DNA of 36,126 nt from a virus, in the IMG/VR virus record IMGVR_UViG_3300042515_002691, positions 1 through 36,126 of that record. The stretch is one strand, 5' to 3'. Of this stretch, positions 1 through 36,126 are shown piece by piece. How positions within the stretch are numbered: the first letter of the stretch is position 1; the number at the start of each line of letters is the position of its first letter. The translations under genes were made by a program, and so were the position numbers. The notes under the pieces are model-generated. The model was not told where the DNA came from. It did not search any database and was given only the letters and a program-made list of their open reading frames with translations.

Positions 1-127
1 GCGCCCGGCGGCGGTGAATGTTGGCCTAGACTTAGACGCCGATGTCGTCGAACACTGGCGGAACCGGCAACCATCCGCCGGCGTCATCGTCGGGGCTGAC
101 GCTCCTGCAGTGACGGCGGGCGCGCCG
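1..127. repeat. Terminal direct repeat, left copy (circular closure)
   Basis: These 127 bases are identical to 36000-36126. An exact overlap of this size at the two ends of a contig is what a de Bruijn assembler leaves on a circular or circularly permuted molecule. The methyltransferase reading frame continues through it, which supports real circularity. A genuine short packaging repeat is less likely because it would cut an intact gene. Confidence 0.9.
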
Positions 128-757
128 ATGGTGGCCACCATCGGCGGGAATGGCGGTGCTGGACCGTCGCTCTTGCCGATGAAGGCCTGTAACGGCAGTG
201 GTAACGATGATTACCGGCGTCGCTCGGCATCGCTACCGCTGCCCGCGGTCACCGGTAGCGATGCCGATAGCACCTGGTCGTTTCTGCGGATGTCGGCTTT
301 GGATTGGCTACGGTTGAATGGGGCGGATTTGGGTCCAGATGATTTCGTCTATGCTGATCCGCCCTATCTGCATGATAGCCGGTCGAGCGGTCGAGACTTC
401 TACAACTACGAATTGACATACGAGGATCATGAGCATCTGATCGCCTTGCTGCTCCGGTTGCGGTGCAAGGTGATGGTTTCGCACTATCACCACTCCATGT
501 ACATGAATGGCCTCAAGGGCTGGCGCTGGGATGCTTGTCGGACGGTTGATCGGGCTGGTAACGAAAAGACCGAGTACATTTGGTGCAACTATGACCAGCC
601 AACCCGCTTGCATGATTACCGATGGCTGGGGGCCGACTTCCGTCAACGGCAGAACATTAAGCGCAAACAAGCGCGGTGGGTTGCCAACTTAGCGAAGATG
701 GATCGGCTCGAACGACTTGCAATGATGGAAGTGTTAGAACAGGAGTTTGGAGGATAA
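2..757 (+). CDS. DNA adenine methyltransferase (D12 class), C-terminal part; 5' end lies at 35878
   Basis: The complete gene joins 35878-35999 to 1-757 (292 codons plus stop) once the circle is closed. It should transfer a methyl group from SAM to adenine N6 in DNA. In full-length numbering, PGGKG (residues 7-11) is the SAM-binding motif of D12 enzymes, FISLFLG (28-34) and DLD (51-53) follow, and YADPPY (158-163) carries the catalytic DPPY. The C-terminal part has SHYHH and EYIWCNY as in phage Dam-like enzymes. Between about residues 67 and 128 there is an unusual Gly/Ala/Ser-rich stretch encoded by DNA with large palindromes; it sits where the family normally runs directly to DPPY. The next gene follows after 1 base. 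Family assignment is firm; the recognition site is unknown. Confidence 0.88.
   Translation, partial: RPAAVNVGLDLDADVVEHWRNRQPSAGVIVGADAPAVTAGAPMVATIGGNGGAGPSLLPMKACNGSGNDDYRRRSASLPLPAVTGSDADSTWSFLRMSALDWLRLNGADLGPDDFVYADPPYLHDSRSSGRDFYNYELTYEDHEHLIALLLRLRCKVMVSHYHHSMYMNGLKGWRWDACRTVDRAGNEKTEYIWCNYDQPTRLHDYRWLGADFRQRQNIKRKQARWVANLAKMDRLERLAMMEVLEQEFGG
123..267. repeat. Palindromic insert within the methyltransferase gene
   Basis: Bases 123-146 form a perfect 24-bp palindrome centred on GGTGG/CCACC. Bases 224-238 and 253-267 form a 15-bp perfect inverted repeat around a 14-base loop. Both lie inside the in-frame stretch encoding the low-complexity residues about 67-128. The density of dyads in one coding segment suggests an inserted palindromic element kept in frame. 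A fragment with partial resemblance (TTACCGGCGTC, then CTCGG, and a hairpin) occurs between genes near 19790-19840. Confidence 0.6.
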
Positions 758-758
758 T

Positions 759-1709
759 ATGGGCGAGAATAGTCAAATTGAGTGGACCAACCACACGTTT
801 AATCCGGTGATTGGCTGCACTAAAGTTTCCGATGGGTGCAAATTTTGCTACGCCGAAACGATGATGGATAAGCGCTACGGCAAGGCCAAGTGGGGGCCGG
901 GGCAAACCAGAGTTCGCACTTCGGCGGCAAACTGGCGAGAGCCGTACAGGTGGAATAAGCGAGCAGAAACGCAAGGGCGGCGGGCGCGGGTTTTCTGTGC
1001 GTCGCTGTCTGAGGATCATTCCGATTGGATTGGGCCACGCGGCGATCTGTTTGCCATGATTGCGGAAACGCCTTGGTTAGATTGGCTGTTGCTCACCAAG
1101 CGCCCTGATGGGTGGGCGGATCGCCTTCACGAAGTTGTTCAAAACAATCATGACGGCGGTGATATGCTTGCGTCTCAATGGCTCGATGGGGATGCGCCGG
1201 CCAACGTCTGGATCGGGACTTCGGTCGAAAATCAGGCGGCGGCTGATGAGCGAATCCCGCATTTGCTCAACATCCCGGCGAAGGTGCGGTTCCTGAGCAT
1301 GGAGCCACTGTTGGGGCCGGTCAACTTAACGGGCTTTGCGTCCCCGCTCTGGGGTAGATTGCCGGCGAATCAGTTTATTAGCTGGGTGATTGTCGGCGGT
1401 GAGTCGGGCCACAATGCGCGCCCTGTTCATCCCGGCTGGGTGCGGTCCCTTCGGGATCAGTGCCAAGGGGCGGGGGTGCCGTTTTTCTTTAAGCAGTGGG
1501 GCGAGTGGCTCGATCAAGACTGCATGACGGCCGCTCAGTATGAGATTGCCGCGGTTTTAGATCCAGAGTCGATTGGCGGGGTTCGTCGGTACAAGCGCGA
1601 TGGCTTTTTGTTTCCTACTCACGACAGCCTTGTTTTTCGGATTGGCAAAAAGAACGCCGGTCGGCTGCTCGATGGCGTTGAATGGGGCCAGTTTCCGGGG
1701 GCATTATGA
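759..1709 (+). CDS. Phage Gp37/Gp68 family protein (DUF5131)
   Basis: A 316-residue protein of the phage Gp37/Gp68 family (DUF5131), whose biochemical role is not established. Visible family marks are the N-terminal IEWT, a three-cysteine cluster C20-x6-C27-x2-C30 followed by YAE, LLTKRPD, SVENQ, FLSMEPLLG and the C-terminal VGGESG and FFKQWGEW. The cysteine cluster resembles radical-SAM iron-sulphur ligands but has different spacing. The ATG at 759 is preceded by GGAGG at 5 bases, so it is preferred over the in-frame TTG at 747, which overlaps the methyltransferase. It sits in one operon between two methyltransferase genes, which hints at a nucleic-acid modification role (inference). Confidence 0.85.
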   Translation: MGENSQIEWTNHTFNPVIGCTKVSDGCKFCYAETMMDKRYGKAKWGPGQTRVRTSAANWREPYRWNKRAETQGRRARVFCASLSEDHSDWIGPRGDLFAMIAETPWLDWLLLTKRPDGWADRLHEVVQNNHDGGDMLASQWLDGDAPANVWIGTSVENQAAADERIPHLLNIPAKVRFLSMEPLLGPVNLTGFASPLWGRLPANQFISWVIVGGESGHNARPVHPGWVRSLRDQCQGAGVPFFFKQWGEWLDQDCMTAAQYEIAAVLDPESIGGVRRYKRDGFLFPTHDSLVFRIGKKNAGRLLDGVEWGQFPGAL

Positions 1710-2218
1710 GCGCAACAAATCGCGGTGCAATCCGCAATGCCAACGACCACTACGCTACCCCGGCCCCAGCAATTGACGCGCTATTGTCGGTGATGCTGAT
1801 TCCGTATAATATCACCTTTCTGGAGCCGTGCAAGGGTGAAGAAGGGCGAATTATTGAGCGAATTACGTGCCATCGGCGACTGTGGTGCGAGATAGCCGAG
1901 GGGTTTGATTACTTGGCCTACCAACCAGAGCGCAGGGCCGATCTCATCATCACCAATCCGCCGTTCTCGCAGGCGCTAGAGTTTTTGCAAAAGAGCCTGG
2001 CGGAAGCCGATTGCGTGATCTATCTGCTCAGACTGAATTTTCTAGAGAGCCGCAAGCGTCGCGCCTTCTGGCAAGCCAACCCACCTACCCACTTGTTGGC
2101 ACTGGCCGAACGGCCATGTTTCACCGGCGATGGTCGCACAGATGCAACGGGCTACGGTTGGTTCTGCTGGGATAAGCGCGGATTCGTTAAGCTGCCTCCC
2201 GGCGTGCATGTGCTCTGA
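1706..2218 (+). CDS. Small N6-adenine-type methyltransferase (NPPF motif)
   Basis: A 170-residue protein. LEPCKGEEG (39-47) resembles the SAM-binding motif I and TNPPF (83-87) is the catalytic motif IV of N6-adenine methyltransferases. YATPAPAIDAL near the N terminus is also typical of phage Dam-like enzymes. It overlaps the previous stop by ATGA (1706-1709), so the two are translationally coupled. No target-recognition domain is visible at this length, so substrate choice is open: DNA is likely, RNA or protein possible. It ends the first plus-strand block. Confidence 0.75.
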   Translation: MSATNRGAIRNANDHYATPAPAIDALLSVMLIPYNITFLEPCKGEEGRIIERITCHRRLWCEIAEGFDYLAYQPERRADLIITNPPFSQALEFLQKSLAEADCVIYLLRLNFLESRKRRAFWQANPPTHLLALAERPCFTGDGRTDATGYGWFCWDKRGFVKLPPGVHVL

Positions 2219-2280
2219 TCGGGCGGGGGATCAGGCTGTTGCCGAACTCCGAAGCGCACGCTCTGCTGGTTCGATCTCGG
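2217..2280. repeat. Dispersed repeat R1, copy 1
   Basis: About 64 bp immediately after the methyltransferase stop, repeated with small indels at 8367-8432. The shared core includes TTGCCGAACTCCGAAGCGCA and GGTTCGATCTCGG. The GGTTCGA box resembles a tRNA T-loop, but no flanking stem pairs, so it is not called a tRNA. Confidence 0.75.
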
Positions 2281-2386
2281 TCACGTTGCGACAAATGGCG
2301 TAGTCGCTTGGGCATAATCGTAAGCTCTGAGGGCTGGATCGGGGTCGATCTGGCTCTTTTTCGTGGAAATTGGGCGGAATTGGGAT

Positions 2387-2415
2387 TTGACAAACGGAAA
2401 GATTGATTGTATACT
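2387..2415 (+). promoter_or_regulatory. Sigma70-type promoter for the 2473-3764 gene group
   Basis: TTGACA (2387-2392), a 17-base spacer and TATACT (2410-2415). It lies 58 bases upstream of the first start codon and is one of the best consensus matches in the window. Confidence 0.8.
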
Positions 2416-2422
2416 ATCAATC
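2401..2422. promoter_or_regulatory. Operator-like dyad over the -10 box
   Basis: GATTGAT (2401-2407) and ATCAATC (2416-2422) are perfect inverted repeats separated by 8 bases that contain the -10 box. A repressor bound here would block the promoter. The protein is not identified. Confidence 0.55.
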
Positions 2423-2472
2423 AAGGCAAGGCAATTGAGCCAAGCCGGTGAGCAGAATGAGAGGAGCAAATC

Positions 2473-2694
2473 ATGAGCATGGACATGGCGGAAGCAACAA
2501 AACTCGCACAGGCCGCAGTCGAGACCGTAACCGTTGGCAACCCTGAACCCGTCGCTGATACTACCGTGCTTTTTTTGAACGCCGACGGTACTTACAGTGT
2601 AACGGACAATGGCGAGGAAGTTGTTTGCAAGACGGCCAGCCGTGCGGTCGAAATCATTGTCGAGAACTTGACCGCCGCCTACGGCAACGAATAA
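2473..2694 (+). CDS. Small acidic protein of unknown function
   Basis: A 73-residue protein that I do not recognise. It has an Ala/Glu-rich helical N terminus and a beta-type centre (LFLNADGTYSVTDNGEEVV). GAGGAG lies upstream of the ATG. It is the first gene behind a strong promoter with an overlapping dyad, which fits an early regulated product. No cysteine cluster or membrane segment is seen. Confidence 0.7.
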   Translation: MSMDMAEATKLAQAAVETVTVGNPEPVADTTVLFLNADGTYSVTDNGEEVVCKTASRAVEIIVENLTAAYGNE

Positions 2695-2743
2695 TCCAGT
2701 CGTGCAGCGGCTACCCCCAGCCGCCCCACTGTCAGTCAGTGCC

Positions 2744-2762
2744 CCCGCTCAAGGCGAGCGGG
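2744..2762 (+). other. Intercistronic hairpin 1
   Basis: CCCGCTC (2744-2750) pairs with GAGCGGG (2756-2762) around a 5-base loop. No T run follows, so it is not a simple terminator. It lies upstream of the gene at 2822. Confidence 0.5.
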
Positions 2763-2821
2763 TGGGCGTGGATATTATAGCGCATAGGTTCCGCAGTTTT
2801 CTGCGGAAGAAAAGAGGAACA

Positions 2822-3022
2822 ATGACCGCTGAACAAAAACGAACACAATTGCTAGAGCAACTCAAAGCTGCTGGCGTCAAGGCCCCGGCTACCATGTATC
2901 CCAAACGGGATATGTGGACGGATAACACCACGCCGGACGATATGTTCGACCGGATGCAAGCGCATCTAATTCAGTTGCAACAAGATGCGGACTATCAGGA
3001 GCAGTACGGCAAAGCGGCTTAA
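2822..3022 (+). CDS. Small charged protein of unknown function
   Basis: A 66-residue, helix-rich hypothetical protein starting MTAEQKRTQLL and ending QEQYGKAA. AAGAGGAAC directly upstream of the ATG at 2822 is the best ribosome site, so this start is preferred over the longer frame opening at 2702. It is the second gene of the small-gene operon. No domain is recognised. Confidence 0.65.
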   Translation: MTAEQKRTQLLEQLKAAGVKAPATMYPKRDMWTDNTTPDDMFDRMQAHLIQLQQDADYQEQYGKAA

Positions 3023-3030
3023 TCCCCACT

Positions 3031-3063
3031 CTTGCCCCTATCAGCAGCCGTTGGTAGGGGAAG
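3031..3063 (+). other. Intercistronic hairpin 2
   Basis: CTTgCCCCTA pairs with TAGGGGAAG with one bulged G and a 14-base loop, upstream of the gene at 3123. There is no T run, so it looks like an mRNA processing or stability element rather than a terminator. Confidence 0.45.
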
Positions 3064-3122
3064 GGGTGATGATTAACACAGTGCCGACCGCCCCGGCTAA
3101 TGGGCGGAGAAGGAATAAATCA

Positions 3123-3473
3123 ATGATTCGCAAAACCATAACCGCAATCGACGCATGGGACGCCAATTATCAAGGCGTCATGATGGATGGGGAAGGGAAT
3201 TTCTATCCGCTGGAAAATCCAGTGCCGGAAGGGTTTTATTACGCAGGGATGCCAGCCGAAACAACCATTGAGCGGATACACTGGCATGATTCAGCGTATG
3301 CTGGCAGAAATCAATGTTCAGTTTCGTTCGACGTGGTGGTTCGCCAAACCACCAACGAGTGGGGCAGAAAAGTGGGCGGCACGAGAAAAGAATATGTCGG
3401 CGGTCTGTCAGCCGGCGCGCTTGTAAAAAAAGGAAAGCTGACCATCCTGGGGATGCAGCATTTCGCCGAATAA
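3123..3473 (+). CDS. Hypothetical protein in the small-gene operon
   Basis: A 116-residue protein with mixed alpha/beta character (MIRKTITAIDAW, NFYPLENPVPEGFYYAG, CSVSFDVVVRQT). I do not recognise the family. The ATG at 3123 has GGAGAAGGA upstream and agrees with the hairpin-then-start pattern of its neighbours; an earlier in-frame start at 2985 would overlap the previous gene and lacks a site. No membrane segment or metal motif is seen. Confidence 0.65.
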   Translation: MIRKTITAIDAWDANYQGVMMDGEGNFYPLENPVPEGFYYAGMPAETTIERIHWHDSAYAGRNQCSVSFDVVVRQTTNEWGRKVGGTRKEYVGGLSAGALVKKGKLTILGMQHFAE

Positions 3474-3488
3474 ATATACTATGCCTTC

Positions 3489-3512
3489 GTGCGGTCGGTG
3501 GTCAAACCGCAC
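3489..3512 (+). other. Intercistronic hairpin 3
   Basis: GTGCGGT (3489-3495) and ACCGCAC (3506-3512) form a 7-bp perfect stem just upstream of the ATG at 3522. It is the third such hairpin in this operon. Confidence 0.5.
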
Positions 3513-3521
3513 ACCAAGCCC

Positions 3522-3764
3522 ATGACCGAAAAAACTTACGAAGCGCGCCCCGATGGCCGGCGCAACAACGGCGGTAAACGCGCTGGCGCTGGCCGCCGTG
3601 CTACCACGCCCGAACCCGAATCGTTGCGCTTGCCCGCGTCGGCGCGCCAAGAGTTGCGGATTTTGCTGCTCAATCAGCGGTCACTGCGCAACAATCAGCA
3701 GTTGAGCCAAGCCCAACTGTTGACTGAATTCATTCATGCTAAGTGGCTCGAATATACAGAATGA
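3522..3764 (+). CDS. Small basic protein with NGGKRAGAGRR motif
   Basis: An 80-residue protein. The N-terminal RRNNGGKRAGAGRR is a Gly/Arg motif often found at the start of phage DNA-binding or small-terminase-like proteins, and the rest is helical and Gln/Leu-rich. It may bind DNA (inference). A GTG at 3489 is in frame but would put hairpin 3 inside the gene; 3522 is therefore chosen, although no strong Shine-Dalgarno is seen. The 3' end overlaps the first copy of repeat R2. Confidence 0.55.
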   Translation: MTEKTYEARPDGRRNNGGKRAGAGRRATTPEPESLRLPASARQELRILLLNQRSLRNNQQLSQAQLLTEFIHAKWLEYTE

Positions 3765-3799
3765 TCCGAGTTACGCCCCCGGGAGAAACCAGAGTAAAG
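3757..3799 (+). repeat. Dispersed repeat R2, copy 1 (short)
   Basis: Shares CAGAATGATCCGAG and CGCCCCCGGGAGAAACCAGAG with the copy at 3863 and more distantly with the copy at 8474. It begins over the stop codon of the preceding gene. Confidence 0.7.
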
Positions 3800-3862
3800 G
3801 CCAGTCGCACTAGGCGGTTTTGAGATCGCGCTGCGTGGCGTTACTTCAACACACGGGGCCAG

Positions 3863-3965
3863 CAGAATGATCCGAGTTGCGCCCCCGGGAGAAACCAGAG
3901 AAGAGACCCGTTCCAACCACTGTAAGCCCCTCCCGGCTTCCCCTGCGGCCAACTCCGCTCCCGCG
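3863..3965 (+). repeat. Dispersed repeat R2, copy 2
   Basis: About 100 bp related to 8474-8580. Both copies keep an ATG and an open frame starting MIR.AP.GE.R, then RSN and KPL. The frame here continues into the terminator and the antisense of a real gene, so it is not called a CDS. Confidence 0.7.
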
Positions 3966-3980
3966 GGCGAGGGACACAAT

Positions 3981-4017
3981 AAAAGAGGCTCCGATCTTAG
4001 TGATCGGAGCCTCTTTT
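3981..4017. terminator. Bidirectional rho-independent terminator
   Basis: A 16-bp perfect stem (3981-3996 with 4002-4017) with loop TTAGT, bounded by A and T runs on both sides. It separates the converging plus operon (ending 3764) and minus operon (ending 4016); the last codons of the minus gene are at its edge. Confidence 0.92.
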
Positions 4018-4363
4018 ATTTTTCCTGCGCTATCACCCACTCGATAGCGGCTTTGATAACATCGCCATGACAACTCTGGGGGCTACACCAGCAGCCAAGC
4101 TGTAGATCCCCAGATTGCGCAATGGTCGCCAAATGCCGCAGTTCTTTCGACGCCTCACTTTCTGGATTCTTCATCTGCATCCACAGCCATTGACGGAAAG
4201 CTTCAATCGCCCCACCCCGCTCCGGAAAATTCTCCGGTCGGTAGGGATTCCCCAGCGGCGAACCGGCCCACGCGCCCAACTTGCGACCCACGTAGACGAA
4301 ATTGGGCGGCATATCGCTTGGATGTTTGCCGCGCACACTGACGACGGTGATCATAGCCGTCAC
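4016..4363 (-). CDS. DUF4326 domain protein
   Basis: A 115-residue protein with the DUF4326 signature: FVYVGR near residue 25, a GNPYRP segment, an amphipathic helix with WLWMQ, then GCWCSPQSCHGDVI near the C terminus. The function is unproven; the Cys/His cluster suggests metal or nucleic-acid binding. The GTG at 4363 overlaps the previous stop as GTGA and an ATG follows at 4354; either may be used. It is the last gene of the leftward operon. Confidence 0.8.
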   Translation of the reverse strand: MTAMITVVSVRGKHPSDMPPNFVYVGRKLGAWAGSPLGNPYRPENFPERGGAIEAFRQWLWMQMKNPESEASKELRHLATIAQSGDLQLGCWCSPQSCHGDVIKAAIEWVIAQEK

Positions 4364-4662
4364 TCTCCGATCAACTGCATGAAGACTGCCGCTATTTCTG
4401 CCTCAATTTCGGCGCGCTCCTCATCTGCGCTAGGGTTTGGATCTTCTGCCAACTCGCGGATTCGGGCGATCTGCTTGCGCCAGTAGCCAAGATGCTCAAT
4501 TGTGACGGTGATTTCATTTGCTTCTGATTTGGTTTGGATTGCCAAATCGTGATAACGACAACACGGATCGCCTGTCTCGGCGTTGGTAAAATTCTCCTGG
4601 TCTGCACATTTGCCATCCGCTTTTGATAAAAATTCACACTTGCGCAACTCGCAGCCGGTCAT
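4360..4662 (-). CDS. Cysteine-rich small protein
   Basis: A 100-residue protein. The first 40 residues hold six cysteines (CELRKC, GKCADQ, DPCCRYHD), suggesting one or two zinc sites; the rest is a Glu-rich helix (YWRKQIARIREL onward). AAGGA lies before the ATG. It overlaps the DUF4326 gene by 4 bases. The family is not recognised. Confidence 0.7.
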   Translation of the reverse strand: MTGCELRKCEFLSKADGKCADQENFTNAETGDPCCRYHDLAIQTKSEANEITVTIEHLGYWRKQIARIRELAEDPNPSADEERAEIEAEIAAVFMQLIGE

Positions 4663-4706
4663 AATAAATCCTTGCCCGTTACAAGGCCACGGCGCCGGGC
4701 GCGTAA

Positions 4707-4901
4707 TTATGAGCGCAAATATCGTTCGATGTCGTTTACTGCCTTTTGCTGTGCTTGCCAGTCATCCGCGCTTGTGTCTGTCATCCAGTATCCGCCGTCC
4801 GGATGGCGCGGATCAGGGATCCACTTGCCGCCTTGCTCGCGCTGTGATTCTTTCAGAATGTCGTCTAGAATCTCGTAATTGCTGCGGCTTCTCTTGCTCA
4901 T
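4707..4901 (-). CDS. Small protein of unknown function
   Basis: A 64-residue protein, MSKRSRSNYEILDDILK onward, with a W-rich centre (GGKWIPDPRHPDGGYW). The start at 4901 is chosen because AGGAG lies just upstream; a longer frame from 5000 lacks a site. An inverted repeat (4924-4943) lies directly upstream, so it may have separate control within the operon. Confidence 0.65.
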   Translation of the reverse strand: MSKRSRSNYEILDDILKESQREQGGKWIPDPRHPDGGYWMTDTSADDWQAQQKAVNDIERYLRS

Positions 4902-4923
4902 GATAAAATCTCCTGTTTGAATG

Positions 4924-4943
4924 TGGACATGGTACACTGTCCA
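4924..4943. promoter_or_regulatory. Operator-like dyad upstream of the 4901 gene
   Basis: TGGACA (4924-4929) and TGTCCA (4938-4943) flank TGGTACAC. The centre contains CATGGTACA, which also occurs at promoter-like positions near 10614-10624 (minus) and 11082-11090 (plus), hinting at a shared regulator. Confidence 0.4.
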
Positions 4944-5009
4944 TGCCCTAAAGTTGATATATGGGTACAGGTGGCGGTGAGTTTTCCGGCCCGTCGCCAC
5001 CTGGATACC

Positions 5010-5777
5010 TTAAGCCCAAAGCTGATCGCCGTCCGACTCAACCTGCGTTTTTGGCGTGTTGTTGGCTGGTAGGGCGGTCCGCCGCTCCTCTGCCTGCACT
5101 GACCATTGGGTGTCGGCAACGGCCTTGCTATCCAGATCGACAAGCCGTTCATCTGGATAGTCGAGAGTGAAGGCAATTTTTAGCGCTTTCTTCTCCGCAC
5201 GTTTTTGCGCTTTGTCTTCTTTGGTCTCGGTGGCAGCCAACTGATCGGCCATGAATTTCCCCAGCTTCTTGACGTATCGGGCGTTTTTGCGCCAAAATCC
5301 ATAGGAGATAGTCGGCACGTAAGGAATGCCCAACTCTTTACACTCTCTCGCCACGTCAAGCCGGTACAACTCGCACTTGATGCCAACATCCTCCGGTGTG
5401 TAGTTCTCACCTACGCGCTTAGCTGTCTCTTCGGGCGGCAGTGGAGTAAACACCGGAGTGTACTTGGCTTGGCGCTGTGCCGCCCGTCGCCAAGCCAGAA
5501 TACCCACGTCAACGATCCAATCGTCATCGTCGCAACCCTCATAAGCGGGATAGATCCAAATATCTCCAGAGAAAATATCAAGGCGGTGCATGGTGGCGAT
5601 TTGACAGGCGCGCCAGATCGTAGCATCAGGAGCTTTCTCCGCTCCCTTGATCAACTTGCGCACCCGGCGCACGAGGGAGGCGATTTGCAGATCCTCACCA
5701 TAAACGGCCAGCGGTTGAACAGAATCTGTCTTGCTGGCAATCTCTAATTTCTGCGTGTCAATGGCTTGCACTGGCAT
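5010..5777 (-). CDS. Possible RecT/Bet-like single-strand annealing protein
   Basis: A 255-residue protein. The order of segments resembles RecT/Bet: an N-terminal helical part, CQIATMHRLDIFSGDIWIYP (lysine-poor beta entry), then GILAWRRAA, where the family has its conserved 'gl.. A.r' block, and a charged helix (KAQKRAEKKALKIAF) like the 'AEK.A...af' end of the fold. These proteins anneal complementary single strands in phage recombination. No exonuclease partner is adjacent, although a DnaQ-like exonuclease exists at 35394. Assignment is by pattern only and could be wrong. GGGGGAAATT precedes the ATG, which overlaps the upstream gene by 20 bases. Confidence 0.4.
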   Translation of the reverse strand: MPVQAIDTQKLEIASKTDSVQPLAVYGEDLQIASLVRRVRKLIKGAEKAPDATIWRACQIATMHRLDIFSGDIWIYPAYEGCDDDDWIVDVGILAWRRAAQRQAKYTPVFTPLPPEETAKRVGENYTPEDVGIKCELYRLDVARECKELGIPYVPTISYGFWRKNARYVKKLGKFMADQLAATETKEDKAQKRAEKKALKIAFTLDYPDERLVDLDSKAVADTQWSVQAEERRTALPANNTPKTQVESDGDQLWA

Positions 5778-6000
5778 AATTTCCCCCTTGCGGTATCCAA
5801 ACGTGACGAGCGACGCCCGTCAACGAAAATAGCATCTGTGCGCCATCCAGAAAACCCTCGTTGTACGCTTCCCACTGCGGACTACACAGCGGGAAATACG
5901 TGCTACCCTGCTGAGGGTTGCCTTCGGTGGCATCTTCAAAGCCGAACGAATAAGCGGTTTCGGTGATGTCCTGGATGGACACGTTGATAATTGCAGGCAT
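5758..6000 (-). CDS. Small protein of unknown function
   Basis: An 80-residue protein with aromatic-rich segments (AYSFGFEDATEG, FPLCSPQWEAYNEGFLDGAQ). It is not recognised. AGGGGGAAATC before the ATG matches the ribosome site of the next gene, and the two overlap. Confidence 0.65.
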   Translation of the reverse strand: MPAIINVSIQDITETAYSFGFEDATEGNPQQGSTYFPLCSPQWEAYNEGFLDGAQMLFSLTGVARHVWIPQGGNYASASH

Positions 6001-6009
6001 GATTTCCCC

Positions 6010-6207
6010 CTATTTTCCGTAGCTGGCAATCTCACGAACACGACCGGCGCTGTCAACCTGAAAGCGCTTCCACTCGCTACCGTATGGCCGATTTGCCGAG
6101 ACGGTTCCAACGAATCCAGCAGGAAGCACGCTTTTTACGGCACCCTTTGCGTCCGCTCCGACACCGGTCACAGTCTTTCCATTCAACTTTACATCATAAG
6201 CTTTCAT
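6010..6207 (-). CDS. Small protein of unknown function, first gene of leftward operon
   Basis: A 65-residue protein (MKAYDVKLNGKTVTGV, later VSANRPYGSEWKRFQVD), with the look of a small beta-sheet protein. AGGAGG lies upstream of the ATG. It is the first gene behind promoter repeat P1. Confidence 0.7.
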   Translation of the reverse strand: MKAYDVKLNGKTVTGVGADAKGAVKSVLPAGFVGTVSANRPYGSEWKRFQVDSAGRVREIASYGK

Positions 6208-6247
6208 GCGTCGCGCCTCCTGGTAAATTCAATGATTCCGTACAGAT

Positions 6248-6304
6248 ATTATAACCCAAAACAACCCAAAACGCAAACGGCGACGGGCGCAAAACGCTAA
6301 CAAG
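6248..6304 (-). promoter_or_regulatory. Promoter repeat P1 (minus strand)
   Basis: Read on the minus strand: TTTTGGGTTGTTTTGGGTTA, with the -10 TATAAT at 6248-6253. The -35 is weak (TTGCGT, 17 bases upstream). The 9-mer TTTTGGGTT is repeated in tandem in the spacer, as in P2 and P3. A nearly identical 56-bp copy lies at 7637-7692. It drives the 6207-4016 operon. Confidence 0.7.
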
Positions 6305-6336
6305 CGGCACCCCGGCAGTGCCGGAATGCTGATATT

Positions 6337-6741
6337 TTATTGTCGATTTCGGATGTTGAGGCGAGACAAAAGACTGAGGACTATGGCAGGGGGAACGATG
6401 ACGATGGGGCCGCTCTGGGCAAGAAAAAGCCCCAGCCAGGCGGCCAGGGCTAAAATTAAAATAGCGACATTTGCGCCCCACCGGGCGGCGGCTGTGCAGC
6501 GGGCAGACCGGGAGACCAGCGAGATCTGCCAGGGGCAGCAGAGCAGGCAGAGCAATGATTACAGTAGCAAAATGGATGATCTGCCCCACTGGCCCCCAGC
6601 ACGAGCGCCCAGCCGCCACAGGCAGGACACACGCACGAGAAAGACCGCACGCGCAAAGGGCGCAGCAGGGGGGCGGCGGCAGTGGCAGCAGGGCCAGGGG
6701 AGCAGGACGGGCAACGCAGCGACGAACAACGGCCAGTACAT
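6337..6741 (-). other. Hydrophobic minus-strand frames downstream of P2 (doubtful)
   Basis: Two successive frames (6741-6559, 60 codons; 6555-6337, from a TTG) encode Leu/Ala/Val/Pro-rich peptides, the second ending with a plausible membrane segment (NVAILILALAAWLGLFLA) and a polar tail. Neither has a clear ribosome site, and the A-poor composition would create hydrophobic codons anyway. They are recorded as possible small membrane proteins only. Confidence 0.15.
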
Positions 6742-7636
6742 TCGGGATTCATGATCATTTACTCACTTTCGACTTAGGCGAGAGAAACAGGGCGGCGCGC
6801 CAGAAGCAAGGCGGGACGCACCAGGGCGGGAGGGGGGGAGCAGCGGGAAGCAAGGGAGGCAACGCCGGCCCACCGCGGAAGACCCCGACCGCGGCGGGCA
6901 AAATTACAGCAGCGCGCCGGCGACGGCGGACGCCAGAGCGGGGAGTGAGGCCACCCCCCCAGCGGGGAACCAGAAAGCGCGATGCGCCCCCGCAGGACCG
7001 AACGCGCCTGGAAAGGGAACCGACCCGGCGACGGGAACGAGGACGGCGGCAGCGCCGCCAGGGACGGCGCGCCAGCGGCGGGAGCCGCGGAGGAAGCGGC
7101 CAGCGGCAACCCCACCGGCAAAATTAAACAGCAACGCAACGCCGGACGGCGACCGCGGGCAGGCCACCACCGCCACCGACAGCAGCCCGCCGCGGCGGAA
7201 GGCCGACCAAATTAATGATTTGACTGCCCCCCCAGAGACAAGCACGGGGCCAGCCCAGGGGGAGGCGGAAAAATTATGATTCACAGCGCACCCCCCACCG
7301 GCAGCAGCCGAGCGCGGCGGGCGCGCCCCCAGGAGACAGCCCGCAGGCCGAGGGAGGCAGCGACAGGGCCGACAGCAACGCCGCGGGGGGCCACCACCAG
7401 CCACCAGGCGCCGCCAGCAAAGCCGACAGCGGCAGACAGGCCGCGGGAGGACCGCACCCAGCCCAGGGCGGCAGCAAGGCGGGCGACAGCGCCGCCCCCA
7501 GCGAAGGACAGCGCCGCCACCGAGGGAGCAGCAGCAAGACGGGAGGAGGAGAGCGCAGCAACGGACGACGGAATAAAATTCATATTAACCCCCAAGGAAG
7601 GCACCAGCCGCGAAAGAGCAGAGAATTGATGAGATT

Positions 7637-7692
7637 ATTATAACCCAAAACAACCCAAAGCGCAAACGGCGACGGGCGCAAAACGCAACAAG
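7637..7692 (-). promoter_or_regulatory. Promoter repeat P2 (minus strand)
   Basis: A second copy of P1 with a perfect -10 TATAAT (7637-7642), the same tandem TTTTGGGTT boxes and the same upstream block, differing by about two changes. It points leftwards into the T-depleted segment. Confidence 0.65.
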
Positions 7693-7876
7693 GCGCCGCC
7701 CCCACCACCCCCAGCACGGCCAGGGCGACGAACGCAGCGCGGACGCCGAACCACATATTAGGAAAAATTTTTGTGGCGGCGTGAGATCGAGAAACGGAGA
7801 CAAGATCGCCCGCCTGCTGTTAATCGGCAAAAAAGAGGGGGGTGGGATCTAGGGTGTCACGACCTGCCGGCTTACC

Positions 7877-8020
7877 GTCTGAGGCAGTTTGAATTTTGTT
7901 TTTGGATTTGCTTGGAATGTTACAAGGTTTGGGATGCTGGCAAGAATGGGTATGTAGATTTGCGAAGTTGAGCCTCACAGTTGACACAAATCCAAAAACA
8001 AAATTCAAACTGACTCAGAC
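7877..8020. repeat. 34-bp inverted repeat, 76-base interior
   Basis: 7877-7910 and 7987-8020 are inverted repeats matching at 33 of 34 positions, and the inner 26 are perfect (CAGTTTGAATTTTG and onwards). The AT-rich arms contrast with the GC-rich surroundings. No transposase gene is present, so it could be a MITE-like element, a recombination site or a structured RNA. Confidence 0.85.
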
Positions 8021-8083
8021 ATTATTTTTCCCCGCCAGGCCAACCGCGATGATAAGCTGGAAGGCCTGGCGGGGGAAAATAAT
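8021..8083. repeat. 21-bp inverted repeat abutting the previous one
   Basis: 8021-8041 and 8063-8083 pair with one mismatch (ATTATTTTTCCCCGCCAGGCC against its complement) around a 21-base loop. It begins at the base after the first inverted repeat ends. Confidence 0.85.
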
Positions 8084-8366
8084 CACGGGAAACCAGAATG
8101 GCGTGAGTCCTGCGATCTGTGATCCGCTGTGGCGTGAGATTGCGCTTCGGCGATGGTTTCAAGATAGGATCTTTGCTGGCTTGCGTGGGCTTCAAGTTTC
8201 TGTCTCAAATTCGGCAATGAGCTACAAACGCGGCGGGGGTGCGGGGGTGCTTGGGGGCAGATCGCCCCCAGCCGGCGTAGGAGCGACTGCACCGGAGCCG
8301 GGAGCGGGAGCGGGTAGGGGCCCCCCGCTGGCCGTAGGCCAACCAACGTCAACGCAAGTGCGCGGA

Positions 8367-8432
8367 GATCGGGCGAGAGCGGGGATCAGGTTGCCGAACT
8401 CCGAAGCGCACGCTCTGCTGGTTCGATCTCGG
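8367..8432. repeat. Dispersed repeat R1, copy 2
   Basis: Matches 2217-2280 with a few insertions, and is followed 41 bases later by repeat R2 copy 3. Confidence 0.75.
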
Positions 8433-8473
8433 AGACATGATCAAACGTGGACGGGGATCAAAGTGCGGATGAA

Positions 8474-8580
8474 CAGAATGATCCGAACCGCGCCTACGGG
8501 AGAATCAAGAGCAAGGGCCCGTTCCAACTATCTAAAACCCCTCCTGACTGCCCTTGCGGACAACTCTCGGTCACGGCGAT
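8474..8580 (+). repeat. Dispersed repeat R2, copy 3
   Basis: A diverged copy of 3863-3965. Its frame from the ATG at 8478 stays open for 53 codons to 8639 (MIRTAPTGESRARARSNYLK onward). Frame conservation between copies 2 and 3 is suggestive, but no ribosome site is evident. Confidence 0.6.
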
Positions 8581-8755
8581 CCAACGCCGCTAAGACGAAT
8601 GATTGCAGGCATGCCACGAACGGAGGTGCAAGCCATTAACAACCCAAAGAGTGAGGTTGACAGCAGGGCGTACCATCAAGTGATTTTTCGTCCTGCCAGA
8701 ACCAGGATCGAAAGCGCGCCGGGATCGAATAGCCGATCACACCACCTTTTTCCCC

Positions 8756-8790
8756 AAAAAAAAGACGCACCCTTACCGGATGCGCCCTGA
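8756..8790 (-). terminator. Rho-independent terminator of the minus recombinase operon
   Basis: On the minus strand, GGCGCATCC pairs with GGGTGCGTC around GGTAA, followed by a long T run. It lies at the 3' end of the gene at 8794. Confidence 0.88.
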
Positions 8791-8793
8791 AAA

Positions 8794-9141
8794 CTACTTG
8801 GCTTGCTGCTTGGCTTTCCACTCCTGGAACCATGCCTCAAAGTTGGCTCTTGGCATGTACCAGCGCCCCCGCTTCTTGTGTGCTGCCGGGATTGTCCCAC
8901 GCGTGCAGGCGTTGACCAGGGAGGTGATCGGGATCTCAAACCCCTCACTTCGTGCGATCTCTTGGGCCTGCGCGCTGCCGATGAACTCGCCAACCTTCTG
9001 ACCGGCCAGATACTCGCTGATCGCCGTATGCAACTCGGTCAACTCGGCGATGTTGGCCAACCGCATGACATGCAACGGCTTGTCTGGATGCGTGATGAAA
9101 AGTTCGTCGCTTTTGTGGCTGAGCTTTTGCACTTGAAACAT
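8794..9141 (-). CDS. Helix-turn-helix DNA-binding protein, possibly Xis-like
   Basis: A 115-residue protein. The C-terminal half (ISEYLAGQKVGEFIG, then GFEIPITSLVNACTRGTIPAAHKKRGRWYMPRANFEAWF in outline) resembles excisionase/MerR-type winged helix proteins: an RGTIP..RG.WY block followed by a terminal aromatic helix. AAGGAG precedes the ATG. It follows the recombinase gene after a short gap that contains the palindrome TTAGAAcgaTTCTAA, so it may regulate or direct that recombinase (inference). Confidence 0.6.
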   Translation of the reverse strand: MFQVQKLSHKSDELFITHPDKPLHVMRLANIAELTELHTAISEYLAGQKVGEFIGSAQAQEIARSEGFEIPITSLVNACTRGTIPAAHKKRGRWYMPRANFEAWFQEWKAKQQAK

Positions 9142-9154
9142 GATTCTTGCTCCT

Positions 9155-9169
9155 TAGAACGATTCTAAA
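9155..9169. promoter_or_regulatory. Operator-like palindrome between recombinase and HTH gene
   Basis: TTAGAA CGA TTCTAA, a perfect 6-bp dyad, overlaps the stop codon of the recombinase gene and the upstream region of the HTH gene at 9141. Confidence 0.45.
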
Positions 9170-10142
9170 ATAGATTATCCGTCGCACCCAACGCAACGCC
9201 GTCGATCACATAGTGGCGCGCCGTGGTCTCTATGCTCTTATGCCCTAGTTGCCTCTGGGCAATCCGAATGTCGCGCTTTGCTAACTTGGTACCCACAAAC
9301 CGGCGAAAGTCATGCGGCTTGATATGCTCTAGCCCAACCTTAGCAGCATACCGCTGTACCATCTGCCAAGCGCTGACGCGGGTCATGGGCCTAGCAGATG
9401 GGTCACGGCTACCTCGGCCACCAAAGGAGGTGAAGACGAACGGCGATTCGATGCCAAGCCGGTCGCGCGCCCGTAACCAGGAGTCGATAGCAGCCTTGGC
9501 GCGCTTACCCAGCGGTCGCGCCTCGGCTTCATCCATATTCTTACCCCAAACCCACGCCACCCACCCCGCTCCGTCCTCGCCATCTTGCCATTGCAGATCA
9601 GCCACCTTGAGCGCTACCGCTTCACTGATACGCATACCGCATTCTGCCAGCGTCATCAGCAGCGCACGGTGCATCTTACCTGCCGGCGTCGCTACGTTGG
9701 GCGCTTCGGTGATACGGGCCATGTCTTCCGCGCTGATGGGGGTCCGTGCGTGCTTGCGTACCCGATCCTTGTTGGCCGACCGGCGCAAGCCTTTCACATG
9801 GCGAAACTGTTCGGCCAACTCATAGCTGATGTAGCCTTGCTGGGCCGCTTCCGCCATGATGCTACGCACCGACGCTAACCGCTGATTGATCGCGCTGACG
9901 CTGTATTGTCGCTGGTCGCCTGCCTGCGTTTGGTAGCCATCCGAAAACATGTTCTGCCGCCATCGGGCAAGGGCTGCGGGTTGTAGCGCATTGCCCCAAC
10001 TGGCGGCAAAGAGGACATAGGCGGCGAAATGAGACCGATACTGCTGGATCGTGTTGGGGCTTTTGGTGCCGGCCAAGATCGACGTGTCGAACTGTGAGCC
10101 AAGGGCCAAGCCTTGTTGCTGATAGAGGGCAATTTCACTCAT
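9165..10142 (-). CDS. Tyrosine recombinase 1 (integrase/Xer type)
   Basis: A 325-residue protein with an N-terminal SAM-like core-binding domain (SPNTIQQYRSHFAAYVLFA) and a C-terminal catalytic domain. Catalytic residues visible are R in AECGMRISEA, a candidate K in VWGKNMDEA, H and R in KPHDFRRF, H in QLGHKSIETT and the nucleophile Y in TARHYV. It cuts and rejoins DNA at a specific site. The ATG at 10142 has AAGAGG upstream and overlaps the gene before it by 8 bases. No tRNA-like att site is seen nearby, unlike recombinase 2, so its site and role (integration, dimer resolution, inversion) are open. Confidence 0.92.
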   Translation of the reverse strand: MSEIALYQQQGLALGSQFDTSILAGTKSPNTIQQYRSHFAAYVLFAASWGNALQPAALARWRQNMFSDGYQTQAGDQRQYSVSAINQRLASVRSIMAEAAQQGYISYELAEQFRHVKGLRRSANKDRVRKHARTPISAEDMARITEAPNVATPAGKMHRALLMTLAECGMRISEAVALKVADLQWQDGEDGAGWVAWVWGKNMDEAEARPLGKRAKAAIDSWLRARDRLGIESPFVFTSFGGRGSRDPSARPMTRVSAWQMVQRYAAKVGLEHIKPHDFRRFVGTKLAKRDIRIAQRQLGHKSIETTARHYVIDGVALGATDNLF

Positions 10143-10479
10143 TGGCTACCTCTTGCCGCAAGTCGCCGTTTCCCAGACGTTCATTAAAGATGGCCGCAAG
10201 ATCGGGATCGTATTCGTGCGCCATCTCTACAAGCGCTTCATGAGCGGTTACGAATTCGTTGGCCCAAAGCGTATCTCCGTCGCCATTAGCAATGATTCCA
10301 TTAAGGATGCCCCAAAACGCTTGCAGCATTCGCCGGGCTTGATCGTGCTGCTCATCGATCTTAGCAGCCATCAGCCTGATCTCGGTGACGGCGCGCTTAT
10401 TGACATGCGGGCCGTAATTGTTTTCATACCACCAAACCGACTCATCAATGCTCGATGCTGCGCTGTTGACTTCGCTCAT
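10135..10479 (-). CDS. Hypothetical helical protein in recombinase operon
   Basis: A 114-residue, mostly helical acidic protein (VWWYENNYGPHVNKRAV, AHEALVEMAHEYDPDLAAIF). It is not recognised. AAGGAGAT lies before the ATG. It overlaps recombinase 1, so the two are probably co-translated. Confidence 0.65.
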   Translation of the reverse strand: MSEVNSAASSIDESVWWYENNYGPHVNKRAVTEIRLMAAKIDEQHDQARRMLQAFWGILNGIIANGDGDTLWANEFVTAHEALVEMAHEYDPDLAAIFNERLGNGDLRQEVANE

Positions 10480-10491
10480 TTGCCGATCTCC

Positions 10492-10623
10492 TTATAGCCT
10501 AACAAAACGTTGTTTATGTATGCCTAACAGACTGTCAAAAGACAGCGACATTAACAAAACGAAAGTGCCAAAAACGGCAACCGTAAAGCCACTTTTGACA
10601 CCGATTGCAAAACGTTGTACCAT
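10492..10623 (-). CDS. Possible small membrane protein
   Basis: A 43-residue frame, MVQRFAIGVKSGF followed by a hydrophobic stretch TVAVFGTFVLLMSLSF and a basic tail HKQRFVRL, compatible with one membrane helix. GGGGG lies 9 bases before the ATG. It lies directly upstream of the 10479 gene but is antisense to the sRNA-like unit at 10594-10726. Coding status is uncertain. Confidence 0.3.
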   Translation of the reverse strand: MVQRFAIGVKSGFTVAVFGTFVLLMSLSFDSLLGIHKQRFVRL

Positions 10624-10726
10624 GAACAAAACCCCCATAGAGATTGGAATGCGCCTGAAAGGTTGCACCACAACCGACTCCCGTTGCGGATGTTCCGACC
10701 GTCCCCGCAACGGGAACTTTTTTATC
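10594..10726 (+). ncRNA. Putative small RNA unit 1
   Basis: TTGACA (10594-10599), 17 bases and TACCAT form a promoter-like pair. About 65 bases further on, CCCGTTGCGG pairs with CCGCAACGGG and is followed by AACTTTTTT, a rho-independent terminator ending near 10726. Between them there is no plausible ORF. The transcript would be about 100 nt and antisense to the small membrane frame at 10492-10623. Confidence 0.45.
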
Positions 10727-10838
10727 TAAACCTCTCACGCAAAACCACCACCACCAACAACGCCAGCAGCAACACGACTGGAAACCATTCATGACCTGCC
10801 GGCGTGGATGCTAGAAGCCTCTCTGACTGGCTGAACAT
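10722..10838 (-). CDS. Small single-pass membrane protein
   Basis: A 38-residue frame, MFSQSERLLASTPAGHEW followed by FPVVLLLALLVVVVL and RERFR: a clear single membrane helix with a basic C terminus. AAAGGAG lies 12 bases upstream. It overlaps the 3' end of the zinc-finger gene in another frame. Holin-like or regulatory roles are possible but unsupported. Confidence 0.45.
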   Translation of the reverse strand: MFSQSERLLASTPAGHEWFPVVLLLALLVVVVLRERFR

Positions 10839-10995
10839 TTTCTGCTGTTTCTCCTTTCGGTAGGTACTTGGATAACTTTTTGTCGCATTCAAAGCAGATG
10901 CACCGCGAATTCTCATCGTCAACGTCTTCGATCACCAAGTGGCATTCCGGTACGAATCTTCCGCACGCGTCGCACCTTTCCTGTTCGTGTTTCAT
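10789..10995 (-). CDS. Small zinc-finger-like protein
   Basis: A 68-residue protein. CDACGRF and CICFECD give two CxxC pairs about 23 residues apart, a typical zinc ribbon or treble-clef layout, with a charged tail. AGGAGGTGATT before the ATG and a consensus promoter (P3) make it very likely to be expressed. It probably binds nucleic acid or protein; the target is unknown. Confidence 0.8.
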   Translation of the reverse strand: MKHEQERCDACGRFVPECHLVIEDVDDENSRCICFECDKKLSKYLPKGETAENVQPVREASSIHAGRS

Positions 10996-11011
10996 GTAAT
11001 CACCTCCTGCC

Positions 11012-11045
11012 GCCTATCATAACCCAAAACAACCCCGTTGTCAAC
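11012..11045 (-). promoter_or_regulatory. Promoter P3, related to P1 and P2
   Basis: On the minus strand: TTGACA, a 17-base spacer ACGGGGTTGTTTTGGGT and TATGAT, followed by the AGGAGG site of the 10995 gene. The spacer shares GGGTTGTTTTGGGTTAT with P1 and P2, implying common control. Confidence 0.82.
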
Positions 11046-11064
11046 AAGACAAATTGCTGATACT

Positions 11065-11185
11065 TTGCGGCTATCGAAAATCATGGTACAATCTCGCCCG
11101 CGGACGACAACGCATGGTTACCTCCTTTGGTTGATGAGAAGAGCGAGCAGAAAGGGCGATCTGGAAACAGGTCGCCCTTTCTGCG
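11065..11185 (+). ncRNA. Putative small RNA unit 2
   Basis: TTGCGG and TACAAT (11087-11092, 16-base spacer) form a promoter-like pair. GCAGAAAGGGCGA pairs with TCGCCCTTTCTGC around a 12-base loop ending near 11184, with only a weak T tail. The predicted 85-nt RNA contains ACCTCCTTT, complementary to Shine-Dalgarno sequences. No ORF of note is present. Confidence 0.35.
11071..11115 (-). CDS. Candidate 14-residue leader peptide
   Basis: The minus strand carries AAAGGAGG, 5 bases, then ATG and a 14-codon frame (MRCRPRARLYHDFR) ending in TAG, upstream of P3. The ribosome site is near perfect for so small a frame. Alternatively, on the plus strand the same bases (ACCTCCTTT) mimic the 3' end of 16S rRNA inside sRNA unit 2. 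Confidence 0.3.
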   Translation of the reverse strand: MRCRPRARLYHDFR

Positions 11186-11208
11186 TCTTAGGGCCACAAA
11201 CGGTATAC

Positions 11209-11237
11209 TTGCCGCACTACAACAAATGTGTTACTAT
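11209..11237 (+). promoter_or_regulatory. Candidate promoter for the CHAT gene
   Basis: TTGCCG, 17 bases and TACTAT. The predicted start of transcription lies at the foot of the terminator-like hairpin at 11246-11286. The match to consensus is modest. Confidence 0.35.
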
Positions 11238-11245
11238 CTGCGCCG

Positions 11246-11286
11246 GACGGTTGCCACTCAAGGTGGGTGGGGAACCGTCTTTTTTT
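11246..11286 (+). terminator. Terminator/attenuator abutting the CHAT start codon
   Basis: GACGGTT (11246-11252) pairs with AACCGTC (11273-11279), possibly extended by CCAC/GTGG in the interior, and is followed by seven T (11280-11286). The ATG of the CHAT gene begins at 11287. The only ribosome-site-like sequence (GTGGGGA) is in the 3' side of the hairpin, so folding would both terminate transcription and hide the site. Confidence 0.7.
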
Positions 11287-11964
11287 ATGCCAAAAATTCT
11301 GCTGATAGCACCCCGATCAACCGGCCTTGTGGTCGAAGATGAAGTTCAGGACATTTTACGCAGTGGGCTAGATGTAACCCCGATCCTCGGCACGGTCACA
11401 CTGCAAGAAATCCTTGATGACTCCGGTGAGTATGACATTCTTTGGATTGCTGCGCATGGTGGGCCGGACGGGGTGCGACTATCAGGCGATCAACTATGGC
11501 GCACAGATGAGCTAATCGACTACGCCAAGGACTTTGCGCTTATTGTGCTGAACACCTGTAGCAGCCTTGAAATTGCGCAGGGGATTAGCAACCGATGGGG
11601 CGCCGGCGTCATCTGCACCATTGCCGATGTTGGGGATCGGGACGCTGGACGGGTCGCCGCCCGCTTTGCTCGTGCGCTGTCAACAACCGGCAACCCTAGC
11701 GACGCATACGAATACGCCAAACGGGGCGCGAATCAAACATATCTCTACGTAGGGGAACGACGCACGATGGACAACAAGCAAGACCTTTCCGCCAAGATTG
11801 ACGAACTGTCTCGGCAGGTCACGAAGATCGAGATCATGCTGAACAAGGACATCACTCTCTTGGCGTCGCGGGTCTGGTTGCTGGAACGAATCGTCGTCGG
11901 CTTGATTGTGCTTTCCCTATTAGAGTCTTGGCTGATCATCTACTGGATGAGGGGGATTGGATGA
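11287..11964 (+). CDS. CHAT/caspase-like protease with C-terminal membrane anchor
   Basis: A 225-residue protein. Residues 1-155 resemble a compact CHAT (caspase-HetF) fold: beta strand PKILLIAP, then YDILWIAAHGG with the predicted catalytic His57, IVLNTCSS with Cys91, a GAGVICTIADVGDRDAG block matching the 'Ga..V.a..w...D' strand, and a helix with SDAYEYAKRGA. Residues about 166-190 are a heptad-like coiled coil and 199-219 a single membrane helix (RIVVGLIVLSLLESWLIIYW). It would be a cysteine protease held at the membrane; no N-terminal sensor domain is present. An earlier in-frame start at 11038 would cross two hairpins, so 11287 is preferred. It overlaps the next gene by ATGA. A defence, exclusion or lysis-timing role is inference. 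Confidence 0.72.
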   Translation: MPKILLIAPRSTGLVVEDEVQDILRSGLDVTPILGTVTLQEILDDSGEYDILWIAAHGGPDGVRLSGDQLWRTDELIDYAKDFALIVLNTCSSLEIAQGISNRWGAGVICTIADVGDRDAGRVAARFARALSTTGNPSDAYEYAKRGANQTYLYVGERRTMDNKQDLSAKIDELSRQVTKIEIMLNKDITLLASRVWLLERIVVGLIVLSLLESWLIIYWMRGIG

Positions 11965-12419
11965 GCATCTTTAATCAAGCGGTTGAGTCAGTCCACAAGC
12001 GCGGCTTTCATAGCGCTGTGCCGTCGATACATTTCCACAACGTGCGCCTTATGGCCCAACTGGCGCGCCTGGCCGAAGAGATCGGCGAGTGGAGCGAGAG
12101 CGGGGGTAATGTCAGTGAGCTGGCCGATGTGGTGATCGTGGTCGCCCAAGTGGCTTGGCTGTTGCAGGTCGATCTTCATGAAAGCACGTTCGATGTGCCA
12201 ACCAGCCAAACCGCCAACCTTTCCGAAATGTTGGGGACGCTGACCCGCGGCCTACGTAAGAACGACGCCACCATGATCGCTATGTCGCTGAATTGCCTTG
12301 TGGCCGATTGCGTGTTGCTGGCGCGTGAAAATGGCGTTCTTGACCTGAAATTTATCATTCAGGCCAAGCTGACGGCTGACGAGAAGCGCGGGTATTTGCA
12401 TGGTGCGCGCCTCAACTAA
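11961..12419 (+). CDS. MazG-like NTP pyrophosphohydrolase
   Basis: A 152-residue, all-alpha protein. LAEEIGEWSESG followed after a short gap by ELADVVIVVAQVAW matches the EExxE...ExxD metal-binding pattern of MazG/dUTPase-like enzymes, which hydrolyse (d)NTPs to monophosphates. Phage copies are thought to lower alarmones or clean nucleotide pools. The start overlaps the CHAT stop by 4 bases (ATGA), so both come from one mRNA. The second half appears to be a degenerate second helical repeat (LSEMLGTLTRGLR). Confidence 0.7.
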   Translation: MSIFNQAVESVHKRGFHSAVPSIHFHNVRLMAQLARLAEEIGEWSESGGNVSELADVVIVVAQVAWLLQVDLHESTFDVPTSQTANLSEMLGTLTRGLRKNDATMIAMSLNCLVADCVLLARENGVLDLKFIIQAKLTADEKRGYLHGARLN

Positions 12420-12441
12420 TCCGCTAAGGGAGTTACTTTAT

Positions 12442-12831
12442 ATGGGCGGGAACTGGTACGAATCAGCCGAATCTCTAGATCTGCTGGCCTACATCATTTG
12501 GGCGGAAGCGGAAGGGGAGGGGATCGCCGGGCAATGCGCGGTTGCCTCGGTAATCAAGAACCGCGTTGCCTCGCCTCGGTGGTGGGGTGGCACGATCCGT
12601 GAGGTTATCTTGAAACCCTATCAGTTTGAGGGCGTCAAGCGACTTGGCACAACAAAGCCTTGGATCCCCGATCATTTTCTCACGCTGGCCGTTCTGGCGA
12701 CGCTGAACCAGTTGGTCGATAAAACCAACGGCGCTACGCACTTCTGCCGGCACGATGTTAATCCAGATTGGCGGGTAAAGCTTGAGTACAAAACCAGAAT
12801 CGGAAACCACGTTTTCTACAGAGAAGCTTAA
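12442..12831 (+). CDS. Cell-wall hydrolase (SleB-like, Hydrolase_2)
   Basis: A 129-residue protein. LLAYIIWAEAEGEGIAGQ carries the conserved glutamate of SleB-type lytic transglycosylases, followed by AVASVIKNRV, KPYQFEG and the GATHFCR..NPDW block typical of that family. It should cleave peptidoglycan glycan strands and act as endolysin or virion hydrolase. It has no signal peptide, so a holin or equivalent is needed. AAGGGAG lies upstream of the ATG at 12442; an earlier ATG at 12400 overlaps the MazG gene and is less likely. Confidence 0.85.
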   Translation: MGGNWYESAESLDLLAYIIWAEAEGEGIAGQCAVASVIKNRVASPRWWGGTIREVILKPYQFEGVKRLGTTKPWIPDHFLTLAVLATLNQLVDKTNGATHFCRHDVNPDWRVKLEYKTRIGNHVFYREA

Positions 12832-13051
12832 GCCGCTTCTGATTGCATCCAAGCTGCCGCCATTGCCCAAAGAGCGCTGGTTGTCGGCTTTGCCTTCGCC
12901 TGGCGCGATGGCGAAATGGCTGCAACTGCGCAAAGAGTTCTTCTGCACCCTCGGTCACGACAACGAGGGCTATTACATCCGGTGCGATCCAGAGCATTAC
13001 GAGGTGATTCCCGATGGCAACAACCAAAGCGGCACTACTGGCGGCGATTGA
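12782..13051 (+). CDS. Hypothetical protein between lysin and structural genes
   Basis: An 89-residue frame from TTG, overlapping the lysin end by 50 bases and the next gene by 38. It contains LPPLPKERWLSALPSPGAMAK and a CTLGHDNEGYYIRCDP segment. Gene order and the lack of any other frame in the gap favour expression, but the start is uncertain. Confidence 0.45.
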   Translation: MSTKPESETTFSTEKLKPLLIASKLPPLPKERWLSALPSPGAMAKWLQLRKEFFCTLGHDNEGYYIRCDPEHYEVIPDGNNQSGTTGGD

Positions 13052-13592
13052 TAACCTACGCACATTGGTGCGCAATCTCCCTGACGATGACAGCGGCGGC
13101 GGCGAAGTCGGGCCGACTCCGGCCACACTGGCGCGGCCTCCGCTCCTTAATCAAGCATCGGCCTACGGGGTGACGGTGCAGCAGGTTGGCACGGAACGGC
13201 CCTATTGGGCGATCACCGTTGCCCGGCATCTATCCCCAGACGAGAACAAAGGCAAGCGCTCGGTCTTCGTTCAGGTCTTTGACGCCAACGGCTGGCGGGT
13301 GCGCGATTCTCGCTTGCGCATCATGTGGACGTGGGCCGGTCGCCAACCTTGGGAAATTGCCCCACCGGCTGCACTGGACAAAGTAGATGGTCCGCTCGAA
13401 CTTGGCCACGGCAATCTCGATCTTTACTGGGGCGCACGCTTGTCTGTCTGGGTCGATGGCGATGGCCTACCCTCTGACGTGGCCCAAAACCTACACACCA
13501 TGCACCCCGCGGAAGTCGGTTCAACCGGCGAGAAGTGGAATTACGAAGGGCATCACTCTTTCTACATCCGTTTCCAGCGGATGACGCAATAG
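13014..13592 (+). CDS. Hypothetical beta-rich protein
   Basis: A 192-residue protein. A helical N terminus and a Gly/Asp linker (DDDSGGGEVG) lead into a probable beta-sandwich (YWAITVARHLS, SVFVQVFDANGWRVRDS, LYWGARLSVWVDGDG, HHSFYIRFQRM). It resembles carbohydrate- or surface-binding modules but no family is recognised. GAGGTGATT precedes the ATG. Its position next to the lysin gene suggests a lysis accessory or virion surface protein (inference). Confidence 0.6.
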   Translation: MATTKAALLAAIDNLRTLVRNLPDDDSGGGEVGPTPATLARPPLLNQASAYGVTVQQVGTERPYWAITVARHLSPDENKGKRSVFVQVFDANGWRVRDSRLRIMWTWAGRQPWEIAPPAALDKVDGPLELGHGNLDLYWGARLSVWVDGDGLPSDVAQNLHTMHPAEVGSTGEKWNYEGHHSFYIRFQRMTQ

Positions 13593-13684
13593 GTAAGCCA
13601 CAGAGCAACGAAAATTTTCTTTTGGTATAAAACCATTGCTCGCCCATCTTTCGTTTAACGCAGACCGTTCTATGCAGTCAGTTT

Positions 13685-14287
13685 ATGAGCAAACGACTAA
13701 AACGCTTGCGTAATGCAGGCCAACAAGGCAACTACAAGCCGTCGCAACCCGAATTGCCGGAAGATTCGCATAGTGACAACGTCCCAGAGGATTCAGATAG
13801 TTCAGAGTCCGCCCGATCTGCCTTGAAGCACTACGATTGGCATGGAGAGTATGAAGAGCTTTGCCAGCGGTTCAACTGGCGCATAGCTGCCTACATCGCT
13901 TGGATGTCGTCACCGCGTCGCCTGCGCAAGCCCAAGACACAGAACGACTTGGCGCAAGCCATTGGCTTGAAATCAGATCGGATGTTCACCAAGTGGCGCG
14001 AGGCTCAACCGGAGATCGACGCCGAAGTCAAGAAGATCCAAGCGTCTCCCCTACTGGCCTACCGCAGAGACATTTATGATGCCCTGGTTGCCGGGGCGCT
14101 GGATGCCGAAAAAGGTCACCAGGATCGCAAGCTGGCCTTAGAACTTATGGGCGACTACAGGGCCAAAGCTGACAACAGTCCACAACTCGGCTTTGAGTTC
14201 ACGGCGGATGAAGCAGCAGAGGCAGAAAAGGCGGTCGAGCAGTGGCACGCAGAAATACAGAGCAACCAGAGCGCGCCGAATGGCTAA
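13685..14287 (+). CDS. terS: Probable terminase small subunit
   Basis: A 200-residue protein with a disordered Ser/Asp/Glu-rich N terminus and a helix-turn-helix region (YIAWMSSPRRLRKPKTQNDLAQAIGLKSDRMFTKWR in outline) like phBC6A51-type small terminases, then a helical oligomerisation part. It would recognise the packaging site. The assignment rests on the HTH and the position just before the large subunit. No strong ribosome site is seen. Confidence 0.65.
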   Translation: MSKRLKRLRNAGQQGNYKPSQPELPEDSHSDNVPEDSDSSESARSALKHYDWHGEYEELCQRFNWRIAAYIAWMSSPRRLRKPKTQNDLAQAIGLKSDRMFTKWREAQPEIDAEVKKIQASPLLAYRRDIYDALVAGALDAEKGHQDRKLALELMGDYRAKADNSPQLGFEFTADEAAEAEKAVEQWHAEIQSNQSAPNG

Positions 14288-15702
14288 AAAGTTCCCGGTC
14301 GGTTGCGTACTGGCTGCATCACCATGTCAGTATCGAGAATGCCAGTAACGGCGGCTGGGTGCGCTTTCTGCTCTGGCCTGCGCAGTTGGGTGTCTTGGCC
14401 AAGCTGGCAACGTCTCGACAACTGATCGTACTAAAAGCGCGTCAACTCGGCCTAACCTGGCTCGTGCTGGGCTACGCGCTTTGGTTGATGCTCTGCCGGC
14501 CATCGGCCACGATCTTACTGTTTTCGCTGCGCGACAATGAAGCAATGGAGCTACTGAAGCGGCTAAAAGGCATTTACAACCATTTACCCCACTGGTCGCG
14601 CTGCCGCTATGTAGAACTGAGTAGTGCGCATGAGTGGGTGTTATCAAACGGGAGTCGCGCCCTAGCTTTTCCAACCACTGGCGGTCGCAGTTACACGGCA
14701 ACAATGGTGCTGGTAGACGAGGCCGATTTCATACCGAACCTGAGCGATTTCCTCAACGCGGTCAAGCCGACTGTGGACGCTGGGGGCCAAATCGTGCTGA
14801 TCTCAACCGTGGACAAAAAGCAGCCGGTTAGCACATTCAAGGAAATCTTCAGGAGTGCAGAGAAGGGACTGAATGAATATGCCGCTATTTTCCTTCCGTG
14901 GTCGGCGCGTCCAGACCGTGACCAAGCTTGGTACAATCGCGTTGCTGCTGACGCTCGGTCTATGGGCAACGGCGACGACGATCTTTTCCAAGAGTACCCG
15001 GCTACCGTCGAGCAAGCTCTGGCCCCACTGCAAAAAGACAAACGGTTCCCCTTCGCCTGGCTCGAAGCCGTTGCATGGGACATTCAGCCTGTCGGCGGAG
15101 CGGGGCCGGCACTTCCTGGTTTGCTCGTGTTTCATCCGTCCGCTGGGGGTCGCCGCTATTGCATCGGCGCGGATTCTGCCGAAGGAAACCCGAACAGCGA
15201 TGATTCTGTTGCGGTTGTCGTGGATGCTGAAACCTGGGGACAAGTGGCGGTGCTGGTCGGCAAATTGGAGCCTTCCGCATTTGCAGGATATATCGATCAG
15301 CTTGGTGCTTACTACAATCATGCGCCATGTATGCCAGAGCGCAATAACCACGGTCACGCAACCATTCAGAAGCTGCGCGACAATGGTCAAACGGCCATTC
15401 TCCTGGGCTACGATGATAAACCGGGCTGGTCGAGCAATGTCAAGGGCAAAAAGTTGCTTTATGACCTGGCAGCGGAAGTAATCCAGCAGAAAGCCACGTC
15501 GATACCTGACCAAGACACCCGCTTGCAACTGGCAAGCATCGAAGCGTCTACCCTTCGGGCGCCAACGGGATTACATGACGACTATGCCGACGCCTTCTGT
15601 CTCGCGCTGGCGGGTCTTCGGTGGAACTACGTTGCCGGGGAACAATCAACAGAGGTAGCGGCACCCGATCCGCTGGAAGAGTATGACCGTGGAACATTCT
15701 AA
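14242..15702 (+). CDS. terL: Terminase large subunit
   Basis: A 486-residue protein. The ATPase domain has Walker-A-like LKARQLGLT (64-72) and Walker B MVLVDEAD (155-162). The RNase-H-like nuclease domain has GADSAEG (309-315), an acidic residue in PERNNHG and LHDDYADAFCLAL near the C terminus. It translocates and cuts DNA during head filling. It begins with a GTG inside the small subunit gene (46-base overlap). The length and motif order are complete. Confidence 0.93.
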   Translation: MARRNTEQPERAEWLKSSRSVAYWLHHHVSIENASNGGWVRFLLWPAQLGVLAKLATSRQLIVLKARQLGLTWLVLGYALWLMLCRPSATILLFSLRDNEAMELLKRLKGIYNHLPHWSRCRYVELSSAHEWVLSNGSRALAFPTTGGRSYTATMVLVDEADFIPNLSDFLNAVKPTVDAGGQIVLISTVDKKQPVSTFKEIFRSAEKGLNEYAAIFLPWSARPDRDQAWYNRVAADARSMGNGDDDLFQEYPATVEQALAPLQKDKRFPFAWLEAVAWDIQPVGGAGPALPGLLVFHPSAGGRRYCIGADSAEGNPNSDDSVAVVVDAETWGQVAVLVGKLEPSAFAGYIDQLGAYYNHAPCMPERNNHGHATIQKLRDNGQTAILLGYDDKPGWSSNVKGKKLLYDLAAEVIQQKATSIPDQDTRLQLASIEASTLRAPTGLHDDYADAFCLALAGLRWNYVAGEQSTEVAAPDPLEEYDRGTF

Positions 15703-15721
15703 AGAGGGAGGGCTTACCGAT

Positions 15722-15886
15722 ATGCTTGGGCGCTTTATGGACATGCTTGTTGGCCGCCTGGGTCAAACCGGGGCAATCATCATCTTAGCACTGCTGACCG
15801 TGGGCTTTTTTGCTCTGCTGGCGGCTGGCACTGACGGGGAATCGCTAGGGAGAACCATTGTATGGCTGCTACAACTGGCGCAATGA
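15722..15886 (+). CDS. Small membrane protein, holin candidate
   Basis: A 54-residue protein with an amphipathic N terminus (MLGRFMDMLVGRLGQ), a membrane helix AIIILALLTVGFFALLAAG and a second hydrophobic end. GAGGGAGGG lies upstream of the ATG at 15722; an in-frame ATG at 15683 overlaps terL. It overlaps the portal gene. Small size and position among late genes allow a holin role, but this is inference. Confidence 0.55.
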   Translation: MLGRFMDMLVGRLGQTGAIIILALLTVGFFALLAAGTDGESLGRTIVWLLQLAQ

Positions 15887-17316
15887 ACTGGTATCAACGG
15901 CTGATCGTCGGTCTCGCTGCCTTTGCTAAAGTCAAGCTGGTGCAGGTTGGCAAAGAAAATGACGGGGTGAGCGCGCCCTTTGCCCCAGCCGGCACGACGC
16001 TAGACAAGGATTGGCACGAGTTACTGGCCGATCAAACCGACGCGCGCGAGGCCTGGCGCACCAACCCGCTCGCCAAGCGCTTGATCGGCCTGACTACATC
16101 CTACGTGGTTGGCCCTGGCATCGCCTTATCCAGCGAATACGGACCGCTTGAGAAATTCATCCGCGCCTTCTGGTATCACCCGTCCAACCTCATGGATCTA
16201 CGGCTGGACGAATGGAGCGACGAACTCGCACGCGCCGGCGAACTGTTCCCGGTGCTGTTCACTGGGCCTGATGGTATGAGCGAAGTGCGAACCGTGCCAG
16301 CCAGCCAGATCGAGCAAATCCAGTGGCGGAACGGCGACTATGAGACCGAGTTGGCCTATCGGGAAACCACCGGCCCCGGCGAACCTGAAAAGTGGTGGAT
16401 CTCGCCGGCAAACCCCGGCGCCCATGACGTTGACGCCGGCGGCGAGTTAAGACCCTGGATGCTGCACTTTGCCGTCAACCGCCCGATTGGCGCTATCCGT
16501 GGCGAAAGTGACCTTGCCCCGATCCTCACTTGGCTACGCCGATACACCGGTTGGCTTGAAGATCGGGTGCGTCTCAATGCTGCGGTTCGCGCTTTCGTCT
16601 GGATTGTCTACGCTCCCCAGCGGCTCATGAGCGATCTGCGCCAACGCTACGCACGACCGCCACAGCCGGGCAGCGTCATCATAGCCGAGGAGGGCGCGGA
16701 GAAGTGGGAAGCGGTCACGCCGAACCTGAACGCACGCGACGCCAAAGAGGACGGCAAGGCAGTCAGATGGATGATCACGGCTGGCGGCCCTGGCACAACC
16801 CTTGGCGATCTGGGCGAAGCAGAGGGCGAAGGCATGAAAGCCGGCAAGGACACCGATGAGCTACGGCGCCGCTTCCTGCTGCGTCGCCAACGCTACTTCG
16901 GTCACATGCTGGCACTGCTGACCGTCACCGCCTACAACCGTTGGCTAGAGGTCGGCAACCGTCGCTATCGGCTGGCGACTGTGCAGGATATTACCGTACA
17001 TGCACCGGATATTAGCAGCGTTGACAATGAAAAATTGGCCGGGGCAGCGGTGGATCTGGTGCAATCGCTACAGGGCCTGGGCCAAATGGTGGGCGACAGC
17101 GAGGCATTGCGGCGGTATGCGGTGCGGCTCTACACTCGTTACGTCGGCGAAGATGTGAGTGATGCCGAGTTTGACGAACTCTTGAAGGGAGTAAAAGAAA
17201 ATGGAACGGTTCAAGACCCTGCCCACCAAGGGGGCGGCGACGGTGGACAGGGAAGCGCGGATCATTCGCGGGGTATCTCTAGCGCAGGCTGGCGAGGCTC
17301 TGGGCCACGGCGTTGA
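15862..17316 (+). CDS. Portal protein
   Basis: A 484-residue protein. WHELLADQTDAREAWR, then NPLAKRLIGLTTSYVVG and the long wing/stem regions are typical of phage portals (portal family close to those next to protease-capsid fusions). It forms the dodecameric ring through which DNA enters the head. The Gly-rich C-terminal tail is read from DNA that also encodes the start of the protease-capsid protein, a 116-base overlap. Confidence 0.85.
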   Translation: MAATTGAMNWYQRLIVGLAAFAKVKLVQVGKENDGVSAPFAPAGTTLDKDWHELLADQTDAREAWRTNPLAKRLIGLTTSYVVGPGIALSSEYGPLEKFIRAFWYHPSNLMDLRLDEWSDELARAGELFPVLFTGPDGMSEVRTVPASQIEQIQWRNGDYETELAYRETTGPGEPEKWWISPANPGAHDVDAGGELRPWMLHFAVNRPIGAIRGESDLAPILTWLRRYTGWLEDRVRLNAAVRAFVWIVYAPQRLMSDLRQRYARPPQPGSVIIAEEGAEKWEAVTPNLNARDAKEDGKAVRWMITAGGPGTTLGDLGEAEGEGMKAGKDTDELRRRFLLRRQRYFGHMLALLTVTAYNRWLEVGNRRYRLATVQDITVHAPDISSVDNEKLAGAAVDLVQSLQGLGQMVGDSEALRRYAVRLYTRYVGEDVSDAEFDELLKGVKENGTVQDPAHQGGGDGGQGSADHSRGISSAGWRGSGPRR

Positions 17317-19327
17317 CTTCGACGCCAAGACCATCGCCGCCATTGTCGAGAAGGGCAATAGCAAGAAAGCAGGTGTCAAGGCGCGCTTCACCCATCCCGG
17401 CTTATCCGCTGATGGTATGGGCAAGTTCCTGGGGCGGATCAAGGAACTACGCCTCTCCGAAGACGGCACAAAGGCGTTGGGCGATCTGCACCTGGCCGGA
17501 AGTGCCTCAAATTCACCCGATGGCGATCTGGCCGAATATGTCATGGACTTAGCCGAAGAAGACGCCACCGCCTTTGGAATGTCCGTAGTCGTGCGCAGGC
17601 ACAAGCACGTTTGGCTTGATCCTGATACCGGCGCAGAGGTCGAACAGAAGCCGCTCAAGAGTACGCAGAAACGGCCCTATCTGCGCTTTGAGGAGCTTTC
17701 CGCCTGTGATGTTGTTGATGAACCAGCGGCTAACCGCGACGGGCTGTTTTCTTCGTCGCTATGGGGTAGCAATCAGACCGCGGAGGCCGCTTTCATAGAG
17801 TTAGACGCCATGCTAGCGCGACACGGCGTCGATCAGGCGAAAGCCTGGGAAGTTGCGCAAAAATACTTTAACGCTCGTGGTGTCGATATTCAGAAAGGAT
17901 CTAATCTCGTGGAGCAAGAAACCACCACCACCACACCCGCCGATGCTGGCCAACCTGGTCACACCGGCACCCCTGACGCTGCTGCACCGAATCCCTGGGC
18001 AGTGGCGCTACAGAATTCGGCACGCGACGCCATGTTGATGGCCTCCGGCTTGCCCAAAGCGGCGCAGGACAAGCTGAAAAAGCAGACTTTCGCCACGCCT
18101 GACGCCCTGGCCGATGCCATTGAGGACGAACGCACTTATCTTTCCGCCTTCACCCAAAGCGCGGTCAAAGGCATGGCGCCGATCATCACCGAGCGGGATA
18201 TGATCGTTCAGCGCGATTACTACCAAAACGCTTGGGATTGGATGTTTGGGGCCAACGTGGCGATGCCCAAGCCATCCATGCGGAATCTGGCCGGCCTGTA
18301 TGTCGCCATGACCGGCGATTCCAACTTTTGGGGCGTCTTCAACCCCGAAGAAGCGCAGTTTGCCGAAGCGACGACCACCGCAATGGCTGGCATGGCTGTT
18401 AATGCGCTGAACAAGACAATCAGCGCGCATTATGACAACATGATGACCTACCGCTGGTTCGAGCAGGTCGTTGACGTGGTTCCACACGATGGCAGCACAC
18501 ACGACATTCAAATGATCTACGTGGATGGCCTGGGCAATCTTCCCACCGTGAGCGAAGGCGCCGCCTACACCGAAGCGACTCCCGGCGACAGCAAGGAGAG
18601 CATGAGCTTTTCCAAGCGCGGGCGCTACGTTGGCGTCACCCTGGAAATGATTCGCAAGAGCGACATTGTACGGATGCGCGCCATCCCGAAAGCCCTCACG
18701 CTGGCGGCAGTGCGTACCCGTTCGGCGGCGATTGCCGGTCTCTTTACGCAGGCCACCGGCACCGGCCCCACCCTGGCTGATGATAGCACGGTGCTTTTCC
18801 ATGCGAATCACGGCAACCTCATGACAACCGCCTTCTCTGCCGCTGCCTGGGCATCCATGCGCCAAAAGATTTGGGAACAAAGCGTTCCCGGCACGTCGAA
18901 CCCGCTGGGCATGTGGCCGAAATACTGCCTGGTGCCCATCGAGCTATTTGACCTCGCTTTGACCACCTTCGGTTGGGGCGCTGGCGCTGACATGGTTGGC
19001 CGCCCAACGAGCGCGGGTACGGCTCAAGAGGGGAATATCTACGGCGAGACCCGCATGGGCGACCCGCGGCCCGTCCCGATCCCTGTGCCAGAGTGGACAG
19101 ACACCAACGATTGGGCAGCGGTGACCGATCCGAAACTGCACGCGCCGATCTGCATGGCTTACGCCGCGTCGCAGGGTGGCGGCTCCCATCCGATGCCGGA
19201 AATCTTCACCGTGACCAGTGAGACGAGCGGGCTAATGTTTACCTCGGATACTTTGCCGGTTAAGGTGCGTGATTGGTTCGCTTACGGCGTGTCTACCTAC
19301 ATCGGTATCGGCAAATCCAACGTCTAA
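17201..19327 (+). CDS. Prohead protease-major capsid protein fusion
   Basis: A 708-residue protein. Residues 1-195 look like a prohead serine protease: ARFTHPG with His65, AFGMSVVV with Ser128, and SACDVVDEPAANRDG at 168-181. After a Thr/Pro/Ala linker (about 236-262), the remainder is a capsid subunit with the DDSTVLFHANHGN block of Mu/HK97-like head proteins and a long E-loop region. The protease would cleave itself and the scaffold from the shell. GGGAG lies before the ATG. No separate scaffold gene is visible; the linker and helical segment may serve as the delta domain. Confidence 0.88.
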   Translation: MERFKTLPTKGAATVDREARIIRGVSLAQAGEALGHGVDFDAKTIAAIVEKGNSKKAGVKARFTHPGLSADGMGKFLGRIKELRLSEDGTKALGDLHLAGSASNSPDGDLAEYVMDLAEEDATAFGMSVVVRRHKHVWLDPDTGAEVEQKPLKSTQKRPYLRFEELSACDVVDEPAANRDGLFSSSLWGSNQTAEAAFIELDAMLARHGVDQAKAWEVAQKYFNARGVDIQKGSNLVEQETTTTTPADAGQPGHTGTPDAAAPNPWAVALQNSARDAMLMASGLPKAAQDKLKKQTFATPDALADAIEDERTYLSAFTQSAVKGMAPIITERDMIVQRDYYQNAWDWMFGANVAMPKPSMRNLAGLYVAMTGDSNFWGVFNPEEAQFAEATTTAMAGMAVNALNKTISAHYDNMMTYRWFEQVVDVVPHDGSTHDIQMIYVDGLGNLPTVSEGAAYTEATPGDSKESMSFSKRGRYVGVTLEMIRKSDIVRMRAIPKALTLAAVRTRSAAIAGLFTQATGTGPTLADDSTVLFHANHGNLMTTAFSAAAWASMRQKIWEQSVPGTSNPLGMWPKYCLVPIELFDLALTTFGWGAGADMVGRPTSAGTAQEGNIYGETRMGDPRPVPIPVPEWTDTNDWAAVTDPKLHAPICMAYAASQGGGSHPMPEIFTVTSETSGLMFTSDTLPVKVRDWFAYGVSTYIGIGKSNV

Positions 19328-19391
19328 TTTTGAGTTGAGCGAATGACGAGGTGATCGGGTTGCCGATCACCTCCTGAGAAAGGATACGACA

Positions 19392-19763
19392 ATGCAAGGA
19401 ATGCGCTTTGCCGTGACAGTGCATCTTCACGGCACCCTGGCGGCTAACGCCCGCGGTGAGTTCAAATTGCCTGTTGGGGCAACCCTGGAAGCAGTCTCGA
19501 TCTCCAACAGTGCGGCAACCAATGCCTTACTCGACGTTGGCACATCGGCGGATCGGGACGGCATCTTGGATGGCGTTGACTGTGGGGATAGTGGTACGCC
19601 AACACTCTTTACCTCGGCCAACCACAACGGCGCCTTGGCGACCGCCAACCAGCCCTACCGCTTTGCCAAAAGCGACATTGTCGCTTGGGATCTAGACTTT
19701 GACGGCGCTAGCGGCACGGCTGCGGCTAATTGCCAAATCGTCTTCTATTTCCTGGAGGGCTAA
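19392..19763 (+). CDS. Probable head decoration protein
   Basis: A 123-residue, beta-rich protein (MQGMRFAVTVHLHGTL, KLPVGATLEAVSIS, NCQIVFYFLEG). Position directly after the capsid gene and its size fit a capsid decoration or cement protein. No specific family is recognised. GAGAAAGGA precedes the ATG. Confidence 0.55.
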   Translation: MQGMRFAVTVHLHGTLAANARGEFKLPVGATLEAVSISNSAATNALLDVGTSADRDGILDGVDCGDSGTPTLFTSANHNGALATANQPYRFAKSDIVAWDLDFDGASGTAAANCQIVFYFLEG

Positions 19764-19797
19764 ACTTCTCCGGAAGCGGCAACAATGACGATGTTTA

Positions 19798-19835
19798 CCG
19801 GCGTCACTCGGTCGCAATGCCGATGACGCCGGAGC
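19798..19835 (+). other. Intergenic hairpin with resemblance to the methyltransferase insert
   Basis: CCGGCGTCACTCGG pairs with CCGATGACGCCGG with one bulged base, between two structural genes. No T run follows. The left arm and preceding bases resemble the palindromic segment near 210-230 in the methyltransferase gene. Confidence 0.5.
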
Positions 19836-19851
19836 GACGAAGGAAGGTGTT

Positions 19852-20151
19852 ATGCTCGACAAAATTGCAAATGGCGGCGAGTTTGATGCTGTCGCAGCCG
19901 TGCGCGTGCTGGCAACGGAGCTAATCAAATTGTCGGCGGCACTGGCTGAACTGCTGCCCCCACAGGAAGAAAAGCAGGTCGCGCCAACGCTGGCCGAAGT
20001 GCTTGGCAATAGCCGCTTGGCGTCTGCTCTGGCCAAGGCTGGCTTTGCCACGGTAGAGGCCGTGCGCAATGCCCCCGACGATGATTTACTGGCCGTCTCT
20101 GGTGTCAACGAAAAGGGCCTCGCCCAGATTCGGGAGAAACTTCTACTATGA
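19852..20151 (+). CDS. Small protein with helix-hairpin-helix domain
   Basis: A 99-residue protein. The C-terminal half, LAKAGFATVEAVRNAPDDDLLAVSGVNEKG and following in outline, is a helix-hairpin-helix fold as in RNA polymerase alpha CTD and DNA repair proteins. It may bind DNA nonspecifically. Its place within virion genes is notable and suggests a head-tail or DNA-end binding role (inference). GAAGG lies before the ATG. Confidence 0.6.
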   Translation: MLDKIANGGEFDAVAAVRVLATELIKLSAALAELLPPQEEKQVAPTLAEVLGNSRLASALAKAGFATVEAVRNAPDDDLLAVSGVNEKGLAQIREKLLL

Positions 20152-20423
20152 ACATCTACAGTGGACAAATCACGGTAGCAACCGCAGGAACCGCCGTGCA
20201 AGGTCCCGATGTACCATTCGTTGCCGGGGTGGCTGTCAAGGCGCATCCTGACAACACAGATACGGTCTGGGTCGGCAACAACGGCAGCAACACAGTGAGC
20301 AGCGCCAACGGCTTTCCGCTCAACCCCGGCGAGGGCGTTGTTCTACCTGGCAACCTGAATCAATACTGGTTTAATGCCGATGTGTCTGGTGAAAAGACTT
20401 GCTGGCTGACGGTGCTACGATGA
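20148..20423 (+). CDS. Small structural protein (hypothetical)
   Basis: A 91-residue beta-rich protein (SGQITVATAGTAVQGPDVPF, FPLNPGEGVVLPGNLN). The NPGEGV and NLNQYWF motifs look like phage head or neck accessory proteins, but no family is certain. It overlaps both neighbours by 4 bases. Confidence 0.55.
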   Translation: MNIYSGQITVATAGTAVQGPDVPFVAGVAVKAHPDNTDTVWVGNNGSNTVSSANGFPLNPGEGVVLPGNLNQYWFNADVSGEKTCWLTVLR

Positions 20424-21337
20424 TCGATAGACTTCTTGGCGATGGGCCGCTATTGCTCGGCGGCGTTGGGCGCCGCCAACGACGCAATCCCTGGGCAGGC
20501 GCAACGTGGGCCGTGAGCGGGGGCAACGCGTACAACGTGCCGGCGCTGGGCAGCGAGCTGCTGACGAATAATGGATTTGATACAGATACCGCGTGGACAA
20601 AGGATGCAGGCTGGACCATTGGAGGCGGCGTTGCCGCAAAGGAGGCGGGATCTGCAAACTGGATTCGTCAATCAGTTGCAATTGTGGGTAGATACCACCG
20701 ACTAAGTTTCGATATAGTGTCAATTAGTGCCGGATCATTTCGGGCGGGGATAGGAGGATATGCTTACGGCCCTAGTCTGACTGGGATTGGAACGGGGTAC
20801 GCTGCCGATGCTTTGGCGGTTTTTGCATCGTTCAACGGAGTTAGCGCCAGCAGCACGGCAAGCGGAACTGTGGACAACGTTTCGCTAAGGCCATTTGTTA
20901 CCGCCACTCTGTTTGCATCGCTGAGTGGATCGAGCAGCAATGAAGCGGCCGCCGCAAAAATTGCTACGATCACAACGGGTGGACTGGCGGGCGTTGTGGC
21001 ACTACTGGACAGCGCCAGCAACCCACAAAATTTTTTGCACGCCTACCATGATGGCGTAGGCGTAACGCTGGATAAATGCGTTGCAGGTATATACACCAAC
21101 CTGATTCCGCGTGTGACCGTGGCCTTTACCGCCAACGCTCAAATCGAAATTCGCCGACCGATCGGCAACACCTTTCAGCTTTGGTATAACGGCGTTCAAC
21201 GCGGAACCGACCAGACGGTCGCCGACGCCGGTATCATCAGCAACACGCGGTACGGTTTGTTTAGTACGCACACCAACGAATTTAGTGAGTTTTCGCTGGG
21301 CGGCGTCGTGATTCCGTTCCAGTTCCCGGGGGCATAG
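20420..21337 (+). CDS. Probable virion surface or tail protein with carbohydrate-binding-like fold
   Basis: A 305-residue protein. ELLTNNGFDTDTAWTKDAGWTI is a common start of carbohydrate-binding modules in phage tail proteins. The second half (LLDSASNPQNFLHAYHDG, IEIRRPIGNTFQLWYNGVQ) resembles a concanavalin-like domain. It likely contacts the host surface. The ATG at 20420 overlaps the previous stop (ATGA). Domain calls are by pattern only. Confidence 0.55.
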   Translation: MIDRLLGDGPLLLGGVGRRQRRNPWAGATWAVSGGNAYNVPALGSELLTNNGFDTDTAWTKDAGWTIGGGVAAKEAGSANWIRQSVAIVGRYHRLSFDIVSISAGSFRAGIGGYAYGPSLTGIGTGYAADALAVFASFNGVSASSTASGTVDNVSLRPFVTATLFASLSGSSSNEAAAAKIATITTGGLAGVVALLDSASNPQNFLHAYHDGVGVTLDKCVAGIYTNLIPRVTVAFTANAQIEIRRPIGNTFQLWYNGVQRGTDQTVADAGIISNTRYGLFSTHTNEFSEFSLGGVVIPFQFPGA

Positions 21338-21341
21338 CATA

Positions 21342-21569
21342 ATGGCAAGCGCAATTTTTATCGTTCCGTTCGTCGAAGGCCAGGGCGCGCAACTGAGCAT
21401 GGAGCAAATCGCGCCCAATGGCCCACAGGAGGGCGACGGGTGGAGCCTGATCGGTCAAGTGCCCCAGACACCAACCTGTATGGTGCGGATCTGGGCCAGT
21501 GAGGCAGCATTGGACGCACTGGCCGAAAATCCCGACTGTCTTTTTGTGGAGGATGTACCTAATGGCTAA
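21342..21569 (+). CDS. Hypothetical small structural-region protein
   Basis: A 75-residue protein (MASAIFIVPFVEGQG, MVRIWASEAALDALAENPDC) with a ferredoxin-like pattern of strands and helices. The function is unknown. It lies 4 bases after the preceding gene. Confidence 0.55.
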   Translation: MASAIFIVPFVEGQGAQLSMEQIAPNGPQEGDGWSLIGQVPQTPTCMVRIWASEAALDALAENPDCLFVEDVPNG

Positions 21570-21741
21570 GCGCGCTAAAAAGACCAGGCCGCAGATCAAG
21601 GCTTTTCTACGCGGCAAGAAACATAAAGCAGCGGATGTCAACACCCAGATTGACAGTAAAACCGCCGAGGGCGGGCTGATCGCCCTGCATGGTGTTTCGG
21701 TTGACGAGTATCGCGGTGCAGGCGGAAAGGCGGCGCTTTAA
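21562..21741 (+). CDS. Small basic protein
   Basis: A 59-residue, Lys/Arg-rich N terminus (MAKRAKKTRPQIKAFLRGKK). GGAGG lies upstream of the ATG at 21562, which overlaps the preceding gene. It could be a nucleic-acid-binding or head-completion protein; it is not recognised. Confidence 0.55.
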   Translation: MAKRAKKTRPQIKAFLRGKKHKAADVNTQIDSKTAEGGLIALHGVSVDEYRGAGGKAAL

Positions 21742-23556
21742 GTGGCTAATTACACACTTGACTACTCACAGCGCGGTCAAACCCTGCGCTACAGCGTAGC
21801 GACAGAAGGTCACGCCATCGCGCTACCGGTACTTGACAATAGCAGCCAGAGCCTCGCCTACGTTGTTGCGGCTGATGATGACGGTAGCTATTCTGTCGTC
21901 ATTGCTCCGGCTGGGACAACGATCAATGGTGCTACCTCTCTGATCCTTCGCCGGGGGCAGTGGGTAAGAATCTGGGCCGAAGTGGGCAACACAAAGACCT
22001 GGCGCGCCCTGGTGGCATCTGGTGGGGTAGCGAACCAAAGCGACGTTACCCAGTTCGGCGCACGCGGCGACGGCGCGACCGATGATACCGCGGCGATTCA
22101 GGCGGCCATCGACTTCTCAAAGGCCAACAAGATTTGGCAGGGGGAGCGCTACGACCCTGACGATACCCGTCCGCGCGGCGGGGCGTCGATCTACTTCCCC
22201 CCCGGCATCTACAGGATCGCAGGACAAATCAACCTGACCAACATCAACGGGCTACGCTTTGTTGGTGCTGGACGGCAGTCGTCTATGCTGGTACATACGG
22301 CATCCTCTGGCGCCATGTTCAGCATCGATCAAATGCTTTTCACATCCTTTGAGGGCCTTGGCTTTGCGGCGGGAACTATCGCTGTCAACGTCAATGGCGC
22401 GCTGGCCATTCAAGGGCGCACGCCTGGCAACCGGACGACTAACTGTTTCAACTGGACGGGATCCGGTGGCGATGGCGACCGTTTCAACGTGTGGCGAGAG
22501 TGCGCAGTCGAGGGCGGCTTTGCCAGAGTATGGAATGTTGGCGGCAGCAGTGGACACAGCGAGACAACCATAACAAGCTGCCACTTCTTTGACTGTGACT
22601 ATGTTTGGTACAGCAACAATTTGCAGTCCATGAATACGTACTTCATCGCCTGTGACGCCGAATTTATTAGCGAATCGGTGTTTTACTATGTCGCTGGTGG
22701 CTACTTGACCGTGCAAGGCGGCTCCTACATCAACCCCAAGCAAACGCTAACCCTGGCCGGCACCGATTCGGGCATTGGTACCAGCAACGGTCACTTTGTT
22801 TTCGACACCGTGAAGTGGGAAATGTATCAAAACATCGACGCAAGCACGGCGCCAAAACTGCTCTCCTCAACCTCGTCGGCGGCGGCGGTGGTCACATTCC
22901 GCAATTGCAGCAATATGGCCGGCGCGCCTGATAGTAGTGAGACCATTATTAGCACAACGGACGGAATGCGGATTGTGATCGATAACTGCGATTTCACTGG
23001 CGTGATGAGCCTAAGCCACTTCTTTTACTCTGGCTTTCTCACGTTTCGTGATTGCCGCACGCTGCCCACCGTTAGCCGCCCGATCTACAATGGGCAGGCG
23101 TGGAAAGTGTTCTACGAGCGGTGTGGTGGTGTGGTGGGGCCACTACTGAATCGTACTGATATTGCAGATCAAAACATTGTGCCGATAACTTATCCTAAGA
23201 ATGTGTTGCGGCTCAAAGATTTCGCCTCTATGTCTGGGGCAGGAACTCGGACGCTGACTTTTGCGGTTCCGCCTGGGGTAATCTTCACGAATGCAATTAT
23301 TACCCTCTCTCGGTCTGGTGGCTTCTCGATCGATATCAACGCGTACATGAACGCCGGAAAAACGGTTGCACTATTCGCCTTAAATGCGGGAACGTTCGTC
23401 ACTTACCAGATCTTTTCGCCGACAATCAACTACAGCGGCGGGGTTGCGGTGGGCAGCTATGTATCGGGCAGCAATATCTATATTGATGTCGTAGCGGGCG
23501 GCAACATTGGCGTTTTTGAGCTCACCATTTCGCTAGAGTACATCATGCACGGGTAA
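21742..23556 (+). CDS. Tail spike with right-handed beta-helix (pectate-lyase-3 type)
   Basis: A 604-residue protein. After an N-terminal particle-binding segment (about 1-100) comes VTQFGARGDGATDDTAAIQAAID, the hallmark entry of phage beta-helix spikes, then IYFPPGIYRI and successive rungs. Such trimeric spikes bind or degrade surface polysaccharide. It starts with GTG directly after the previous stop. The C terminus (LTFAVPPGVIFTNAII and beyond) may be the trimerisation part. Confidence 0.82.
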   Translation: MANYTLDYSQRGQTLRYSVATEGHAIALPVLDNSSQSLAYVVAADDDGSYSVVIAPAGTTINGATSLILRRGQWVRIWAEVGNTKTWRALVASGGVANQSDVTQFGARGDGATDDTAAIQAAIDFSKANKIWQGERYDPDDTRPRGGASIYFPPGIYRIAGQINLTNINGLRFVGAGRQSSMLVHTASSGAMFSIDQMLFTSFEGLGFAAGTIAVNVNGALAIQGRTPGNRTTNCFNWTGSGGDGDRFNVWRECAVEGGFARVWNVGGSSGHSETTITSCHFFDCDYVWYSNNLQSMNTYFIACDAEFISESVFYYVAGGYLTVQGGSYINPKQTLTLAGTDSGIGTSNGHFVFDTVKWEMYQNIDASTAPKLLSSTSSAAAVVTFRNCSNMAGAPDSSETIISTTDGMRIVIDNCDFTGVMSLSHFFYSGFLTFRDCRTLPTVSRPIYNGQAWKVFYERCGGVVGPLLNRTDIADQNIVPITYPKNVLRLKDFASMSGAGTRTLTFAVPPGVIFTNAIITLSRSGGFSIDINAYMNAGKTVALFALNAGTFVTYQIFSPTINYSGGVAVGSYVSGSNIYIDVVAGGNIGVFELTISLEYIMHG

Positions 23557-23565
23557 GGGGGATAG

Positions 23566-24576
23566 ATGCCACTTGCACTAACTGACTACCGGACAAACCT
23601 AAGCAACATGCTGGCGACCGCCGTCGATTCGACGCGCTGGACAACGGCGATGCTTGACGAGGCGCTACGCAATGCCCTGCAGGAATTCTGCGAGCGCGGG
23701 CCAACGGTGGAGGTGACCTTTATCGCCATCAACGGCTATGAGCAGAACATTGGCGATGATGTGCCCGATCTCTACAGCATTGAGCGCCTGGCGTGGCCCT
23801 ACGAGACAGATCGCACCGATCCAACCGATTGGGCGGTGTCTTTCCGCATGAAAGAGCATGGGATCGCCATCCTGGAAACCCATGACGAGCCGACCGCGGG
23901 CGAGTTGATCCAAGTCATCTACCGGCGACTGTGGACGATCCAGAATCTGGACAGCGCGGCGGCAACCTCGGTCAACGATGTTCATGCGCGAGTTGTAACC
24001 ACGTTGGGGGCCTATTACGCTTGCCTCCTGCGCCTGCGGCAGCTATCGGAGAACTCCGTTCTGATCATGACGCAGGATGACGAAGTAACCATAGCCACCA
24101 GCGGCGATAGAACCACAACCGTGAGCAGTGGCGACCGGACAACCACTGTCACCAGTGGCGACCGGACGACCACTGTCTCCAGTGGCGACCGGACAACCAC
24201 TGTCACCACCGGCGACACGGTTGTTACTACTTCAGCCAACAGCAATCAGTTTCCGCCGATTCCGGTGCAGACGGTCACGACTGACCACCCGACCGTCACG
24301 ACCGTGGACGATGTGCCGACCGTCACGACCGTGGATGATGTGCCGACCGTTACCACCGTGGAAGATGTGCCAACCATCACCACTGTTGAAGATGTACCAA
24401 CTGTGGAAACATCGCGCACCCTTGCCCATGAGCAATACCAAGACATCACCGTGATGACCAAGGCACTAGAGAAAGCCATTGGCTATTTCCGCGACCTGGC
24501 GGATCAGCGGCTGGCCGGCATCCGCCACAACCAAGGCAGCTTTGTGAATCCCTCTTGGTCGAGAATAGGGCTGTAA
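23566..24576 (+). CDS. Connector/neck-like protein with two tandem repeat arrays
   Basis: A 336-residue protein. Residues 1-170 (YRTNLSNMLATAVDSTRWTTAMLDEALRNAL and following, in outline) resemble helical head-tail connector proteins of the gp6 type. Residues about 175-218 are four to five copies of an 8-residue unit SGDRTTTV, and about 237-283 are copies of a 9-residue unit VDDVPTVTT. A helical C terminus (TKALEKAIGYFRDLADQRL) follows. The Thr-rich repeats likely form an extended or beta-solenoid projection. The gene is preceded by GGGGG. Confidence 0.6.
   Translation: MPLALTDYRTNLSNMLATAVDSTRWTTAMLDEALRNALQEFCERGPTVEVTFIAINGYEQNIGDDVPDLYSIERLAWPYETDRTDPTDWAVSFRMKEHGIAILETHDEPTAGELIQVIYRRLWTIQNLDSAAATSVNDVHARVVTTLGAYYACLLRLRQLSENSVLIMTQDDEVTIATSGDRTTTVSSGDRTTTVTSGDRTTTVSSGDRTTTVTTGDTVVTTSANSNQFPPIPVQTVTTDHPTVTTVDDVPTVTTVDDVPTVTTVEDVPTITTVEDVPTVETSRTLAHEQYQDITVMTKALEKAIGYFRDLADQRLAGIRHNQGSFVNPSWSRIGL
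24091..24225 (+). repeat. 24-bp coding tandem repeat (SGDRTTTV)
   Basis: Units of 24 bp similar to AGTGGCGACCGGACAACCAC are repeated four to five times in frame with mostly synonymous differences. Confidence 0.85.
24274..24411 (+). repeat. 27-bp coding tandem repeat (VDDVPTVTT)
   Basis: Units like GTGGACGATGTGCCGACCGT plus 7 bases are repeated about five times, changing gradually from DDV to EDV. Confidence 0.85.
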
Positions 24577-24577
24577 C

Positions 24578-25876
24578 ATGGCGACAGAATTGACTATCTA
24601 CGGCGATTCGCTCGTTATCACGCTCGGCACCGACTGGCCGTCTGGTGATTCGGTAGTGGAGAAATTCGAGACCGAATACGATCCGCGCGGCTGGGCCAAC
24701 TCCACGATTGTGGCTGTTCTCAAGGAAGATACCGGGGGAGCGCTGCAAACGCTCGTGGGGGGCATTGAGACTTTGCTGGCCGATGCCACAGAGGGACGCC
24801 AAACGGTTTATCTCTCTGCGGCGGTGGCGGGGGAGGCTGATTTCTGGCGATCTCGCGTGCTAGCTGGCGCCCTAACGGCTGACCCCGTTCACCTGGGCGA
24901 GTGGCATAACACAGGGATCAGGGTAACGATTCGCGTCCGGCGCTGGGCGTACTTTGAGGCATCCGAGCGAGAATTGCAGCTTTCCAGCGTCGCCAACGCT
25001 TCTCCGGCAACGGGCGGCGTAACGATCCACAACTCGACTGATGCCTCACCCAGAGGAAATTACGCACAGATCGCGGCGGCGCAACTTCCTGGCGTCATCC
25101 CGGCACCGGTGCGGCTTGTTCTCAAAAACACGAGTGGCAGCGCGCAAGGCTATCGCACGTTCTACCTGGCGGTCAACGCCATCAGCGACCCGGCTAACAT
25201 TGTCCACATCTTGGAGGGTGAAGCGGCGGTTTTCGGCGGTGGTGCGTCAACGGTGGCGGCGGGAAACAGCGGGGGTAGCTATTACAACTATAGTTTTACG
25301 ACCAGCGGGGCCAACAAATGGACGCTGCCAACGCTCACCATGCAACGCTCCAAAGGCCGACGCTTCCGCATCCTGGCGCGCTTTTTCGATTATACCCCCG
25401 GCGTCTATGTGCGCCCTGCCGTGGCCGATGCTACCGGTTTGATTGAACTGGAATCCGGTGACGAGGTGCGCTTGCCAGACTCTGGGCGGAAGCTAATCGA
25501 CCTGGGCGATCTGCCCATGCCCGCGGGTGGCGAGTTCGATAGCTGGCAAGATCACCGGCTCAATCTCAACCTGCGTTACACTGGCACGGCTAACTTCGAC
25601 GTTGATTTTATCCAACTGACGCCGCTGGACAGCTACATGCAGGTCAACCAATTGGGCAACTCTATCAACAACAATGGCGAAATCAACATCGACTGCATTG
25701 GCGGGGTGGTCTACGCTGGCGGCAACGCCATCTACAGCCACCGGGGTGGGCCGTTGATGCTGATCCCTGGTCGCATCAACCGGCTGTACATTCTCTACAA
25801 CCTGGATGTTACCGCGCCGGTCGATGGCTCCTTGTCCGTGCGCGCCTACTACCGTCCACGGAGGCTGACCGTATGA
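24578..25876 (+). CDS. Tail or baseplate-like structural protein
   Basis: A 432-residue, beta-rich protein. It starts with MATELTIYGDSLVITLGTDW, resembling distal-tail type N termini, followed by jelly-roll-like segments with many Trp and Gly. It lies in a run of structural genes, one base after the connector-like gene. The specific function is not recognised. Confidence 0.5.
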   Translation: MATELTIYGDSLVITLGTDWPSGDSVVEKFETEYDPRGWANSTIVAVLKEDTGGALQTLVGGIETLLADATEGRQTVYLSAAVAGEADFWRSRVLAGALTADPVHLGEWHNTGIRVTIRVRRWAYFEASERELQLSSVANASPATGGVTIHNSTDASPRGNYAQIAAAQLPGVIPAPVRLVLKNTSGSAQGYRTFYLAVNAISDPANIVHILEGEAAVFGGGASTVAAGNSGGSYYNYSFTTSGANKWTLPTLTMQRSKGRRFRILARFFDYTPGVYVRPAVADATGLIELESGDEVRLPDSGRKLIDLGDLPMPAGGEFDSWQDHRLNLNLRYTGTANFDVDFIQLTPLDSYMQVNQLGNSINNNGEINIDCIGGVVYAGGNAIYSHRGGPLMLIPGRINRLYILYNLDVTAPVDGSLSVRAYYRPRRLTV

Positions 25877-27903
25877 GCTATAGTACGATCTTTGACAACG
25901 GACCGGGAACCAACGAAGTCAATATGCCAGCCGGGGCCACAGCCTTACCGCTCTGGTACGACGAAACCGCCGAGGGAGGCCCACAAGCTGCCGCTATCGC
26001 TGTGACTGGCGAACTGCCTAACCTCTGGCCCTTGCTGCGCTACCTGGGGCGACGGGTGCGCATCCTCAGCCGCGACGCTTCGCCGGTCTGGTGGGGCAAG
26101 GTTCACGAAGTGCGGATCGCGCTGGGAGTTGGGTTACAAGTGGGCTTGTCGCTTGATAGCATGGTCAATCGGGTGGCGGTCCGCTACGAGATCCGCAACG
26201 ATGCTGGCGCGATTCTGCGCACCAACACGGCTTACGCCGAAGACGCCGATAGCATCCTGACCTATGGCACCAAAGAGCAGTTGGCGCGCCTGCGGCAAGT
26301 CTCCCCAGCGCAAGCGGAAGCGCACCGGGATGCACTACTGACCGATCTAGCCTTCCCGCTGGCAACTTACAAGCCCAGTGACCTAAACACCCCGCCGGCA
26401 ACCCTGCTTTGTCGCGGCTATGTCGATACGTTGGATTGGATCAACTACCGGCAGCCAAATGGTTTAATCGCCAACGACTTCGACCGCACGGAGGCATTGG
26501 GCGGCGATCAGCAAATCCTTGGCCAAGGGCTGACGGCTAGCACTATCGGCTTTGCTGCCAGTGGGCGGATCACCGACTTGACGGGGCGCATGTCCAGTTT
26601 TGCGCGCGGTAGCCGCATCAAAATCACCGGCTCGACAAGCAACAACGGTAGCTACACCGTGGACGCCGGCGCAACAAAGACGGCACGAAGCTATACGGCG
26701 ACCACGATCAGCTTTGATCCAACCGATGACATTCACGATAGCGCGGAGCGGTTGAACTTCCTTGACCGGGATGACTATATGACCGTCACCGGCTCGGCAT
26801 CCAACAACGGCACCTACCGCATCAAGAGCGTCGGCGGGGAACATTGCACCCTGGCGCCCTCAACCATCGTCACGGAAGCGGCTGGGGCAAGCGTGACCGT
26901 GTCCCGCGGTAACGCCCTCACCGTTGCCAGCGCGTTGACGGCGGAAGCACCTGGTAGCAGCGTCACGATCACCGTGGTTGGCCAGAAGATCGCGCAGAAG
27001 TGGACGCAGGTTGGCACCTGGAACGCTGGTGAAATTGAGATCCGCGTCAAGCGAATCAACGGCAGTGGCATTCTCTCTTCCGACGAACTACAATGCGCCA
27101 TTCATGCTGATAGTGCCGGCGCGGTTGGCTCACTGCTGGGATCGGGAACCATCAGCATGAGTGATATTCCGCTTTACATGGATTGGCAGACCTTTAGCCT
27201 CTCCAGTAGCGTCGCCCTGGCCGATGGCACGGCCTACTGGCTGGTCATCTCGCACACCGGCGCGGATGACTATCAAGACTACTTTGTCATCGACCTAGAT
27301 GGCGATCTGAGCTACGGCGGCGGCGCGCTCAAGCTCTGGGACGGGGCAAGCTGGGTAGATCGCGCACCGGACGCCGATCTGATGTTCCGCATCAAAGGCA
27401 CGCAGGAGACGACGGCGCAAATCACTGACCTGGTTACGGTGGCGGGGCAATTCCTAGAGGGCGCGGATCTGGTGGATGCTTCTGGGGTGGATAGCTGGCA
27501 GTATCGCGACGGCACCACGACGGCCAAGGATGAATTACTGGCGCTCCTGCGCAGCGGTACGAGCAATGGGCGGCGACTGCTAGCGCGGGTGACCGATGAG
27601 CTTTACCTGCGCGTCTGGGAGCAGCCCGACCGGGAGACCGTCGAGCCAAAAATCATCTTTGGCCCAGATCAACAACTCTACAACCGCGTTGGCTCCCCAC
27701 TGGCGCACGGTCGCCTGTGCGCCGGGCAATGGGTCGATCTGGCCGATGTGCCGCCGACCGTGGGCCACACGAACCGCATTACACCGGTCTTTGTGGAGCG
27801 GGCCGTGATGAATTGCCGGGATGATCTAGTGACCATCGTCCCCACCGGCGCTGACGCCGCGGTCAATCTTGGACGAATTTCCGATCTTGACCGAAGGATC
27901 TAA
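25873..27903 (+). CDS. Large tail/host-interaction structural protein
   Basis: A 676-residue protein. The N terminus (about 1-180: YLGRRVRILSRDASPVWWGKV) and the C terminus (about 540-676: WQYRDGTTTAKDELLALLR, IIFGPDQQLYNR) look like the split halves of a tail hub or baseplate protein. Between them are two similar segments (GSTSNNGSYTV and GSASNNGTYRI) and a jelly-roll (WQTFSLSSSVALADGTAYWLVI). The insert is probably a receptor-contact domain. It overlaps the previous stop (ATGA). No tape measure precedes it. Confidence 0.5.
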   Translation: MSYSTIFDNGPGTNEVNMPAGATALPLWYDETAEGGPQAAAIAVTGELPNLWPLLRYLGRRVRILSRDASPVWWGKVHEVRIALGVGLQVGLSLDSMVNRVAVRYEIRNDAGAILRTNTAYAEDADSILTYGTKEQLARLRQVSPAQAEAHRDALLTDLAFPLATYKPSDLNTPPATLLCRGYVDTLDWINYRQPNGLIANDFDRTEALGGDQQILGQGLTASTIGFAASGRITDLTGRMSSFARGSRIKITGSTSNNGSYTVDAGATKTARSYTATTISFDPTDDIHDSAERLNFLDRDDYMTVTGSASNNGTYRIKSVGGEHCTLAPSTIVTEAAGASVTVSRGNALTVASALTAEAPGSSVTITVVGQKIAQKWTQVGTWNAGEIEIRVKRINGSGILSSDELQCAIHADSAGAVGSLLGSGTISMSDIPLYMDWQTFSLSSSVALADGTAYWLVISHTGADDYQDYFVIDLDGDLSYGGGALKLWDGASWVDRAPDADLMFRIKGTQETTAQITDLVTVAGQFLEGADLVDASGVDSWQYRDGTTTAKDELLALLRSGTSNGRRLLARVTDELYLRVWEQPDRETVEPKIIFGPDQQLYNRVGSPLAHGRLCAGQWVDLADVPPTVGHTNRITPVFVERAVMNCRDDLVTIVPTGADAAVNLGRISDLDRRI

Positions 27904-27979
27904 GCAATTTTACCGATAATTAATCTACATGGCGCTGCTCTTTCGGCGACGCTACCGACTCCCGTCCACATAGGACGCG

Positions 27980-28025
27980 AAAAGGCCGCTTGGTGGACTT
28001 CCGACAGTGAACCAAGCGGCCTTTT
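27980..28025 (+). terminator. Terminator of the late structural operon
   Basis: A 15-bp perfect stem (27980-27994 with 28011-28025) and a T-rich tail. The 16-base loop is GGACTTCCGACAGTGA, whose first 12 bases recur at 28423, 29761 and 30381. Confidence 0.9.
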
Positions 28026-28107
28026 CTATTGTCCCGACTCCCGAGCGTCAGCACGATGTCACCATATCATACAACATTAGACCTGTCAATCTCTGTAACC
28101 TGACGGA

Positions 28108-28118
28108 TTTGTAACAAA
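28108..28118. promoter_or_regulatory. Operator-like dyad TTTGTAACAAA
   Basis: TTTGT A ACAAA lies upstream of the promoter at 28134. A longer version of the same dyad lies at 29746-29758 upstream of the gene at 29773. Both share CTGAC about six bases to the left. Confidence 0.45.
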
Positions 28119-28133
28119 ACGCGATTTTGGGGC

Positions 28134-28163
28134 TTGACAAGGTGACGGGCGGTGTGATATGCT
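28134..28163 (+). promoter_or_regulatory. Promoter of the excisionase-like gene
   Basis: TTGACA (28134-28139), 18 bases and TATGCT (28158-28163). Directly downstream, AAACGCAGCAAA occurs twice (near 28166 and 28184) and could be regulator-binding direct repeats. Confidence 0.75.
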
Positions 28164-28205
28164 GCAAACGCAGCAAATGAAGAAAACGCAGCAAAAGGGG
28201 ATGAT

Positions 28206-28409
28206 ATGCAAAATCTCTCAACTGGTGAGGCTGCTAAAGTGCTGCAAGTCAGCCGGGATACGATTAGGCGACTGTGCGAAAGTGAGCAATTGCAGTGCGA
28301 CCGGCTGGGCGGCTCCAGAGGCTGGTTTCGGGTGCATAGTGACTCATTGGAGCGGTACGCTGAAGAAAACAACATCCGGCTGAACTGGAAAGCGCTAGAG
28401 CAGAAATAG
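28206..28409 (+). CDS. Excisionase-like helix-turn-helix protein
   Basis: A 67-residue protein. LSTGEAAKVLQVSRDTIRRL is a MerR/excisionase (HTH_17) helix-turn-helix, followed by a wing with GGSRGWFRV and a short helix. It binds and bends DNA. It is transcribed towards recombinase 2 and lies on the other side of attP, the usual place for a recombination directionality factor. AAAGGGG precedes the ATG. Confidence 0.8.
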   Translation: MQNLSTGEAAKVLQVSRDTIRRLCESEQLQCDRLGGSRGWFRVHSDSLERYAEENNIRLNWKALEQK

Positions 28410-28413
28410 CATC

Positions 28414-28448
28414 GCCTGGGGCGGACTTCCGACAGAGCAACCCCAAGC
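28414..28448 (+). other. Hairpin with GGACTTCCGACA loop
   Basis: TGGGG (28417-28421) pairs with CCCCA (28441-28445) and, beyond one mismatch, GC with GC. The 19-base loop holds GGACTTCCGACA (28423-28434), as in the terminator at 27980. No T run follows. Confidence 0.55.
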
Positions 28449-28570
28449 AGCGCGAAGCACTTTAACAACCCACATAAGGCAACCGGACTAGTAGCGATGC
28501 GTCAGGCCGAGGTCGGCACGTGAAGCCCCGGACAGATTGCCTATAGATTGTAAAGACTGAATGATTTCTG

Positions 28571-28604
28571 ACGTTCAGGCCGGATTGTGTTGGCGACCTG
28601 AACG
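28571..28604. other. Inverted repeat upstream of attP
   Basis: CGTTCAGG and CCTGAACG form an 8-bp perfect inverted repeat with a 17-base spacer. It could be an arm-type site for recombinase 2 or an RNA hairpin. Confidence 0.4.
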
Positions 28605-28615
28605 CCGTCTGAAAG

Positions 28616-28657
28616 TGGTGCCCCTATCCCGACTCGAACGGGAACGTCCAAAAGTTA
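28616..28657 (-). other. attP: attP core: 3' end of a tRNA gene
   Basis: On the minus strand: TCCCG TTCGAGT CGGGA makes a 5-bp T stem and a canonical 7-base T loop, followed by TAGGGGC, discriminator A and CCA. No 5' half of a tRNA is present; upstream is the integrase coding region, whose TAA stop (28655-28657) is at the edge. This is the classical phage attP arrangement in which the element carries a copy of the 3' part of its target tRNA. The CCA is encoded. Confidence 0.82.
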
Positions 28658-29608
28658 CAGGGCGTTCAACCGTGCAATCGGGCTGACTGGCGCACTACGA
28701 AGAACGTCCAACACCTCGTCAACCTGCTGCAAGGTGTAGATTACGGTCGTCGCATATTCTGCATGACCCATTTGCACTTGCAATAGCCTATTGTAACTCT
28801 CGCCTTTGAGCGCTCTAGCCCATGTGGTAGCAAAGAGCCGCCGAAGGTCGTGAGTCTCCACAGAGACGCCGGCCAACCGAGCCGCGTCTGTCACTGCCTT
28901 GTATAATCCGCCTGGGGAAATTGCTTTACCCCCTTTCCTAGACGGAAACAACGGCCCTGAATCCATATCCAACAAATCAAGCCATTGGCTTAGGTACGAA
29001 CCGGTAGCAGCATCGAACGCAACAATGCGGGCTTTGTCGTTCTTGGTAACGCTGGGCTGAATGTAGCCGGCGCCATCAGCATGAACAACAACGTCATCAA
29101 TCATGATCGATGCTGCCTCCTCGCGCCGTAGCGCGGTGCCTGCTAACACGGCAATGATTGCCCGATTCCTGATCGGGTAGGCCATCCGCCAACAGGCTTG
29201 TAGCATGGCGGCCAGAGCGTCGAGCGAAAGCGGAAGGCGCGCCGGGGTTGATCCCCTGACTTTCGGCACAAACACACCGAAGTCAACCGGCACATAACCG
29301 GCCCGCTGCGCCCACCGGAACATCTGGCGCAGGCGCTTGACTGCATCATGGCGGCTACCATACCCCCAGCCGAGATCAAGCAACCACTGTTCGTACTCAG
29401 CAAGGTCATTGGCCGATAAGATCCAATCGGTTGCCGGCCCAACGGTCAGCCACCAGTCAACAAAGGCGCGCAGCTTAAACCGATAGCCCTTGACGGTCAC
29501 CGGCTGGACTCTACGCCTGCAATCGGCAAGGTAAGCGCCAACAAGCTTATCTAACTGCTCAGCGCGTAGGGATGGGGAATCTACATCAAAACGAATTTCA
29601 TGGATCAC
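28655..29608 (-). CDS. int: Tyrosine recombinase 2 (integrase)
   Basis: A 317-residue protein with an N-terminal core-binding domain (YRFKLRAFVDWW, KRLRQMFRWAQR) and a catalytic domain with R in GTALRREEA, K in TKNDKARIV, HDLRR, QMGHAEY and the nucleophile Y in TVIYTLQQ. Next to attP, it should integrate the phage genome into a host tRNA gene. The GTG at 29608 with AGGAGG 5 bases upstream is the start; upstream in-frame ATGs lie in the promoter region. Confidence 0.93.
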   Translation of the reverse strand: MIHEIRFDVDSPSLRAEQLDKLVGAYLADCRRRVQPVTVKGYRFKLRAFVDWWLTVGPATDWILSANDLAEYEQWLLDLGWGYGSRHDAVKRLRQMFRWAQRAGYVPVDFGVFVPKVRGSTPARLPLSLDALAAMLQACWRMAYPIRNRAIIAVLAGTALRREEAASIMIDDVVVHADGAGYIQPSVTKNDKARIVAFDAATGSYLSQWLDLLDMDSGPLFPSRKGGKAISPGGLYKAVTDAARLAGVSVETHDLRRLFATTWARALKGESYNRLLQVQMGHAEYATTVIYTLQQVDEVLDVLRSAPVSPIARLNAL

Positions 29609-29745
29609 GGGTGCCTCCTGGGTTATAGGGAAAGGGGAGAAAATCGAGATAACCGGATTGTAGCGGAGAAAAGCGAAGCCCGGTAAACCAGCATACATGA
29701 CAATGCGCTGTTTCTGGACTTTCGCTTTTGTTGTTTTGCTGACAA

Positions 29746-29758
29746 TTTTGTAACAAAA
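29746..29758. promoter_or_regulatory. Operator-like palindrome TTTTGTAACAAAA
   Basis: A 6-bp dyad around one A lies in the divergent region between int and the early genes, directly before the ribosome site of the 29773 gene. It is the longer partner of the dyad at 28108. Confidence 0.5.
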
Positions 29759-29760
29759 AA

Positions 29761-29772
29761 GGACTTCCGACA
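29761..29772 (+). promoter_or_regulatory. GGACTTCCGACA motif abutting start codon (copy A)
   Basis: The 12-mer ends exactly at the ATG of 29773. Together with the preceding AA it forms the ribosome site AAGGA. Confidence 0.75.
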
Positions 29773-30048
29773 ATGCCTAAAACGACAACGCTTGAAACGA
29801 CAACGCCCGAACAGGGAGAGGCAAATGCGCTTCTGACAATGCCTGAGCACGAGAAAGCGGACGCCATTGCATTGCTGTCCGATCTAAATCTTGATGCAAC
29901 CAGGCTCTTCCGCCGATGCCTGGCGATTTGCCAAGTCGCCGACGCCGCACTACTCGCCGCAGTGGCGAAACTCAGTCGCGAGACCGATATTGCGCTCAAA
30001 GTTGCGACGGGGGTGAGCGATGAAAGCGACCCGATTATCTTCAACTGA
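29773..30048 (+). CDS. Hypothetical early protein
   Basis: A 91-residue protein with a Thr/Glu-rich disordered start and two helices (EKADAIALLSDLNLDATRLFR, VADAALLAAVAKLSRE in outline). It is not recognised. It is the first rightward gene after int, with the 12-mer motif at its start. Confidence 0.6.
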   Translation: MPKTTTLETTTPEQGEANALLTMPEHEKADAIALLSDLNLDATRLFRRCLAICQVADAALLAAVAKLSRETDIALKVATGVSDESDPIIFN

Positions 30049-30265
30049 CGACGAAAGCACCCGATGGTGCGCCCTGCTTTGCGCAGTCACGCTGCAAGCG
30101 GTCTATGATGCCAGAAAGAACAACGGCTATGGAAGAGGGGTAGACGCCCTGCATTATCTCAACTCCCCGACTGCGCAGGATCTCCATGATCTGGCGGGGA
30201 TCAACATCCGCCGAAAGTGGGATTTTGTCAACATCAACCGACGCAACCGCGCAAAACGTGCATAG
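30020..30265 (+). CDS. Hypothetical early protein
   Basis: An 81-residue basic protein (MKATRLSSTDDESTRWCALL, DLAGINIRRKWDFVNINRR). It overlaps the previous gene by 29 bases, with a ribosome-like GGGGGTGAG upstream. It is not recognised. Confidence 0.55.
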   Translation: MKATRLSSTDDESTRWCALLCAVTLQAVYDARKNNGYGRGVDALHYLNSPTAQDLHDLAGINIRRKWDFVNINRRNRAKRA

Positions 30266-30288
30266 CATGGTCTGTTTCTGCCAGAAAT

Positions 30289-30352
30289 TCAGCCGCCATA
30301 GCGAAATAATTGCAAAGTGGTCTATTGATACCAAAACGCAAAAATGATGCAA
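30289..30352. other. Inverted repeat in the intergenic region
   Basis: AGCCGCCAT and ATGGCGGCT are perfect 9-base inverted repeats about 50 bases apart, between 30265 and 30393. The interior is AT-rich. A role as weak terminator or operator is possible. Confidence 0.4.
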
Positions 30353-30380
30353 TGGCGGCTTTCCTATTGATTCAATGAGA

Positions 30381-30392
30381 GGACTTCCGACA
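30381..30392 (+). promoter_or_regulatory. GGACTTCCGACA motif abutting start codon (copy B)
   Basis: The same 12-mer as at 29761 is followed immediately by the ATG at 30393 and preceded by GA, giving the ribosome site GAGGA. Confidence 0.75.
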
Positions 30393-30824
30393 ATGTCCAC
30401 GAACAACTATCTTGAACACTCCGTCGAGCAGATGAGCGATGCCGACGAACGCCGGCGCAACGCTGCTGCACAGTGGCAAGCGAACATTTACAGCCCTGGC
30501 GACATTTTGGCCTTTCGCCTGCCCACGGTCGAAGATGTCAACATCGAGCTACAACGCCACATCCCGACCTACACGGATATGTGTCGTAACTACTCACCGT
30601 TCCCAAGCACCGGCTTGACCGTCCTGGCTGTGCTGGAGACCGCCGACAAGCTGCCGCAGCACTTGCAACTGACTTACGTGCAGGAAATCATCAATCGCCT
30701 GGTCGGCTGGGTTGCCGACGAAACCGACACCGACCCGGCGCCATTTGACGAGGTTGCCGGCTTTGCGGCGGCGGTGGAATATCCGCAACGCGTAGAGGTG
30801 TTTTACACGCAGGGCGGTGCGTGA
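30393..30824 (+). CDS. Hypothetical protein upstream of the replication initiator
   Basis: A 143-residue acidic protein (LEHSVEQMSDADERRRNAAA, FAAAVEYPQRVEVFY). It is not recognised. The start at 30393 is supported by the shared leader motif. It overlaps the initiator gene by TGATG. Confidence 0.65.
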   Translation: MSTNNYLEHSVEQMSDADERRRNAAAQWQANIYSPGDILAFRLPTVEDVNIELQRHIPTYTDMCRNYSPFPSTGLTVLAVLETADKLPQHLQLTYVQEIINRLVGWVADETDTDPAPFDEVAGFAAAVEYPQRVEVFYTQGGA

Positions 30825-31807
30825 TGAGCATCAAGGCAATGGGGTGGTATTGGGAGCATAGCGCCCAGTCTGGGCATAAGCTCCTGGCTCTCTTGGCGCT
30901 TGCCGATTGGGCCAACGACGACGGCGACTGTTACCCCCGAATGGAGCGGATAGCGCAACGAATCAGGCGCGACCCCAGAAGCGCACAGCGCGCAGTCACG
31001 GAATTGGAGGTTGACGGTGAGTTGCTGATCTATCCCGGCGAAGGATCGGGCCAACGAGGTCAGAAAAGCCCGCGTTATTACCTGCTACGTTACATGCAGG
31101 CGCACAGCATTTCGCTTCCGCCGATGATTGTGGAGGATGCGCGGCGGCGGCGCTGCCAAGATCGCATTGCCGGCCAAAAGGCTGCAAGGCTACGACGCCA
31201 ACGGTTAGCGCTGACCGGTGACACGGATGTCACCCCTACCGGTGACACGGATGTCACCCCTACCGGTGACACGGATGTCACCCCTACCGGTGACACGGAT
31301 GTCACCCCTACCGGTGACACGCGTGTCACCCAGATCCATCATATAGATCCGTCAGTATTTAACCATCATTCTGATCCGTCAATCATCCACCATCCACCAT
31401 CCATAGATCAGGGCGTAATGGCGGGTTCGATGGTGCGTGGTGGTGGTTGCTCCATTCTCGCTCTTCAATTGATTCGGGATTACTTTAACGGCTGGAACAA
31501 TGCAGTGACTTACGTCTTTGGTTTGGACGATCAGCGCTCTTGGACGCTTTGCACCTGGCTATGGGCTGAAAGGCTGCTACAGGCCAAAGCGCCAGCGGTT
31601 GAGGGCGATCCTTCCGCTCTGCTGCAATTCCTGGAAGATAAGCGAGAGGTCGAGACGGCATACACACCGTTGTTCACCGGTGTTTCCAACAAAATCGGGC
31701 TGATCCGGCGCCACGTCGCCAACAACTACCCCGCGCCTCTGCTCGATGTCGATGTCAACGGCCTACGGGCTGCAATCGAAAACGAGGTGTCACATGGCGA
31801 AGGGTAG
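30824..31807 (+). CDS. Replication initiator-like protein (lambda O type layout)
   Basis: A 327-residue protein. Residues about 15-90 form a winged-helix domain typical of phage replication initiators (HKLLALLALADWANDDGDCYP, then MERIAQRIRR and SAQRAVTELEVDGEL). A basic linker leads to five repeats of TGDTDVTP (about 132-171), the protein reading of the DNA iterons, then a disordered His/Pro stretch and a helical C terminus (IRDYFNGWNNAVTYVFGLDD onward) that could contact helicase machinery. It should bind the iterons inside its own gene and open the AT-rich DNA next to them. No replicative helicase or polymerase is encoded here. Confidence 0.72.
   Translation: MSIKAMGWYWEHSAQSGHKLLALLALADWANDDGDCYPRMERIAQRIRRDPRSAQRAVTELEVDGELLIYPGEGSGQRGQKSPRYYLLRYMQAHSISLPPMIVEDARRRRCQDRIAGQKAARLRRQRLALTGDTDVTPTGDTDVTPTGDTDVTPTGDTDVTPTGDTRVTQIHHIDPSVFNHHSDPSIIHHPPSIDQGVMAGSMVRGGGCSILALQLIRDYFNGWNNAVTYVFGLDDQRSWTLCTWLWAERLLQAKAPAVEGDPSALLQFLEDKREVETAYTPLFTGVSNKIGLIRRHVANNYPAPLLDVDVNGLRAAIENEVSHGEG
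31217..31336. repeat. Five 24-bp palindromic iterons
   Basis: Units of GGTGACACGGATGTCACC plus CCTACC run head to tail at 31217, 31241, 31265, 31289 and 31313. Each contains GGTGACA/TGTCACC dyad arms; the fifth is an 18-bp perfect palindrome (GGTGACACG/CGTGTCACC). Confidence 0.95.
31217..31420. other. ori: Candidate replication origin inside the initiator gene
   Basis: The iterons are followed by an AT-richer stretch (31337-31415) with repeated GATCCGTCA and short AT tracts (CATATAGATC, AGTATTTAA). Iterons with dyad symmetry, followed by AT-rich DNA, inside an O-like gene is the arrangement of the lambda origin. This is an inference from architecture. Confidence 0.65.
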
Positions 31808-32387
31808 AAAAGCGAAGGCGAAGACGGAAAAGAAGCGGCAACGGGGCCACAACGTCCCCAACTTGGGCGATCCGTTCCTGGCACTTCAGTTTTTCAAGGT
31901 TCCGCTACAAGATTTTCGGCGGTATCTCAAAAATTTGGGGCAGATCTGGTATCCCGATCTCGGCGTGTTGGCACCGGCGCGCACCTACGACGAGAATCGG
32001 CCCGAAGGATGGCCCACGGCGCTATCGCTGTGCAAGGCGGCAGGATTAGCCTACTCAACCGCCTCGTGGGCGCCATTTTGCGTGGCAACGGTTGGCATGG
32101 AGGTGGTTTCTCCGCATCTGGTGGCGATCCGCTCGTGGCAAAAGCGCAGAGAGAACGCTGATCAGCGTGAGCCGCTGACCGAGAACGAGAAAACGGGCGT
32201 TTCGCGCCGGGATGTCTTCGGCCATCGCGCCGGGCGGTCGAAGTTGGCGAAGCACCACCAGCACCGCCAGAGTTACCGGGGGGAATACTTTGGGGCTATC
32301 AAATCCTGGGTGCCGATCATGGAGTGGTGTCCGCTCCAACACGCTTACGTGCAGACGGGAGCATACAGCGTATGGCAACTAATCTAA
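31794..32387 (+). CDS. Hypothetical basic protein downstream of the initiator
   Basis: A 197-residue protein with a Lys-rich N terminus (MAKGRKAKAKTEKKRQRG) and many Trp/Arg in the rest. GAGGTG lies before the ATG at 31794, which overlaps the initiator end. In lambda the next gene is the helicase loader, but no loader motif is visible here. Confidence 0.65.
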   Translation: MAKGRKAKAKTEKKRQRGHNVPNLGDPFLALQFFKVPLQDFRRYLKNLGQIWYPDLGVLAPARTYDENRPEGWPTALSLCKAAGLAYSTASWAPFCVATVGMEVVSPHLVAIRSWQKRRENADQREPLTENEKTGVSRRDVFGHRAGRSKLAKHHQHRQSYRGEYFGAIKSWVPIMEWCPLQHAYVQTGAYSVWQLI

Positions 32388-32659
32388 AGCCCAGATACGG
32401 CCGTCTCGACAAAGAAAAGCCTCGCGGTTCCCAACGGGTCTACACCTACATTTGTTCCGATGGCGTGGCGCGCACCCGATGCTATCAACATGCCATGCTG
32501 GCCAAGGGTTCCCGCTACGGCATCCCGGCTTTCGTGAGCGAGTACGATGTTCCCAAGCACATGGGCAAAGCGCACACCGGTTCATGCACCGAATGCACGT
32601 GGAATCAGGCGGCGGGTGTGGTGTCGTCGAGCGATGAACCGCGGGCGGAAATTGAGTAA
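32372..32659 (+). CDS. Small Cys-containing protein
   Basis: A 95-residue protein. YTYICSDGVARTRCYQ and GSCTECTW contain four cysteines that could bind zinc. It overlaps the previous gene by 16 bases. The function is unknown. Confidence 0.6.
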   Translation: MATNLKPRYGRLDKEKPRGSQRVYTYICSDGVARTRCYQHAMLAKGSRYGIPAFVSEYDVPKHMGKAHTGSCTECTWNQAAGVVSSSDEPRAEIE

Positions 32660-32726
32660 TATATTCTGGATGGCTACAACGGCCTGCATTGCGAGATTTT
32701 TGCAAAAACGTATCAAACTACCATTC

Positions 32727-32735
32727 TGCTATAAT
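32727..32735 (+). promoter_or_regulatory. Extended -10 promoter
   Basis: TGC TATAAT (32727-32735) without a good -35. It is the likely start of the membrane-protein operon, 150 bases upstream of 32887. Confidence 0.5.
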
Positions 32736-32789
32736 CTCGCAACCGCAACCGATTTCACAGTCAAAAGTAGCCATTCTGTGATTGATGGC

Positions 32790-32822
32790 GGGTTGGCGTA
32801 GATCCTAACTCTACGCCAACCC
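32790..32822. other. 13-bp perfect hairpin in the leader of the membrane operon
   Basis: GGGTTGGCGTAGA pairs with TCTACGCCAACCC around TCCTAAC. No T run follows. It lies between the promoter and the first gene, so it could be an operator or a leader RNA element. Confidence 0.7.
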
Positions 32823-32886
32823 AACCGATACGGGTAAGGCCGCACGGTCGCACCCGATTGTAACACGTACCTGTAAGGAGGTAAGA

Positions 32887-33153
32887 ATGCTGAATGAGCA
32901 TGCAATCATCATCGCCCTGGCGCTGCTTATTTTCTGGCTGGCCTTCGGCGGCAAAGCTGGCATGGTGGCGGCAATCCTCAGTGCAATTATGATGGTTGGA
33001 GCGCTACGCCATCCTGAGATTGCACTGAGTAAGCCGCAGGTTGGCACGCAGCAAGAGAACCTACACGCAACTATGCTGCTAGTCGGCTTGATTCTCATTC
33101 CGCCGATGGTGTGGTTGTCGCTGAAACGATTGTTTAGACGAGGTGGACAATGA
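32887..33153 (+). CDS. Small membrane protein 1
   Basis: An 88-residue protein with probable membrane helices at about 6-40 (IIIALALLIFWLAF, MVAAILSAIMMVGAL) and 62-80 (MLLVGLILIPPMVWL) and a basic tail LKRLFRRGG. GTAAGGAGGTAAG is a strong ribosome site. It is the first gene of six overlapping ones; the family is not recognised. Confidence 0.72.
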   Translation: MLNEHAIIIALALLIFWLAFGGKAGMVAAILSAIMMVGALRHPEIALSKPQVGTQQENLHATMLLVGLILIPPMVWLSLKRLFRRGGQ

Positions 33154-33524
33154 CAGGTGCCCCGGCGTTACTCATTATCTTGGCAATGGTTGGCATGGGC
33201 GTCTGGTGGATCGTCCGGTTCCGTGACGCTATCGGCTACGCTATCGGCGGCATTGTGCTGGTGGTGGCCTACAGCGTGGCGACAACTGGCGGGCCGCCTG
33301 AGTTTGGCGAGCATAAGCCGCTGGCAATGGTGCTTGTTTTTGGTGGCTTGCTCTTGCTCTTTGCTATCGACACGACCACGCGAGCAACGGCAATGGGCAA
33401 GGCAGCGCGGCGGGCCGGCAGTCCAGCGGGAACAGCGGGCGCCGGGTGCGCTTGGCTCAGTACAATGGCCGTCATTGTGATTTTAGCCGCCATTGTACTG
33501 GCGGCGGCAGGGGGCGGGCGATGA
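33150..33524 (+). CDS. Small membrane protein 2
   Basis: A 124-residue protein with helices ALLIILAMVGMGVWWIV, GGIVLVVAYSV, AMVLVFGGLLLLFAI and a C-terminal VIVILAAIVLAAAGGG. It overlaps its upstream neighbour by ATGA. The function is unknown; it may form a membrane complex with its neighbours. Confidence 0.7.
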   Translation: MTGAPALLIILAMVGMGVWWIVRFRDAIGYAIGGIVLVVAYSVATTGGPPEFGEHKPLAMVLVFGGLLLLFAIDTTTRATAMGKAARRAGSPAGTAGAGCAWLSTMAVIVILAAIVLAAAGGGR

Positions 33525-33631
33525 TTCACGACAAACGCAGTATCAAGATCGCACTGTACATCGTCGGGGCCATGCTGCTGATGAGCATGGGCCTGATTGC
33601 CTGGGGTATAGAGGGGATGGCGACGCTATGA
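33521..33631 (+). CDS. 36-residue single-pass membrane protein
   Basis: MIHDKRSIK followed by IALYIVGAMLLMSMGLIAWGI: one membrane helix with a basic N terminus. It overlaps the previous stop as ATGA and its own stop overlaps the next ATG, which supports translation by coupling. Confidence 0.6.
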   Translation: MIHDKRSIKIALYIVGAMLLMSMGLIAWGIEGMATL

Positions 33632-33801
33632 CGGTGACAATTACGGTTCCAGTGCGCACAGTCTACATGCAAGGCACTGCGCACCATTTGAGCCGAGCGG
33701 GATGCAATCGGCTGCTGGCATGGCTATTCAGTAATGCGGAGTTGCTTAGGGGTTGGCAGGATTCTGGCGAGTACGTGTTTCGTGTGGAGGCGCAACGATG
33801 A
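33628..33801 (+). CDS. 57-residue soluble protein in the membrane operon
   Basis: MTVTITVPVRTVYMQG onward, with LSRAGCNRLLAWLF and GEYVFRVEAQ. It has no membrane helix. It overlaps both neighbours by 4 bases. It is not recognised. Confidence 0.55.
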   Translation: MTVTITVPVRTVYMQGTAHHLSRAGCNRLLAWLFSNAELLRGWQDSGEYVFRVEAQR

Positions 33802-34238
33802 ACATTCAACGCTTGAAGGCACCGCCGATGGTGATCGGCCTATTCTTGGCTGGGCTGCTGCTGTTTGCCGTTGTGGGCATTGCACGCAAGGCGACCGGCG
33901 CAACCGTGGCTGATGCTATGCAGAACAACATATCGGGCGCTGTGGGCCGTCCTGTGCTGCCAGAGCCGCAAGCGGTAGCATTGCCAGCGCAACAAGTCGT
34001 GGTGATTGTCGTGACAGCCACACCGACCCGACCGCCACACAACTGGCTTGACGTGGCGGTTGATGTGACCGGCGCGCCGTGGGTCTGGGCTGATTCGGCC
34101 TGGGTTGCCTGTGGACGCATTGCCGCCAACTTGGCCTATAGCATAGACCAGAGTGAGCCGTCTTGGTCGGCATGGTACTGGCTACACGCCAACCAACGCC
34201 AAGCCGTTTATGACCGCTGTCAGGAGGTGACACGATGA
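33798..34238 (+). CDS. Membrane-anchored protein with outer domain
   Basis: A 146-residue protein. An N-terminal anchor (MVIGLFLAGLLLFAVVGIA) is followed by a Pro/Ala/Val-rich stalk (VVVIVVTATPTRPP) and a Trp/Cys-containing domain. The topology suggests the C-terminal part lies outside the membrane. The function is unknown. Confidence 0.6.
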   Translation: MNIQRLKAPPMVIGLFLAGLLLFAVVGIARKATGATVADAMQNNISGAVGRPVLPEPQAVALPAQQVVVIVVTATPTRPPHNWLDVAVDVTGAPWVWADSAWVACGRIAANLAYSIDQSEPSWSAWYWLHANQRQAVYDRCQEVTR

Positions 34239-34711
34239 AAAATGAAACGATTACGATTGAGCAGCAAGAGGGGATGGGCCTACGCCGACCCTCACAGAAG
34301 TTTGTGCCGGCTGGGCCGGTGCGGCGGCAAATCCCGCCGCCGCCGCTAAATGCCAGCGTCAACCACACCATTGATGCCGCACCAGTGGCGACGCAGCACG
34401 TCGAAATGAAGACAAGCGCCGTTGATCGTTCGCTGGGCTTTCTGATTGCCTCAGTGCCATTGTACGCCGGTTTTGCGCTGTTGGTGCTACTGGTAAGCAT
34501 CTTCTTCTCTGGCGTGCCATTGTTAAGTTTACCGGCGCTGGTCATCTTCTGGCTTTCCTTCGTGGCGGCTTGGGTGGTGGGCTACTGCTACACATTGTCT
34601 GTGTCAGCAGAAGGGGTAAGCCACTACGAAGCACGAAACAAATGGGCGGTGATCCGTGAGGAACAGCGGCGGCGGTGGGAACACTATGAGCGATTGACCG
34701 GGGGTGAATAA
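34235..34711 (+). CDS. Two-helix membrane protein
   Basis: A 158-residue protein. A polar, Pro-rich N-terminal half is followed by helices LGFLIASVPLYAGFALLVLL and LPALVIFWLSFVAAWVVGY, then a charged helical tail (NKWAVIREEQRRRWEHYERL). GGAGGTG lies before the ATG. It is the last membrane gene of the run. Confidence 0.65.
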   Translation: MKNETITIEQQEGMGLRRPSQKFVPAGPVRRQIPPPPLNASVNHTIDAAPVATQHVEMKTSAVDRSLGFLIASVPLYAGFALLVLLVSIFFSGVPLLSLPALVIFWLSFVAAWVVGYCYTLSVSAEGVSHYEARNKWAVIREEQRRRWEHYERLTGGE

Positions 34712-35239
34712 ATGGAACTGGATACATTGATCGAACGAACGCAAGCCATTCGCGATGCGCTACCCGTCCCCAGCGTGAAACAGCGTCTTGCCTCGGCGGC
34801 GGCGGAATTGAGCCTTGCCACCAGTAATCAGGCGCGTGTCGAATTGCTAAATGAAGCGGTGATGAGCGCAACGAATTTATGCTATCAGGTTGACGCTGAC
34901 GGGGTATTTTGCAATATTGACCGGCGCACCCATCGGCTACTATTCCCGGCGCCGTGGGGTAAAGCTGGCTGGCGAAAATGGGGCGAAATGCGCGAATGGG
35001 AAGCGACAATTTTACGGCAAATTCTGATCGTGCGCTGCCAGATGCAACGGGTAATTCCCCTTTTTGACTTCAACGGGGAGGGGAGGGCTTGGCACATCAA
35101 TTTGCAAGATTACCCGCGGTTAGATCTGGCGCTTTTGTACTGGAAAAAGACCCCGATCACGTTGGCGGAATGGCGGCTACATGCTGACGCCTACCGGCAA
35201 CGGGCGCACGAACGAACGTTGCGCAATGCGGGGAAATAG
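34712..35239 (+). CDS. Hypothetical soluble protein
   Basis: A 175-residue helical protein (MELDTLIERTQAIRDAL, LLYWKKTPITLAEWRLHADAY). It starts directly after the previous stop with GGGGGTG upstream. It is not recognised. Confidence 0.6.
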   Translation: MELDTLIERTQAIRDALPVPSVKQRLASAAAELSLATSNQARVELLNEAVMSATNLCYQVDADGVFCNIDRRTHRLLFPAPWGKAGWRKWGEMREWEATILRQILIVRCQMQRVIPLFDFNGEGRAWHINLQDYPRLDLALLYWKKTPITLAEWRLHADAYRQRAHERTLRNAGK

Positions 35240-35247
35240 CTATTTTA

Positions 35248-35325
35248 ACAACTATCAACAGGCTATCGGGACGGCTATCAACTGCCTATCGATAGCCTGT
35301 AAACTGCCTGGCGGATGCCTATCAA
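35248..35325. repeat. Cluster of CTATC boxes before the exonuclease gene
   Basis: Five boxes of the form GCTATC or CCTATC occur within 80 bases, including an inverted pair AGGCTATCG and CGATAGCCT. It could be a multi-site operator or a set of short iterons. Confidence 0.5.
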
Positions 35326-35393
35326 AACCCTGTGGCTTGGCGTGGGTCACGGTAGGGCGAATATCTGGTAACATTACGAAGGGAGACAGAAGA

Positions 35394-35885
35394 ATGTCCA
35401 AACAGTGGGCGCAGCAAATGCTGAATAGCAACGCGGTGATCCTCGACACCGAAACAACCGGCCTGGGGCCGTGTGATCAGGTGATTCAAATTGGGGTAAT
35501 TGATGTGCAGGGCAACGTGCTTTTTGATACGCTGCTTTACACAGATTGCCCCATCGCCCCACAGGCGAGTGTTATTCATGGGATAACAAAAGAGCGGCTG
35601 ATCGGCGCGCCGACTTGGCCGGCTATCGAGCTTGATTTGCTTCAAGTTTTGGACAATCGGCCAGTGTTAATTTACAACGCCGGATTTGATTTTCGGATGC
35701 TAATTCAGACGGCGCAGGCGTATCATCGTCCATGCAATTGGATTACGCACTTAGATGCTCACTGCGTCATGAAGCGCTACGCCAACGGCGGTAAATGGGC
35801 CAAATTGGAGGGTGGCGATCATACCGCATTAGGCGATTGTCGGGCGACGTTGGCATTGTTAAAAAGGATGGCGGGGCATGGGTGA
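35394..35885 (+). CDS. DnaQ-like 3'-5' exonuclease (DEDDh)
   Basis: A 163-residue protein. ILDTETTG gives motif I (D18, E20), IYNAGFD motif II (D99) and GDHTALGDCRAT motif III with His143 and Asp148, a complete DEDDh set. It removes nucleotides from 3' ends of DNA or RNA. GGGAGACAG precedes the ATG at 35394; the longer frame from 35181 runs through the CTATC boxes and is not used. It overlaps the methyltransferase by 8 bases. Roles in replication fidelity or in recombination with the RecT-like protein are possible. Confidence 0.88.
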   Translation: MSKQWAQQMLNSNAVILDTETTGLGPCDQVIQIGVIDVQGNVLFDTLLYTDCPIAPQASVIHGITKERLIGAPTWPAIELDLLQVLDNRPVLIYNAGFDFRMLIQTAQAYHRPCNWITHLDAHCVMKRYANGGKWAKLEGGDHTALGDCRATLALLKRMAGHG

Positions 35886-36126
35886 AAACAGCTATCCAGG
35901 CGGCAAAGGTCAGGTTTTCCGATGGCTAATTAACGAGATTCCGCCCCACCGGCGCTTTATTTCGCTTTTCCTGGGCCATTGTGCAATTATGAGAAATAAG
36001 CGCCCGGCGGCGGTGAATGTTGGCCTAGACTTAGACGCCGATGTCGTCGAACACTGGCGGAACCGGCAACCATCCGCCGGCGTCATCGTCGGGGCTGACG
36101 CTCCTGCAGTGACGGCGGGCGCGCCG
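35878..36126 (+). CDS. DNA adenine methyltransferase (D12 class), N-terminal part; continues at base 1
   Basis: MGENSYPGGKGQVFRWLI starts the enzyme described at 2-757, with the SAM-binding PGGKG at residues 7-11. The frame runs through 35999 into base 1 without interruption. The ATG overlaps the exonuclease stop by 8 bases, which couples the two. Confidence 0.88.
   Translation, partial: MGENSYPGGKGQVFRWLINEIPPHRRFISLFLGHCAIMRNKRPAAVNVGLDLDADVVEHWRNRQPSAGVIVGADAPAVTAGAP
36000..36126. repeat. Terminal direct repeat, right copy
   Basis: Identical to 1-127; see the left copy. Confidence 0.9.

Follow-up and report, generated by a model that had tools for sequence, protein, structure and literature searches.

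Within a viral DNA fragment of 36 kb (36,126 nucleotides, hereafter the window), about one kilobase is almost devoid of T on one strand. What kind of sequence can dispense with a base in this way, and what keeps that base out? A recount gave 33 T in the 980 nucleotides from 6776 to 7755 (with 259 A, 339 C and 349 G), exactly reproducing the hand count of the initial annotation as well as its T-free run of 292 nucleotides (7282–7573). The other T-free runs measure 128 (6776–6903), 114 (7642–7755), 114 (7010–7123), 92 (6591–6682) and 86 nucleotides (7126–7211); the longest in the rest of the window is 49. The lowest T content per 300 nucleotides is 11.7% outside the region versus 1.7% inside it, T is normal on both flanks, and none of 100 dinucleotide shuffles yielded a T-free run as long as that in the tract. 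Since A, C and G stand at 26, 35 and 36%, one base has been lost on one strand, which is not a G+C effect. The tract is not tandem-repetitive, no tandem repeat having been detected in it, and a structured RNA was rejected, as Rfam gave no match anywhere in the window.

The tract is not an accident of assembly either. L008, a viral contig from another metagenome that was found via a terminase search, has the same right flank (95% identity between window 7725–8000 and L008 1622–1897), a longer T-free tract (only two T in 172–1236) and a homologous gene. Misassembly, which the initial annotation had named as a possible refutation, is thus not borne out, and the extreme, strand-specific sequence that it had singled out is real: runs and composition were confirmed, and L008 provides an independent copy. 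The right border (7756–7800), where normal composition resumes at CACATATTAGGAAAAATTTTTGTGGCGG, is common to the two contigs. Inverted repeats lie beside it (7877–7910/7987–8020, 34 nucleotides, 97%; 8021–8041/8063–8083, 21 nucleotides, 95%), the 34-nucleotide one being also present in L008. Elsewhere in the window, a plus-strand ORF (11038–11964) gave a weak match to a CHAT (caspase-like) domain (E = 0.0019, under the Pfam cut-off).

The strand without T serves as the template for a protein-coding operon that runs leftwards. Two segments of the tract carry a period-3 signal on the minus strand (p = 0.004 each), and both are in the frames of ORFs with natural boundaries, genes b and c. Artefactual deletion of T would fit the bulk composition, but is ruled out by the period-3 signal, the conserved frames and the homologues. 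The view that this is not ordinary coding DNA must be abandoned, since gene b is a conserved minus-strand protein-coding gene by its period-3 signal and its L008 homologue. A disordered plus-strand protein, another of the options raised initially, lacks support, because long plus-strand ORFs are trivial where the want of T precludes stop codons in every plus frame.

From composition and sequence, I infer a minus-strand transcription unit (6428–7642) that would run from the −10-like box of a promoter-like repeat, P2, to a terminator-like hairpin. P2 (7636–7702, minus strand) reads TTGCG...TATAAT and is 90% identical over 67 nucleotides to a second promoter-like copy, P1 (6247–6313, minus strand), which faces genes of ordinary composition. 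P2 was not called by a strict promoter consensus scan, and an exact scan with the promoter repeat gave no match; a related copy of the repeat is found upstream of the A-free operon of L008. The putative terminator (6428–6451, minus strand) comprises 10 pairs, 7 of them G-C, and then TTTTTCTT; the seven terminator-like hits in the window are not clearly above expectation (shuffle mean 4.0, sd 2.0). RNA read leftwards from P2 would indeed be nearly free of A, as first noted, coding-strand A being 5.4% over 6428–7633, with 1.7% in gene b, 5.0% in gene c and 9.2% in candidate gene e.

Gene b (7281–7583, minus strand, 100 amino acids) runs from an ATG at 7583 to a stop at 7281. Its 303 nucleotides contain five A, located in the start codon, codons 2 and 4 and the stop codon, and its Shine-Dalgarno position is occupied by an A-free TTGGGGG. 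Gene c (6904–7284, minus strand, 126 amino acids) has a GTG start that overlaps the gene b stop (GTGA), a period-3 signal in the matching frame (6906–7211) and a TAA stop. Most T islands of the other strand coincide with these landmarks: 7574–7586 is the region of the gene b start codon, 7277–7284 the GTG/TGA overlap of genes c and b and 6904–6905 the TAA stop of gene c, while 7212–7225 and 7124–7125 are A-containing gene c codons. Candidate gene e (6456–6758, minus strand, 100 amino acids), which is Cys-rich and without a family match, would be the last gene ahead of the hairpin. A weaker candidate, gene d (6755–6901, minus strand), is suggested by ORF anatomy, namely a TTG start and a stop that overlaps the gene e ATG (ATGA); the corresponding region (6776–6903) has no period-3 signal, and gene d may not be real. 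Also weak is a candidate leader ORF, a (7580–7756, minus strand, 58 amino acids), which spans P2 and whose stop overlaps the gene b start. Homologue searches gave no confident hit for ORF a and no convincing relative for genes c, d and e. The predicted structure of the gene b product is of moderate confidence and gave no confident fold match.

The comparison of gene b with its homologue in L008 (889–1179, minus strand; 71% identity over 91 amino acids, E = 4e-23) indicates what is conserved and what varies. Differences over 96 aligned codons number 28, 20 and 53 at positions 1, 2 and 3, a third-position excess that shows the protein to be under purifying selection. In 38 codons the same residue is encoded differently, and none of these 38 changes involves a third-position A. 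Synonymous sites have therefore turned over while A stayed excluded, which is the outcome of the alignment of homologues proposed in the initial annotation to see which bases vary. Searches of phages for DNA homologues of the tract, and for homologues of the module proteins, gave none.

The gene that follows the gene b homologue in L008 is DprA-like (170–871, minus strand, 702 nucleotides). It contains exactly two A, one in the GAC that encodes the Asp of a 'GAD' motif and one in the TAG stop, and both L008 genes can use a GTG start, behind TTGGGGG. A divergent ORF (1402–1586, plus strand; MNKKLLIMLNQRAKAHQTEAEMADTPEEAARW...), with a promoter-like site of its own that has 11 of 12 consensus bases, separates the A-free operon of L008 from the shared flank and is missing from the window. 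Through its DprA-like gene, L008 belongs to a module that recurs on phages and plasmids and whose hallmarks are a DprA-like (SLOG/Rossmann) protein and an A-depleted coding strand. The window shares with this module the depletion of coding-strand A in a gene, b, whose protein is conserved with L008; it has neither the DprA-like gene nor the upstream partner gene, six-frame profile searches of the record giving nothing convincing for either (the best hit was isolated, outside the tract, with E = 0.006). Its membership of the module therefore rests on gene b, on the shared flank and synteny, and on the promoter-like repeat.

Searches of viral contigs for DprA-like relatives returned 8 and then 27 loci, in overlapping sets. 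The homologues comprise about 24 further viral contigs, six plasmids (from Nitrosococcus, Methylomagnum, Methylobacter and Methylocaldum) and several genomes, a relative being present also in a Thioalkalivibrio MAG. The module is seldom found, with hits in 6 of 369 genomes, one of them a true DprA, and in 1 of 398 genomes searched. Profiles matched 6 of 13 members (best E = 1.9e-5 for TIGR00732 dprA, 6.6e-6 for PF02481), the L014 protein scoring 21 bits with PF02481, below the cut-off of 29.6, and the sequence match to the DprA of PDB entry 3maj has E = 3.2e-5. The AlphaFold2 model of the L008 protein (pLDDT 88.2, pTM 0.85) is closest to ShosA (8zva) and HpDprA (5mll), with E of 2e-4 to 7e-3 and TM-scores of only 0.45–0.53. 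The hallmark protein is thus predicted to have a DprA/SLOG Rossmann-like fold, although 99% of the residues in the L008 protein are drawn from ten amino acids. A search of a defence library gave weak matches to ShosA and PsyrA only, both of which are DprA-like. The upstream partner gene recurs next to the DprA-like gene, partner genes having no family match, and the neighbours, where recognised, encode integrases, RecT, Rad52, RecE/YqaJ, Mu Gam, Gp157, DUF932 and HicB. DprA proper is a protein that binds ssDNA and recruits RecA. An alignment of 13 members has 22 invariant columns, of which an Asp is the sole residue that cannot be encoded without A.

Is the loss of A a property of the whole family? 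Homologues of normal composition would have spoken against the initial observation. Every DprA-like homologue turned out to be depleted, and the depleted base is A on the coding strand in all of them, never T. The DprA-like gene has 0.3–14.2% A in 35 loci, and the surrounding DNA mostly 20–30% (the Thioalkalivibrio contig, rich in G+C, has 15%, and L030 up to 37%); L034, a true DprA picked up in the search, has a normal 28.8%. A-free runs reach 636 nucleotides in L049, 561 in L039, 527 in L008 and 515 in L025. What A the extreme loci retain lies mostly in their stop codon, which is usually TAG, and in the invariant 'GAD' Asp: L043 has the same pattern as L008, and L039, L046, L049 and L050 nearly so. 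The pressure is not uniform, since L040, L045 and L057 retain 12–14% A, and the extreme members (L025; L016/L017/L039; L008; L043/L046/L049; L050; L052; L061) are scattered on a tree many of whose deep branches are weakly supported. Both synonymous and non-synonymous positions are depleted, A being removed at all three codon positions. Loci with little A at fourfold sites also have little at codon position 2 (rho = 0.76, p = 1.6e-7), as expected of a cause that acts on nucleotides.

A-free runs are not diagnostic of the module by themselves: runs of at least 168 nucleotides occur in 70 of 369 gammaproteobacterial genomes, and among those listed nearly all are low-complexity repeats. L021, which carries a DprA-like tract, has elsewhere on the same contig (3974–4273, minus strand) a 300-nucleotide A-free run of ordinary low complexity, an imperfect tandem array of CTCGTCGGTCTTGG-like units. 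In L052, an ORF that looks by eye like an IS200/IS605-type transposase (1447–1863) follows the A-free tract directly and in frame, with ordinary A; there the A-poor state stops abruptly at foreign DNA. L014, L025 and L027 have in common a pyrimidine-rich element, TTTTCTCTCTTTTTTCCGGTTTTTCTCTCTTTT, just upstream of the A-free operon, with an apparent inverted copy further upstream in L025 and L027.

Does the depletion concern the whole transcript or only codons? At the aligned start, strong loci have GTG and mild loci ATG, and L008, L016, L017 and L043, all strong, have A-free runs of G where the Shine-Dalgarno sequence is expected. The 45 nucleotides past the stop contain 20 A in 405 for nine strong loci and 7 in 360 without L061, a signal that is partly trivial, since A is scarce in terminator hairpins anyway. 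Depletion in L061 and L053 ends at the coding sequence. I take these patterns to reflect something that acts on the RNA or coding strand, most strongly in the coding sequence; a purely translational cause is less likely.

An attractive hypothesis is that strong selection against adenine in the transcript keeps A out of the module, and that A survives where the protein or decoding needs it, in the stop codon and in one invariant Asp. Since the pattern accompanies the module into unrelated hosts, the source of the pressure would be the module, or else the circumstances under which it operates, the message sparing itself, although this step is less sure. Equally less sure, some activity might attack or sense A in RNA, which the message would escape as ACA-less mRNAs escape MazF; the precedent is that an mRNA lacking the recognised element is spared (PMC9102682). 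No agent with such an activity was identified. Selection against A in the transcript, taken as a whole, has in my estimate about an even chance of being right. The fuller proposal is more tentative, and I give it appreciably less credence: these loci may be a natural family of adenine-free mRNAs, from which A is kept out because adenines of the RNA (or of the coding strand) are the target of an activity that the module carries or encounters, so that A is left in stops and one indispensable Asp and functional proteins are made out of about ten amino acids. The RNA needing no A of the initial annotation comes close to the preferred reading, selection against A in the transcript.

A different cause would be a mutational ratchet, in which an A-directed mutagen acts on the coding strand of the operon and purifying selection retains the remaining A; variants of it invoke DGR-like reverse transcription, adenine deamination, or adenine excision with translesion synthesis. 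Such a process would be strand-specific and would leave A at stops and essential residues only, as observed, and A-to-N change is the known chemistry of diversity-generating retroelements (DGRs). Yet the absence of a reverse transcriptase, already remarked for the window, extends to 33 records, none of which matched RVT_1 (PF00078) in a search whose positive controls did, and no template/variable pair differing at A was present among the repeats of the region. In several loci the scarcity of G at fourfold sites (0.16–0.23 in L030, L044, L059 and L061, 0.17 in L061) rules out a pure change of A to G. Change of A to any base should raise G-to-T and G-to-C differences through A intermediates. Between two Nitrosococcus plasmids, which belong to a single trio with a tract that has probably recombined in part, non-A transversions show no excess (57:98 in the tract versus 74:124 in the flank, p = 0.91) and A/G differences are suppressed in the tract (46:98 versus 174:124, p = 2e-7), which favours selection against A over an A-to-N ratchet. 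The N. watsonii and N. oceani tracts do differ by 7.3% (L023 41–1385 compared with L028 and L024), versus 1.9% over the next 2.6 kb. Hypermutation was rejected as the reason, recombination being likelier: from the third species the tract is as far removed as the flank (16 and 17%), and the protein differences look clustered. Finally, a ratchet requires a very high local rate, yet D58 and the stop are intact in every member. Adenine-directed mutagenesis, which the initial annotation had listed, therefore fits worse than selection on fourfold G and on the Nitrosococcus substitutions, and I consider it unlikely.

Selection could also act on codons rather than on RNA, if the genes must be translated while anticodon nucleases cleave the tRNAs that carry a U in their anticodon, so that codons with A are avoided. 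The removal of A from all three codon positions and the confinement of depletion to the coding sequence in L061 and L053 are in its favour. It does not account for the avoidance of A at the Shine-Dalgarno position and after the stop in strong loci, and many bacteria use U34 tRNAs to read GTG and GCG, both of which occur here; its probability is low. An A-free message might alternatively be transcribable when ATP is depleted or converted, for instance by a defence system. This would suit a depletion that spans the transcript in strong loci, untranslated parts included, but translation and tRNA charging need ATP anyway and no neighbourhood gene indicates ATP depletion, which makes ATP-independent expression very improbable. 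Slightly poorer still are the prospects of an R-loop or replication element, whose asymmetry would serve R-loop or origin function with the proteins as by-products: phage recombination genes are nearby (RecT, Rad52, RecE/YqaJ, Gam, Gp157), but the proteins are conserved and fold, and R-loops require clusters of G, which is unenriched in many loci, and not the exclusion of a single base. An artefact or simple low-complexity sequence, for which the A-free repeats of gammaproteobacterial genomes might be invoked, has a negligible chance of being the answer and is refuted by the homologues, which come from an independent assembly and complete plasmids of isolates, as well as by a non-repetitive tract with codon-level constraint.

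To my knowledge, no natural gene family has been described whose message excludes one base down to its stops and an essential residue, and the open-access literature searched contained nothing relevant on adenine-free genes. Selection, if that is the pressure, would point to an adenine-directed activity, as yet unknown, in the conflict between phages, plasmids and hosts; mutation would point to an unknown strand-specific mutator. Under selection and mutation alike, the retained A would show which positions are indispensable, and natural, confidently modelled folds built almost wholly from ten amino acids bear on the question of reduced-alphabet proteins.

Several known systems resemble the module in part. 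By sequence matches and modelled fold, its protein is like DprA, ShosA and PsyrA, DNA-processing proteins of the SLOG Rossmann type; it differs from DprA in its size (about 200 amino acids), in a gene with 0.3–14% A and, in extreme cases, in drawing about 98% of its residues from ten amino acids. With ACA-less mRNAs and MazF it would share a message that is spared by lacking what the attacker recognises; there the element is a 3-nucleotide motif, removed by engineering, whereas in the module an entire base is missing from about 1 kb of natural sequence, and the attacker is putative. Diversity-generating retroelements likewise change coding sequences in an adenine-specific and strand-specific manner, but in the module no reverse transcriptase was found, A is missing over whole operons and no A-bearing template repeat was seen. 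Kinetoplastid cryptogenes, which are restored by U-insertion editing, also have coding regions nearly without one base; their genomic frames are broken and their coding strand lacks T, whereas the frames of the module are intact and the missing base is A.

What the first reader, a model, noticed from the sequence alone, without database searches (positions are those of the whole stretch)
11246..11964. Phage-borne CHAT/caspase-like protease with a membrane anchor and a terminator touching its start codon
Predicted His57/Cys91 dyad, coiled coil and C-terminal membrane helix in only 225 residues, with no sensor domain. CHAT proteases are known as effectors in bacterial immunity. Here one sits in a phage next to a MazG-like enzyme and a lysin, and the seven T of a hairpin end at the base before the ATG. 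Folding of that leader would turn the gene off in transcription and hide the ribosome site. This suggests a tightly silenced toxic protease: a defence against rival phages, an exclusion factor or a lysis trigger.
Basis: partly seen in the sequence, partly recalled or inferred. Interest (0 to 1): 0.8.

Follow-up and report, generated by a model that had tools for sequence, protein, structure and literature searches.

The report
Phage membrane-tethered caspase-like (CHAT) protease
This virus of (probably) Chloroflexota bacteria carries, as the first gene of its late operon, a small caspase-like protease tethered to the cell membrane by a coiled coil; about twenty other phage contigs carry relatives, which points to a little-known protease used by phages late in infection.

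Summary
Pfam CHAT alone is sub-threshold (E 8e-4), but relatives in ~20 other phage contigs give a profile that hits the solved SAVED-CHAT protease (E 1.5e-11, H on H, C on C). AlphaFold (pLDDT 90) matches it at Z 19.4, 1.9 A over 154 residues. H and C are invariant in 16 divergent homologues. The architecture recurs: CHAT-coil-TM, CHAT plus a separate coil-TM gene overlapping by 4 bp, and reversed TM-coil-CHAT. Charge patterns place the protease in the cytoplasm each time. Hits scored in 400 sampled Chloroflexota genomes lack this layout. The gene usually overlaps or abuts the next late gene, with lysin or holin-like genes in several phages. The MazG pairing is not conserved and MazG identity is weak. 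The hairpin stands before the whole late operon, so it is better read as a late-operon terminator than a private lock on a toxin. Best explanation: a late-expressed, membrane-tethered, self-assembling caspase-like protease of the lytic programme. Target and role are unproven; only ~6% of terminase relatives carry it.

The parts
11065..11092 (+). promoter-like site P1, TTGCGG-16-TACAAT, conserved in relatives
   Evidence: read directly; conserved in alignment; below the scan threshold, so weak
11147..11184 (+). 17-bp stem with GAAA tetraloop, dG about -34, no T-run
   Evidence: invariant in 4 sequences
11209..11237 (+). promoter-like site P2, TTGCCG-17-TACTAT; transcript would begin about 11244, at the foot of the hairpin
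   Evidence: conserved; 8 of 12 consensus matches only
11246..11286 (+). terminator-like hairpin GACGGTT/AACCGTC plus T7, ends at the base before the ATG
11287..11964 (+). CHAT-coiled coil-TM protease gene, 225 aa
11287..11754 (+). CHAT (caspase-clan) domain, residues 1-156
   Evidence: dN/dS 0.01-0.05 over residues 1-134 against L002/L003
11455..11457 (+). catalytic His57 codon
   Evidence: invariant in 16 homologues; aligns with His of SAVED-CHAT
11557..11559 (+). catalytic Cys91 codon
   Evidence: invariant in 16 homologues; aligns with Cys of SAVED-CHAT
11776..11889 (+). coiled-coil stalk, residues 164-201
   Evidence: continuous helix 164-224 in the model
11890..11946 (+). C-terminal TM helix, residues 202-220; N-side 3 K/R, C-side 1
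11961..12419 (+). MazG-like small helical protein (EEIGE...ELAD motif), start overlaps the CHAT stop (ATGA)
   Evidence: identity inconclusive
12400..12831 (+). endolysin, Hydrolase_2 (SleB-type)
   Evidence: Pfam E 2e-20
13014..13592 (+). possible lysin accessory domain; a relative is a separate gene in L133 and lies inside the lysin in L147 and L122
13685..14287 (+). probable small terminase
   Evidence: PHROG 309 weak; position before terL
14242..15702 (+). large terminase
   Evidence: PHROG E 7e-36

Best explanation
The gene encodes an active caspase-clan (CHAT) cysteine protease held on the inner face of the cytoplasmic membrane by a coiled-coil stalk and a tail anchor. It is the first gene of the phage late operon, which starts behind a leader terminator. 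When late transcription reads through, the protease accumulates, the coils gather it into oligomers in the membrane, and induced proximity switches it on without a separate sensor, much as holins fire at a critical concentration. It then cleaves host (or phage lysis) proteins at the membrane and helps to kill or open the cell at the end of infection. Shown by computation: CHAT fold and dyad, coil plus membrane anchor, cytoplasmic orientation (charge rule), late-operon position, conserved terminator-like hairpin. Inferred: protease activity, self-activation by oligomerisation, a role in lysis or killing, the substrate.
For: Fold: profile of the phage family hits 8tl0 SAVED-CHAT at E 1.5e-11 with H and C aligned; 8tl0 is identified as SAVED-CHAT in PMC11417357. 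AlphaFold pLDDT 90. Foldseek top hits are SAVED-CHAT (1.3e-9), C11 protease, separase and Csx29; gingipain and caspase-6 follow at weaker E. VIA Z 19.4, 1.9 A, 154 residues. H57 and C91 invariant in 16 sequences, most at 27-43% identity to the window protein; dN/dS 0.013 and 0.054 over residues 1-134. Tether: coil plus TM fused C-terminally in most members, as a separate ORF overlapping by 4 bp in L076, L107, L142, L143, and N-terminally in L029; K/R lie on the side that keeps CHAT in the cytoplasm in the single-TM CHAT proteins. Late timing: ATGA/GTGA/TGATG overlap or abutment with the next gene in window, L122, L133, L135, L136, L142, L143, L107, L076, L147; next or following genes are late functions such as lysin, HK97-gp10, terS/terL. 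Lysis company: window (Hydrolase_2), L122 (holin-like plus M23/SLT lysin), L147 (TM gene plus M23 lysin), L076 (holin-like), L133 and L107 (relative of the lysin accessory domain). Precedent that a gene overlapping terS is late while the prophage defence gene is encoded apart: Tab/anti-Tab, PMC10884400.
Against: In L135-L144 the gene lies among head-tail connector genes, in L145 before a tail-like gene and in L142/L143/L146 before terminase, without a lysin beside it. Only 4 of 65 terminase relatives with 2.5 kb or more upstream carry it, so it is accessory, not a core lysis gene. No toxicity, substrate or expression data exist. The promoters are weak matches; no antiterminator was identified. 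The C-terminal part matches no holin or XhlA model.
Confidence: 0.42

Rival explanations
1. Superinfection exclusion or abortive infection: the tethered protease senses or is triggered by a rival phage at the membrane and kills the cell, as CHAT effectors do in bacterial immunity and as some prophage proteases do (Lit of e14, from own knowledge).
For: CHAT effectors are immune proteases (SAVED-CHAT, TPR-CHAT); the gene is accessory and patchy; membrane location suits entry sensing.
Against: The gene is embedded among late genes by start/stop overlaps and sits behind a terminator, so expression in the lysogen is not expected; no partner sensor is conserved beside it.
Confidence: 0.2
2. Counter-defence or host take-over: the phage CHAT cleaves, titrates or pre-empts the host's own CHAT/caspase immune proteins or other host proteins, without a role in lysis.
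For: 43 of 400 Chloroflexota genomes hold CHAT proteins detectable with the phage profile, including CHAT-TIR-like and CHAT-ATPase-like layouts.
Against: Late placement; counter-defence genes usually act early; membrane tether unexplained. Phage sequences form their own cluster away from most host CHATs.
Confidence: 0.17
3. The protease processes phage proteins (holin, lysin or virion) as an ordinary maturation enzyme; the membrane anchor only localises it.
For: It sits among virion genes in L135-L144.
Against: A TM anchor is unusual for virion maturation; position varies between lysis, packaging and connector regions.
Confidence: 0.11
4. About the leader only: the hairpin is a gene-specific attenuator or translation lock for a toxic protease, rather than a late-operon terminator.
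For: T7 touches the ATG and the only purine-rich stretch lies inside the hairpin arm; hairpin conserved in L002/L003.
Against: All late genes lie downstream on the same strand; distant CHAT genes lack a touching hairpin (L133, L145 and L076 have one about 90-115 bases upstream, most others none).
Confidence: 0.25

Closest known systems
SAVED-CHAT (PDB 8tl0), type III CRISPR/CBASS effector
   Same: CHAT protease domain, dyad and fold (Z 19.4, 25% identity over 154 residues)
   Different: SAVED-CHAT is soluble, has a cA3-binding SAVED domain and forms filaments; the phage protein has no sensor but a coiled coil and TM helix, and lies in a phage late operon
TPR-CHAT / Csx29 (Craspase)
   Same: CHAT protease domain (Foldseek 7e-4)
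   Different: Csx29 works in a complex with Cas7-11 and target RNA and carries TPR repeats; none of this is present here
Cellular CHAT proteins of Chloroflexota (CHAT-TIR-like, CHAT-ATPase-like and other forms)
   Same: same domain, detected by the phage profile
   Different: mostly larger multidomain soluble proteins; no coil-TM layout among the hits examined
XhlA-type coiled-coil/TM proteins of lysis cassettes (layout recalled from memory)
   Same: short coiled coil followed by a C-terminal TM near a lysin
   Different: no Pfam XhlA match; resemblance of layout only
lambda pR'-tR' late-operon leader (recalled from memory)
   Same: promoter, about 190-nt leader, terminator, then lysis, packaging and capsid genes
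   Different: no Q-like antiterminator identified; hairpin touches the start codon

Membership tests
CHAT proteases (clan CD) | Pfam PF12770 above gathering score | tested here: not met
   19.3 bits (20.7 for the domain alone) against cut-off 24; L029 23.7. A curated single-sequence threshold, not a property of the protein; profile and fold tests below are stronger
CHAT proteases (clan CD) | sequence-profile homology to an established CHAT protease | tested here: met
   A5 profile against 8tl0 E 1.5e-11
CHAT proteases (clan CD) | caspase-like fold | tested here: met
   pLDDT 90 model; SAVED-CHAT, separase, gingipain, caspase matches
CHAT proteases (clan CD) | His/Cys dyad after successive strands | tested here: met
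   H57 and C91 invariant in 16 sequences, after strands 51-55 and 85-89; interatomic distance not measured
CHAT proteases (clan CD) | proteolytic activity | not testable with these tools
   needs a bench assay
SAVED-CHAT / Craspase immune effectors | sensor or activator domain (SAVED, TPR) or CRISPR/CBASS context | tested here: not met
   only CHAT, coil and TM; late phage genes around
MazG-like NTP pyrophosphohydrolases (neighbour 11961-12419) | MazG profile match and all-alpha MazG fold | tested here: inconclusive
   no Pfam hit, PHROG pyrophosphatase E 0.03, model pLDDT 57 with MazG 1vmg only at E 1.5; EEIGE/ELAD motif present
XhlA/holin lysis proteins | family profile match of the coil-TM part | tested here: not met
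intrinsic terminator | GC-containing stem directly followed by a U-run | tested here: met
lambda-like late antitermination leader | antiterminator protein and its binding site | not tested
   no Q-like protein searched for; only the arrangement noted

The most novel reading that the evidence does not exclude
A family of phage proteins works as a built-in executioner: a caspase homologue related to bacterial immune proteases, tethered to the membrane by a coiled coil, switched on by its own accumulation at the end of infection, and used to kill or open the host from inside, in addition to holin and endolysin.
Probability: 0.3. Interest if true: 0.85.

Novelty: new variant of a known kind. Interest (0 to 1): 0.62.

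Why it matters
CHAT proteases are known as effectors behind sensors in bacterial immunity and CRISPR. Here the same enzyme, stripped of sensors and tied to the membrane, is built into late operons of phages of several kinds. If active, phages use a caspase relative in their own lytic programme, and a 225-residue self-contained CHAT protease with a simple coil switch would be a handy system to study how these enzymes are turned on and what they cut. The text searches of the open-access library found no description of it.

Tried and rejected
Rfam: nothing in the window. tblastn of three family members in 50,697 phage records, and of the window protein in 72,556 plasmids: none. Genome-contig scan with the CHAT protein: none. 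PADLOC and NCBIfam: nothing meaningful. PDB by single sequence: noise; only the family profile worked. MazG fold test inconclusive. A CHAT-MazG module was rejected: no MazG-like gene next to CHAT outside the near-identical relatives. XhlA membership of the coil-TM part rejected. A longer ORF from TTG 11038 or ATG 11083 through the hairpin was rejected: homologues start at the ATG 11287 position. Single origin of all phage CHATs could not be shown: 15 of 16 phage sequences fall in one cluster (with one long-branched cellular row, L174, among them), while L029 falls outside with a long branch, so it may be a separate capture or an artefact. BFVD gave two viral structural relatives (A0A1P8DJ94, A0A8S5MXG5) that could not be followed up.

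Full report
Setting. The window is an IMG/VR virus record. It holds two tyrosine integrases, a large terminase, portal, capsid and a pectate-lyase-like protein. Terminase relatives at 46-55% identity occur in Caldilineaceae and other Chloroflexota MAGs, some in Planctomycetota, so a Chloroflexota host is likely but not shown. From 11287 the plus strand carries CHAT, MazG-like, lysin, a lysin-accessory-like gene, terS, terL, portal and capsid; the genes just to the left run on the minus strand.

The observation. The ORF, the residues His57 and Cys91, the helix that forms coil and TM, and the hairpin with T7 ending at the base before the ATG are all as described. Strict terminator-like sites (7-bp stem, 4 GC, 6 of 7 T) number 5 in the window against 0.4 +/- 0.6 in shuffles, and this is one of two on the plus strand. 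In L002 the stem keeps its pairing through a G-C to G-U change and a loop insertion.

Is it a CHAT protease? Alone, the protein scores below the Pfam cut-off (19.3 against 24 bits). A distantly related phage (L029, portal 65% identical) carries a 30%-identical protein in the corresponding place, before terS/terL. Scans seeded with terL and then with the CHAT family alignment brought in about 20 phage contigs besides the window. Across 16 sequences H57 and C91 never change. The family profile hits the solved SAVED-CHAT protease 8tl0 at E 1.5e-11 with His on His and Cys on Cys (identity of 8tl0 from PMC11417357). The AlphaFold model (pLDDT 90) has SAVED-CHAT as its best structural match (Z 19.4, rmsd 1.9 A, 154 residues; the next, caspase-6, is Z 14.3). 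This settles fold and family; catalysis is inferred from the dyad and from purifying selection (dN/dS 0.013 and 0.054 over residues 1-134).

The tether. Most members end in a coil and one or two hydrophobic segments. In L076, L107, L142 and L143 the CHAT protein stops early and a separate 79-82 aa coil-TM ORF starts in the 4-bp overlap. In L029 the order is reversed: TM, coil, CHAT. In the single-TM CHAT proteins the positive charges place CHAT in the cytoplasm. Fusion, fission and reversal of the same three pieces are good evidence that the membrane tether is part of the function. In the window against L002/L003, the coil-TM half is a strongly diverged allele (synonymous sites saturated) while the CHAT half and the next gene are highly similar, so the anchor is exchanged as a module. 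CHAT hits in 400 sampled Chloroflexota genomes are mostly larger soluble proteins, some joined to TIR-like or ATPase-like parts; the tool scored at most 7 candidates per genome and only the best hits were fetched, so rare exceptions could be missed.

Gene context. The CHAT stop overlaps or abuts the next start in ten loci. Neighbours are late genes: lysin and accessory (window, L122, L147, L133, L107), holin-like (L122, L076), HK97-gp10 and head completion (L135), probable terminase (L142, L143, L146). Tab/anti-Tab in phage JBD26 is a published example in which the gene that overlaps terS belongs to the late message while the constitutive defence gene is encoded separately (PMC10884400). Presence is patchy, 4 of 65 terminase relatives.

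The leader. Two weak promoter-like sites (11065-11092 and 11209-11237) precede the hairpin; from the first, the transcript would run about 190 nt to the end of T7. Between them is a 17-bp GAAA-loop hairpin, invariant in relatives. Since the CHAT gene heads the late operon, the simplest reading is a late-operon terminator overcome by late read-through, with the side effect that the only purine-rich stretch before the ATG is hidden when the hairpin forms. No antiterminator was identified, so this is inference. Distant family members lack a touching hairpin; L133, L145 and L076 have T-run hairpins about 90-115 bases upstream.

Mechanism. Best explanation: a late, cytoplasm-facing, membrane-tethered CHAT protease that is switched on by coil-driven oligomerisation as it accumulates, and contributes to killing or opening the host. 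SAVED-CHAT, solved as an activated filament (title of 8tl0), gives a precedent for activation in an oligomer. Substrate, toxicity and timing are untested. Exclusion of rival phages, counter-defence, and processing of phage proteins remain possible.

Novelty. CHAT proteases are known; a phage family with a coil-TM tether in late operons was not found described in the papers searched. New variant of a known kind.

Noticed in passing
window 11147-11184: 17-bp stem with GAAA tetraloop (dG about -34) between the two promoter-like sites, invariant in four related sequences, without a T-run; possibly an RNA element that acts on the polymerase, or a terminator.
   Followed up: partly
window 11770-11955: The coil-TM half of the gene is a highly diverged allele against L002/L003 (synonymous sites saturated) while the CHAT half and the next gene are highly similar: a recombination joint inside the gene.
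   Followed up: partly
window 9165-10142 and 28655-29773, minus strand: Two different tyrosine integrases in one virus record.
   Followed up: no
window 10789-10995, minus strand: Small Cys-rich 68-aa gene with a near-consensus promoter (TTGACA-17-TATGAT, 11044-11016) and strong Shine-Dalgarno, divergent from the late operon; may be expressed in the lysogen.
   Followed up: no
window 10681-10727: Second terminator-like hairpin (CCCGTTGCGG/CCGCAACGGG followed by AACTTTTTT) on the plus strand without an obvious plus-strand gene before it; may end a small RNA.
   Followed up: no
window 6200-8700: GC-rich, poorly coding stretch with low-complexity reading frames on both strands.
   Followed up: no
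L024 2661-3179: TM plus long coiled coil, no CHAT, in the place before terS where L029 has TM-coil-CHAT; perhaps the tether without the protease.
   Followed up: no
BFVD A0A1P8DJ94 and A0A8S5MXG5 (Myoviridae sp. ctWaE18): Two predicted viral proteins structurally like the model (E 7e-12 and 9e-6), likely further viral CHAT-like proteases.
   Followed up: no

Follow-up and report, generated by a model that had tools for sequence, protein, structure and literature searches.

The choice between lysogeny and lysis is known to be made by antisense RNAs in few phages, namely P1/P7, P4, P22, and lambda.

In P1/P7, the C4 RNA is an antisense RNA with complementary stretches in loops, pairing about the ribosome-binding site of a gene on the lytic side (PMC12197685), and in satellite phage P4, the antisense CI RNA holds off the replication genes by way of repeated complementary sites (PMC4825925). 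RNA I and RNA II of par pAD1 (Fst) share a bidirectional terminator, make their first contact at the terminator loop, and pair through repeats at start codons (PMC7472228). In Listeria, LhrC uses its terminator loop, among other sites, to pair at the Shine-Dalgarno region of its target (PMC4132741), and the prophage sponge RNA AsxR binds the terminator stem-loop of a repressing small RNA (PMC12197685). In pMV158, an antisense RNA, RNAII, blocks translation of the replication initiator and acts beside the transcriptional repressor CopG (PMC4485353). Here, we describe a 12-mer in the genome of an uncultured phage that, judging from the letters and their conservation, is likely the word by which an antisense small RNA encoded by the phage recognizes and represses early genes.

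Results

The window, by which we mean the whole stretch of DNA analyzed, is a virus record of 36,126 bp. Its first and last 127 bases (1-127 and 36000-36126) form an exact direct terminal repeat, so that the record probably represents a complete genome of 35,999 bp (~36.0 kb), circular or circularly permuted. The late genes, which run to 27903, are followed by a first hairpin (hairpin 1), a xis gene, a second hairpin (hairpin 2), a likely attP, and an integrase gene on the minus strand, assigned by Pfam/PHROG profile search and situated between attP and ORF 29773. Beyond the integrase lie, in order, ORFs 29773, 30020, 30393, and 30821. The genes needed for the argument are as follows.

28206-28409, plus strand: xis-like gene, with HTH_17 and excisionase profiles
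29773-30048, plus strand: early ORF 29773, 91 aa, without family match
30393-30824, plus strand: early ORF 30393, 143 aa, without family match, its 3' end overlapping the replication-initiator ORF
30821-31807, plus strand: ORF 30821, O-like replication initiator (phrog_391, E value = 5.6e-15)

A preliminary description, made from the letters, had called the gene after the late terminator Xis-like, and the profile matches bear this out. ORFs 30393 and 30821 overlap by a few bases. No Pfam or PHROG family matched ORF 29773 or ORF 30393, and homologues of the two were not found among GenBank phages. In structure prediction, the 68-aa core of ORF 29773 modeled as one long helix, which was not informative, and the model of ORF 30393 was unusable (pLDDT 39.8).

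Several further features of the genome were recorded. Within the O-like gene, tandem 24-bp repeats (ACCGGTGACACGGATGTCACCCCT, 31214-31323) resemble origin iterons. A second tyrosine recombinase gene lies far from attP on the minus strand (9165-10142; phrog_1, E value = 1.5e-34) and is conserved in the relative L018, introduced below. Positions 28617-28650, on the minus strand, read by inspection as the 3' end of a tRNA (GGACGTTCCCGTTCGAGTCGGGATAGGGGCACCA) and are the likely attP core; 28 bases of this tRNA fragment had no exact match in genome_contigs, and a search for the host by integrase alignment scan of genome_contigs found nothing.

The 12-mer, GGACTTCCGACA, occurs in four exact copies, all on the plus strand, which are distributed over two hairpins and two translation starts.

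27979-28026, both strands: hairpin 1, late-operon terminator on the plus strand and predicted small-RNA 3' hairpin and terminator on the minus strand
28409-28458, plus strand: hairpin 2, in the xis 3' UTR, right after the xis stop codon
27995-28006, plus strand: copy 1 of the 12-mer, in the loop of hairpin 1; its complement is the seed of the predicted small RNA
28423-28434, plus strand: copy 2, in the loop region of hairpin 2, xis 3' UTR
29761-29772, plus strand: copy 3, in the Shine-Dalgarno region of ORF 29773, predicted small-RNA target
30381-30392, plus strand: copy 4, in the Shine-Dalgarno region of ORF 30393, predicted small-RNA target

These are the copies, and the placements in loops and at the base before ATG, that the preliminary description had reported; our count over the whole record found no further exact copy on either strand, and the sole other match at up to two mismatches is at position 634. 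With the A that precedes it, the word contains the Shine-Dalgarno motif AGGA and extends to the base before the ATG of both ORF 29773 and ORF 30393. The claim that four copies exceed chance also held up: composition predicts 0.0026 copies, and among 400 simulated genomes, half of them first-order and half third-order Markov (200 each), none contained any 12-mer four times. Hairpin loops were also scanned for repeated 10-mers, but the result was too noisy for use as a null. AGGACTTCCGACAATG was present in four other viral contigs (L005, L008, L010, and L011), in one copy each, which we treated as chance.

One explanation would see in the word only a favored translation-start context, AGGACUUCCGACAAUG, which the loops share by chance or duplication. 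AGGA is indeed a plausible Shine-Dalgarno motif at the right distance, but a start cassette needs just 4 of the 12 bases, and CUUCCGACA lies outside AGGA; moreover, it is not found at any other start of the record, and the copy in hairpin 2 has no start codon downstream. We gave this explanation the smallest chance of all those considered.

Hairpin 1 has a loop of 16 nt (27995-28010) and a predicted folding energy of −38.4 kcal/mol (z = −8.05, for a folded stretch of 66 nt). It begins with an A-run and closes with a T-run and can therefore act as a terminator in either direction. Past the hairpin, the minus strand has a short U-run (TTTTCGCG), so that termination on this strand may be leaky. 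Hairpin 2 is a weaker fold (z = −1.44), and the start-site copies 3 and 4 do not lie within hairpins comparable to these two.

Next, we looked at how the word is kept in related phages. Two independent, fairly close relatives span the region: IMGVR 3300042343_001523 (L007/L012/L019) and IMGVR 3300046011_009267 (L006/L018), of which L009/L020 is a near copy that differs at 4 of 2562 positions. Scans with the portal, integrase, xis, and early proteins returned the same few close phages, and the portal contigs stop short of the region. In all these relatives, the word stands in the two loops, whose stems have drifted, and ahead of the start of the 29773 homologue, and their records contain it at no other place. 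The preliminary description had staked its reading on the word standing at the same positions in related phages, and it does: all three sites are exact in L019, whose sequence stops before the 30393 site, and three of four are exact in L018, whose 30393 homologue carries the G-U-compatible GGATTTCCGACA. Copy 2 is identical in L018 at 12 of 12 positions, though the adjoining xis gene is only about 70% identical.

The start codon of ORF 29773 in L018 is another one, corresponding by homology to an ATG inside the window gene; despite this shift, the word again stands immediately before the ATG that is used. Compared with L018, the window gene has an N-terminal extension (29773-29841); the letters at its end, CTTCTGACAATG, immediately ahead of the internal start near 29839, look like a degenerate copy of the word. 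Between hairpin 2 and the 29773 homologue, L018 and L020 show a clean absence of integrase and attP, with xis and the two hairpins retained and the word still in its place.

The loop of hairpin 1 is identical at 16 of 16 positions in all three phages, despite a drifting stem in L018 that has undergone two compensatory double changes, a two-pair insertion, and three one-sided changes. Because the stem changes in step around a fixed loop and xis has diverged, the hairpin structure and the loop letters each appear to be selected, separately. Three of the L018 stem pairs are G-U on the plus strand and A-C on the minus strand and thus hold only on the plus strand, which argues that the plus-strand terminator function is selected as well.

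It could be supposed that the hairpins serve retroregulation or processing, as RNase III or stability elements with a loop inherited by common descent, and that the start-site copies are recruited Shine-Dalgarno cassettes. In lambda, sib lies across attP from int, and hairpin 2 occupies the like position here. Such a scheme gives no account of an invariant loop amid changing stems, however, nor of the exact word at two start codons, and we regard it as very unlikely.

The region between hairpin 1 and xis contains two divergent promoters, one of which would direct the predicted RNA.

28061-28089, minus strand: predicted small-RNA promoter, with −35 TTGACA, a 17-bp spacer, and a TG-extended −10 TATGGT
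28134-28163, plus strand: xis promoter, TTGACA-18-TATGCT, with TG
27975-28054, minus strand: predicted antisense small RNA of ~80 nt, with its 5' end near 28054 and its 3' end near 27975

Scored against the sigma-70 consensus, assumed here to hold for the host, no TG-extended site in the 36-kb record besides these two promoters had 10 or more of 12 matches; simulated sequences had 0.0 such sites per strand (n = 50). The minus-strand promoter points at hairpin 1, the near edge of which is 35 bases from the −10, and its −35, −10, TG, and spacing are unchanged in L019 and L018; in L018, these elements and the 16-nt loop are kept although xis is 71% identical. The RNA is predicted to fold as a 5' hairpin plus the terminator hairpin (−42.8 kcal/mol, z = −5.64). 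On sequence prediction, it would have both its own promoter and its own terminator. Read on the minus strand, the loop of hairpin 1 is UGUCGGAAGUCC, the exact complement of the 12-mer, and would expose 12 nt complementary to the ribosome-binding sites at the two start sites. The preliminary description had reasoned that copies of the same sense do not pair with one another, which overlooks this minus-strand transcript of the terminator hairpin.

No Rfam family, C4 antisense RNA included, reached its gathering score anywhere in the window, and a search of 27800-30900 at an E value of ≤1 gave a single subthreshold match (STnc500). A peptide encoded by the predicted RNA was considered and dropped, as no minus-strand reading frame is kept across the three phages.

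An operator-like, palindrome-like sequence, TTTGTAACAAAA, lies between the divergent promoters (28108-28119), where it is conserved at 12 of 12 positions; it recurs just upstream of copy 3 (29747-29758), where it is also conserved. It is likely the operator of a phage regulator, and given these two locations, a DNA-binding regulator probably sets the timing of the predicted RNA, xis, and the first early gene. The presence of such sites nearby could suggest that the 12-mer is itself a repressor-binding site in DNA. The 12-mer is non-palindromic, though, and lies inside transcribed regions and hairpin loops, and the separate conserved TTTGTAACAAAA is the better candidate; we found an operator role for the 12-mer very unlikely and dropped it.

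We then ranked the possible partners of the loop at 3689 ATG, GTG, and TTG triplets on both strands (background mean, −9.7 kcal/mol; sd, 2.8 kcal/mol). The strongest outside its own locus were the starts of ORF 29773 (−23.8 kcal/mol) and ORF 30393 (−24.0 kcal/mol). Since joint folding cannot model kissing loops, we used accessibility-corrected duplex energies, which gave a net pairing, after the opening of both partners, of −11.8 to −14.3 kcal/mol at the four window sites (about −14 kcal/mol at 29773 and −11.8 kcal/mol at 30393). The corresponding predictions for L018 were −14.4 kcal/mol at the 29773 site and a weaker value, about −8.6 kcal/mol, at the 30393 site, the sole variant target, where a C-to-T change replaces G-C with G-U and pairing is kept. 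The complementarity restates the repeat and is not independent of it; independent support comes from the minus-strand promoter and its conservation. The noncoding leader of ORF 30393 (30265-30380) is near-identical in L018 and can be folded into a long hairpin (z = −2.25).

The preliminary description had proposed a decoy arrangement, in which a factor that binds the word at start sites is titrated by the two loops. The link between loops and start sites stands, and a sponge is plausible; neither an RNA-binding protein nor a host small RNA is needed, because the conserved minus-strand promoter would make an RNA with a loop complementing the word. If the factor were a phage or host protein binding GGACUUCCGACA at the two start sites, the conservation of the word on the plus strand, in loops and at start sites alike, would be expected, and the L018 stem changes, which favor plus-strand pairing, would fit. 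Yet this explanation requires an additional protein, the start-site copies have no comparable hairpins, and the conserved promoter aimed at the loop is left unexplained. We therefore consider a protein decoy unlikely. As to titration of the CsrA type, no CsrA-like family was seen among the ~40 phage ORFs scanned with PHROGs, 10 of them also with Pfam.

Discussion

Starting from the word, the hairpins, the promoter, their conservation, and the complementarity, all of which are observed in the DNA itself, we infer that an antisense RNA is transcribed and that its effect is repression. Lying between xis and the late terminator, the minus-strand promoter would give rise to an RNA of ~80 nt with its end at that terminator, and the UGUCGGAAGUCC loop of this RNA would pair over 12 nt from the Shine-Dalgarno motif to the start of ORFs 29773 and 30393, blocking ribosome binding. 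Because ORF 30393 overlaps the O-like replication initiator, the initiator, presumably translationally coupled, would be held down along with it, and replication would be restrained too. With the word in the loop of hairpin 2, the xis mRNA may be a further target or a sponge, and the 3' end of the late mRNA would be a full antisense partner and possibly also a sponge. Any decoy role of these two 3' hairpins would be secondary to the antisense-target relation.

A wider circuit built on one RNA word can be put forward only tentatively, and we would sooner doubt it than rely on it: the late terminator would double as the end of an antisense gene that silences the first early gene and the initiator-overlapping gene, and the xis and late 3' ends would serve as sponges, with the result that replication is released upon excision and late transcription. 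Placed in the xis 3' UTR, the word would link prophage excision to the derepression of replication by means of RNA alone. The locus also suggests that the sequence of an uncultured phage is by itself enough to predict an antisense RNA, with its promoter, terminator, two targets, and candidate sponge. As a search rule, we suggest looking for terminator-loop words that are repeated at start codons and have a promoter facing the terminator.

The predicted RNA works, as proposed, like known antisense RNAs, and we filed it as a member of no one family. It shares with C4 of P1/P7 a phage antisense character, complementarity in a loop, and pairing at ribosome-binding sites; C4, however, targets an antirepressor gene, whereas the predicted RNA has its own promoter on the opposite strand, 1.7 to 2.4 kb from its two targets. 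Like CI of P4, it would act in antisense on replication genes through repeated complementary sites, but CI arises by processing of a longer primary transcript and works through transcription termination, while here Shine-Dalgarno sites would be covered.

The likeness to par pAD1 would lie in a bidirectional terminator of opposing transcripts, contact at the terminator loop, and pairing at start codons. In the phage, hairpin 1 can fold on both strands and the minus-strand promoter faces it, but the plus-strand transcript is the long late operon. The par pAD1 system is a toxin-antitoxin module in which the repeats and the loop are distinct, whereas in the phage the loop and the start sites share a single word; a small hydrophobic toxin of the Fst/par kind was not seen, the two targets (91 and 143 aa) being nonhydrophobic by inspection and without a Pfam or PHROG match.

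LhrC similarly pairs through its terminator loop at a target Shine-Dalgarno region but is a multicopy, stress-induced bacterial small RNA with CUCCC/U-rich sites, in contrast to the exact 12-mer found here. Hairpin 2 might act as a sponge in the manner of AsxR, with the difference that AsxR targets the small RNA FnrS and hairpin 2 would target the phage's own RNA. RNAII of pMV158 resembles the predicted RNA in being directed against a replication initiator with a transcriptional regulator nearby; RNAII serves plasmid copy control and targets the initiator gene itself, whereas here the overlapping ORF 30393 would be targeted. Plasmid copy-control RNAs are similar in mode of action to the predicted RNA, and P22 sar and lambda OOP are also among its closest functional analogues.
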